This document shows positions 1 to 30,709 of a stretch of DNA of 30,709 bases, piece after piece. Every line of letters begins with the position of its first letter. Positions within the stretch are counted from its first letter, which is position 1. Where the stretch lies: IMG/VR virus record IMGVR_UViG_3300021962_000425, positions 1-30,709 of that record, one strand, 5' to 3'. The notes under the pieces are model-generated. The model was not told where the DNA came from and ran no database searches. It was given only the letters and a program-made list of their open reading frames with translations. The DNA is from a virus. Position numbers and translations under genes: made by a program.

Positions 1-1309
1 AAAGAGCATCAACAATGCCTGACATAACTGAAGCCGAATACGAATTTCGGTCAATGTAGCCTTCTTGAATAAGAGGTTCAATTAGTCCACGTCCAACTGT
101 GAAAGATTGTCCGCCTACTTGCGGTAGTGAAGCGTCACGGTTCCTTATGGCTTCTGTTAAAGCAATACCTTCAGGGAAATATCCGCCACCTAAATCAACT
201 TCTTGATTCGGGTTAATTGCTCGTTTAGCAATTTGTGTGAGAATATTTCCTTCGATAACACCTTGTTGAAATTTAGCCCGTTTTTCGGGGTCTTTCATTA
301 TGTTGATGAGCGAAGAACCTAAGTCCGCAGGGTTGAGTACGTTTAAAATGTCCGATGGAGAAAGTTTTCCGTCTTCCATGATGACTTGTTCTAATGTTGT
401 TTTTGCTGCCTGGGCTGCACCTAAAAATGCTGCGCTAGCCGTTTTTGTTGCGCCACGTATGGCGGCTGCGGCTGGTTCTGTTATGCCTTTAATGTCGAGT
501 CCCATGCTTTGTGTGCCAACTCTGTCTGGGACAATGAACGACATGAGTTTGAATGGGCTTTGAACAACAGGCAATGCGCCGCTCACTACAGCGCCAGGGA
601 TGGCTTGTAGGTTTGCTGCGAGAATGTCGCCGTGTGACAAATTTTTTGATTCTATTCTTGCATCTAACATTTGTTTTAGGTACGGAAATTTTGTTCCTAA
701 ATCTTCATAAGGTACAAACGAACCAGGCGTTCGTTCAAGTTTTCCGTCAACAGATTTATATGCATCTTTAGGACGCATCCCTGGAATGTTGTTCCATTCT
801 TCTTCGGTTTTAGACAAAAATAGTTTTAAGACTTGTGCTTCTTGTAAATCTAAAAGTTGTTTAGCGTCAGTAATTTCTGGTACTTCAAGGTTGCGCCATA
901 AACCGCCTGGGTCAACTTCATCCCACCAATATGGTTGTAGTTGTCGACGAATATTAAAATCAAGATTTGGTGTTTGTAATAAATCTAAGAGGTTCCATTG
1001 TTTTGCTGTTGGTGTTGGGCGCATCGCACGGTTGCGTGGCTTAACAAGATTTTCTCTGTTGTTGCTTGCGTTGCCTGTTTCCAATGCGCGGCGGGCGGTG
1101 TGTTCGTGAACCAGGCGTGCGTCGATAGGTACATCAGACAATCCGATGGTTGCTGTGATTTCTGGGTCTGTGTATGTGCTGCCGTAAACTGCTGCCTCTA
1201 AACGTTCAACCCTGTCTGGGGTCATTTCTGTTTCTAAACGTCGACGTTGTTCACGGAAGCGGTTCGCTTCGGCTGCGTCTAGTTCAAGTTGTTCATTCGT
1301 TCTTCGCAT
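1..1309 (-). CDS. Large virion-associated protein, partial (5' end only)
   Basis: The frame is open from an ATG at 1309 to the window edge: 436 codons with no stop, so the C-terminus is missing. The ATG overlaps the TAA of the upstream gene by one base (TAATG), which fixes the start. The N-terminus is charged and helical (starts MRRTNEQLELDAAEANRFRE). The middle has a run of small residues (roughly residues 270-300, AAAAIRGATKTASAAFLGAA) that could be an amphipathic or membrane-active helix. No domain was recognised. Its place directly after portal, its size and its Ala-rich stretch suit an internal or ejection protein of a short-tailed phage, but that is inference. Confidence 0.8.
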   Translation of the reverse strand, partial: MRRTNEQLELDAAEANRFREQRRRLETEMTPDRVERLEAAVYGSTYTDPEITATIGLSDVPIDARLVHEHTARRALETGNASNNRENLVKPRNRAMRPTPTAKQWNLLDLLQTPNLDFNIRRQLQPYWWDEVDPGGLWRNLEVPEITDAKQLLDLQEAQVLKLFLSKTEEEWNNIPGMRPKDAYKSVDGKLERTPGSFVPYEDLGTKFPYLKQMLDARIESKNLSHGDILAANLQAIPGAVVSGALPVVQSPFKLMSFIVPDRVGTQSMGLDIKGITEPAAAAIRGATKTASAAFLGAAQAAKTTLEQVIMEDGKLSPSDILNVLNPADLGSSLINIMKDPEKRAKFQQGVIEGNILTQIAKRAINPNQEVDLGGGYFPEGIALTEAIRNRDASLPQVGGQSFTVGRGLIEPLIQEGYIDRNSYSASVMSGIVDAL

Positions 1310-1716
1310 TAAATTGAAACGTTTTCTAGTTCTAGAAGAAGTTGCAGCAGGGCTGTGTTTGGTGTTTTAGAGTAAATGTATCTGACTTGGTTGATGAGGT
1401 CTTGGCGTGAACCTGGGGCTGTGCCCATCGGCATTGGTTGTGGAAGCATGTCCATTCCTGGACCTGCACCTAACGGGTTACCTGCGGTAACTGGTTCGTC
1501 GAAGCGTTCTGTTGGCGCTGTTAAAGGTGTAACTGGTAGCGGTTGACGTTGCTGCTGTTGTGACGCTACTTGTGGTGCTTGCGGCGCACCCATCGGTACG
1601 GCTTGTTGTGCTCGGCGTTGAGCGCCTGCTTCACCGTAGGTTTGCCCTGGGACTGTTGTTACTGGAAGTTTTTTTACAGGATTATTTAAATCTGTTCGAT
1701 TTGAGTAGGTCGCCAT
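1309..1716 (-). CDS. Small Pro/Gln-rich protein downstream of portal
   Basis: A 135-residue protein starting MATYSNRTDLNNP, with a conserved-looking GQTYGEAGAQRRAQ segment near residues 25-38. A low-complexity Pro/Gln/Ala stretch follows, then a short helical C-terminus (TALLQLLLELEN). The start lies directly against the portal stop (1717). Proteins with this opening are, as far as I recall, usual next to portal genes in phages and are of unknown function. It could be a flexible portal or connector accessory. No catalytic motif is visible. Confidence 0.75.
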   Translation of the reverse strand: MATYSNRTDLNNPVKKLPVTTVPGQTYGEAGAQRRAQQAVPMGAPQAPQVASQQQQRQPLPVTPLTAPTERFDEPVTAGNPLGAGPGMDMLPQPMPMGTAPGSRQDLINQVRYIYSKTPNTALLQLLLELENVSI

Positions 1717-3543
1717 TTATAGTCTTCTCCCTAATGTAAGAACTGCTGATGGTGATGGTGGTAATTGTGCTGCGCCTGCTGGTTGTCCACCACCTAACCT
1801 GGATAGTAGGTCTTGGATGTTTGGTGGACCTGATGGTCCTTGTGCTGGTGCTTCTGCGCCCATGCCTGGCATTGCTAACCCTGGCATTGTTTCTGGTGCG
1901 CCTTGTGGCATCGCTGCGGCTTGCCGTTCTTGTGCACGTTTCTGTGTTAGTTGTACGGCTTCGTACAACGGTTTGTTTTTTTCGATTGTGAGCATCGAAA
2001 GATAGGCGAGGTCATCAGGTTGATATGGACCATTAGGGTCGGCTGCTTGAGCCTGGATACTGGACAGGAGTGCCGCTTCCATGGATTCGGCTGCGATGCG
2101 GTCTTTTTCAAGTTCTGGGTCTGTGATGAGCGGGTCTGATTCTCGTGCCGATTCTTTAGACATAAGACCAGTACCGAGGCGTTGACCAAGACCAACAATG
2201 AGACCGTTAACGTCTGTGCCAGAAGAAGGATATGTGACATAGTGGAAGTCCGTTTCGAACACTTTGTTTGGTACATAGTTTGTCATTCCGCCAGATACTC
2301 GACCTGGTATGAAGAATGATTTCTTTTGTGCACCCCAATAGTTTTTTTCGATTGCGATAGCAATTTTGTCTTCTTCGTATAGTGCTTGTTCGAAAACTGC
2401 TTGTGCTTCTTGTACGCGGAAGTCAACGGTTGCTGATAAGACGTTTTCGCCTCGGCGTCCTGTTCGAATGTTTGAACCTGATTCGCCGCCGAACTCTGCT
2501 GGGATAGCACCTTCGAGTCGTTCTTGTCGTTCGAGTCTGTCTAGGGCTGTGTCGGTTTTGTAGCCTGGGTTTGTTTGTAGTTGTTGGATGTCTCCGCCTT
2601 TTACTACACCTAGTTGTCCTGTTTTGCCGTCGGCGACTTGAATGATTTCTGGGTTTTCGCCTGCGCGTGCTACAAGGTATTCGTCTGGGAAGATGCCGCG
2701 TTCGATAGCGATTTCTGTGAGTGCTTGCAAGCGGGCGCGTGTGAAGTACATTCCTAGTACGCCGTCGTATTGTCCGCGTGGTGTGTCTAGTGAGATGCGT
2801 TGCGGGATTACTGTTAGTGGCATCCCTGTTCGGTTTGGCATTCTTTCTAGTTCTACTGTTTCGATGCCTGCTCGTTCGATTGGTGTGAGGTTTGCGTTGT
2901 TTTCTGCGCCCATTACGCATACAACTATTTCTTGGTCATCGATGTATTCGAGGAGTGTGAATTTGGTATCGAAACGGACTTTGCCCATTCGGAGTTTGCC
3001 GATTACTTTGTCACCGTAATTGTTGATTAGCCATTGTGCTGGTTTGGTGTATGTGAAGATGCAGTCTTCTGGTACGAAGTTGTCTGGGTCTTCGGCTGGT
3101 GACGGGTAGGTGTCTAGCGGGTTTCGTACTGACCATGTTGGTTGCAAAGTTTTGAAGTTTGGTTTGAGGATTACTGGTGCTGATGAGTATGCTAGGAAGT
3201 GTCGTGCGCGTCGACGCATTTTGACACCCATTTTGTTTTGGTCCCAGTACGATAAAATGATTTTTTTGCGTAGTCGTGCTAGTTCTTGCGAGTCGGTGTT
3301 GCCTTGTTTCATTGGTGGGAAGAATGGCATTGGCATTGTTGATGCGATTCGCATTGATGTTTGGTCTAAGCCTTGTACCAATAGGTTGGCTACGTTTGTT
3401 CGTGCGTTGCGGTCAAGTTCTGATAGTGGGATTACTACGTCGCCGTTTGCGAGGTCACGGATTTCTCTCATGCGTTTGAGGACTGGTCCTTGTGTTTCTC
3501 GACGCGAGTTGTATAAGGAAACTATCTGTTCTACTGTTTGCAC
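1717..3543 (-). CDS. Portal protein
   Basis: A 608-residue protein between the terminase gene and virion genes, the usual portal position. It begins with a GTG codon; TAGGAG lies about 11 bases upstream, and the 40-base gap to the terminase stop holds no better start. The N-terminal half is helical and charged, like portal proteins (EQIVSLYNSRRETQ, then LLVQGLDQTSMRIAST near residue 55). Middle and C-terminal parts hold the long helices expected of a stem (EAQAVFEQALYEEDKIAIAI). The last ~80 residues are Pro/Gly/Ala-rich and disordered. In the particle it would form the dodecameric DNA gate and terminase dock. The call rests on position, length and general resemblance to actinophage portals. 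Confidence 0.85.
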   Translation of the reverse strand: MQTVEQIVSLYNSRRETQGPVLKRMREIRDLANGDVVIPLSELDRNARTNVANLLVQGLDQTSMRIASTMPMPFFPPMKQGNTDSQELARLRKKIILSYWDQNKMGVKMRRRARHFLAYSSAPVILKPNFKTLQPTWSVRNPLDTYPSPAEDPDNFVPEDCIFTYTKPAQWLINNYGDKVIGKLRMGKVRFDTKFTLLEYIDDQEIVVCVMGAENNANLTPIERAGIETVELERMPNRTGMPLTVIPQRISLDTPRGQYDGVLGMYFTRARLQALTEIAIERGIFPDEYLVARAGENPEIIQVADGKTGQLGVVKGGDIQQLQTNPGYKTDTALDRLERQERLEGAIPAEFGGESGSNIRTGRRGENVLSATVDFRVQEAQAVFEQALYEEDKIAIAIEKNYWGAQKKSFFIPGRVSGGMTNYVPNKVFETDFHYVTYPSSGTDVNGLIVGLGQRLGTGLMSKESARESDPLITDPELEKDRIAAESMEAALLSSIQAQAADPNGPYQPDDLAYLSMLTIEKNKPLYEAVQLTQKRAQERQAAAMPQGAPETMPGLAMPGMGAEAPAQGPSGPPNIQDLLSRLGGGQPAGAAQLPPSPSAVLTLGRRL

Positions 3544-3583
3544 TTTGCGTGGAACTCCTATTGTATTTGGTTGTTCTACAATA

Positions 3584-5563
3584 CTACGTTAGCATCCACG
3601 ATGGACGCCATTGTCTTGGTGGGAGTTTGATTCCGCTGACTGTCGGGAAGTGTAGTTCAGCGAACCAGTTTGCCATCACAAGGTCTGTCCCATTTTTTTT
3701 GTCGGGGGTCCATTTCACGAGTTCGTCTACGAGGGCTAACGTTTTCCAGTTGCCGCGCATTGTTGGGAGTCTTACTGCTCCTGACCTGTAGAGGGGTGGG
3801 AGTAGTGCTTCGATGCCTAGTTTTTCGTCGAATTTGTTGCGGTGTGTGGTGTGCGGGATGATGTTTACCATTTGTCGGGTTTGCCATTTGCGTACGAAGT
3901 CGTGTGCTAACAGGAATCTTTGGGCTGCGTTGACTTCTACGACGATGTGTGAGACTGGGTAGCCGTAGTGGAATGCTCGGTTGGTCCAGTCTTCTAGGAT
4001 GCCTGTGTATTCGCGTGTGGTGGTGTTGTATCCGAGGAGTTCTTCGGCTGTGAGTTTGATTCGTTCGACATCTATCAGGTATCTGAGGTTTGTTGTTGGC
4101 TGGTAGAGCCACCATTGGATGCCCCAGAATTGTGATGGTGATGGGTCGACTGTGATTATTGAGATTACGGGTGGGGCGAGTCCTTCAGGGATTTGTCCTG
4201 GGAGTCTTTCGTTGTCGATGCATCCTGTGTAGAGTACGCCGTCGTCTCCGAGCCCGCCTGTTATCCAGGTGCGGCTGATTAGGTTGTTGTCTGCGGCGTC
4301 GTCTTCTTGTTGGTAAACAATTTTGAATGTTTTCGGGTTGCTGTATCGGATGTACGATAAATCTTTCCAAGATAGTCGTTGCGGGTCTAGTAGTGGTCCT
4401 TCGGGGTACGGTTTGGAGTTGTATTTGCGGGTTTGTGGACCTTCATCTAGTTCGGCGTAATACGCTTTGTAGACGATGTGTTTATATTTTGAGGATTTGA
4501 CTGGTTCGGTTGCTGCTAACGATTCGGGTGTGGTGGCGTCTGCGCCGTCGTAGTCGTTTTCGTCGATGTCGTAAGTAATTTTTGCTAAACAATGTGCGTA
4601 TAGGTCGCCTGAACCGAGTCTTTGTCCGACTACTGCTAGTAGTCCTGCTGGGTCTACTCGTGCTTCTGCTACTTGGTCCCATCTTTCTAAGAGTTTGTCG
4701 CGTGTTGAGCCTTCGCGGGCGTTGTCTACGGATGCCACGTCGTCGAATAGGCATAGGTCGGCGCGGTGTCCGATGTATTCTGAGTCAATTCCGTATGCTC
4801 TGACGGTTGGTTCTTTGTTATCTAACCCGTTTCCGTCTAGTTGTTCCACAACGAATTCTTCTGCACGCCACAAAGCACCTTTATCGGACGGTTTGAACCT
4901 GCCGTAGTCGATGGAAAGGCATCCTTCGGCGTTAACAGCCAACCCTTTCTTTACTAATTCTGGGTCTGGTTGGATTGGTGCGGGTCTTTCTAAGGTTTCT
5001 CTGATGCGCCGCGAGTATTGTTTTGCCATTGCTTGCGAAATTGAGCCAATCATTACTCGGATTGCACGGTTGCGTACGATTGCCCATACTGCTACGTCGT
5101 GGAATAGGGTTGATTTGCCTGCGCCTGGGGGTACGTTGAGTACGACGAATTCTTTTTCGGGTTCTTCTAATAGTTTTACTAGTGTTAGTGCGGCTTCTAC
5201 TTGCCATGGGGATGGTACTCGTCCAAGGTAGTGGCGTCTGAAGAAGTCGAAGTCTTGTAGTCCGCGTTGTGCTTCTTCACATAGGCGTGTTAGTGGGATT
5301 GCTGGTGGCAGGTTTACTGCTTCGTCTAATGATTGTTCGTATTCTTTGTGTTGTTTGCCGCCTTGGTTGCCGCGGGTACGGGTTGCTTCTAGGACGGCTT
5401 GGTCTAGTTTTGCTTTTGCTGCTTTAGATTTCGCTAACCAGTTTGACCCTGTGTTGATGTGTACGCCTGCGATGCGTGCGGCTTCGGTGATTGATGAGCC
5501 TGCGGCTATAGCGGCGAAGAAGCGTGCTTTGTCTTCTGGTGGCACCCTTCTTTTAGTTCCCAT
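3584..5563 (-). CDS. terL: Terminase large subunit with N-terminal HTH
   Basis: A 659-residue DNA-packaging ATPase/nuclease. Walker A is NVPPGAGKS (about 143-151), Walker B is LCLFDD (about 270-275), and a coupling-like motif VVGQRLGSGDLY lies at about 311-322. The RNase H-type nuclease begins at ISIITVDPSPS (catalytic Asp about 473), followed by VVEVNAAQ (about 545). Residues 10-45 look like a helix-turn-helix (ITEAARIAGVHINTGSNWL), as in small-terminase or transposase-type DNA-binding heads, so a recognition function may be fused in. No separate small terminase was seen. The ATG start lies nine bases after the stop of the M15-peptidase gene; portal follows. Confidence 0.93.
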   Translation of the reverse strand: MGTKRRVPPEDKARFFAAIAAGSSITEAARIAGVHINTGSNWLAKSKAAKAKLDQAVLEATRTRGNQGGKQHKEYEQSLDEAVNLPPAIPLTRLCEEAQRGLQDFDFFRRHYLGRVPSPWQVEAALTLVKLLEEPEKEFVVLNVPPGAGKSTLFHDVAVWAIVRNRAIRVMIGSISQAMAKQYSRRIRETLERPAPIQPDPELVKKGLAVNAEGCLSIDYGRFKPSDKGALWRAEEFVVEQLDGNGLDNKEPTVRAYGIDSEYIGHRADLCLFDDVASVDNAREGSTRDKLLERWDQVAEARVDPAGLLAVVGQRLGSGDLYAHCLAKITYDIDENDYDGADATTPESLAATEPVKSSKYKHIVYKAYYAELDEGPQTRKYNSKPYPEGPLLDPQRLSWKDLSYIRYSNPKTFKIVYQQEDDAADNNLISRTWITGGLGDDGVLYTGCIDNERLPGQIPEGLAPPVISIITVDPSPSQFWGIQWWLYQPTTNLRYLIDVERIKLTAEELLGYNTTTREYTGILEDWTNRAFHYGYPVSHIVVEVNAAQRFLLAHDFVRKWQTRQMVNIIPHTTHRNKFDEKLGIEALLPPLYRSGAVRLPTMRGNWKTLALVDELVKWTPDKKNGTDLVMANWFAELHFPTVSGIKLPPRQWRPSWMLT

Positions 5564-5572
5564 CAGTTGCTT

Positions 5573-6316
5573 TTATTTACGTCCCTTGCGCAGGTTTTTT
5601 TGCACCATCTGTTTATATGTTTCTGTGCCACCATACGAAGGGTCGGTTGGTTTACCAACATACTTATCTAACTGAGAAAGAATAGCCCCAGGATGGGCTG
5701 GTGCGTTGGAAGCAAATTTTTCGTTCACAAACTTTAACGCTGCTGCTGTAAGCGGGTTTGCAACAATGTCTTTCCCGTAACGATTTTTAACAAACTCAAT
5801 GACACGTTTCCCTTGAGGTAGCCCCGACGGTTGAAAATGCCAAGGTTCACCAATCGACATAATGTTCTCTAAACCATATTTGGAACTAATTTTGCTTGCA
5901 AGATTTACATTCCCAGTTAAATCCGCTGCAAGACCTGAAGAATGAAAACTTGCCCCTGGGACGGCTGCTGGGGCGTTACCTGGGTTTAATTTATATATGT
6001 CGCCTTTATATTCTTTTAATTTGCCAGCCTTAAATTTGTCGTAAGTTTTTAAGTCATATACGTTTTGTTTAACATTTGTTTTTGTGTAACGTTGTCCGAA
6101 TAGTTTGTCAACATTGGTTTCGGTTCGTATTGTTTCAGCAACTTTAATGCTTGGGTTTTCTGTTACTAAACGCTTAAGACGTTCTTGAAATACTGGGTTT
6201 AGGTTTTCTTTGTCTGGTATTTGAGTTTCGTTAGAATTGGAACTCGTTGATGCTTTGTAATCTGCAAGCGAACCCATGTAATTAATTTTTTTGGGTACAC
6301 TTCTTTTTTTTGCCAT
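5573..6316 (-). CDS. M15-family peptidase, probably virion-associated
   Basis: A 247-residue protein with the zinc site of VanY-type D-Ala-D-Ala peptidases: SFHSSGLAAD (His about 125, Asp about 132) and EPWH (Glu about 157, His about 160). This matches SxHxxGxAxD plus ExxH of family M15. The N-terminal ~100 residues are Lys-rich and unrecognised. There is no signal peptide. It sits in the packaging block, far from the lysis cassette that carries a second M15 enzyme. I infer a capsid- or tail-borne peptidoglycan hydrolase used at DNA entry. Upstream of its ATG there is no clear Shine-Dalgarno sequence, so translation may depend on the gene before it. Confidence 0.75.
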   Translation of the reverse strand: MAKKRSVPKKINYMGSLADYKASTSSNSNETQIPDKENLNPVFQERLKRLVTENPSIKVAETIRTETNVDKLFGQRYTKTNVKQNVYDLKTYDKFKAGKLKEYKGDIYKLNPGNAPAAVPGASFHSSGLAADLTGNVNLASKISSKYGLENIMSIGEPWHFQPSGLPQGKRVIEFVKNRYGKDIVANPLTAAALKFVNEKFASNAPAHPGAILSQLDKYVGKPTDPSYGGTETYKQMVQKNLRKGRK

Positions 6317-6324
6317 GAGGGTAA

Positions 6325-6978
6325 TTATTTTTTCTTATTTTTTTTGGTTTGCGGGGGATTCAATGTGTTGTTTAAAGCGTTAACAACTGGTCCTATGGTT
6401 AATGCTTTTACTGCGGCGGTGGATGCAGCCATAGAATTAGCCGCTGCTTGAGCACCCCTGTTGGCTGCTTGCATTTCGATGCCGCGTATAACAGACGCCA
6501 CATTTTTAGGTCCAACGGTAGTTACTTTTGTTCCTACTATTTGCGAAACACCACCAGAGTTATACAAAGAACCTAAATGGTCTTTTAAACGCATGGTTTT
6601 TGTTACCGAAGTTCCCCTTAACGCTGATTGCAAAGTAGGTTGACTTGCAGCCATAGCATCTGCTACAGCATTTTGACTTGCTCTAGTTGCGGCTGAAGCG
6701 GCTTTACCTGCTTTTATGAATGGTAGAACGGCTGCACCAACACCAACTGCTGCTGATGTTATCGTTTTCTTTGAAGGATTATCAAAAGCACGGTCAATTG
6801 CTCCAGCACCAGTTAGTTCCCTTGTGAAATTACTTAATGTTTTATTGCCAGCGCTAACAACGTTTGCTGCTTTTGATACAAGGTTTTTGAAATCGGCAAG
6901 GTTGCTCCCAGAAGTATCTGACACAGCAAGATTAGGTTTCATACCACGGTTACGAGGAACAGGTTTATTTTTTGCCAT
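6325..6978 (-). CDS. Ala-rich putative virion protein
   Basis: Unrecognised protein of about 217 residues starting MAKNKPVPRNRG; an in-frame ATG at 7008 would add ten residues. The MAKNKPVPRNRG start is preferred because it resembles the MAKKRSVPKK start of the next gene, but neither has a convincing ribosome-binding site. It is rich in Ala, Ser and Thr, with a Gly/Ala hydrophobic stretch (AAVGVGAAVLPFI, about residues 77-89) and a basic tail (TKKNKKK). It is the first gene of the leftward packaging block, reading out of the divergent control region. A membrane-active internal virion protein is possible. Confidence 0.6.
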   Translation of the reverse strand: MAKNKPVPRNRGMKPNLAVSDTSGSNLADFKNLVSKAANVVSAGNKTLSNFTRELTGAGAIDRAFDNPSKKTITSAAVGVGAAVLPFIKAGKAASAATRASQNAVADAMAASQPTLQSALRGTSVTKTMRLKDHLGSLYNSGGVSQIVGTKVTTVGPKNVASVIRGIEMQAANRGAQAAANSMAASTAAVKALTIGPVVNALNNTLNPPQTKKNKKK

Positions 6979-7160
6979 GTTGCAAACATACCACACACCT
7001 GCTAACATTTCCTACACACCCGTCGGGAGATGGCAAACTACTTTAAACACAAGGCTGTACACCTGTTGCAAGGTGCGGGGCATCAACACCAGGGAACTGG
7101 GGTAGACCCCCAATCATCGAATTAGGGGAGCAGCGCAACTAACGACAAATAGTTAAACAT

Positions 7161-7238
7161 GGTGTCGGCTAAAACAATGGCTAACGGCTACCAACCCTCA
7201 AAGGGGTGAAACGTGGGGGAAAGCAAACACCCGACACT
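7161..7238 (+). other. Foldable block in control region (possible RNA or cruciform)
   Basis: GTGTCGG (7162-7168) is complementary to CCGACAC (7231-7237), extendable by one G-T pair. The arms enclose three GGCTA words and a small hairpin ACCC/GGGT (7194-7207). Just outside are GCG-ctaa-CGC (7243-7252) and GGGC-tgac-GCCC (7255-7265). Several nested hairpins within 110 bases suggest either a structured RNA or a DNA element for replication. No known RNA family was recognised and the transcribed strand is unknown. Confidence 0.35.
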
Positions 7239-7480
7239 CCCGCGCTAACGCTTGGGCTGACGCCCTCACATCCGTTCGGTTGTCCACAACAAACCCCAAC
7301 CCCCCCCCGCCACACAACCCAATCTTTTTTTACCGTTTTTTTCTACAACCAAAAGAGTGAAAACATCTCTCGACGATAACTTACCCCCCCCTGCCCCCTG
7401 CTGGCTCGGCAGACCCCCCGTTTGGGGTTTGGGCGTACATGTGTTCGCTTAAGTTTGTGCGTTTGTGCGTGTGGTTGCGT

Positions 7481-7527
7481 ACATATGTTTGGGCAAACAG
7501 GTGTTTGTAGTAGGCGTACCTAACATT
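7481..7527 (+). repeat. Shared ~47-bp regulatory block, copy 1
   Basis: ACATATGTT, then AACAGGTGTTTGT, then ACCTAACATT, in the same order and nearly the same spacing as at 11615-11660. This copy has CGT where the other has AA in the TAGG...ACCTA inverted repeat, so its dyad is imperfect. It lies ~160 bases upstream of the CRP-like box that precedes the first early gene. Conservation outside coding sequence between two early control regions points to a phage regulator binding site. Confidence 0.65.
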
Positions 7528-7640
7528 TTTTGTGTAGATGGGCGACCCTGACCGAGTGTAAGGTCAGCCTAACAAGTACGGCAGGGCGACCGAGCCTAGT
7601 GTGTGTGTGCTGTGTGTGGTTGTTTGGTGACTCTCTGTGG

Positions 7641-7695
7641 TGTGTCAAATGTCACATTGTTTGATTCGTCGAGTGGGTCTCTCGTGCTGTACGCT
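7641..7695 (+). promoter_or_regulatory. Early promoter with CRP/GlxR-like box
   Basis: TGTGTCAAATGTCACA (7641-7656) matches 14 of 16 bases of the perfect palindrome at 11701-11716. The -10 candidate TACGCT (7690-7695) lies inside TACGCTTGTA, identical to the other early promoter. The distance from box centre to -10 is 41.5 bases in both. Seventeen bases upstream of the -10 there is no good -35 (CGTCGA), so activator dependence is plausible. It would transcribe the rightward operon beginning at 7739. Confidence 0.5.
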
Positions 7696-7738
7696 TGTAG
7701 GTGTAAGGATATAAACCATATAAACAAAGGGGTATTTC

Positions 7739-8035
7739 ATGAATCAAAGAGTTCGAGTTCCGAAGAGGTTCATCGAGGACCATGCAAGCCGTGACTTGCT
7801 CGACCTCGACGCTGTGAAGGTTGGCGAAACCAAAACCCACTACTTCGTCGAGTTGTCGGCGGAGCAGGCTTTCGAGTTGTGGAGCGATGCGAACCACTAC
7901 AGTTGCAAAGAGATGGCGGGCGAGTACATCGAGTCATGCGGTCTCGGCTTTGTGTCGAGTGCTCGAGCAACGAGGCAGGCGCTCGACGGTTTCATGAATT
8001 TTGTGAATCGTTGCGACGCTTTGAGGGGTAACTAG
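7739..8035 (+). CDS. Hypothetical early protein
   Basis: A 98-residue soluble protein (MNQRVRVPKRFIEDH...), not recognised. The ATG follows AAAGGGG with a spacer of about seven bases, a strong site. It is the first gene of the rightward early operon. The last base of its TAG stop is the first base of the hammerhead ribozyme, so its mRNA would be cut 21 bases after the stop. A basic N-terminus and a helical C-terminal half (ATRQALDGFMNFVNRCDAL) are visible; nothing indicates a specific activity. Confidence 0.75.
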   Translation: MNQRVRVPKRFIEDHASRDLLDLDAVKVGETKTHYFVELSAEQAFELWSDANHYSCKEMAGEYIESCGLGFVSSARATRQALDGFMNFVNRCDALRGN

Positions 8036-8084
8036 GACGAAACACCGCGAGGTGTCCGAGGGTATCGCTCTCGCTGACGAGTCC
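8035..8084 (+). ncRNA. Type II hammerhead ribozyme
   Basis: All core bases of a hammerhead are present in the order of the type II permutation. Stem II 3' strand GGAC (8035-8038); GAAA (8039-8042); stem III ACACC/GGTGT closed by a GCGA tetraloop (8042-8055); cleavage-site C (8056, in GTC). Stem I CGAGGG/CTCTCG with one G-T pair and loop TATCG (8057-8073); CTGACGA, fitting CUGANGA (8074-8080); stem II 5' strand GTCC (8081-8084), fully complementary to GGAC. Predicted cleavage is after C8056, leaving a 5'-hydroxyl leader for the SprT-like gene 56 bases downstream. Stem II is only four base pairs and open, so activity may be modest. The element lies exactly in the intercistronic gap. Confidence 0.88.
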
Positions 8085-8111
8085 GTCAGAATTTTAAAGA
8101 TAGGGGAATGA

Positions 8112-8888
8112 ATGAAACAACTAGAACAAGTGCCAAACGGGGTGACTCTCGCGCCGATAGTCGAGGCGTTGCACGAGGTCTATGATTCGCTTAGCGCCGA
8201 AACTCTCAAAGCCCATGGGCAAGCGTTACCGCCCGCGGTCTTCGTAGTCCAAAGGTCATCGACCTCATGGGGACACATAACCGTGCGTCCCGCATGGCAG
8301 ACAGATTATAGCGATATTGACGAAGACTACGCCTACGCACCTTTCGCGGTCAGCATGGGTCTAGGCAACTCGTCGAAGTCCGCCTATTTCCACGAAATTA
8401 TGGTATCGGGCGAATGTCTCGCCAAAGGCGGGCGCGATGTTTTCGGCACGGTAGCCCACGAAGCGACCCATGCTTTTAACATCGTTGCGGGTGTTCGCGA
8501 TGTGGACAGCAACGGAAGACACAACACAAAATTTCGCGATAGCGCGGGCGCTTTGTTCGGTCTTACGATAGAAGAATATTCCAAAGGTCATTGGGCGGGC
8601 TGGACGAAGACTACGGTGGGTAGACCTTGCGCTAATCGTTGGTCGCGTGAAATTGCGAAACTCGACGAGGCTATCATCACGGCAAGCGGGCGCGAAAAGC
8701 GCGCGGGCGGTGCGGGTATCGGCGGGGGTATCTTCGGCGGGGACGATTCACGCCCCACGGGACGCGATAAAAACGGTCTGAAAGCGGTCTGCAAGTGTGG
8801 GTCAATCATCAGAACATCGCGCCGAGCGCTAGACAAAGGCATTACTTGCGGTGGGTGTGAGTCGCCTTTCATAGTGGTTGGGGGGTGA
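8112..8888 (+). CDS. SprT-like zinc metalloprotease with C-terminal zinc ribbon
   Basis: 258 residues. The zinc-protease motif HEATH is at 116-120 (HExxH), followed by a GRHNTKF segment (135-141) typical of SprT-like domains, where a third ligand and a Gly-rich turn follow the motif. The C-terminus has CxC (227, 229) and CxxC (246, 249), a zinc ribbon. A Gly-rich linker (199-210) joins the two. Family members include DNA-protein crosslink proteases; a phage target is unknown. The start at 8112 has AGGGG six bases upstream; an ATG four bases earlier is out of frame. The leader begins with the hammerhead 3' product. A structured RNA follows the stop. Confidence 0.82.
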   Translation: MKQLEQVPNGVTLAPIVEALHEVYDSLSAETLKAHGQALPPAVFVVQRSSTSWGHITVRPAWQTDYSDIDEDYAYAPFAVSMGLGNSSKSAYFHEIMVSGECLAKGGRDVFGTVAHEATHAFNIVAGVRDVDSNGRHNTKFRDSAGALFGLTIEEYSKGHWAGWTKTTVGRPCANRWSREIAKLDEAIITASGREKRAGGAGIGGGIFGGDDSRPTGRDKNGLKAVCKCGSIIRTSRRALDKGITCGGCESPFIVVGG

Positions 8889-8893
8889 TGGGC

Positions 8894-8962
8894 AAGTCTT
8901 AAGACAGTACCCTAGCGCTTTGGGCGTGCCGATTCGATTTGGACTAGGGACAATGCGAAAGC
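8894..8962 (+). ncRNA. Three-way-junction RNA, copy 1 (unrecognised family)
   Basis: P1 CCCTAG/CTAGGG (8910-8915 with 8944-8949). P2 CGCT/GGCG with loop TTG (8916-8926). Linker TG. P3 CCGA/TTGG with loop TTCGAT (8929-8942). One A, then P1 closes. It is preceded by the palindrome GTCTTAAGAC (8896-8905). The loop bases TTCG could pair with CGAA (8956-8959) as a pseudoknot. The element starts six bases after the SprT-like stop and ends before an internal promoter, so it is a 3'-end element of the upstream transcript. Copy 2 at 9416-9478 keeps the fold with compensatory changes in P3. Confidence 0.72.
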
Positions 8963-8975
8963 AGATAGCAGGTAA

Positions 8976-9004
8976 TTGACAAACTAAAATAAATGTATTA
9001 CGTT
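8976..9004 (+). promoter_or_regulatory. Promoter for DUF3846 gene
   Basis: TTGACA (8976-8981), 17-base spacer, TACGTT (8999-9004), fitting the actinobacterial TANNNT -10. The predicted start is near 9011, giving a leader of about 23 bases that carries AAAGGGG before the ATG at 9034. The surroundings are A/T-rich and non-coding. Confidence 0.65.
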
Positions 9005-9033
9005 TACAATAACAACAAAACAAAGGGGAAAAC

Positions 9034-9411
9034 ATGAAGAAAGCAATCAGAATAACAACCACGGGAGAAATAACAGAGTTAGACCTCACCACAAACTCAC
9101 TCAGGCAACTGCAAGAGGCGGTAGGTGGACTAGTGCAGGCTCTCGACCTCACCGAAGCGGTGACGATGTGGTGCAACGAAGAAGGCAAGATGCTCAAGCA
9201 ACCTCACAACCCATACGCTCAATATTTTTGGGATAAGGTCTACGGGGCACACACAGACTACATCGTGGGCGACATCGTGCTGACTGGTGGCACAGACAGC
9301 AACGGAGAAACCGAAGGACTCACCGAGTCGCAAGTTGAAACATTCGAATGGCTCGCCTTTAAAGTTCGAGAATTTGTAGAACCAAACATGACGGTGTTTG
9401 AAAGCGAGTAA
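9034..9411 (+). CDS. DUF3846 family protein
   Basis: A 125-residue acidic protein. It resembles the DUF3846 pattern: an N-terminal strand pair, a LQEAVGGLVQALDL helix (about 26-39), then a strand with WCNEEGKML (46-54), the family's NEEGK signature, then IVGDIVLTGG (about 75-84). The function of the family is unknown; it is common among early genes of actinobacterial phages and plasmids. The start is supported by AAAGGGG eight bases upstream and its own promoter. A second copy of the three-way-junction RNA follows the stop by a few bases. Confidence 0.75.
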   Translation: MKKAIRITTTGEITELDLTTNSLRQLQEAVGGLVQALDLTEAVTMWCNEEGKMLKQPHNPYAQYFWDKVYGAHTDYIVGDIVLTGGTDSNGETEGLTESQVETFEWLAFKVREFVEPNMTVFESE

Positions 9412-9415
9412 TCAA

Positions 9416-9478
9416 GTATTAAGACAGCACCCTAGCGCCTCGGGCGTGGCTCTTCGATGAGCACTAGGGACGAAAGAC
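9416..9478 (+). ncRNA. Three-way-junction RNA, copy 2
   Basis: P1 CCCTAG/CTAGGG (9430-9435 with 9464-9469). P2 CGCC/GGCG with loop TCG (9436-9446). Linker TG. P3 GCTC/GAGC with loop TTCGAT (9449-9462). P3 differs from copy 1 at both strands while staying paired (GCTC/GAGC against CCGA/TTGG), and P2 changes a T-G pair to C-G. Loop TTCG could pair with CGAA at 9471-9474. The flanking sequence TTAAGACAG just upstream is also shared. It starts four bases after the DUF3846 stop. Confidence 0.72.
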
Positions 9479-9510
9479 AACAACAACACAACATAGAAAA
9501 GGGGTAAGTA

Positions 9511-9750
9511 ATGGAGCAATACGCGATAGAGACAGAGACACATAGCGAGAGAACTCTCACTCACTTTGTAGTCTACGGTAAGCAATTAGAAGGTAAACAA
9601 GGCGCGTGGACTTCTATGTGCGGGCGTATCGTGCGCGGTACAGTCTGGCAAGCAGGCACGGTCGAAGGCGGAAGGTGCAAGCAATGTGCTACCAAACAAA
9701 TATGGTGGCAGAACTTTGAAGCCCAAAGAAAACAAAGGAGCGAAGCATGA
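9511..9750 (+). CDS. Small Cys-containing hypothetical protein
   Basis: 79 residues, not recognised. It has a Cys near residue 37 and a CKQC pair (about 56-59), so it may bind a metal with few ligands. The C-terminus is helical and charged. The ATG is preceded by the leader AACATAGAAAAGGGG, which recurs almost exactly before the genes at 10430 and 10578. The stop overlaps the start of the next gene (ATGA). Confidence 0.7.
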   Translation: MEQYAIETETHSERTLTHFVVYGKQLEGKQGAWTSMCGRIVRGTVWQAGTVEGGRCKQCATKQIWWQNFEAQRKQRSEA

Positions 9751-9872
9751 TAGTAGACGACAATTTTGTGGGCATAGTGATGCTCGCACTAGTCGGGGTT
9801 ATCTACCTTGCTTATAAAGTCGGCGAGTATGTCGGCGGAATGACACAACAACAAAAGAAGGGCAAGCAATGA
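9747..9872 (+). CDS. Small one-helix membrane protein
   Basis: 41 residues with a single hydrophobic segment (FVGIVMLALVGVIYLAYKV, about 7-25) and a polar Gln/Lys-rich tail. Supported by ATGA overlaps with both the upstream stop and the downstream start (9869). Not recognised; early phage micro-proteins of this shape often act on the host membrane, which is inference only. Confidence 0.65.
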   Translation: MIVDDNFVGIVMLALVGVIYLAYKVGEYVGGMTQQQKKGKQ

Positions 9873-10189
9873 CCAGCAAGCAGAAGATACGAAGAGCAGG
9901 CAAGAGATGGCGTGAAAACGCACCCGATATTTTCGTGGACGCTTTTGACCACGGCGACAAATACCACGATAGATATACGGTATTTGTTTTGCCTGTTGAT
10001 GAATACGAAAATGAGACTTGGGTTTCATATTTAAACACAAGCGCCAAACCCCAATGTTACGGCGGTTGGGAACAAATGAGGGGATACCAAACTAGTGAAT
10101 TCCGTTTCAAGAATGGGCGAAAGCGTATCGCTTGGAATGATTTGCCCGAAGATGTTCGCAAAACAGTTACAGACTGGGGCAACGAATGA
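9869..10189 (+). CDS. Hypothetical early protein
   Basis: 106 residues, rich in aromatic and charged residues, not recognised. A basic helical N-terminus (SKQKIRRAGKRWREN) is followed by mixed strand segments (YTVFVLPVDEYENETWVSYL). It starts at an ATGA overlap with the membrane micro-protein and ends four bases into the next start, so it is translationally coupled on both sides. Confidence 0.7.
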   Translation: MTSKQKIRRAGKRWRENAPDIFVDAFDHGDKYHDRYTVFVLPVDEYENETWVSYLNTSAKPQCYGGWEQMRGYQTSEFRFKNGRKRIAWNDLPEDVRKTVTDWGNE

Positions 10190-10389
10190 CCAGCGCAGAA
10201 GAACTCAAGCAGAACATAGGCAAGACTGCAATGCTCACAGTATCGGGCTCGCCGTTAAGGTTTGCGGTCTTAATACTTGACGCTCGCTCTAGGTATGGTC
10301 ATCTCGACTACAAAGTCACGCCCATATCAGGCGACGGCGAGACATGGCACGCAGACTGCAATGTCACAGTAATTGACAAGACCAACTAA
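10186..10389 (+). CDS. Hypothetical early protein
   Basis: 67 residues, mostly predicted beta (TAMLTVSG, RFAVLILDARS, LDYKVTPISGDG), like a small barrel; not recognised. ATGA overlap with the upstream gene. Its last codons carry the -35 TTGACA of the promoter at 10373-10401. Confidence 0.65.
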   Translation: MTSAEELKQNIGKTAMLTVSGSPLRFAVLILDARSRYGHLDYKVTPISGDGETWHADCNVTVIDKTN

Positions 10390-10401
10390 GCGTAATACAA
10401 T
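10373..10401 (+). promoter_or_regulatory. Internal promoter
   Basis: TTGACA (10373-10378), 17-base spacer, TACAAT (10396-10401). This is the best-looking promoter in the early region. The predicted start near 10408 leaves a 22-base leader consisting almost only of the recurring AACATAGAAAAGGGG ribosome-binding leader before the ATG at 10430. Confidence 0.7.
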
Positions 10402-10429
10402 AATATAAACAACATAGAAAAGGGGAATA

Positions 10430-10588
10430 ATGAACACAAAGACATGGACAGTATGGGTTGGCGGTGGGGAAATCAACGATTACCCCGTCACTCTTGAAAG
10501 AGCCCAACAGATAGCCGAATATTGGTTATCTCAAGGATATGACGATACACAGATAAGCAACACAGAAAAGGGGAATAATGATAACTAA
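10430..10588 (+). CDS. Small hypothetical early protein
   Basis: 52 residues (starts MNTKTWTVWVGGGE). A short strand-rich N-terminus and one helix (TLERAQQIAEYWLSQGY) resemble small fold-back modules, but no family is recognised. A strong AAAAGGGG site sits seven bases before the ATG and a promoter directly upstream. The 3' end overlaps the next gene by 11 bases, and that overlap contains the next gene's own ribosome-binding site. Confidence 0.65.
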   Translation: MNTKTWTVWVGGGEINDYPVTLERAQQIAEYWLSQGYDDTQISNTEKGNNDN

Positions 10589-10937
10589 GAAAACAAACGA
10601 AGCAATAGATAGAGAACTAGCAAGAATGGAATTGCGCGAGATATTCGCGAAACAAGATAGACCCACCGTCTACACAGTTTTGCGTCATGTCTCACAGTCG
10701 GGAATGTCGCGAGACATTTCATTACTGATAGTCGAAGATGGCAGGCTACGCAACATCACTCACCTAGCAGGCAAAGCGTTAGGCGACAAAGTGAAAGACC
10801 GAAACGGGCAATGGGTTATCAGAGTGAACGGGTGCGGAATGGACATGGGCTTTCACCTTGTCTACTCTCTCTCATCAGTCACCTACGCCCACGAGAAAGA
10901 GCGTGCAGGCTATGTCTTGCATCATGAATGGGCGTAA
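10578..10937 (+). CDS. Conserved phage hypothetical protein
   Basis: 119 residues. The segments TVYTVLRHVSQSGMSRDISL and NGCGMDMGFHLVYSLS look highly conserved and resemble, from memory, a widespread phage early-protein family of unknown function. An alpha/beta fold is likely, with one Cys in the GCGMDMGFH motif. The ATG has AAAAGGGG seven bases upstream, in the third copy of the recurring leader. Confidence 0.75.
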   Translation: MITKKTNEAIDRELARMELREIFAKQDRPTVYTVLRHVSQSGMSRDISLLIVEDGRLRNITHLAGKALGDKVKDRNGQWVIRVNGCGMDMGFHLVYSLSSVTYAHEKERAGYVLHHEWA

Positions 10938-10939
10938 CC

Positions 10940-11134
10940 ATGCCACGCACAAAACAACTAAACATTAAAGCAATACTGAAAGCATACGAAGCGGAAGCGA
11001 AACGAGCAGAACGCAACGCTAAAGCGTATCGGGGTGACAGTCTCGAAGCGTACTGGCTTGGGCACGCTTGCAAAGTTAGACAATACAAACAACTAGCAGA
11101 ACGGGAGATAGCACAATGCACGAAGAATCGCTAA
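10940..11134 (+). CDS. Small Lys/Ala-rich helical protein
   Basis: 64 residues from MPRTKQLNIKA; an in-frame ATG at 10928 would add four. Almost entirely helical and basic (KAYEAEAKRAERNAKAYRGD), so it may bind nucleic acid or form a coiled coil. It starts two bases after the previous stop and overlaps the next gene. No clear Shine-Dalgarno sequence, so it is probably coupled. Not recognised. Confidence 0.6.
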   Translation: MPRTKQLNIKAILKAYEAEAKRAERNAKAYRGDSLEAYWLGHACKVRQYKQLAEREIAQCTKNR

Positions 11135-11331
11135 GTTTTACACACACATTAAACGATACACATACATGGAATGTCACTTTTGTGAGTGACTACGCCACAA
11201 TAACCACGACAGTCACCGCAGAATACGATGACGCTATCGAAGTAGCGCAAGACCTAATAAAAAATCATTACGGGTTAAGCCTTGACAGATGGCGAGCAGA
11301 GTTTGAGTTAGCAAAATGGGGCGAGCAATGA
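11116..11331 (+). CDS. Hypothetical early protein
   Basis: 71 residues. The N-terminal half is beta-rich with alternating Thr/Val (WNVTFVSDYATITTTVTAEY); the C-terminal half is one helix pair (AIEVAQDLIKNHYGL, WRAEFELAKW). Not recognised. It overlaps the upstream gene by 19 bases and the next gene by four (ATGA). Confidence 0.65.
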   Translation: MHEESLSFTHTLNDTHTWNVTFVSDYATITTTVTAEYDDAIEVAQDLIKNHYGLSLDRWRAEFELAKWGEQ

Positions 11332-11483
11332 GACTATCCACAATGAATGTCTTAAGACAGTGTTTCGATTGCGCCCAATACCGTTACGAGGTTTACTGTG
11401 ACCCGACAGACGGCACATACCTTTGCGAGCAATGCCATGATGAACGAGTAAGAGAAGGCGAGGGGGTGAATCATGGAGAGTGA
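11328..11483 (+). CDS. Small zinc-finger-like protein
   Basis: 51 residues with CxxC pairs CFDC (about 12-15) and CEQC (about 33-36), spaced like a treble-clef or zinc ribbon, plus a lone Cys between them. Coupled by ATGA to the upstream gene and overlapped by 11 bases by the next. One of several tiny CxxC proteins in this genome; probable roles are nucleic-acid or protein binding. Confidence 0.6.
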   Translation: MRLSTMNVLRQCFDCAQYRYEVYCDPTDGTYLCEQCHDERVREGEGVNHGE

Positions 11484-11610
11484 GACAGCGAAGGCGTTTA
11501 TTTTTATTGCGATATGTTTGCTGTGGGTTGCCCCGTTTGCGGTTAGCAGTTGGAAGCAAGCGCAAAGGGAGCGAAGCAAAGCGAACCACCCGACAGCACG
11601 AAGGGGTTAA
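11473..11610 (+). CDS. Small one-helix membrane protein
   Basis: 45 residues with a hydrophobic segment (FIFIAICLLWVAPFAV, about 8-23) and a basic tail, so probably an inner-membrane protein with a cytoplasmic C-terminus. It is the last gene of the first early block and ends where the second control region begins. Not recognised. Confidence 0.6.
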   Translation: MESETAKAFIFIAICLLWVAPFAVSSWKQAQRERSKANHPTARRG

Positions 11611-11611
11611 G

Positions 11612-11660
11612 CGAACATATGTTCGGCGAACAGGTGTTTGTGTTAGGTAAACCTAACATT
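11612..11660 (+). repeat. Shared ~47-bp regulatory block, copy 2
   Basis: Contains the perfect 14-base palindrome CGAACATATGTTCG (11612-11625), then AACAGGTGTTTG, then the inverted repeat TGTTAGGT-AA-ACCTAACA (11641-11658; 8-base perfect arms). Order and sequence match 7481-7525. A further ACAGGTGT occurs at 11681, and one in reverse at 7056-7063. These are probable operators of a phage-encoded repressor or activator. Confidence 0.65.
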
Positions 11661-11675
11661 GTGAATCTGTTCACA
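11660..11675. promoter_or_regulatory. CRP/GlxR-like box, distal
   Basis: TGTGAATCTGTTCACA: both half-sites match TGTGA-N6-TCACA exactly, with symmetry extending one more base each side (TTGTGAA/TTCACAA). It directly abuts the shared operator block. The centre is 41 bases, about four helical turns, upstream of the proximal box. Confidence 0.6.
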
Positions 11676-11700
11676 AGCGTACAGGTGTTGGGTTTGAGGG

Positions 11701-11716
11701 TGTGACATATGTCACA
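11701..11716. promoter_or_regulatory. CRP/GlxR-like box, proximal (perfect palindrome)
   Basis: TGTGACATATGTCACA is a perfect 16-base palindrome and fits both the E. coli CRP consensus and the actinobacterial GlxR consensus TGTGANNTANNTCACA. It lies just upstream of the -35 of the promoter at 11727-11755, with its centre about 53 bases before the predicted start. The site at 7641 has the same distance to its -10. Confidence 0.7.
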
Positions 11717-11726
11717 AAGATTGTAC

Positions 11727-11755
11727 TTGACAAGGGCAACTAAATGTTATACGCT
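11727..11755 (+). promoter_or_regulatory. Second early promoter
   Basis: TTGACA (11727-11732), 17-base spacer, TACGCT (11750-11755) inside TACGCTTGTA, shared with the first early promoter. The predicted start is near 11762. This argues against translation from the ATG at 11744 and for the ATG at 11795. Confidence 0.72.
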
Positions 11756-11794
11756 TGTATCTACAAGTTACGAAAGGGGAACGGGGGTGAAGAA

Positions 11795-11935
11795 ATGAAG
11801 ACAGCACCATTAGACGAACTGACACGCGAAGAAGCGGAGAATGTTCTCTACCATATTGAGTGCAAAGATTACGACATCGCACTTGAGTTTGTTATAGAAC
11901 TGTGTGCAAAGTTACTCAGGTTGGCAAACAAGTAG
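11795..11935 (+). CDS. Small acidic helical protein
   Basis: 46 residues (MKTAPLDELTREEAENVLYH...), acidic and helical with a Leu-rich second half (LEFVIELCAKLLRLANK), suggestive of a dimerising helix. First gene after the second early promoter. Start chosen because GGGGGTG lies five bases upstream and an earlier in-frame ATG (11744) would precede the transcription start. Not recognised. Confidence 0.6.
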   Translation: MKTAPLDELTREEAENVLYHIECKDYDIALEFVIELCAKLLRLANK

Positions 11936-11942
11936 CAATGGC

Positions 11943-11985
11943 AGGGTGGCTGGCAGACATCGGGGTTCAAGTCCCCGACACCCAC
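11943..11985 (+). ncRNA. tRNA-Leu-like element lacking the anticodon arm
   Basis: A T-arm is clear: CGGGG-TTCAAGT-CCCCG (11961-11977), with the canonical TTCRANY loop, extended by one T-A pair. GGGTG (11944-11948) pairs with CACCC (11979-11983) as a shortened acceptor stem. Between them TGGCAGACA matches the D-loop of bacterial tRNA-Leu. No anticodon arm or variable arm fits, so it is not a working tRNA. It could be a relic, an RNA mimic of the tRNA elbow, or chance. A hairpin GGTC-GTAA-GACC follows (11988-11999). Confidence 0.4.
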
Positions 11986-12028
11986 AAGGTCGTAAGACCG
12001 AAGCACAACAACAACAGAAGGGAAACAA

Positions 12029-12199
12029 ATGAAAGGTATATGCGAAGGTTGCTACGACCACAGCATAATCAAACAGGATAAATGGGGCAATTGGAATTGC
12101 GAGTTATGCGACCCAAAACTCTTTGAAGAAGAAGCCAAACTAGTAAATAGAAACGGCAAAGTTTATATGACTGGCTCAGTCATAAACGAAATGTTATAA
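12029..12199 (+). CDS. Small zinc-ribbon protein
   Basis: 56 residues with two CxxC knuckles (CEGC about 5-8; CELC about 24-27), the layout of a small zinc ribbon, and a polar C-terminus. Start supported by GAAGGGAAACAA directly before the ATG, a leader repeated before the next gene. The upstream gap carries the tRNA-like element. Not assigned to a family. Confidence 0.65.
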   Translation: MKGICEGCYDHSIIKQDKWGNWNCELCDPKLFEEEAKLVNRNGKVYMTGSVINEML

Positions 12200-12223
12200 A
12201 CAAACAACAACGAAGGGAAACAA

Positions 12224-12397
12224 ATGAAAGCACTAGAGACAGTCAAACTAATCGAGGTCACACTCGTACTAGCAATAGAAACCTACGGCGCAGAACAAAT
12301 GTTCTGTGGCATGGACTACATCAAAACAGAAGATGAAGCACAGGTGCTCGGCTGGTCAGAGCGTGAACTAGAAGTTAGACCAAAAGAAGGAGAATGA
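12224..12397 (+). CDS. Small hypothetical early protein
   Basis: 57 residues, helical N-terminus (VKLIEVTLVLAIETYG), acidic second half; not recognised. The ATG has the same GAAGGGAAACAA leader as the gene before it. The stop lies one base before the next start. Confidence 0.6.
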   Translation: MKALETVKLIEVTLVLAIETYGAEQMFCGMDYIKTEDEAQVLGWSERELEVRPKEGE

Positions 12398-12398
12398 A

Positions 12399-12539
12399 AT
12401 GAGACTACCAACACATCAAATGTCATACGAACGGTGGTGCAGGTTCAACGACCTCGACCCAGCCGAACTAGACAGCAACTACACCAAATACCTTGAATGG
12501 AAAGAGGAGCAATGCAAGACACACCAACTATCAAAATAG
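12399..12539 (+). CDS. Small hypothetical early protein
   Basis: 46 residues (starts MRLPTHQMSYERW), helical, Trp/Tyr-rich; not recognised. AGAAGGAGAATGAA precedes the ATG, a strong site. It overlaps the next gene by 28 bases, which makes one of the two less certain. Confidence 0.5.
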   Translation: MRLPTHQMSYERWCRFNDLDPAELDSNYTKYLEWKEEQCKTHQLSK

Positions 12540-12820
12540 CGGACAGCGAACTCGCGTTACTGCAAGCCTTCACACAAGGCTACATCAACGCACTAGTCGC
12601 CAACGACAAAGCGTACGAAGGGATGGACGAGTTCTACTGCTTCAATGACAAGTGGGATATCAACATTCATTCAGTCGGACACAAACCGAGAACGATATAC
12701 GCAGTCGCCTATCCGCAGACGATAGACACAGACGGATATCTGTCCACCGATACATCGAATTGGGTGGAGATAGGTCAATATGACATGAACGGCACACCGA
12801 AACGAAAGGTAACACAATGA
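12512..12820 (+). CDS. Hypothetical early protein
   Basis: 102 residues from MQDTPTIKIADSE; a more upstream in-frame ATG (12497) lacks a ribosome-binding site, while AGAGGAGC lies just before 12512. An N-terminal helix (ELALLQAFTQGYINALV) is followed by aromatic-rich strands. Not recognised. ATGA overlap with the next gene. Confidence 0.65.
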   Translation: MQDTPTIKIADSELALLQAFTQGYINALVANDKAYEGMDEFYCFNDKWDINIHSVGHKPRTIYAVAYPQTIDTDGYLSTDTSNWVEIGQYDMNGTPKRKVTQ

Positions 12821-13146
12821 AACAACAACCAACAGTTCACCACTACATCCTGACTTACGACGCAGACAACCAACTGTGGTATCACGATGTGGAAACCGAA
12901 CGAGAGAAGTTCCCTGATGGTGCAACCATGAACCTAGACACAGGCGAAACCTACTGGGGTTATCTCGGTGACGGCGAGTACGCACCGAACGAATCAGAAC
13001 TAAACGAGCAGATAGTCCGAGCAGTCCGACAACTCAATCAAAACAATCGTGAAGTACCATTCACGGTCGAAGACTTTGAAGACTACAAAACTGCCGAACT
13101 AGACGACGAAACTGACCGCACCTACATACCATACCCACCCGTTTGA
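12817..13146 (+). CDS. Acidic hypothetical early protein
   Basis: 109 residues, strongly acidic in its C-terminal half (TVEDFEDYKTAELDDETD). The N-terminal 60 residues look like a small beta fold (YILTYDADNQLWYHDVETE). Very acidic phage early proteins can be DNA mimics, but there is no direct sign of that here. Coupled by ATGA to the gene upstream. Confidence 0.65.
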   Translation: MKQQPTVHHYILTYDADNQLWYHDVETEREKFPDGATMNLDTGETYWGYLGDGEYAPNESELNEQIVRAVRQLNQNNREVPFTVEDFEDYKTAELDDETDRTYIPYPPV

Positions 13147-13194
13147 AACGCTCTAATGCGCTCCTAATGCGTGTTATTTTCACGAAAGACCACA

Positions 13195-13494
13195 ATGTTC
13201 AAGAAAACATACCGAAGATACCTGCGCCTAAAAATCTATAGACAAGAAAAGAAAATAAAAAAACTGTGGACATACAAACACCCAAACAAACTATTCGTAA
13301 TAGGTAGACGGGCAGACACAGTACAACTCGGATATTGGAAAGGTAGACATTATCGAAACGGGGAAATGTTTACCAAGTACCCTTACAAAAGTTGTATGTT
13401 CAGGTCTTACGACAGCGCACAATGGGCGTTAGAAAACAGCGAACTACTCCACGAAAAGAACCGTGTGAAATATGAAATAATACGGTTAAAATAA
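13195..13494 (+). CDS. Basic hypothetical early protein
   Basis: 99 residues from MFKKTYRRYLRLK; a GTG at 13171 would add eight. Very basic N-terminus (KIYRQEKKIKKLW), then aromatic-rich strands (LGYWKGRHYRNGEMF) and a C-terminal helix; probably nucleic-acid binding. Base use is A-richer than its neighbours. Last gene of the rightward block, facing the WhiB gene tail-to-tail. Direct repeats CTAATGCG (13153, 13164) lie just upstream. Confidence 0.6.
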   Translation: MFKKTYRRYLRLKIYRQEKKIKKLWTYKHPNKLFVIGRRADTVQLGYWKGRHYRNGEMFTKYPYKSCMFRSYDSAQWALENSELLHEKNRVKYEIIRLK

Positions 13495-13515
13495 AACCGT
13501 GCTAATATAAAGTTT

Positions 13516-13571
13516 GGATTTGCCCTGCTCCGCAGGTATCCCCTTCCCTAGCGTCGTAGCGGGGCAAGTCC
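13516..13571. terminator. Probable bidirectional terminator hairpin
   Basis: GGATTTGCCC (13516-13525) pairs with GGGCAAGTCC (13562-13571): ten pairs, one G-T. A smaller hairpin CCTGC-tcc-GCAGG (13524-13536) lies inside. It sits at the convergence of the rightward early and leftward recombination operons and includes the last codons and stop of the WhiB gene. T-tracts are weak on both sides. Confidence 0.5.
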
Positions 13572-13847
13572 ATTTAACTGACCGCCCGTACCACCATGAC
13601 GACGGTACTCTCGCTCTCTCGGGGTTTTACCACCCCACACACCGTACCTTCTTATATCATTCGTTTCGCATTCCATAGCATAAGCCAAACATTTCTCAGC
13701 AACAGGGCAACGCTCACAAATCTTCACCGCTTCATCATAAATACCAGCAGTAGACACACCGACAGCAGTCTCAGGGAAGAAGATAGTAGTTTTCATTCCG
13801 CGACACAGCGCGTCATCGAACCAATCTAAATGTTTAAGGTCAATCAT
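13548..13847 (-). CDS. WhiB-family Fe-S transcription factor
   Basis: 99 residues with the four cluster Cys residues of the Wbl family: C15, C44, C47 and C53 (CRG...CERCPVAEKC). The GVWGG turn (69-73) and a basic tail (KTPREREYRR) for DNA or sigma-factor contact follow. Wbl proteins are confined to actinobacteria and their phages, bind a 4Fe-4S cluster and act with the primary sigma factor. Last gene of the leftward recombination operon; overlaps the coiled-coil gene by eight bases. In phages such proteins can alter host septation or superinfection (known for mycophage TM4); the role here is inferred. Confidence 0.9.
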   Translation of the reverse strand: MIDLKHLDWFDDALCRGMKTTIFFPETAVGVSTAGIYDEAVKICERCPVAEKCLAYAMECETNDIRRYGVWGGKTPREREYRRHGGTGGQLNGLAPLRR

Positions 13848-13968
13848 GTTTAAATCTTTCCAAGTTCGCTGTATGTATTTCAGACTTCAGTTGCTCTATC
13901 AACGCATTCAATCGTGCTATCTCGTCTAGCAGACCGTTCACTATTTCTTCAGTCTTCTTCTGAGTCAT
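13840..13968 (-). CDS. Small coiled-coil protein
   Basis: 42 residues, one continuous amphipathic helix with Leu/Ile heptads (IVNGLLDEIARLNALIEQLK). Its stop overlaps the WhiB start by eight bases and its start lies inside the preceding small gene, so it is translationally coupled. Probably a dimerising accessory protein; not recognised. Confidence 0.6.
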   Translation of the reverse strand: MTQKKTEEIVNGLLDEIARLNALIEQLKSEIHTANLERFKHD

Positions 13969-14041
13969 CTAACTTATCTCCACATACGGGCTTAACTGGC
14001 AACAGTTGTTTAGGTAAACATGAACATAGTCTTGCTTTCAT
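13949..14041 (-). CDS. Possible 30-residue Cys-containing peptide
   Basis: 30 residues (starts MKARLCSCLPKQ) with a CxC and a further Cys. The ATG overlaps the DUF6378 stop (ATGA) and the 3' end overlaps the coiled-coil gene by 20 bases. It fills an otherwise empty gap in a fully coupled operon, which is the main support. Confidence 0.45.
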   Translation of the reverse strand: MKARLCSCLPKQLLPVKPVCGDKLDDSEED

Positions 14042-14337
14042 TGTCTCTCCTTAGCGTGGTGAACCATTGACAGGCAACCGATGTAGCCTGCTGTGTCTAC
14101 GATACTGTCGTGATGCCATCCGCCGTCAGCGATTGCTGTCCTAAGACGCGACAGTTTAACTGCGACCATGAACATGACTGCTTGTTCTACTGTGAGTGAT
14201 ACGCCTGTCATGCCTTCAAAGATGTCGCGTGCCTGTGTGTAGTCTTCTAATGGGTGGGCGTACTGTGCTTGTCTTGCGCCTGTGATTAGCGAGTGTGCTT
14301 CCAACAGTATTTCTGAGCCGTTGCAGTTTTCAATCAC
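14038..14337 (-). CDS. DUF6378-like phage protein
   Basis: 99 residues. The line ARQAQYAHPLEDYTQARDIF, then VSLTVEQAVMFMVAVKLSRL, then DSIVDTAGYIGCL is the usual skeleton of DUF6378 phage proteins: an HPLxD motif, an all-helical body, and a C-terminal DxxGY. The fold recalls the all-alpha MazG-like family, which would suggest nucleotide metabolism, but this is not proven. Overlaps the upstream gene by eight bases. Confidence 0.7.
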   Translation of the reverse strand: MIENCNGSEILLEAHSLITGARQAQYAHPLEDYTQARDIFEGMTGVSLTVEQAVMFMVAVKLSRLRTAIADGGWHHDSIVDTAGYIGCLSMVHHAKERQ

Positions 14338-14572
14338 GATTAGGGTTTCTCCATATTGCTGGCGAGTAGTTCAATTCTATTGCGTCTTTGTGTTCTGGGC
14401 TTTCGTAACAGCGCATGATATGAATGCATGGGTCTGAGCCGTCTTCGAATTCTGCGTCTTCTGTTATAGAAGTTGGTAGCCCGTCGTGTGTGTAGCAGAC
14501 GGGTGGTGAAACCCATCCGCTACGCATACCGATTTCTAACCATTGCTCGAAAGACAATTCCATTATGTCCAT
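14330..14572 (-). CDS. Conserved phage hypothetical protein
   Basis: 80 residues: a short N-terminal helix, then WVSPPVCYTHDGLP (about 20-33), an acidic stretch (TEDAEFEDGSDPC), CIHIMRCY and a C-terminal SPAIWR. I recall this arrangement from actinophage genomes, always of unknown function. The start is TAATG-coupled to the ssb stop. Confidence 0.7.
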   Translation of the reverse strand: MDIMELSFEQWLEIGMRSGWVSPPVCYTHDGLPTSITEDAEFEDGSDPCIHIMRCYESPEHKDAIELNYSPAIWRNPNRD

Positions 14573-14970
14573 TAAAACGCTTCTTCTTCTTGCAAGAATC
14601 CAATCTTACCGAAATCGTTCTGTGCTTTCGCTACAACCTGCACCGTTTTATCTGCCATGACTGGGTTGAAACGGCAAGTCAAACCGATTTCGTCGGCAAG
14701 AATTTTGCTAGATGTTTTCTTCTGCCCATCCTTCTCATAGGTTGAGATATCTAGTTTGCCTACAACAATTACTCGGCTACCTTTTTCAATGGATGCCGCA
14801 GCGTACTCTGCCATCTGTCCGAAGACTGTGACATTGTGCCAGACGGTAACTTTCTTGTCGTCTTTACCGCTTGTTGTAGCAACTGTGAATGTGCCTACAG
14901 CCATCCCGCTTTGCGAGAATTTCAGTTCGACAGGTTTACCTGCGTTCCCTACAATTGTTATGTTATTCAT
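14572..14970 (-). CDS. ssb: Single-stranded DNA-binding protein
   Basis: 132 residues with an SSB-type OB fold: ITIVGNAGKPVELKF opens the barrel, FTVATTSG and VTVWHNVTVFGQMAEYAAASI form the family core, and KGSRVIVVGKLDISTYEKDG completes it. The short C-terminus ends in an acidic tip (EEEAF) like the partner-binding tail of bacterial SSB. It binds ssDNA in phage replication and recombination, consistent with neighbours encoding nuclease and annealing protein. The start overlaps the previous stop (ATGA). Confidence 0.92.
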   Translation of the reverse strand: MNNITIVGNAGKPVELKFSQSGMAVGTFTVATTSGKDDKKVTVWHNVTVFGQMAEYAAASIEKGSRVIVVGKLDISTYEKDGQKKTSSKILADEIGLTCRFNPVMADKTVQVVAKAQNDFGKIGFLQEEEAF

Positions 14971-15125
14971 TTGGATACCTCTTTCATTGGTTGGATTATT
15001 GGTTCTCTTTTATTAGAGACTTTGTTGTCGCACAAATGCAACGGGGGTTCAGACAAACGAACATAGGTGGTTAAGGTCATATCGCAACGGTCACAGAACC
15101 ATCGGGTTTGTTTACTTCCCTTCAT
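14967..15125 (-). CDS. Small zinc-ribbon protein
   Basis: 52 residues with CDRC (about 11-14) and a later HLC (about 30-32), a likely zinc knuckle, plus a basic tail. Its TGA overlaps the ssb ATG. Not assigned; one of several very small CxxC proteins here. Confidence 0.6.
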   Translation of the reverse strand: MKGSKQTRWFCDRCDMTLTTYVRLSEPPLHLCDNKVSNKREPIIQPMKEVSK

Positions 15126-15137
15126 ACAGCCACTATA

Positions 15138-15614
15138 TCAGGGGCGTTTGATAGCCCACGGTCCCCAGCCGTAGCCGTGTTTATCTACACCGTACTGGTA
15201 GATAACCAGCCCTGCCGTAAGACAGACACGAGGGTTGTAGAGGTCATCGACGTGGGTTAAGACACCCTTGTCGCGAAGCCATCGTGTCCATGACCCGTTG
15301 ATTTGGATGAGACAACGGCTACCACCGTTAGGGTCAGTCGGGTTGAACGCTTTGATTTGCCCCCGTGATTCTCTGTGTATCACATAATCTAATGTCATCA
15401 TCTGGTCTTCAGCCCATCCAACTTGCCGTGCCAACTCCCACCATTCTGGGTGGCGGGCTTCGGCTGGTATCGGCGGTTGAGGTATTGCTTCCCTTAACTG
15501 GTATTCAACTGCTTGCATTGCTTGTATCGGTTTAGGTGGTGGGGCTTTTGCTGTTGAGACAGACCCCCCAAAGAACAGTAACCCTGTCACGGTGGCAAGT
15601 ATATATTTAATCAT
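15138..15614 (-). CDS. Secreted lytic transglycosylase / lysozyme-like enzyme
   Basis: 158 residues. Signal peptide (about 1-24: MIKYILATVTGLLFFGG, then A-x-A), a Pro-rich linker, then a GH23/SLT-like domain: catalytic Glu in HRESRG (about E82), then DPNGGSRCLIQIN (95-106), a variant of the family's GLxQI, and YGWGPWA near the end. It would cleave peptidoglycan glycan strands outside the membrane. It is embedded in the recombination operon, not the lysis cassette, so early wall modification or secretion-dependent lysis are both possible. Two Cys residues (about 101 and 131) might form a disulphide. Confidence 0.78.
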   Translation of the reverse strand: MIKYILATVTGLLFFGGSVSTAKAPPPKPIQAMQAVEYQLREAIPQPPIPAEARHPEWWELARQVGWAEDQMMTLDYVIHRESRGQIKAFNPTDPNGGSRCLIQINGSWTRWLRDKGVLTHVDDLYNPRVCLTAGLVIYQYGVDKHGYGWGPWAIKRP

Positions 15615-15621
15615 TAATCCT

Positions 15622-16062
15622 CTAGTCGTAGATGGATACGGTCATCAACTCGTTTACCTCTGTTGGGTATATGAGAAATCCTTTCGCTGGATTGTCGGAG
15701 TTGGGTGCGGCGATTTTAATTTGGAGTTTGTTTTTGTTTGCTCTCAAATATCTTTTTAATCTGCCTAGTTCTATTATACAGAAAGCGTTGGGTGCAAACA
15801 TATACACCCACCATTTCGCTGTTGTTACCGCTATACCAGATGGCTTCCAGCCTGTGTTTCGTGGGTTCTGTTCGAACTCTACAAAAATTCTTCCGTTGCG
15901 GAACCTGTCGTACTTCACTTCGAATGAACCTTCGCTCAAATCCGCAAGAAACTGTTTAACTATTTCTTCGCCTTGATGACCGAACGCTAAATCTTTTGTG
16001 AAGTCATGCGGGTTGATATCATGCGAAGGAACATAACCTTCGGTGCGTTTAATATCAGTCAT
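15622..16062 (-). CDS. PD-(D/E)XK nuclease-like protein
   Basis: 146 residues from MTDIKRTEG. Start chosen because the ATG overlaps the upstream small gene by eight bases, whereas a GTG at 16086 lies deep inside that gene. FGHQGEEIVKQFL gives the conserved first helix with Glu; SFEVKYDRF gives E-x-K (about 48-50); GWKPSGIAVTTAKWWVYMF continues the core. This fits a restriction-endonuclease-fold enzyme such as a resolvase or nickase. A second nuclease of the same superfamily lies two genes upstream. Confidence 0.6.
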   Translation of the reverse strand: MTDIKRTEGYVPSHDINPHDFTKDLAFGHQGEEIVKQFLADLSEGSFEVKYDRFRNGRIFVEFEQNPRNTGWKPSGIAVTTAKWWVYMFAPNAFCIIELGRLKRYLRANKNKLQIKIAAPNSDNPAKGFLIYPTEVNELMTVSIYD

Positions 16063-16210
16063 TAATTTTAACCGACTCGTAGCCACGATTCAAGAACGCA
16101 TCCAAAGCAGAACGTTCGCGTGGTGACGCACCAAGTTTCTGCACAAACTTATCTCCGCAATAGATTCGTTCCATTAAACATTCGTACAGTTCTCGTGCTA
16201 TGTCTTCCAT
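16055..16210 (-). CDS. Small helical hypothetical protein
   Basis: 51 residues (MEDIARELYECLMER...), all-helical; it starts within the stop of the gene before it (TGATG) and overlaps the next start by eight bases. It fills the gap between two nuclease genes and keeps the operon continuous. Not recognised. Confidence 0.6.
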   Translation of the reverse strand: MEDIARELYECLMERIYCGDKFVQKLGASPRERSALDAFLNRGYESVKIND

Positions 16211-16545
16211 CAGTAACCTGCTTTCTTTAAAATAGTTATCAAGTCTTCAAGTCTTAAGACCGCATACTGGTCTGCTGGGTTGCCGTAACTGCGACGCTTA
16301 GCCACAACTATTCCAAGTTCAGCGTTAGCGTTGTCACGTTCAACTTGTGCTTCATGTAACCATGTTGAGAAGTTGAGAACCTTCTGGTTTTTGCATTCCC
16401 AAACAAGTCGCGGGTCTGTGCCAGCGATATCACCTTTGTCGTTCATCCCGTGTAACGTTCGCCGTTCCACATGAGGGTAGAACTGTGCGAGATAGTTCAC
16501 TATGAAGGTTTCGAAACTGGTTCCTTTAGCGCGTTCCTTGGACAC
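16210..16545 (-). CDS. Holliday-junction-resolvase-like nuclease
   Basis: 111 residues with the compact PD-(D/E)XK layout of archaeal-type resolvases and related phage enzymes: Glu in the first helix (about E12), KGDIAG (D39), WECKNQ (E50-x-K52), then a long helix and GIVVAKRR. It would resolve branched DNA made by the annealing protein encoded upstream. It overlaps the ribbon-helix-helix gene by 20 bases. Confidence 0.72.
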   Translation of the reverse strand: MSKERAKGTSFETFIVNYLAQFYPHVERRTLHGMNDKGDIAGTDPRLVWECKNQKVLNFSTWLHEAQVERDNANAELGIVVAKRRSYGNPADQYAVLRLEDLITILKKAGY

Positions 16546-16711
16546 GAGCCGACTCCTCTGCTAACAGTTGGCGTAACAGAAGGCTTCTGCTGACACCACG
16601 TTTCTTGCATAGTTGTTTGATTGTTTCCATTTGGTCTGCTGTTAAACGCAAAGCGACTATCGCTGTTGAACGGGTTTTACCTGTCGGGTCTACTGTCCGA
16701 TAGTTAGCCAT
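16526..16711 (-). CDS. Ribbon-helix-helix DNA-binding protein
   Basis: 61 residues. STAIVALRLTADQMETIKQLC followed by GVSRSLLLRQLLAEE is the Arc/MetJ-type pattern: a strand, a turn and two helices. It would act as a dimer and may autoregulate the recombination operon, in which it lies between the annealing protein and the resolvase. Confidence 0.72.
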   Translation of the reverse strand: MANYRTVDPTGKTRSTAIVALRLTADQMETIKQLCKKRGVSRSLLLRQLLAEESARVQGTR

Positions 16712-17318
16712 TGGTTACACCTTTCAGTTCTGTGAACGCTTTACGCAATGTTGATAGGTCTTTTTGTAGGATTTGTCCAGCCCAGTTCAAGCCTGCTTTT
16801 TCTGCGACGGCGTTAGGTACTAGCCCTGCTTTTTCGCAGGCATCAACGAACTGTTTCACCTGTGTTTTGGTGAGTGGTGCGTTGTTGTCAGTCACGGTGG
16901 AAGCCACAGCCTTGCCTGCTTGTGGCTTCCCCGCTACTGCTGACTTGTCATCCCATTCTGATTTAGACCAGAGCGACAGACAGATACCGAAGCGCATGGA
17001 TGCGTTGCGTAGGAAATCGCCGATGAGTTCTTTGTCTAGGTCTGGTTTGTCTGCGCGTACCGAGCCGACACCTAGGATTGATTTCCCGAGGATGGTGAGG
17101 TGTGCCCACATGACTGCCATGCCGTTCACTTCTGTGATGGCTGGTCTGCCGTTCACCCATCCGCATGGTTCCCATGACCACATCGGGTCGATGTCGATGA
17201 GGATGCGTGTGATTTCTGCGTGACCTACGAAGTCCAGTTGGATGCCACCTCTCGGTAGTTTCCCGACGATTGACGGGTCTGGTACTGCGTATTCGGTGAG
17301 GATATCTTCTAATTTCAT
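16704..17318 (-). CDS. Rad52/Erf-like single-strand annealing protein
   Basis: 204 residues. The run LPRGGIQLDFVGHAEIT (about 20-36), then DIDPMWSWEPCGW, VMWAHLTILGKSILGVGSV, and KELIGDFLRNASMRFGICLSLW is the conserved core of phage Rad52-superfamily annealing proteins. The last 60 residues form a separate helical module (TKTQVKQFVDACEKAGL). It anneals ssDNA generated by the exonuclease encoded just upstream (ATGA overlap), a classic two-component recombination pair; SSB is in the same operon. Confidence 0.8.
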   Translation of the reverse strand: MKLEDILTEYAVPDPSIVGKLPRGGIQLDFVGHAEITRILIDIDPMWSWEPCGWVNGRPAITEVNGMAVMWAHLTILGKSILGVGSVRADKPDLDKELIGDFLRNASMRFGICLSLWSKSEWDDKSAVAGKPQAGKAVASTVTDNNAPLTKTQVKQFVDACEKAGLVPNAVAEKAGLNWAGQILQKDLSTLRKAFTELKGVTNG

Positions 17319-18274
17319 ACTCGTTCCCCTTTCAAGAGAAGTGTTCTGTTGGTTACTTTCTTACTGTATTTCTCTGCTATTGCTGGTTCTAATGCTTTTA
17401 ATGCTTTGATGTCTAGGCTTGCCCATGTTCTGCCTTTCCATGTGGCGATGATTGTGCCGTTCACGGTGGCGTATTCGTTTGCGCCTATCATGTCGCACAG
17501 TTCTGCTTTCAATCTGTCTTCCATTTCTTGGTATGCTTTCAATTCTTTCTTAACGTGTTTCAATTGCTCTACCAGTTCGGCGGCTGTTGGGGGCAGTTCA
17601 ACTGTTGTGCCTGTCGGTTTCTGGTATCGGGTGCTAATCGTTTCATATGACCAATGCACACCATCTGGGGTGATGCCAAGGTCAATGGATGTCAACCATT
17701 TCGCTACCGCGTCACAATGCTCCTGTTTTTCTTGGTCGGTTATCTTCTGCTCATAGATGTAGAGAACCATCGTTGAGTCAAATATCGCCCATGTGATGAG
17801 GTCTACGTCAGCGCAGATGGCTTGTTGGATGCCTTGGATGCGCCAATAGTCTGGCAGTTCGCCACCCCATTCACGGCTCATCGTTTTGATTTCCAACACT
17901 TTGCGTTCGTCACCGTTCTCGTAGAGTCCGTCGAGGGTGGCTATCATGCGTGCACCTTCGGGTGTTTCTGCGCTGAACATTTCCTCTGGTGTTATATATG
18001 GGATGCCTGTTTTGTCGCAAGCCCATTGCAACACGAAAGGTTCCAGACGGTTCCCTCGTTCCATTGCAGGGTTCGGTGGTATCGGTGATGGTGGTACGTC
18101 GCCTAATAGTTCGGCGGCGTATTTGTCTGCTGGTACGAATGGGTGTAGCCCGTAGATTGCGGCGACCGCTGATGCGGATACCCGTTTACGTTTCTTGTCA
18201 TCCCAGAATCTGAGATTCAACCAGTCTTGTTCCCCGTGTGTGGGTTTGGTGATGCGTTGTAACGTGATGTTCAT
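17315..18274 (-). CDS. YqaJ-like viral recombinase (exonuclease)
   Basis: 319 residues from MNITLQRITKP, with GAAGGGAAAAC upstream of the ATG. The longer reading frame to 18334 starts upstream of the predicted transcription start and is rejected. YqaJ-type features: WLNLRF near the N-terminus, KRVSASAVAAIYGLHPF, GNRLEP (Glu about 78), MIATLDGLY (Asp about 115), LEIKTM (E128-x-K130), and YWRIQGIQQA with the late conserved Gln residues. The C-terminal third is a coiled-coil helix followed by a small domain. It degrades DNA ends to feed the annealing protein. First gene of the operon, directly after a strong promoter. Confidence 0.82.
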   Translation of the reverse strand: MNITLQRITKPTHGEQDWLNLRFWDDKKRKRVSASAVAAIYGLHPFVPADKYAAELLGDVPPSPIPPNPAMERGNRLEPFVLQWACDKTGIPYITPEEMFSAETPEGARMIATLDGLYENGDERKVLEIKTMSREWGGELPDYWRIQGIQQAICADVDLITWAIFDSTMVLYIYEQKITDQEKQEHCDAVAKWLTSIDLGITPDGVHWSYETISTRYQKPTGTTVELPPTAAELVEQLKHVKKELKAYQEMEDRLKAELCDMIGANEYATVNGTIIATWKGRTWASLDIKALKALEPAIAEKYSKKVTNRTLLLKGERV

Positions 18275-18305
18275 GTTTTCCCTTCTCGTAATTGATACTT
18301 GTAAT

Positions 18306-18334
18306 ACTGTATAGCAGATTGGGGTGGCTGTCAA
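18306..18334 (-). promoter_or_regulatory. Promoter of recombination operon
   Basis: On the minus strand: TTGACA (18334-18329), 17-base spacer, TACAGT (18311-18306). The predicted start is near 18299, and the ATG of the exonuclease gene is at 18274 with a good ribosome-binding site. The -10 lies in TATACAGTAT. The TTGACA-N17-TANNNT form matches the rightward early promoters. Confidence 0.72.
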
Positions 18335-18338
18335 CCCT

Positions 18339-18584
18339 TTAAGAAAGAATTTTTATTTGCTCAACCATCTTCAAAGGGATAGCAAGAATGTGGTCTGCGG
18401 AATCCTCAATATAAGATTGCGCGATAACAATATGGTTTGGTTTAGCGTCAGGCAACAACCAGCCAACGGAATGTACGACTGCTGGTTCAGGTTCGATGTC
18501 TGTTGTCGGCATCCATCCTGTTGATACCGAATGGGCGTCATGCCATACCAGTAGCACCATCGTATGTTTGTACCCTTCGGTCAT
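18339..18584 (-). CDS. Conserved phage hypothetical protein
   Basis: 81 residues. VLLVWHDAHS, then VHSVGWLLPD, NHIVIAQSY and LAIPLKMVEQI form a small beta sandwich pattern that I recall from many phage genomes, function unknown. The ATG lies four bases after the upstream stop. Last gene of the lysis-side block; its 3' end is next to the recombination promoter. Confidence 0.7.
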   Translation of the reverse strand: MTEGYKHTMVLLVWHDAHSVSTGWMPTTDIEPEPAVVHSVGWLLPDAKPNHIVIAQSYIEDSADHILAIPLKMVEQIKILS

Positions 18585-18588
18585 AGCA

Positions 18589-18747
18589 TCAGTTTACCTG
18601 TTGGGTGTAGCGGGGTGAGGGTTTAGTTGCGTCGATTAGGTGGTCTAAAGCGTTGAGTGCTTCGAAGAATTCTTGTTCTTCGGTGTGGCTGGAGACCCTT
18701 GCTTTTACTAAGAATTTCCTTATATTGTATAGCGTTTCTCTTGTCAT
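18589..18747 (-). CDS. Small helical hypothetical protein
   Basis: 52 residues (MTRETLYNIRKFLVKARVSS...), helical, charged; not recognised. The start codon overlaps the spacer of an inverted repeat CTTGTCA/TGACAAG (18740-18760), which could affect its translation or be an operator. Four-base gap to the next gene. Confidence 0.6.
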   Translation of the reverse strand: MTRETLYNIRKFLVKARVSSHTEEQEFFEALNALDHLIDATKPSPRYTQQVN

Positions 18748-18779
18748 AGGACTTGACAAGATAGCAGGTCGACGAATTG

Positions 18780-18944
18780 TTAGTCGGTTGTTTCCGAGTA
18801 ATTTGCGTGGCTCATAGCCATTAGTTTTCCGTCTGGTTTATAGGCAATCCACGTCGGGGCGTCAGGGTCGCAACGGCATCCGATTGTTTTGTTGGGCTGA
18901 TGCGTAACAAGTGTGTTACATTTATTGCAGAATGCTGTCGGCAC
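18780..18944 (-). CDS. Small zinc-ribbon protein
   Basis: 54 residues with CNKC (about 6-9) and CRC (about 23-25), then DPDAPTWIAYKPDG; a compact zinc ribbon. The start is a GTG one base after the preceding stop, with AAGAGGTA before it; no ATG fits the N-terminal Cys pair. It resembles small phage proteins of unknown function. Confidence 0.62.
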   Translation of the reverse strand: MPTAFCNKCNTLVTHQPNKTIGCRCDPDAPTWIAYKPDGKLMAMSHANYSETTD

Positions 18945-18945
18945 A

Positions 18946-19164
18946 CTACCTCTTGTGTTCTTGAAGATGACTTTCTAAACCGTCAGCAACCTTATCAACT
19001 TTATGCTCAACCCTGTTCACACTACTGAACACGTGTTGCAACATACCAGCAACAACAGCATGGTCTTCCCGATTCTCTTTACGAAACATTGCAAGAAGAG
19101 TGACAATAATCCCACCGACCGCTGTGACAACAGCCGAAAGAATTAACGCCCAACCGCCATCCAT
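18946..19164 (-). CDS. One-helix membrane protein, possible holin
   Basis: 72 residues: an N-terminal transmembrane segment (WALILSAVVTAVGGIIVTLLAMF, about 5-27) with almost no residues before it, then a charged coiled-coil tail (VNRVEHKVDKVADGLESHL). Start TAATG-coupled to the endolysin stop. Membrane proteins of this shape directly after an actinophage endolysin are often called holins or antiholins. With two other candidates upstream, which one forms the lesion cannot be told. Confidence 0.65.
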   Translation of the reverse strand: MDGGWALILSAVVTAVGGIIVTLLAMFRKENREDHAVVAGMLQHVFSSVNRVEHKVDKVADGLESHLQEHKR

Positions 19165-19748
19165 TATGCGGGCTTAACTTTCGCTTCGAAATCGAGAACA
19201 GCCTGCGGCACTTTATCGCCAGCAACATAACGGATATGCCACGGCTCAGACTGCAACTCCCACGACCAACCCAACGACGGGGCTACATCAAGAAGAAACT
19301 GCAAACCTGTGCGACGTGCAACTTTAGGTTTTGTTGTAATTGACACCACGCCACCCTTTTTGCCTTTAAGTTTTAACGCCGCATCAATAGCCAAACCCCA
19401 CCCATGATTCGATGTTCCAGGTGTAGCAACAGGCGCACCGTTATGGAGATACCATTTCTTCCCGTTAAACGTACGAACAACTTGTGTGCTTTTCTTAACA
19501 TCAGGAAAGGGTTTCATGCGTGATTGAAACAGCGAAAGTTGTTGCTCGAACGGGCGGTAGTCACCAACATGAACTAAATCTAAACCTTCTTGTGCGCCCA
19601 GTTCTTGAAGAATGGACCAAGATGTTGCGGCAAGATGGTGCATGCGACCCGAAGGGGCGATATTACGCAACAATTTAGATGGCACACGCCCGTTTACAAC
19701 TCCCTTTAAGTCTTTTGGGAGAACAAATTTAGCGACAGGATACTTCAC
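19164..19748 (-). CDS. Endolysin, M15 D-Ala-D-Ala peptidase type
   Basis: 194 residues. VHVGDYRPFEQQLSLFQSR (about 59-77) is the usual lead-in; SNHGWGLAID (113-122) supplies His115 and Asp122, and EPWH (168-171) supplies Glu168 and His171, the complete zinc/catalytic set of M15 peptidases. No signal peptide, so release needs a holin. The start is a GTG in a TAGTG overlap with the upstream membrane gene. No separate wall-binding domain is seen. It would cleave the peptide part of peptidoglycan at the end of infection. Confidence 0.88.
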   Translation of the reverse strand: MKYPVAKFVLPKDLKGVVNGRVPSKLLRNIAPSGRMHHLAATSWSILQELGAQEGLDLVHVGDYRPFEQQLSLFQSRMKPFPDVKKSTQVVRTFNGKKWYLHNGAPVATPGTSNHGWGLAIDAALKLKGKKGGVVSITTKPKVARRTGLQFLLDVAPSLGWSWELQSEPWHIRYVAGDKVPQAVLDFEAKVKPA

Positions 19749-19993
19749 TATTTTTTCTTAGTCTTGGTTCCGAACGCTGCCGAGATTTCTTCTGCCGTGA
19801 GTTCGCCGTCAACTGATGCGGCGGCAAGTTTCTGTACAACACCGAACAGGGCTGTCAAGCCTGCGACACCAGCGGACTTGATTACGTCGACACCGAGGAT
19901 TGCGCCACCTGTGATGATAGGTAGGGCTGATGCGATGAACAAAGATACGAGTCTTTGTACTAGGTCTAGGGTTTTGGCAATCATGGAGTTCAT
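19748..19993 (-). CDS. Probable holin
   Basis: 81 residues from MNSMIAKT, with AAAGGA seven bases upstream and a start inside the upstream stop (ATGA). Hydrophobic segments LVSLFIASALPIITGGAIL (about 14-32) and VIKSAGVAGLTALFGVVQKL (about 37-56), then an acidic linker and a basic KTKKK tail: two helices, small size, charged end, as in r1t-like holins. It lies immediately before the endolysin. A longer frame reaching 20122 is a read-through of the neighbouring gene's sequence. Confidence 0.68.
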   Translation of the reverse strand: MNSMIAKTLDLVQRLVSLFIASALPIITGGAILGVDVIKSAGVAGLTALFGVVQKLAAASVDGELTAEEISAAFGTKTKKK

Positions 19994-20157
19994 TCTGGGT
20001 CCTTTTGTGTTAGGGATATCAACGAGTGTAGCACTACACCTATACCTGTTAGAAGTAACGCCTGTCTTAAGGTAGGACCTGAGAGGGTGATTAGAACCAT
20101 GCCTGTACCCACCCATGTCCAAGTGTTATCCATTATGTAGGTGATGAAGCGTTTCAT
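19990..20157 (-). CDS. Small two-helix membrane protein in lysis cassette
   Basis: 55 residues with two hydrophobic stretches (TWTWVGTGMVLITLSG and ALLLTGIGVVLHSLISL) and a polar C-terminus. The start is TAATG-coupled to the Thr-rich protein, and the stop overlaps the holin ATG. Size, topology and place suit a holin partner or antiholin. Not recognised. Confidence 0.62.
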   Translation of the reverse strand: MKRFITYIMDNTWTWVGTGMVLITLSGPTLRQALLLTGIGVVLHSLISLTQKDPE

Positions 20158-21590
20158 TAGCGTCTCATTCTAGTAGATGGGATTGCGGCGATTAGTGCGC
20201 CTGCGGCTACCAATGTTCTGCGTGTTTTGACAGGGATGTTTGAACCTGTTGGCACATAGTTCTCAAATTCGGACCCGAAAATGTTGATGGTTTTTTCAAA
20301 CGCTTTTTTGATTTTGGTTGGGGCTTCTTGGATGGCGGCTGTGAATTCGGCTAGTTGTTCTTCGGTGAGTTCGTCTACTTGTAGTTGTTCAAATAGTTGT
20401 TCGGCTTGTTGTTCGGTGATGGCGGCTAGGACTTCGGGGCTGGATGCGATTTCGGCGGCTTGTTCGCTGGTGATGTCTGTGGCTAGGAGTTCGGTGATGG
20501 CGGCAACGATTTGTTCGGGTGCGGCTTCGGTGAGGGTTTCTAGGATTTCGTCGAGTTCTTCAGTATCGTCGTCTGCTGGTTCAATATCGGGTACAGTTGT
20601 CGGTGATGAATCCTGTACTTCTAATAGTGTTGTTTCTGGTATATATTCCTGTGGCTCTTGCGGTTCTGTTGGCTGTTCTGTTTCGTCAGGAGCAGGCTCA
20701 TCTTCAATCTCGGGAAAGAATGTCTCAGGAATGGTTGTCTCGTCAGGCTCAACTGGTTCTTCAAGAGGACCGTCAGGATAGGTTGTAGTTGTTTCGGGTT
20801 CGGTTGTTTCAGGTTCGTCAACTGTGGTGGCGGGTTCGGTTGTGGTGGGTTCGGGTTGAGTCTCAATGGTGGGACTAGTAGTGGTGGTTTGCGGGGGAGT
20901 GTAGGGTGCTTGCGTTGTTGTCGGGGCTGGTTGAGTTGTTGTGGTCGTGGTTGTCGTTGTACTTTCAACTGATGTGGTTGTGCTTGTCTGAGTTGGTTCG
21001 GTGGTTGTGGTTGTTTCTTGAGGAAGGGTTGTTGTAGATGATGTCGCTGTTGAGGTTGTCGTTGTTGTTTCTGGCAGGGTTGTTGTGGTTGTCGTGGTCG
21101 TGGATGTTGTGGTGGTGGTTGACGAGGTAGTGGTAGTGGTTGTTGTTGGGGTTGTGTCAATCGCTATTCCTTCTTCGTTGCTGAAAGCAGAATAGAGGGC
21201 AAGTGTGTCGTTGTCTGACCTGACACGGAATCTCCAAGTTGAACCAGACTCAACATTAAAGAAGGAACTGCCAAAAAAAGATTTCGAGAATGTGTAATAA
21301 GTGTTTAGCGAGTTTGGTCCACCGACATTACCTGTCGCAACACCCCACCCACCTCTATTGCCTGTAGTGAAAAAGATTGCGTAACGCTCAGGTTGATTTA
21401 GTCCGCAAGAAGGCGCATCCCAATCTAAAAGAATGTTTGTGTCGTTCTCGGATACAACTAGGTTTTCGGGTGGGCAGATTGGTAGGTTTTCTGCGTTCGC
21501 TGTTTGTGGGAAGAACGAGAACAGGATTGCTGGTAGCGGTATAAGCCACCTTGTTAAATTGCGACCCACTCTAGTTCTTCTTCGTTCCAC
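20157..21590 (-). CDS. Secreted Thr-rich surface protein with FN3-like domain
   Basis: 477 residues from a GTG at 21590, or 470 from an in-frame GTG at 21569, which gives a more typical signal peptide. Order: signal peptide with ANA cleavage (about 33), FN3-like domain (about 36-145), a Thr-rich stalk (about 146-270, with runs of T), an acidic Pro/Glu/Thr stretch (270-345), a Glu/Ala helical region (350-440), a hydrophobic helix (about 456-469) and a basic tail (RMRR). So it would be exported and anchored by its C-terminus. A lone LPETT in the stalk is not a terminal sortase signal. First gene of the lysis cassette; overlaps the preceding gene. Possible roles: altering the host surface, superinfection exclusion, envelope disruption; none proven. 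Confidence 0.82.
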   Translation of the reverse strand: MERRRTRVGRNLTRWLIPLPAILFSFFPQTANAENLPICPPENLVVSENDTNILLDWDAPSCGLNQPERYAIFFTTGNRGGWGVATGNVGGPNSLNTYYTFSKSFFGSSFFNVESGSTWRFRVRSDNDTLALYSAFSNEEGIAIDTTPTTTTTTTSSTTTTTSTTTTTTTTLPETTTTTSTATSSTTTLPQETTTTTEPTQTSTTTSVESTTTTTTTTTQPAPTTTQAPYTPPQTTTTSPTIETQPEPTTTEPATTVDEPETTEPETTTTYPDGPLEEPVEPDETTIPETFFPEIEDEPAPDETEQPTEPQEPQEYIPETTLLEVQDSSPTTVPDIEPADDDTEELDEILETLTEAAPEQIVAAITELLATDITSEQAAEIASSPEVLAAITEQQAEQLFEQLQVDELTEEQLAEFTAAIQEAPTKIKKAFEKTINIFGSEFENYVPTGSNIPVKTRRTLVAAGALIAAIPSTRMRR

Positions 21591-21901
21591 GAGTATTCTT
21601 CGCCGTCATTCGGCATAGGTGTTGGCGGTTGCCAATCGTGGTTCTCGTCAAGTGTCCACGAAGGATACGGTTGTGGTGCTACGAACACATCGGCAATCGG
21701 GTCGTAGTCGTACCCTGCGCCTGCGTACTGTTTACGCATAGAGTTCGTGTACGAAGTTTGTTTCCACATCGTATGTCCGAAGGTTTGTGTCAGGAACGCT
21801 ACGCCTGATTCTTCTTCGTTTGTTGGGTCGATTGCGTTGTTGGCTACGACAAGTACTTCTAATACTTTGTTGTTGCCGTCAAGTTTTGCGAAATGTGCCA
21901 T
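21554..21901 (-). CDS. Conserved phage virion/tail-associated protein
   Basis: 115 residues. It opens MAHFAKLDGNNKVLEVLVV, then a QTSYTNSMRKQYAGAGYDYD block and a PYPSWTLDENHDWQPPTPMP block with an acidic C-terminus. This arrangement is widespread in marine and freshwater phages (cyanophages included), usually beside tail-fibre genes, and its role is unknown. AGGAGAAAAACTT precedes the ATG. The Trp/Pro-rich C-terminal half resembles tail-fibre-assembly chaperone tails. Confidence 0.72.
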   Translation of the reverse strand: MAHFAKLDGNNKVLEVLVVANNAIDPTNEEESGVAFLTQTFGHTMWKQTSYTNSMRKQYAGAGYDYDPIADVFVAPQPYPSWTLDENHDWQPPTPMPNDGEEYSWNEEELEWVAI

Positions 21902-21912
21902 AAGTTTTTCTC

Positions 21913-22785
21913 CTAGAATGTTATTGTTCCGCTACCCGTGAACGAGTAGATTCTGTATCCGCCCGATGTTGTTACTGTAGGGGAACCTGTTGTGGCTTGG
22001 GCTAAAGCGTATGAGTCTGGGTATCTTAGGATAACAATTCCGCTACCGCCTGCTGCGGCATTCGCTCCTGACCCGAACCCGCCACCGCCACCGCCACCGC
22101 CAGTATTTGAAGAACCAGCAGTTGCAGGGATTGTGTCTCCGCCGCCAACACCACCGCCGCCGCTACCAGCATCACCACCAGTTGCATTTGAAATATTTGC
22201 CCCACCGCCACCACCGCCACCACCACGAGTTACTGAAGCACCAGTGATGCTCGATGCAAGACCATTACCACCATTACCGCCTTTATTGGGAGCCGCAACA
22301 CCACCTGCTGCGCCTGCGCCGCCGCCGCCTCCGCCACCGTAAAAAGTTCCATTAGTGAATCCTGCACCACCGTCGTATCCTTGTGCTGTAGTTCCTGCAC
22401 CACCAGCACCGTTAACCGCACCACCACCACCTGCACCGCCACTAAAACCGCCGCCTTTACCGCCACCCACAGATGTGATAGTGCTAAAAACTGAATCAGT
22501 TCCGTTTGTATTGACTGCACCACCACCGCCAACAGTTACCGTGTAAGTTGTATTGGGTTCTAAAACTAATTTTGTTTCTAAACTTCCGCCACCACCAGTA
22601 GCCGTAACGGTTGAACGAAGTCCGCCCGCACCGCCACCACCATTGTGTGTATTCACACCGCCGCCGCCACCAGCGACAACAAGATAATCAACCGTAGGAG
22701 TAACACCCGAAGTCGTAGCAGAAACGACAACCTGCGAAGAAACATAACCCAAAGAACGGCGAGAACGGTCAGAGAAAGCAGACAT
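21913..22785 (-). CDS. Polyglycine tail adhesin, paralogue 1
   Basis: 290 residues. After an N-terminal RSLGYVSSQ head comes DYLVVAGGGGG, the start of a long Gly-rich domain with many GGGGG blocks separated by short polar stretches. It ends with a terminal strand module SGGYRIYSFTGSGTITF. Such Gly blocks are known to form polyglycine-II sandwiches at fibre tips in T4-type gp38 adhesins. It would bind a cell-surface receptor. The start is TAATG-coupled to its paralogue, with which it shares the last ~25 residues almost exactly. Confidence 0.75.
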   Translation of the reverse strand: MSAFSDRSRRSLGYVSSQVVVSATTSGVTPTVDYLVVAGGGGGVNTHNGGGGAGGLRSTVTATGGGGSLETKLVLEPNTTYTVTVGGGGAVNTNGTDSVFSTITSVGGGKGGGFSGGAGGGGAVNGAGGAGTTAQGYDGGAGFTNGTFYGGGGGGGAGAAGGVAAPNKGGNGGNGLASSITGASVTRGGGGGGGGANISNATGGDAGSGGGGVGGGDTIPATAGSSNTGGGGGGGGFGSGANAAAGGSGIVILRYPDSYALAQATTGSPTVTTSGGYRIYSFTGSGTITF

Positions 22786-23639
22786 TAGAAAGTAATCGTT
22801 CCCGAACCAGTAAAACTGTAGATTCGATACCCGCCCGAAGTTGTCACAGTAGGTGAACCTGTCGTGGTTGCTGTCGGTACGTAATCTGCTGTTCGCACAA
22901 TAACAATCCCAGAACCGCCACTACTTCCGCCACCATTGTTTCCGCCGCCACCGCCGCCACCAGTATTAGCAGTTGCAGCAGAAGGTGTTGTTGCTGAACC
23001 CGATGCACCACCACCTGTGCCACCAGCGTTTGCACCACCGCCGCCGCCACCGCCGCCGCCACGAGTGACCGCCGAACCAGTTATGGAACTAGAAAGCCCA
23101 TCACCGCCTTCTGATGCGGCATCTGTACCACCAGCCTCACCTGCACCACCGCCACCACCACCTTGCGTACCGTTAAAACCTGCGCCATTAAAACCTTGAA
23201 CTGGTGAAGCGGTGCGAGTGCCTGCTGTACCATCTACACCACGACCACCAGAACCAGACCCACCCGACCCGCCTGCTGCACTTCCGTCACCTGCGCCACG
23301 ACCCCCGCCAGTTGATGTAATAGTGCTGAAAACGCTGTCACTACCAGCCGAAGCAGGAAACCCAGTTGCCCCACCTGCACCAACAGTCACCGTATAAGAA
23401 ACACCAGTTGTTAAATTAAGTGCTGTTTCTGCCGCGCCACCACCGCCAGTTGTTTCGCCCGCAACACTATTGCGGTATCCACCTGCACCGCCGCCGCCAC
23501 CAAAAATAGTTGTAGGTGAAGCACCTCGACCACCACCGCCACCGCCTGCGACTACTAGATATTCAACTACAACCGAATTGCTAGGTGTTGGCAGAATCGT
23601 GTAAGCCGAAACATATCCACCGTCACGGCGAGAACCCAT
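22785..23639 (-). CDS. Polyglycine tail adhesin, paralogue 2
   Basis: 284 residues with the same plan as its downstream neighbour: short GYVSAY head, EYLVVAGGGGGG entry, Gly-block body, identical GYRIYSFTGSGTITF end. The bodies differ in the spacing and number of Gly blocks and in the intervening residues (for example TTIFGGGGGAGG here). Duplication followed by divergence of receptor specificity is the simple explanation. No clear Shine-Dalgarno sequence; three-base gap after the previous stop. Confidence 0.75.
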   Translation of the reverse strand: MGSRRDGGYVSAYTILPTPSNSVVVEYLVVAGGGGGGRGASPTTIFGGGGGAGGYRNSVAGETTGGGGAAETALNLTTGVSYTVTVGAGGATGFPASAGSDSVFSTITSTGGGRGAGDGSAAGGSGGSGSGGRGVDGTAGTRTASPVQGFNGAGFNGTQGGGGGGAGEAGGTDAASEGGDGLSSSITGSAVTRGGGGGGGGGANAGGTGGGASGSATTPSAATANTGGGGGGGNNGGGSSGGSGIVIVRTADYVPTATTTGSPTVTTSGGYRIYSFTGSGTITF

Positions 23640-23642
23640 AAA

Positions 23643-23891
23643 CTAGCCCAGTAACGCTTGTGCTTCGTCTGCTGTCAAACCAAGTTTTGCTAATGCGCTG
23701 GCTTTTGCTTCGGCTTTCGCAATTTTTTCGTCGGCGATTTCTTGTTGCACTTCTGCCCACAAACCATCAAGAGTTGCCTTGCTTGGTTTCGGACTGTCAT
23801 CAAGCCAAGTAAGACCTGTGTATTCGTCGCCGTCTAATGTCCATTGTTTGCCTGCATAGCGTCGTGTCAAAATTGCTGCATAGTCGGTCAT
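23643..23891 (-). CDS. Small tail-associated protein, XkdW-like
   Basis: 82 residues. RRYAGKQWTLDGDEYTGLTWLDDSPKP followed by a helical C-terminus (IADEKIAKAEAKASALAKLGL) resembles the XkdW/tail-fibre accessory family seen after fibre genes in many phages (first motif given in parts: RRYAGKQWTL, then GLTWLDDSPKP). Possibly a fibre chaperone. It overlaps the previous gene by four bases. Confidence 0.68.
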   Translation of the reverse strand: MTDYAAILTRRYAGKQWTLDGDEYTGLTWLDDSPKPSKATLDGLWAEVQQEIADEKIAKAEAKASALAKLGLTADEAQALLG

Positions 23892-24397
23892 ACGATTACT
23901 TCCATAACTGTTATGCCTGACGCGAAACGACCGCCGTTTGTGCCGTTTGTGTCTGAAACTGACCTGTTCAAATAAAATGTGCTTGCGTCACCGTAAAACT
24001 GTAATTTGTATGTTGTTGCTGATGTTGTGGCAGGTGAATCAAGAAATGTGATTGTGCCTGGGTCTGGTTGGTCGTTGCCGCTTGAGGATATACCACCCAT
24101 TGAAGCCGAAATGCGGCTGCCTGCCGTGTCACCAATCGCAATCGCTGTACTGTCGCGTACCAAACGGATATAACGCGACGCTGTACCAACAACTGTTCTA
24201 ACAAACATCGCTGTAGCGATTACTAAAATTTTGTTGGTTGCTGATGTTGGTGTGATTGAAACGCTTAAACCTGTGATGTCGGTAAACGAACCAGTCGTTG
24301 CAGAGGTAAAAGTATCAGTTTTTGTTGTGCTAACAACCTGAATGATTCCTTTGGGAATCGGAACTGCTTGAACTATTTGGCTAGAAGTATAAGCCAT
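23888..24397 (-). CDS. Tail/virion beta-sandwich protein
   Basis: 169 residues from MAYTSSQIV; a longer frame to 24436 would overlap the upstream gene. It is strand-rich with SFTDITGLSVSITPTSATN (about 35-53), then KILVIATAMF, and a C-terminal TTYKLQFYGDASTFYLNR plus ASGITVMEV. This looks like the jelly-roll (C1q/TNF-like) modules common as trimeric fibre heads in aquatic phages. Start two bases after the previous stop. Receptor binding or fibre decoration is inferred. Confidence 0.65.
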   Translation of the reverse strand: MAYTSSQIVQAVPIPKGIIQVVSTTKTDTFTSATTGSFTDITGLSVSITPTSATNKILVIATAMFVRTVVGTASRYIRLVRDSTAIAIGDTAGSRISASMGGISSSGNDQPDPGTITFLDSPATTSATTYKLQFYGDASTFYLNRSVSDTNGTNGGRFASGITVMEVIV

Positions 24398-24399
24398 AA

Positions 24400-24762
24400 C
24401 TAAACCGTAATCTGATTCACATACCCGTGAATACAAATAACATTCGCCGTACCAGCAAACGCCTTCACAACCAACGCAGTCGCATTACCCTTGATAAGCA
24501 AACCAGGAATTACAGTCACCAAACCAGCCTCAGGCAAAACAGTAACCTCAATGTTGCCGTCTGGTGCTGTTGCTTCGCCCCACTCAATCGTCAATTTAAC
24601 TGACGAAGTAGAACTGTTAACCGCATACAACCAAACCTCATCAAGAGTCGTGGTTGTTGTTGAACCAGTATGAATCGTTGTACCAGCCGTAGCAGTAGCA
24701 GCAACCTTGACGGCTTTACCATCTGTGCTACCTGAAAGAATCTGTTTAGTAAATGTTGCCAT
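24400..24762 (-). CDS. Virion structural protein (small beta protein)
   Basis: 120 residues, Thr/Val-rich and beta throughout; the frame includes GTTIHTGSTTTTTLDEVWLY (about 28-47) and LPEAGLVTVIPGLLIKGN. No enzyme motif. GGAGAGAC precedes the ATG. Such proteins next to fibre genes are typically minor virion parts in aquatic phages. Confidence 0.62.
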   Translation of the reverse strand: MATFTKQILSGSTDGKAVKVAATATAGTTIHTGSTTTTTLDEVWLYAVNSSTSSVKLTIEWGEATAPDGNIEVTVLPEAGLVTVIPGLLIKGNATALVVKAFAGTANVICIHGYVNQITV

Positions 24763-24774
24763 GTCTCTCCTATA

Positions 24775-25281
24775 TTAAGCGAATACCTGTGAACCTATAA
24801 CCAACTGGTCGCTGTCACCAGCAACACTCGGCGGAAGAACAGCCCAAGCAGCATCCGTACCATCAGAAGTTAGCACATAACCCGAAGTACCGATAGCAAT
24901 ACGGGCAACTGTAGGACCCGTACCCATCGTCAACAAATCACCACGAGTAGTCATCGTCGACGTGAACTCGTTCGCTTCGTTAGCGTCTGATGCTGTAAAG
25001 ACTGGGTAGCAGGTAGCACCAGCAGAATGAGAAGCGGCAGTAGTGCCGTCTACGCCACGAGTAATCGAAGACAACGATGAACCTGTGCGAGAACCAACCA
25101 AAACTTTTTCTTCAGTAACCAAACCTGGGTCAATCACCATGAAGAACGGACCGTTAGCGGTGTTATTCCATGCTGTGACAGTACCCGTCAAAAGTGCTGA
25201 AGTGTCGCCAGCGGTAATCGAGTTCGTGAGAGTACAAGCGGGAGCCGCACCTGCATAAGACCGTCTAGTGACTGCTGCCAT
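24775..25281 (-). CDS. Tail-fibre-type protein
   Basis: 168 residues. The C-terminal part TRGDLLTMGTGPTVARIAIG followed by VLTSDGTDAAW is the repeat motif typical of phage and prophage tail fibres. The N-terminal part, ITRGVDGTTAASHSAGATC in the middle of it, resembles a segment of the connector gene at 27147 (VQRGFNGTTAAAHTAGA), so a short module is shared. TAGGAG stands six bases before the ATG. Confidence 0.68.
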   Translation of the reverse strand: MAAVTRRSYAGAAPACTLTNSITAGDTSALLTGTVTAWNNTANGPFFMVIDPGLVTEEKVLVGSRTGSSLSSITRGVDGTTAASHSAGATCYPVFTASDANEANEFTSTMTTRGDLLTMGTGPTVARIAIGTSGYVLTSDGTDAAWAVLPPSVAGDSDQLVIGSQVFA

Positions 25282-25289
25282 TTACACTC

Positions 25290-27143
25290 CTAATCTTGTA
25301 CCGAACGCATTGTAACTGTACAGGTTCCTTCCAAATCCCAGTTTTTCTGGTATCCGTCTACAACCTGAAATTCTAAATCTTCTACTACAACAGAATATGT
25401 TTCCAAATTCTCTTGGTAGTTTACCACCACAGGGTTTGTTACCAAATCCCGTAGTGCTTGTAGTTCTGATTCTACATCAAAATAATACTCGGTGTCATGT
25501 ACCCGTAGTTTGTGGTGCATGAGTAGTGGCACTCGGAATACTTGGCTTCGGGCTGGGGAAGCGTAGGCTCTAGCCATCCATCGGGTGAGGGTTGGGGCTG
25601 TGGTTGCTGACCCTCGGTTTAGTTCTAGTTTGAATTTGGCTTCAATGAATTTGGCTTGCGGACCTGTCGCTACTGCTTCTGTGGCGAATTGTGTGTCGTG
25701 GGGTGTCATCGAGGTGTATTCGCCGTCGTCCGACGATATGTATGGGGTGACTGTGCCGTACAGGGGGGTGGTTCGGATATCGAATTTGGCTACGAATTTG
25801 CGGTCTGGGATACCCCAACGGTAGATACCTGTAACAATTTCTCCTTGCGTCACAAAGTTCGCTGAATCTTCGACGTAGATACCTGCGCCTGATACTGCGA
25901 ACACCCGTTTGTTATCGTAGGTAGCACACGATAGGACGTTCGCTGTTGAGGTGTGCATGAGGTCTGAGGCGTGCGCTGGGGTGTTTGTCGCTATCAACGA
26001 TGAAAGGTCTAATCTGCCTAACCCTGTGGATGTGCTGTCGTATTGTGACCAGTTGTACCACACGAATTTGTCTTCGGCTGTGAACGATACAACTTCGCCT
26101 GTGGTTGGGATTAGTGCGCCCGCTGTGAGGTTCCCTGCGCTGTCTGGTGTCGAGTATCGGACGCCTTTGTTTGTGCCGATGAATACTCCGCCAAGGTATC
26201 CGTATACAACTTTAGGTATTTCGCCTGTCGGTAAATCGAGTGCAACAACTGGTTGGTCAAGTACGCCTGCGGATGTGATAGTAATTTTGTAGATTGCGCC
26301 TCGGTCCCCTGAGTATCCTGATACGTAGATGGCGTTTTGTCCTGAGGCGAAACTTGTCCAGTTCCATGTGGATATCGGATGAACGTAATCGTTGCCGCTG
26401 ACGTTACCTGACGGGTCGTAGAATAGTTCTGTTGCGTTTGATGAGCCGTTACCTGACACCATGAGGTGTCCTTTGACGAAATCTACATAAGAGAATTCGT
26501 GACCGTAAGCAACGTTTGATGCGGTGTGGGCGGAATCTACTTTCCAAAGCCCGAAACTGCTTGATGTGCCAGCGTAAGTTAAATATACGTTTGTGCCGTC
26601 TGATGCGATGTCTCTTGGGGTGAGCGCAGGTAAACCTGTCACCGATGTCCATGTTGGTGATGCCGCGAAAGGATTGGATGAGTAGCGGACAGTTTGCTCA
26701 TCCAACATATATAGTTCGTTGTTTGCTACAACCACCTGCAGGTTTGTGTTCGCCGACGAATAGGATTGTTTCGTAGCGTTCAACAAAGTTAACTGTCCTT
26801 TAGTCCAAGGGTTCACACCTTTGCTTGAGTTGTATCGGTAATCTTGTGCGTCGGCTGTGTCCGCATATTTTTGACCAGCACCGAAATGCCATGATGATTC
26901 ACCTCGACGCCATAACCCTTGAGGGTTAATTGCTGCTTCGCCTGGGCTTGTTGACTGGTCCACGGAGTCACGTACACGTGGTTCGAAACCTCTAGTGAAC
27001 GTGCCTGCTTTTTGGTCAACGAGATACGGTCTGCCGTTGATAGCCAGCGGGAAAATGTCTGGTACTAGTTGGGTGGTTGTGCCGCCAGCAAAAAATCTTG
27101 GTGCTGGGAAGAACGCATCGGTGAAACGTAGAAGCGTTGTCAC
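25290..27143 (-). CDS. Large tail protein, beta-propeller-like
   Basis: 617 residues, GTG start with AAGGA seven bases upstream. The centre (about 130-440) consists of repeated strand units with NELYMLDEQT, GTNVYLTYAG, NAIYVSGYSGD, GGVFIGTNKG, FVWYNWSQYD and RVFAVSGAGIYV, spaced ~45-60 residues apart, a pattern of propeller blades. The C-terminal part is a beta domain ending near VVNYQENLETYSVVVEDL. It is next to the connector-like gene. It could be a tail nozzle or hub protein as in T7-type tails, or a distal tail protein; no name is secure. Confidence 0.65.
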   Translation of the reverse strand: MTTLLRFTDAFFPAPRFFAGGTTTQLVPDIFPLAINGRPYLVDQKAGTFTRGFEPRVRDSVDQSTSPGEAAINPQGLWRRGESSWHFGAGQKYADTADAQDYRYNSSKGVNPWTKGQLTLLNATKQSYSSANTNLQVVVANNELYMLDEQTVRYSSNPFAASPTWTSVTGLPALTPRDIASDGTNVYLTYAGTSSSFGLWKVDSAHTASNVAYGHEFSYVDFVKGHLMVSGNGSSNATELFYDPSGNVSGNDYVHPISTWNWTSFASGQNAIYVSGYSGDRGAIYKITITSAGVLDQPVVALDLPTGEIPKVVYGYLGGVFIGTNKGVRYSTPDSAGNLTAGALIPTTGEVVSFTAEDKFVWYNWSQYDSTSTGLGRLDLSSLIATNTPAHASDLMHTSTANVLSCATYDNKRVFAVSGAGIYVEDSANFVTQGEIVTGIYRWGIPDRKFVAKFDIRTTPLYGTVTPYISSDDGEYTSMTPHDTQFATEAVATGPQAKFIEAKFKLELNRGSATTAPTLTRWMARAYASPARSQVFRVPLLMHHKLRVHDTEYYFDVESELQALRDLVTNPVVVNYQENLETYSVVVEDLEFQVVDGYQKNWDLEGTCTVTMRSVQD

Positions 27144-27146
27144 CGT

Positions 27147-28034
27147 TTAATCCTTAGATAGGAATGTTGGGTATGCTCTTGCTAGACGTGCTGCTTCTGC
27201 TTGGATGCGGTCGCGGCGTAAACGTATAAGTCCTGTGGTGCTGTTCGCTACTGAACCCATTGTTACTTCGTCTGCTCGGCGTGTGTCGCCTTGTGATTCT
27301 GTGAAGTTTCGTTTAATTTCTCGTGGTGACATTAACCGTATTTGTGCGCCTAACGCAACGATGTCTGTGACTGTTTCTTGTACACCGCATGTGGTGTTGA
27401 TGTCGGTTGCTTCTGTTGTGGCTGAACTGTATGCGGCTTTGTAGACGATGCGTAGACGCCCTGGGAATACTGCTTGGTCGAAACGGATAGCGAAACCTGA
27501 AGCGAAGTCGTCTGTTGGTACGTCACGTACTAAACGGATTTTGCGGGCTACAGGATAGTCGTCTGTTTGGTATCTGACTGATACCGTTAGCAGGTCGATG
27601 ATGCTTGTGACCGATGTGAGGTTTATCATCGCGTCTGAACCGTTGTAGTCTTGGTTTAAGGTTTTGACTTGGAACAGTCCGTGCATCGGGGATGACAGGT
27701 CTGCTAGTTCGTCGTTGATTGATTCCAATACTTGTGCTCGTGGGAATCGTGGGTTGACTGTGATGATTGCGCCTGCTGTGTGTGCGGCTGCTGTTGTCCC
27801 GTTAAATCCTCGTTGAACTGTCAACGTTTTTGTTGGTACGTCTGTCGCCCAGATGTACATTAGTTCTGAATCAATTTCTAATACTTGACCTGTTCGCAGT
27901 CCTTCAAGTGGATAGGTGACAACGACACTCGTACCTGATGATGTGAGTGTTGTTGTCAGTAGGTTGCGGGCTTCTACCGTTCCAGATAAAAGTTGTCGCA
28001 ACGTCCTATCGATGACGACTGCTGCGGTTGTCAT
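27147..28034 (-). CDS. Probable head-tail connector / adaptor protein
   Basis: 295 residues. The N-terminus (AAVVIDRTLRQLLSGTVEAR) leads into a beta domain (VLEIDSELMYIWATD, TLTVQRGFNGTTAAAHTAGA), then helix RAQVLESINDELADL. The C-terminal half is helical with VTDIVALGAQIRLMSPREIK and IQAEAARLARAYP, as in adaptor proteins that ring the portal. Position between small head-side genes and the large tail protein supports this. Four-base gap to the next gene. Confidence 0.6.
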   Translation of the reverse strand: MTTAAVVIDRTLRQLLSGTVEARNLLTTTLTSSGTSVVVTYPLEGLRTGQVLEIDSELMYIWATDVPTKTLTVQRGFNGTTAAAHTAGAIITVNPRFPRAQVLESINDELADLSSPMHGLFQVKTLNQDYNGSDAMINLTSVTSIIDLLTVSVRYQTDDYPVARKIRLVRDVPTDDFASGFAIRFDQAVFPGRLRIVYKAAYSSATTEATDINTTCGVQETVTDIVALGAQIRLMSPREIKRNFTESQGDTRRADEVTMGSVANSTTGLIRLRRDRIQAEAARLARAYPTFLSKD

Positions 28035-28151
28035 TTACTTCTTTTTCTTAGCCTTCATTTTCATCGGTTTGCCAGTTTTCTTCGCTGCTTTTTTAGCGGC
28101 TTTCATTCCTGCAGCGCCGTATCCGAATGACTTGTTTCCTACCATTGGCAT
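28035..28151 (-). CDS. Tiny very basic protein
   Basis: 38 residues, MPMVGNKSFGYGAAGMKAAK followed by Lys-rich sequence ending KKKK. The ATG lies one base after the previous stop, with AAAGG before it. Tiny proteins with this MPxVGxKxFxY start and a Lys tail are recurrent in virion gene blocks of phages. Binding to packaged DNA or to acidic scaffold is plausible. Confidence 0.7.
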   Translation of the reverse strand: MPMVGNKSFGYGAAGMKAAKKAAKKTGKPMKMKAKKKK

Positions 28152-28152
28152 A

Positions 28153-28449
28153 CTATTTGCCTTTCTTGTTGCGTGTGGATATTGCTTTAGCCTTGCTACG
28201 TGCATCGGCTTTCGACGAAGCACCCCAAGCCTGTAAAGATAATAGCAGTCTTGTTGGTTTACCTTTGCTATCTCTTTCAGGTCCTGGCATGTTGCCCATG
28301 CGTGCGAGGAATGATGCACGTCGAGGGTTGTCGCCTGCTTTAACTGGCGGTTTCAATGTGCCGCCTTTGTATGAGGCACGTCCTTTTGCGTTGAGTCCGC
28401 CTTTAGGATTTTTGCCTTCTTTGCGTTGCCACGCTGGTGTTTTAGCCAC
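28153..28449 (-). CDS. DUF6321-like basic phage protein
   Basis: 98 residues. TPAWQRKEGKNPKGGLNAKG (about 4-23) is the hallmark of this family; then GDNPRRASFLARMGNMPGP and a Lys-rich tail. GTG start, overlapping the upstream gene by eight bases. The family is usual in virion blocks of many phages and its function is unknown; the charge suggests nucleic-acid contact. Confidence 0.75.
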   Translation of the reverse strand: MAKTPAWQRKEGKNPKGGLNAKGRASYKGGTLKPPVKAGDNPRRASFLARMGNMPGPERDSKGKPTRLLLSLQAWGASSKADARSKAKAISTRNKKGK

Positions 28450-28591
28450 GGCTTGCCCTCATGTTGTCAATCAGGTTCGGGTATGGTCGTCCCGCTTTTT
28501 TCGCTGATGCTTTCGCTGAAGCCTTTTGTGCCGCCGACAATTTCTTTGATTTCTTCTTAGGGTTCTTTGTTTTCCATACAGGCTTTTTCAT
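28442..28591 (-). CDS. Tiny very basic protein
   Basis: 49 residues starting MKKPVWKTKNPKKKSKKLSA, with AAKKAGRPYPNLIDNMRA at the end; more than one third Lys/Arg. TTGGAGACATC precedes the ATG. The C-terminal GRPYPNLIDNMRAA-type end recurs among aquatic phages, always small and basic. First gene after a probable promoter; three basic genes follow in a row. Confidence 0.7.
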   Translation of the reverse strand: MKKPVWKTKNPKKKSKKLSAAQKASAKASAKKAGRPYPNLIDNMRASRG

Positions 28592-28647
28592 GATGTCTCC
28601 AATAGGTATCCCGATTGTTTTAATGTTTCACGAATATTCAACACTAC

Positions 28648-28675
28648 AGTATAGGTTACGTTATATCGACGCCAA
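28648..28675 (-). promoter_or_regulatory. Possible internal late promoter
   Basis: On the minus strand: TTGGCG (28675-28670), 16-base spacer, TATACT (28653-28648), in a 90-base non-coding gap ahead of the small basic gene at 28591. The -10 is good and the -35 moderate. The gap is the longest one in the right-hand virion block, which supports a regulatory role. Confidence 0.45.
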
Positions 28676-28681
28676 CAAGAT

Positions 28682-28957
28682 TCAGGTATTTGGCAGGATG
28701 CCCGTCTCTACTTGCCATGATTCTTGTGCACGCCTTTCTACGTCGGCTGCTCCGTCGATACGTTTAGGTTGTAGACCGTCGGCACGTAACCGTTTGTAGG
28801 CTGGTAAATCTCGTTTCCAGTTACGTTCAGTTCGGTTTGTTGCTTCAACTCTTGCACCTCTAGATGTGGTGCTGTTTGTTCCCATTCTTATCCCAGCGAT
28901 TCGACATCCGAAGCATCCTTCGACATCCAAATTCGGGTGTGTTTCCCTATGTTTCAT
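28682..28957 (-). CDS. Conserved phage hypothetical protein with CxxC
   Basis: 91 residues. MKHRETHPNLDVEGCFGC opens with a single CxxC pair and His residues that could bind zinc; the C-terminal AYKRLRADGLQPKRIDGAAD is basic and helical. I recall this arrangement from phage genomes as an unassigned family in the virion block. It overlaps the upstream gene by four bases. Confidence 0.68.
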   Translation of the reverse strand: MKHRETHPNLDVEGCFGCRIAGIRMGTNSTTSRGARVEATNRTERNWKRDLPAYKRLRADGLQPKRIDGAADVERRAQESWQVETGILPNT

Positions 28958-29250
28958 GTGATATATGCCCCGTACCCTGCTGCTGTTAACGTTGCCGCTT
29001 CTTGTGTTGTGATTTCTGTTGCGTGTCCACCATAATATATTTTGGAGATTGTTGTCGAATCTGACGGCTGGTTCTCGGTGACGGTCCCGTTTGTTAACAG
29101 GAACACGTTGCGTCCACGTGGGCTTAACGCAATGTGTTTACCCCATTGGTTTGCTAACCGTTCTGTGGCTGCCAAGTATTGTCCGTTCATAAATTCTCCG
29201 ACTATGACGGGTGACACAAAGTTGTCTGTTGGTGGGCTGAATGTTGGCAT
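28954..29250 (-). CDS. Small virion protein sharing a C-terminal module with its neighbour
   Basis: 98 residues. The last ~50 (SKIYYGGHATEIT, then TLTAAGYGAYIT) match the C-terminus of the adjacent 321-residue repeat protein (SKVYYGGHDIFLD, then ELTAAGYGANIT), as does the preceding segment NVFLLTNGT against NLYKLTDNT. So it is a free-standing copy of that module. The start overlaps the neighbour's stop by one base. Function unknown; probably a structural decoration or fibre attachment. Confidence 0.65.
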   Translation of the reverse strand: MPTFSPPTDNFVSPVIVGEFMNGQYLAATERLANQWGKHIALSPRGRNVFLLTNGTVTENQPSDSTTISKIYYGGHATEITTQEAATLTAAGYGAYIT

Positions 29251-30215
29251 TATGTGATATTCGCTCCGTATCCTGCTGCTGTTAGTTCTGCTACTTCTGT
29301 GTCGTCTAAGAAGATATCGTGTCCACCGTAATACACTTTTGATATCAGTTCTGGTCTGCGTGGGTCAGTTGTCTGGTATGTGTTGTCTGTGAGTTTATAC
29401 AGGTTGTACGCACGTATCCCTTGCGGGGTGTGGGCGAATAGCCTATCTGAATCGGTTTCTGGGTAGCGTGCAGCAAACGAGTAATCGCTTGTGATACCGA
29501 CACGGAAGATATGCGATTTAACCCAGTTCGCTGTACCTGTTCCTGTGCCCGAACCTGTCGCTGTGCGTCGGTTGATGCGTGCCCCAACACCTGTTGCTGT
29601 ACCCTCGCCTGAGCCTGTCGCTGTGCGGATAGATACCAGCAGCCAGTTACCTGTACCTGTGCCAACACCTGAACCTGTCGCGGTACGAATATTGATAACC
29701 AAATCGACGCCAGTACCTGACCCGACACCCGAACCTGTAGCGGTGCGAACAGGGATGAGCGCCCCAACAACTGTTGCTGTACCTGTACCCGAACCTGTCG
29801 CGGTACGTGGTGCGATATGCAAACCTGTCGAATCAAACGTGCCAACACCCGAACCTGTGGCGGTACGAACAGCGACAGCGATACGTGTCGCAGTACCTGT
29901 ACCTGTACCTGAACCTGTTGCTTGGCGTTGACGCAAAACATTCGCCGAAGATGATGCTGTGCCTGTGCCTGATGCTGTGGCGGTGACAGTAAGAATTGCA
30001 CGAACACCAAGATAGAAACGTCCGCCCGTAAGATACGGAAAACTGAAATCGGTGAGTTGACCTAAACGTGTTTGTGATGCACCATGCGCCACCGATGATG
30101 TGCCATCACCAGCGCCTGTCGCTGTGCGTGTAACTACACGAAAGTATGTGCCACGATAAAACGGGTGTGTATCAACAAACGGTTCTACATAACCTGTGAC
30201 TGCTGTTTGTGCCAT
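29250..30215 (-). CDS. Repeat-containing virion/fibre protein
   Basis: 321 residues in three parts: an N-terminal beta section (about 1-75), seven to eight copies of a 20-residue repeat beginning RTATGSG (about 70-235), and a C-terminal module (about 240-321) shared with the next gene. Repeats such as RTATGSGVGSGTGVDLVINI alternate Gly/Thr/Ser with a hydrophobic strand, as in beta-helical or trimeric fibre shafts. It lies near the head end of the block, after the gene at 30234. Attachment fibre or capsid decoration both fit. Confidence 0.65.
   Translation of the reverse strand: MAQTAVTGYVEPFVDTHPFYRGTYFRVVTRTATGAGDGTSSVAHGASQTRLGQLTDFSFPYLTGGRFYLGVRAILTVTATASGTGTASSSANVLRQRQATGSGTGTGTATRIAVAVRTATGSGVGTFDSTGLHIAPRTATGSGTGTATVVGALIPVRTATGSGVGSGTGVDLVINIRTATGSGVGTGTGNWLLVSIRTATGSGEGTATGVGARINRRTATGSGTGTGTANWVKSHIFRVGITSDYSFAARYPETDSDRLFAHTPQGIRAYNLYKLTDNTYQTTDPRRPELISKVYYGGHDIFLDDTEVAELTAAGYGANIT
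29521..30000 (-). repeat. 60-bp tandem coding repeat, 7-8 units
   Basis: The anchor GAACCTGTNGC (plus-strand reading) recurs at 29551, 29611, 29671, 29731, 29791, 29851 and 29911: exactly 60 bases apart, seven times. A degenerate eighth unit is near 29971. Each unit encodes 20 residues starting RTATGSG. Third codon positions differ between units (for example CTGTCGCTG against CTGTCGCGG), so the repeat is old or selected at protein level rather than freshly expanded. Confidence 0.9.
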
Positions 30216-30233
30216 AGGGTAAACCCCCTACGA

Positions 30234-30602
30234 CTAATCGAGAGACAGCGTAAGCGTGGTGATTTGAAAAGTATCGCCAGCGGTCACAGCAGCAGACGAC
30301 GACAAAGCACCAGTCCACAAAGCGTTACCCGCAGTTGAGGCATCCCACAAAGACCAATGCGTAATTGTTTCTGTTGCCGCAACGTTAGTCCACTCAAGAG
30401 TTGCGCTAGTTGCGATAGAACCCGAAGAAGCAGTAGCCCAAGAAGCCTCTTTGCGTGTGGTTTCTGTAGCAGCGTTAGATGTCGCATCCTCACCAGGGTC
30501 ACCTGTGTGAAGTTTCACATACACATTTGTTGGCATAGTCCAAGCGGTTTTGCCTGTGGTGTGTTCCAAAATTTTTAGTTCGGCGTAGTTAGAAATGGAC
30601 AT
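30234..30602 (-). CDS. Tail-fibre-annotated small structural protein
   Basis: 122 residues. SNYAELKILEHTTGKTAW followed by NVYVKLHTGDPGE, then TLEWTNVAATETITHWSLWD and ALSSSAAVTAGDTFQI. This family (SxYxExxxLxH...LxTxDPG) is common directly after capsid genes and usually labelled tail fibre or head decoration. First gene after the capsid terminator, with GAAAGG seven bases before its ATG. Confidence 0.72.
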   Translation of the reverse strand: MSISNYAELKILEHTTGKTAWTMPTNVYVKLHTGDPGEDATSNAATETTRKEASWATASSGSIATSATLEWTNVAATETITHWSLWDASTAGNALWTGALSSSAAVTAGDTFQITTLTLSLD

Positions 30603-30634
30603 ATAAACCTTTCGTTACCAGAAGTATAGCAAAG

Positions 30635-30654
30635 CCCCCACCTTTCGGTGGGGG
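30635..30654 (-). terminator. Strong hairpin terminator after capsid gene
   Basis: CCCCCACC (30635-30642) and GGTGGGGG (30647-30654) form a perfect eight-pair stem. On the minus strand it is capped by GAAA, a GNRA tetraloop, and followed by CTTTGCTATACTT, a weak T-tract. It sits 34 bases after the stop of the gene at the window edge, so it probably partially terminates a highly expressed capsid mRNA. Confidence 0.75.
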
Positions 30655-30688
30655 ACTCTACTACTTATTAACCAATTATCAAAATTGA

Positions 30689-30709
30689 TTAAGCGGCGTT
30701 GTTACCGAT
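30689..30709 (-). CDS. 3' end of upstream gene, probably major capsid (partial)
   Basis: The last six codons read IGNNAA followed by TAA (30691-30689). An open frame reaches the edge. Position, a strong terminator directly after it, and a fibre-annotated neighbour fit a major capsid gene, but six residues cannot prove it. Confidence 0.4.
   Translation of the reverse strand: MGNNAA

Follow-up and report, generated by a model that had tools for sequence, protein, structure and literature searches.

The window, by which the whole 30,709-nucleotide stretch of viral DNA analysed here is meant (IMG/VR record IMGVR_UViG_3300021962_000425), carries a type II hammerhead ribozyme between a small gene, gene A, and the gene for a putative metallopeptidase. 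The features of the locus, all on the plus strand, are as follows.

7722–7732, plus strand: AAACAAAGGGG, a ribosome-binding-type sequence before gene A and the left boundary of a gene cassette, from comparison with locus L001
7739–8035, plus strand: gene A, 98 amino acids, of no known family; its TAG stop (8033–8035) shares base 8035 with stem II
8034, plus strand: A directly 5' of stem II, the middle base of the TAG stop, kept across ribozymes
8035–8084, plus strand: type II hammerhead ribozyme, from direct reading, a strict descriptor and covariance models
8035–8038, plus strand: 5' strand of stem II, GGAC, which pairs with GTCC at 8081–8084
8039–8041, plus strand: core GAA (G12 A13 A14), invariant in alignment A1
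8042–8055, plus strand: stem III hairpin (ACACC 8042–8046, loop GCGA 8047–8050, GGTGT 8051–8055; closing pair A8042–T8055), with compensatory changes in relatives
8056, plus strand: predicted cleavage-site nucleotide C17 (H17), from its position in the hammerhead consensus
8057–8073, plus strand: stem I hairpin (CGAGGG 8057–8062, loop TATCG 8063–8067, CTCTCG 8068–8073; one G–T pair, G8061–T8069), all six pairs of which covary across phages
8074–8080, plus strand: core CTGACGA, with C8078 as N7, the one position of it that varies in alignment A1
8074–8089, plus strand: alternative hairpin CTGACG-AGTC-CGTCAG, –8.2 kcal/mol, with N7:N' covariation
8096–8106, plus strand: AAAGATAGGGG, the ribosome-binding-type sequence of the downstream gene and right boundary of the cassette, followed by AATGAATGAAACAA as in L001
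8112–8888, plus strand: downstream gene, 258 amino acids, a putative metallopeptidase with a HEATH (HExxH) motif, phrog_6361

All elements of the hammerhead core are present: CUGANGA, GAA, the A15.1–U16.1 pair and H17. Direct reading and the covariance model give the same permutation, type II, in which stems I and III are closed and stem II is open. The first-pass annotation had assigned the core bases, the three stems and C8056 as the predicted cleavage site; this description is correct to the base, and covariation and the covariance model strongly support a type II hammerhead. Its observation that stem II begins on the last base of the upstream stop codon is confirmed by direct reading. Cleavage is predicted to leave a 2',3'-cyclic phosphate end at C8056.

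According to the text of Perreault et al. 2011 (PMC3088659), a pseudoknot occurs in most type II hammerheads and in about 40% of all hammerheads, other contacts being made otherwise. In the window, the sequence directly following stem II shows no sign of a 4-bp pseudoknot. The sequence UAUC at 8063–8066, in the stem I loop, could pair with GAUA at 8099–8102; this loop–tail pseudoknot is not conserved in L002 or L007 and was rejected. Of 458 distinct ribozymes among the matches listed, 436 have an A immediately before stem II, and A8034 is likely to be a tertiary-contact base. The invariant loop U and the 5' A suggest a non-Watson–Crick contact.

The strict descriptor has a single match in the window and none in 1000 Markov-1 randomised windows. 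A covariance model built from 23 ribozyme rows of other phages, excluding this phage group, scores the window ribozyme at 62.5 bits (E 3.3e-22, a rough value because calibrations were short). With relatives included the score is 66.1 bits, and the next match in the window reaches 12.2 bits. A search with the Rfam hammerhead II model, the check proposed in the first-pass annotation, failed to support it: Hammerhead_II (RF02276) gives no match in the window even at E 10. The phage relatives score 26.1–33.6 bits with the same model, also below its cut-off (gathering threshold) of 37 bits, so the miss reflects a gap in the model and is not counter-evidence. That threshold is a property of one library model and does not define the ribozyme class; the Rfam type II model undercounts phage forms of the hammerhead. 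A Hammerhead_1 match in the window (16.4 bits) was set aside as a partial match to the core.

Close relatives were fetched via the downstream protein, without reference to RNA. The same motif precedes the downstream gene in L002–L007, L009 and L010; its core is identical there and the stems vary by matched substitutions, with compensatory changes in all three. Free variation of core bases among relatives, raised beforehand as a possible objection to a hammerhead, is not what is found. L006 has a gene A 98% identical to that of the window, and even so the two loci differ by compensatory changes in stems II and III: for stem II, GACC/GGTC in L006 and in close relatives stands against GGAC/GTCC in the window, and one stem III pair is G–C in L006 and A–T in the window.

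Wider scans used a pattern that fixed the core and part of stem II and left stems I and III unrequired; for viral sequences the totals are lower bounds (at least the numbers given) and the sets are samples. Both unrequired stems are present in 111 of 150 viral matches listed, compared with 30 of 7500 shuffled interiors. The scan of cellular genomes returned almost only chance matches, with both stems in 4 of the 120 listed. Where the core has the window's fixed spacing, all 15 pairs form in 88 of 90 distinct matches listed. In an alignment of 34 ribozymes 100% of cells are paired, a figure that partly reflects the choice of rows from the fixed-spacing matches (88/90 being the unselected one). 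Double changes occur in 12 of the 15 pairs, and covariation is 0.747, against 0.163 for shuffled and at most 0.104 for slid alignments.

Gene A and the ribozyme behave as a removable cassette. The leader at L001, an empty site, ends in AAACAAAGGGG and joins AATGAATGAAACAA directly, without gene A and without a ribozyme. In the window this junction is opened by gene A plus ribozyme and closes again where AAAGATAGGGG meets AATGAATGAAACAA. Between the leader that they share and the downstream gene, close relatives carry 0, 1 or 2 small genes, and each small gene whose 3' end was resolved is followed by one ribozyme; L001, L008 and L011 have no ribozyme. Homologues of gene A are followed next by a hammerhead in six of six loci (L004, L005, L006, L357, L382 and L576), some of which are possibly one contig fetched twice. 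Because a hammerhead stands after all gene A homologues fetched and none stands in the empty site, the ribozyme travels with the small upstream gene and is gained and lost together with it. At L382:6926–6975 the hammerhead has a stem I unlike those behind the other gene A copies, although the gene before it is a homologue with 95% identity to gene A over 86 residues; this suggests that one gene can also exchange the ribozyme that follows it.

The downstream gene had been called SprT-like. This goes further than the matches of its 258-residue protein support: the protein has just the HExxH motif, its one family match is to phrog_6361 (function unknown), and the searches returned no Pfam family and no solved structure of a relative. 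The description of the two genes as early stands as a deduction from gene orientation alone. The same rightward block includes a gene for a DUF3846 protein (9034–9411, plus strand). A WhiB-like transcription factor gene (PF02467) lies at 13548–13847 on the minus strand, and with distant matches to Streptomyces phages it hints at an actinobacterial host. Actinoplanes phage phiAsp2 encodes a distant homologue of the downstream protein (28%) and has no hammerhead in the stretch read; no cultured phage with both the downstream protein and the ribozyme was found.

The same motif occurs in hundreds of viral contigs, where its position relative to genes is regular. Among the matches listed, the upstream stop codon ends between –10 and +4 nt from stem II in 366 of 439 distinct viral ribozymes with an assignable upstream frame; in an earlier, smaller set the figures were 173 of 229, compared with 289 of 6160 random positions. 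The commonest arrangement is that of the window, a TAG sharing its G with stem II (131 cases among the matches listed). Overlap of the stop codon with stem II is a rule across the group and favours a constraint. A terminating ribosome might block folding of the ribozyme. The overlap could equally reflect compaction, with the conserved A 5' of stem II reused in the stop codon.

Ribozymes lie on one strand only in 396 of 396 loci, and neighbouring ribozymes are spaced by a median of about 450 nt, about one gene length (both among the matches listed). The most per contig are found at L272:2223–7239, with eleven type II hammerheads in 5 kb, on one strand and at approximately gene-length spacing. 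Three cultured Streptomyces phages also carry them, as unannotated covariance-model matches in gene-dense arms: about 5 in Wentworth (L581), about 11 in Salutena (L582) and about 9 in Sentinel (L584), counted in the stretches read. In Sentinel two of the matches overlap an annotated small gene, gp73 (1905–2063), which may be a false gene call. Wentworth has a further hammerhead-like match with a long stem III (L581:850–923), rejected by the strict descriptor and scored at 38.2 bits by the covariance model. A blastn comparison of two multi-ribozyme contigs with isolates gave no match.

Position N7 has long been treated as a free position of the hammerhead core. In the window, N7 (C8078) pairs with G8085 in the hairpin at 8074–8089, and this hairpin is mutually exclusive with the catalytic core and stem II. 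None of 200 shuffles folds as well, and the predicted fold of 8030–8095 comprises stems I and III and the alternative hairpin, not the hammerhead. Viral contigs were scanned with a pattern that allowed any base at N7 and at N', the tail base. For the form GTCC-N'TCAG, the 61 distinct ribozymes listed have N7:N' as T:A in 47, C:G in 11, T:G in 2 and T:T in 1 (p 2e-10 for covariation). The exact tail register is found in 93 stretches and in 7 when shifted by one base (matches listed). A second register places part of TCAG inside stem II. There, among the matches listed, GGTC-AG (stem II GACC/GGTC) has C at N7 in 70 and T in 29, and GATC-AG (stem II GATC/GATC) has T in 69 and C in 16, a difference with p 1e-12. 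Mismatched forms in this register are C:A (16) and A:A (3) in the GATC class and T:G (29) in the GACC class, again among matches listed. A scan that did not require the AG tail listed 80 contigs, 68 of them already returned by the AG-requiring scan. Without the AG tail the predominance of C at N7 is lost (2 C, 12 T and 2 G among the matches listed).

Relatedness was considered as the cause of this covariation and rejected: clustering leaves the N7:N' counts standing, and a T:A and a C:G copy occur side by side within L257 and again within L271. L253 and L286 have stem I as in the window and differ at N7/N' by the double change T:A versus C:G. A contact of N7 inside the active fold is also unlikely. 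The partner lies in two places, after stem II or at the second base of stem II, and the two arrangements share nothing but the register of the hairpin; that both partner positions obey one rule speaks for hairpin pairing and against such a contact. Nor does the hairpin resemble a terminator: it has no T run directly behind it, and a terminator scan finds none there. A first, tail-neutral sample has a Watson–Crick N7:N' pair in 32 of 132 matches listed; for the pooled set, the choice of patterns biases the share of ribozymes that have the second hairpin. No TCAG tail is present in the cultured Streptomyces phages rich in hammerheads, whose stem II is mostly GGC/GCC, so a lock of this kind would not be needed everywhere. 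The first-pass annotation had overlooked this hairpin, as well as the gene-plus-ribozyme cassette and the failure of the Rfam model.

The best explanation as a whole, to which a probability of roughly 80% is given, is a type II hammerhead at the 3' end of a mobile gene cassette that would cleave, part, refold and lock. (i) The early transcript would fold at 8035–8084 and cut after C8056. (ii) The upstream mRNA would then end in a 2',3'-cyclic phosphate, one base after the stem III hairpin and shortly past the gene A stop, with this tetraloop hairpin capping its 3' end. (iii) The downstream mRNA would begin with a 5'-hydroxyl and a fully paired stem I. (iv) Since only the 4-bp stem II joins the cleavage products, the pieces would part. 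(v) In the freed 3' piece, the core and stem II strand would refold into the hairpin at 8074–8089, which would stack directly upon stem I; re-joining would be blocked and the cut irreversible. (vi) Two back-to-back hairpins would then stand before an unstructured ribosome-binding site. As in this phage group each small gene inserted before the metallopeptidase-like gene brings one ribozyme, the operon would be cut gene by gene. By all sequence evidence, the RNA of 8035–8084 would cut itself and separate the messages of the neighbouring genes. This separation, already proposed in the first-pass annotation, is supported by the ribozyme's position here and in relatives, with the cleavage itself a prediction. 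Cleavage in this phage probably takes place, and protection of the resulting ends is its likely consequence. For the particular order of events, cleavage first and locking second, the odds are about even.

It is on this order that the energies weigh against the best explanation. With the alternative hairpin the full-length RNA has –22.9 kcal/mol, and the hammerhead fold of 8035–8084 alone has –17.2 kcal/mol. Full-length nearest-neighbour energies, which take no account of tertiary contacts, thus favour the alternative hairpin, which could suppress cleavage rather than come after it. A tentative alternative, less probable than the reading just given, accepts the ribozyme and makes the hairpin a pre-cleavage off-switch, in which the tail traps the core once it is transcribed. 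Cutting would be confined to a brief interval during transcription, or to RNA whose stem II is clear of ribosomes, and would report transcription speed or translation state. The full-length minimum free-energy structure, which has the hairpin and not the hammerhead, speaks for such a switch, as does stop-codon anchoring, by which a terminating ribosome would cover the 5' strand of stem II. Across the class, however, the median difference between the full minimum free energy and the hammerhead fold is –1.5 kcal/mol with the hairpin and –0.6 kcal/mol without, near balance in a nearest-neighbour calculation that leaves out tertiary contacts. A simple trap would moreover defeat a ribozyme that is kept intact in hundreds of phages. 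Lock and off-switch make opposite predictions for tail mutants. More broadly, this widespread class of phage hammerheads could be bistable by design, a proposition that the evidence leaves evenly poised. The downstream pairing of N7 would then be a built-in switch or ratchet that dismantles the core, and the cutting of early mRNA would either be one-way or depend on how the upstream gene is transcribed or translated.

A working hammerhead might also serve mainly to make gene cassettes exchangeable, each with its own stop and RNA-processing site and with no regulation. Different upstream genes stand before the same downstream gene, each with a ribozyme, the empty site in L001 is exact, and the TAG stop is built from the conserved A and the first G of stem II in the 131 listed cases. 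This possibility, doubtful as the main role, is compatible with the cleave-and-lock explanation and not exclusive of it, but it leaves the N7:N' covariation unexplained. That the element only resembles a hammerhead, and serves the downstream gene as a pair of leader hairpins or as a protein-binding RNA, is very improbable. Stem I and the alternative hairpin do form a compact 5' leader, but such an RNA would have no need of the invariant GAA, A–T, C17 and CTGANGA core, nor of covariation in stems II and III. Chance resemblance is already refuted and a decayed, inactive copy is scarcely credible, for although Rfam gives no match, the absence of matches from 1000 random windows, an E of 3e-22 under an independent model and compensatory changes in near relatives stand against both.

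Hammerheads of viroids and satellites compete with another fold of the same strand. Their alternative is a genome-length fold of a circular RNA; that of the window is a local hairpin of 5–6 bp made from the core itself. The nearest known systems are the type II hammerheads (RF02276; PMC3088659), which the window matches in permutation, with stem II open, and in core. The text of Perreault et al. describes them as clustered around single genes in prophages; some cleave in vitro, those of A. tumefaciens cut in vivo in E. coli, and the role proposed is the cutting of long phage RNAs to gene length (PMC3088659). As in the window and its kin, the hammerheads described there are intergenic in phage or prophage operons, with several per genome flanking single genes. 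The prophage clusters of Agrobacterium, Azorhizobium and C. scindens share the gene-by-gene arrangement but involve other genes (text of PMC3088659). Compared with RF02276, the window and its phage kin fall below threshold or are missed; their stem II has 4 bp, and the stem I loop is compact, with 5 nt of the form U-NNN-G. Further differences from the type II ribozymes described in the text of PMC3088659 are that no 4-bp pseudoknot is seen immediately behind stem II and that the competing hairpin CUGAN..N'UCAG is present. No mention of this hairpin, of stop-codon anchoring or of cassette gain and loss was found in the text of that paper, and the papers searched likewise do not mention the hairpin. 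That type II hammerheads flank phage genes has been known since 2011, and the window ribozyme is a further example. What is added here is stop-codon anchoring, the cassette whose empty site is exact and, most of all, the competing hairpin, a conserved element from which the effects of mutations in the tail can be predicted. Anchoring just after the stop codon, one ribozyme per imported gene, this hairpin and the cultured Streptomyces phages with several matches each provide concrete handles on the purpose that hammerheads serve in phages.
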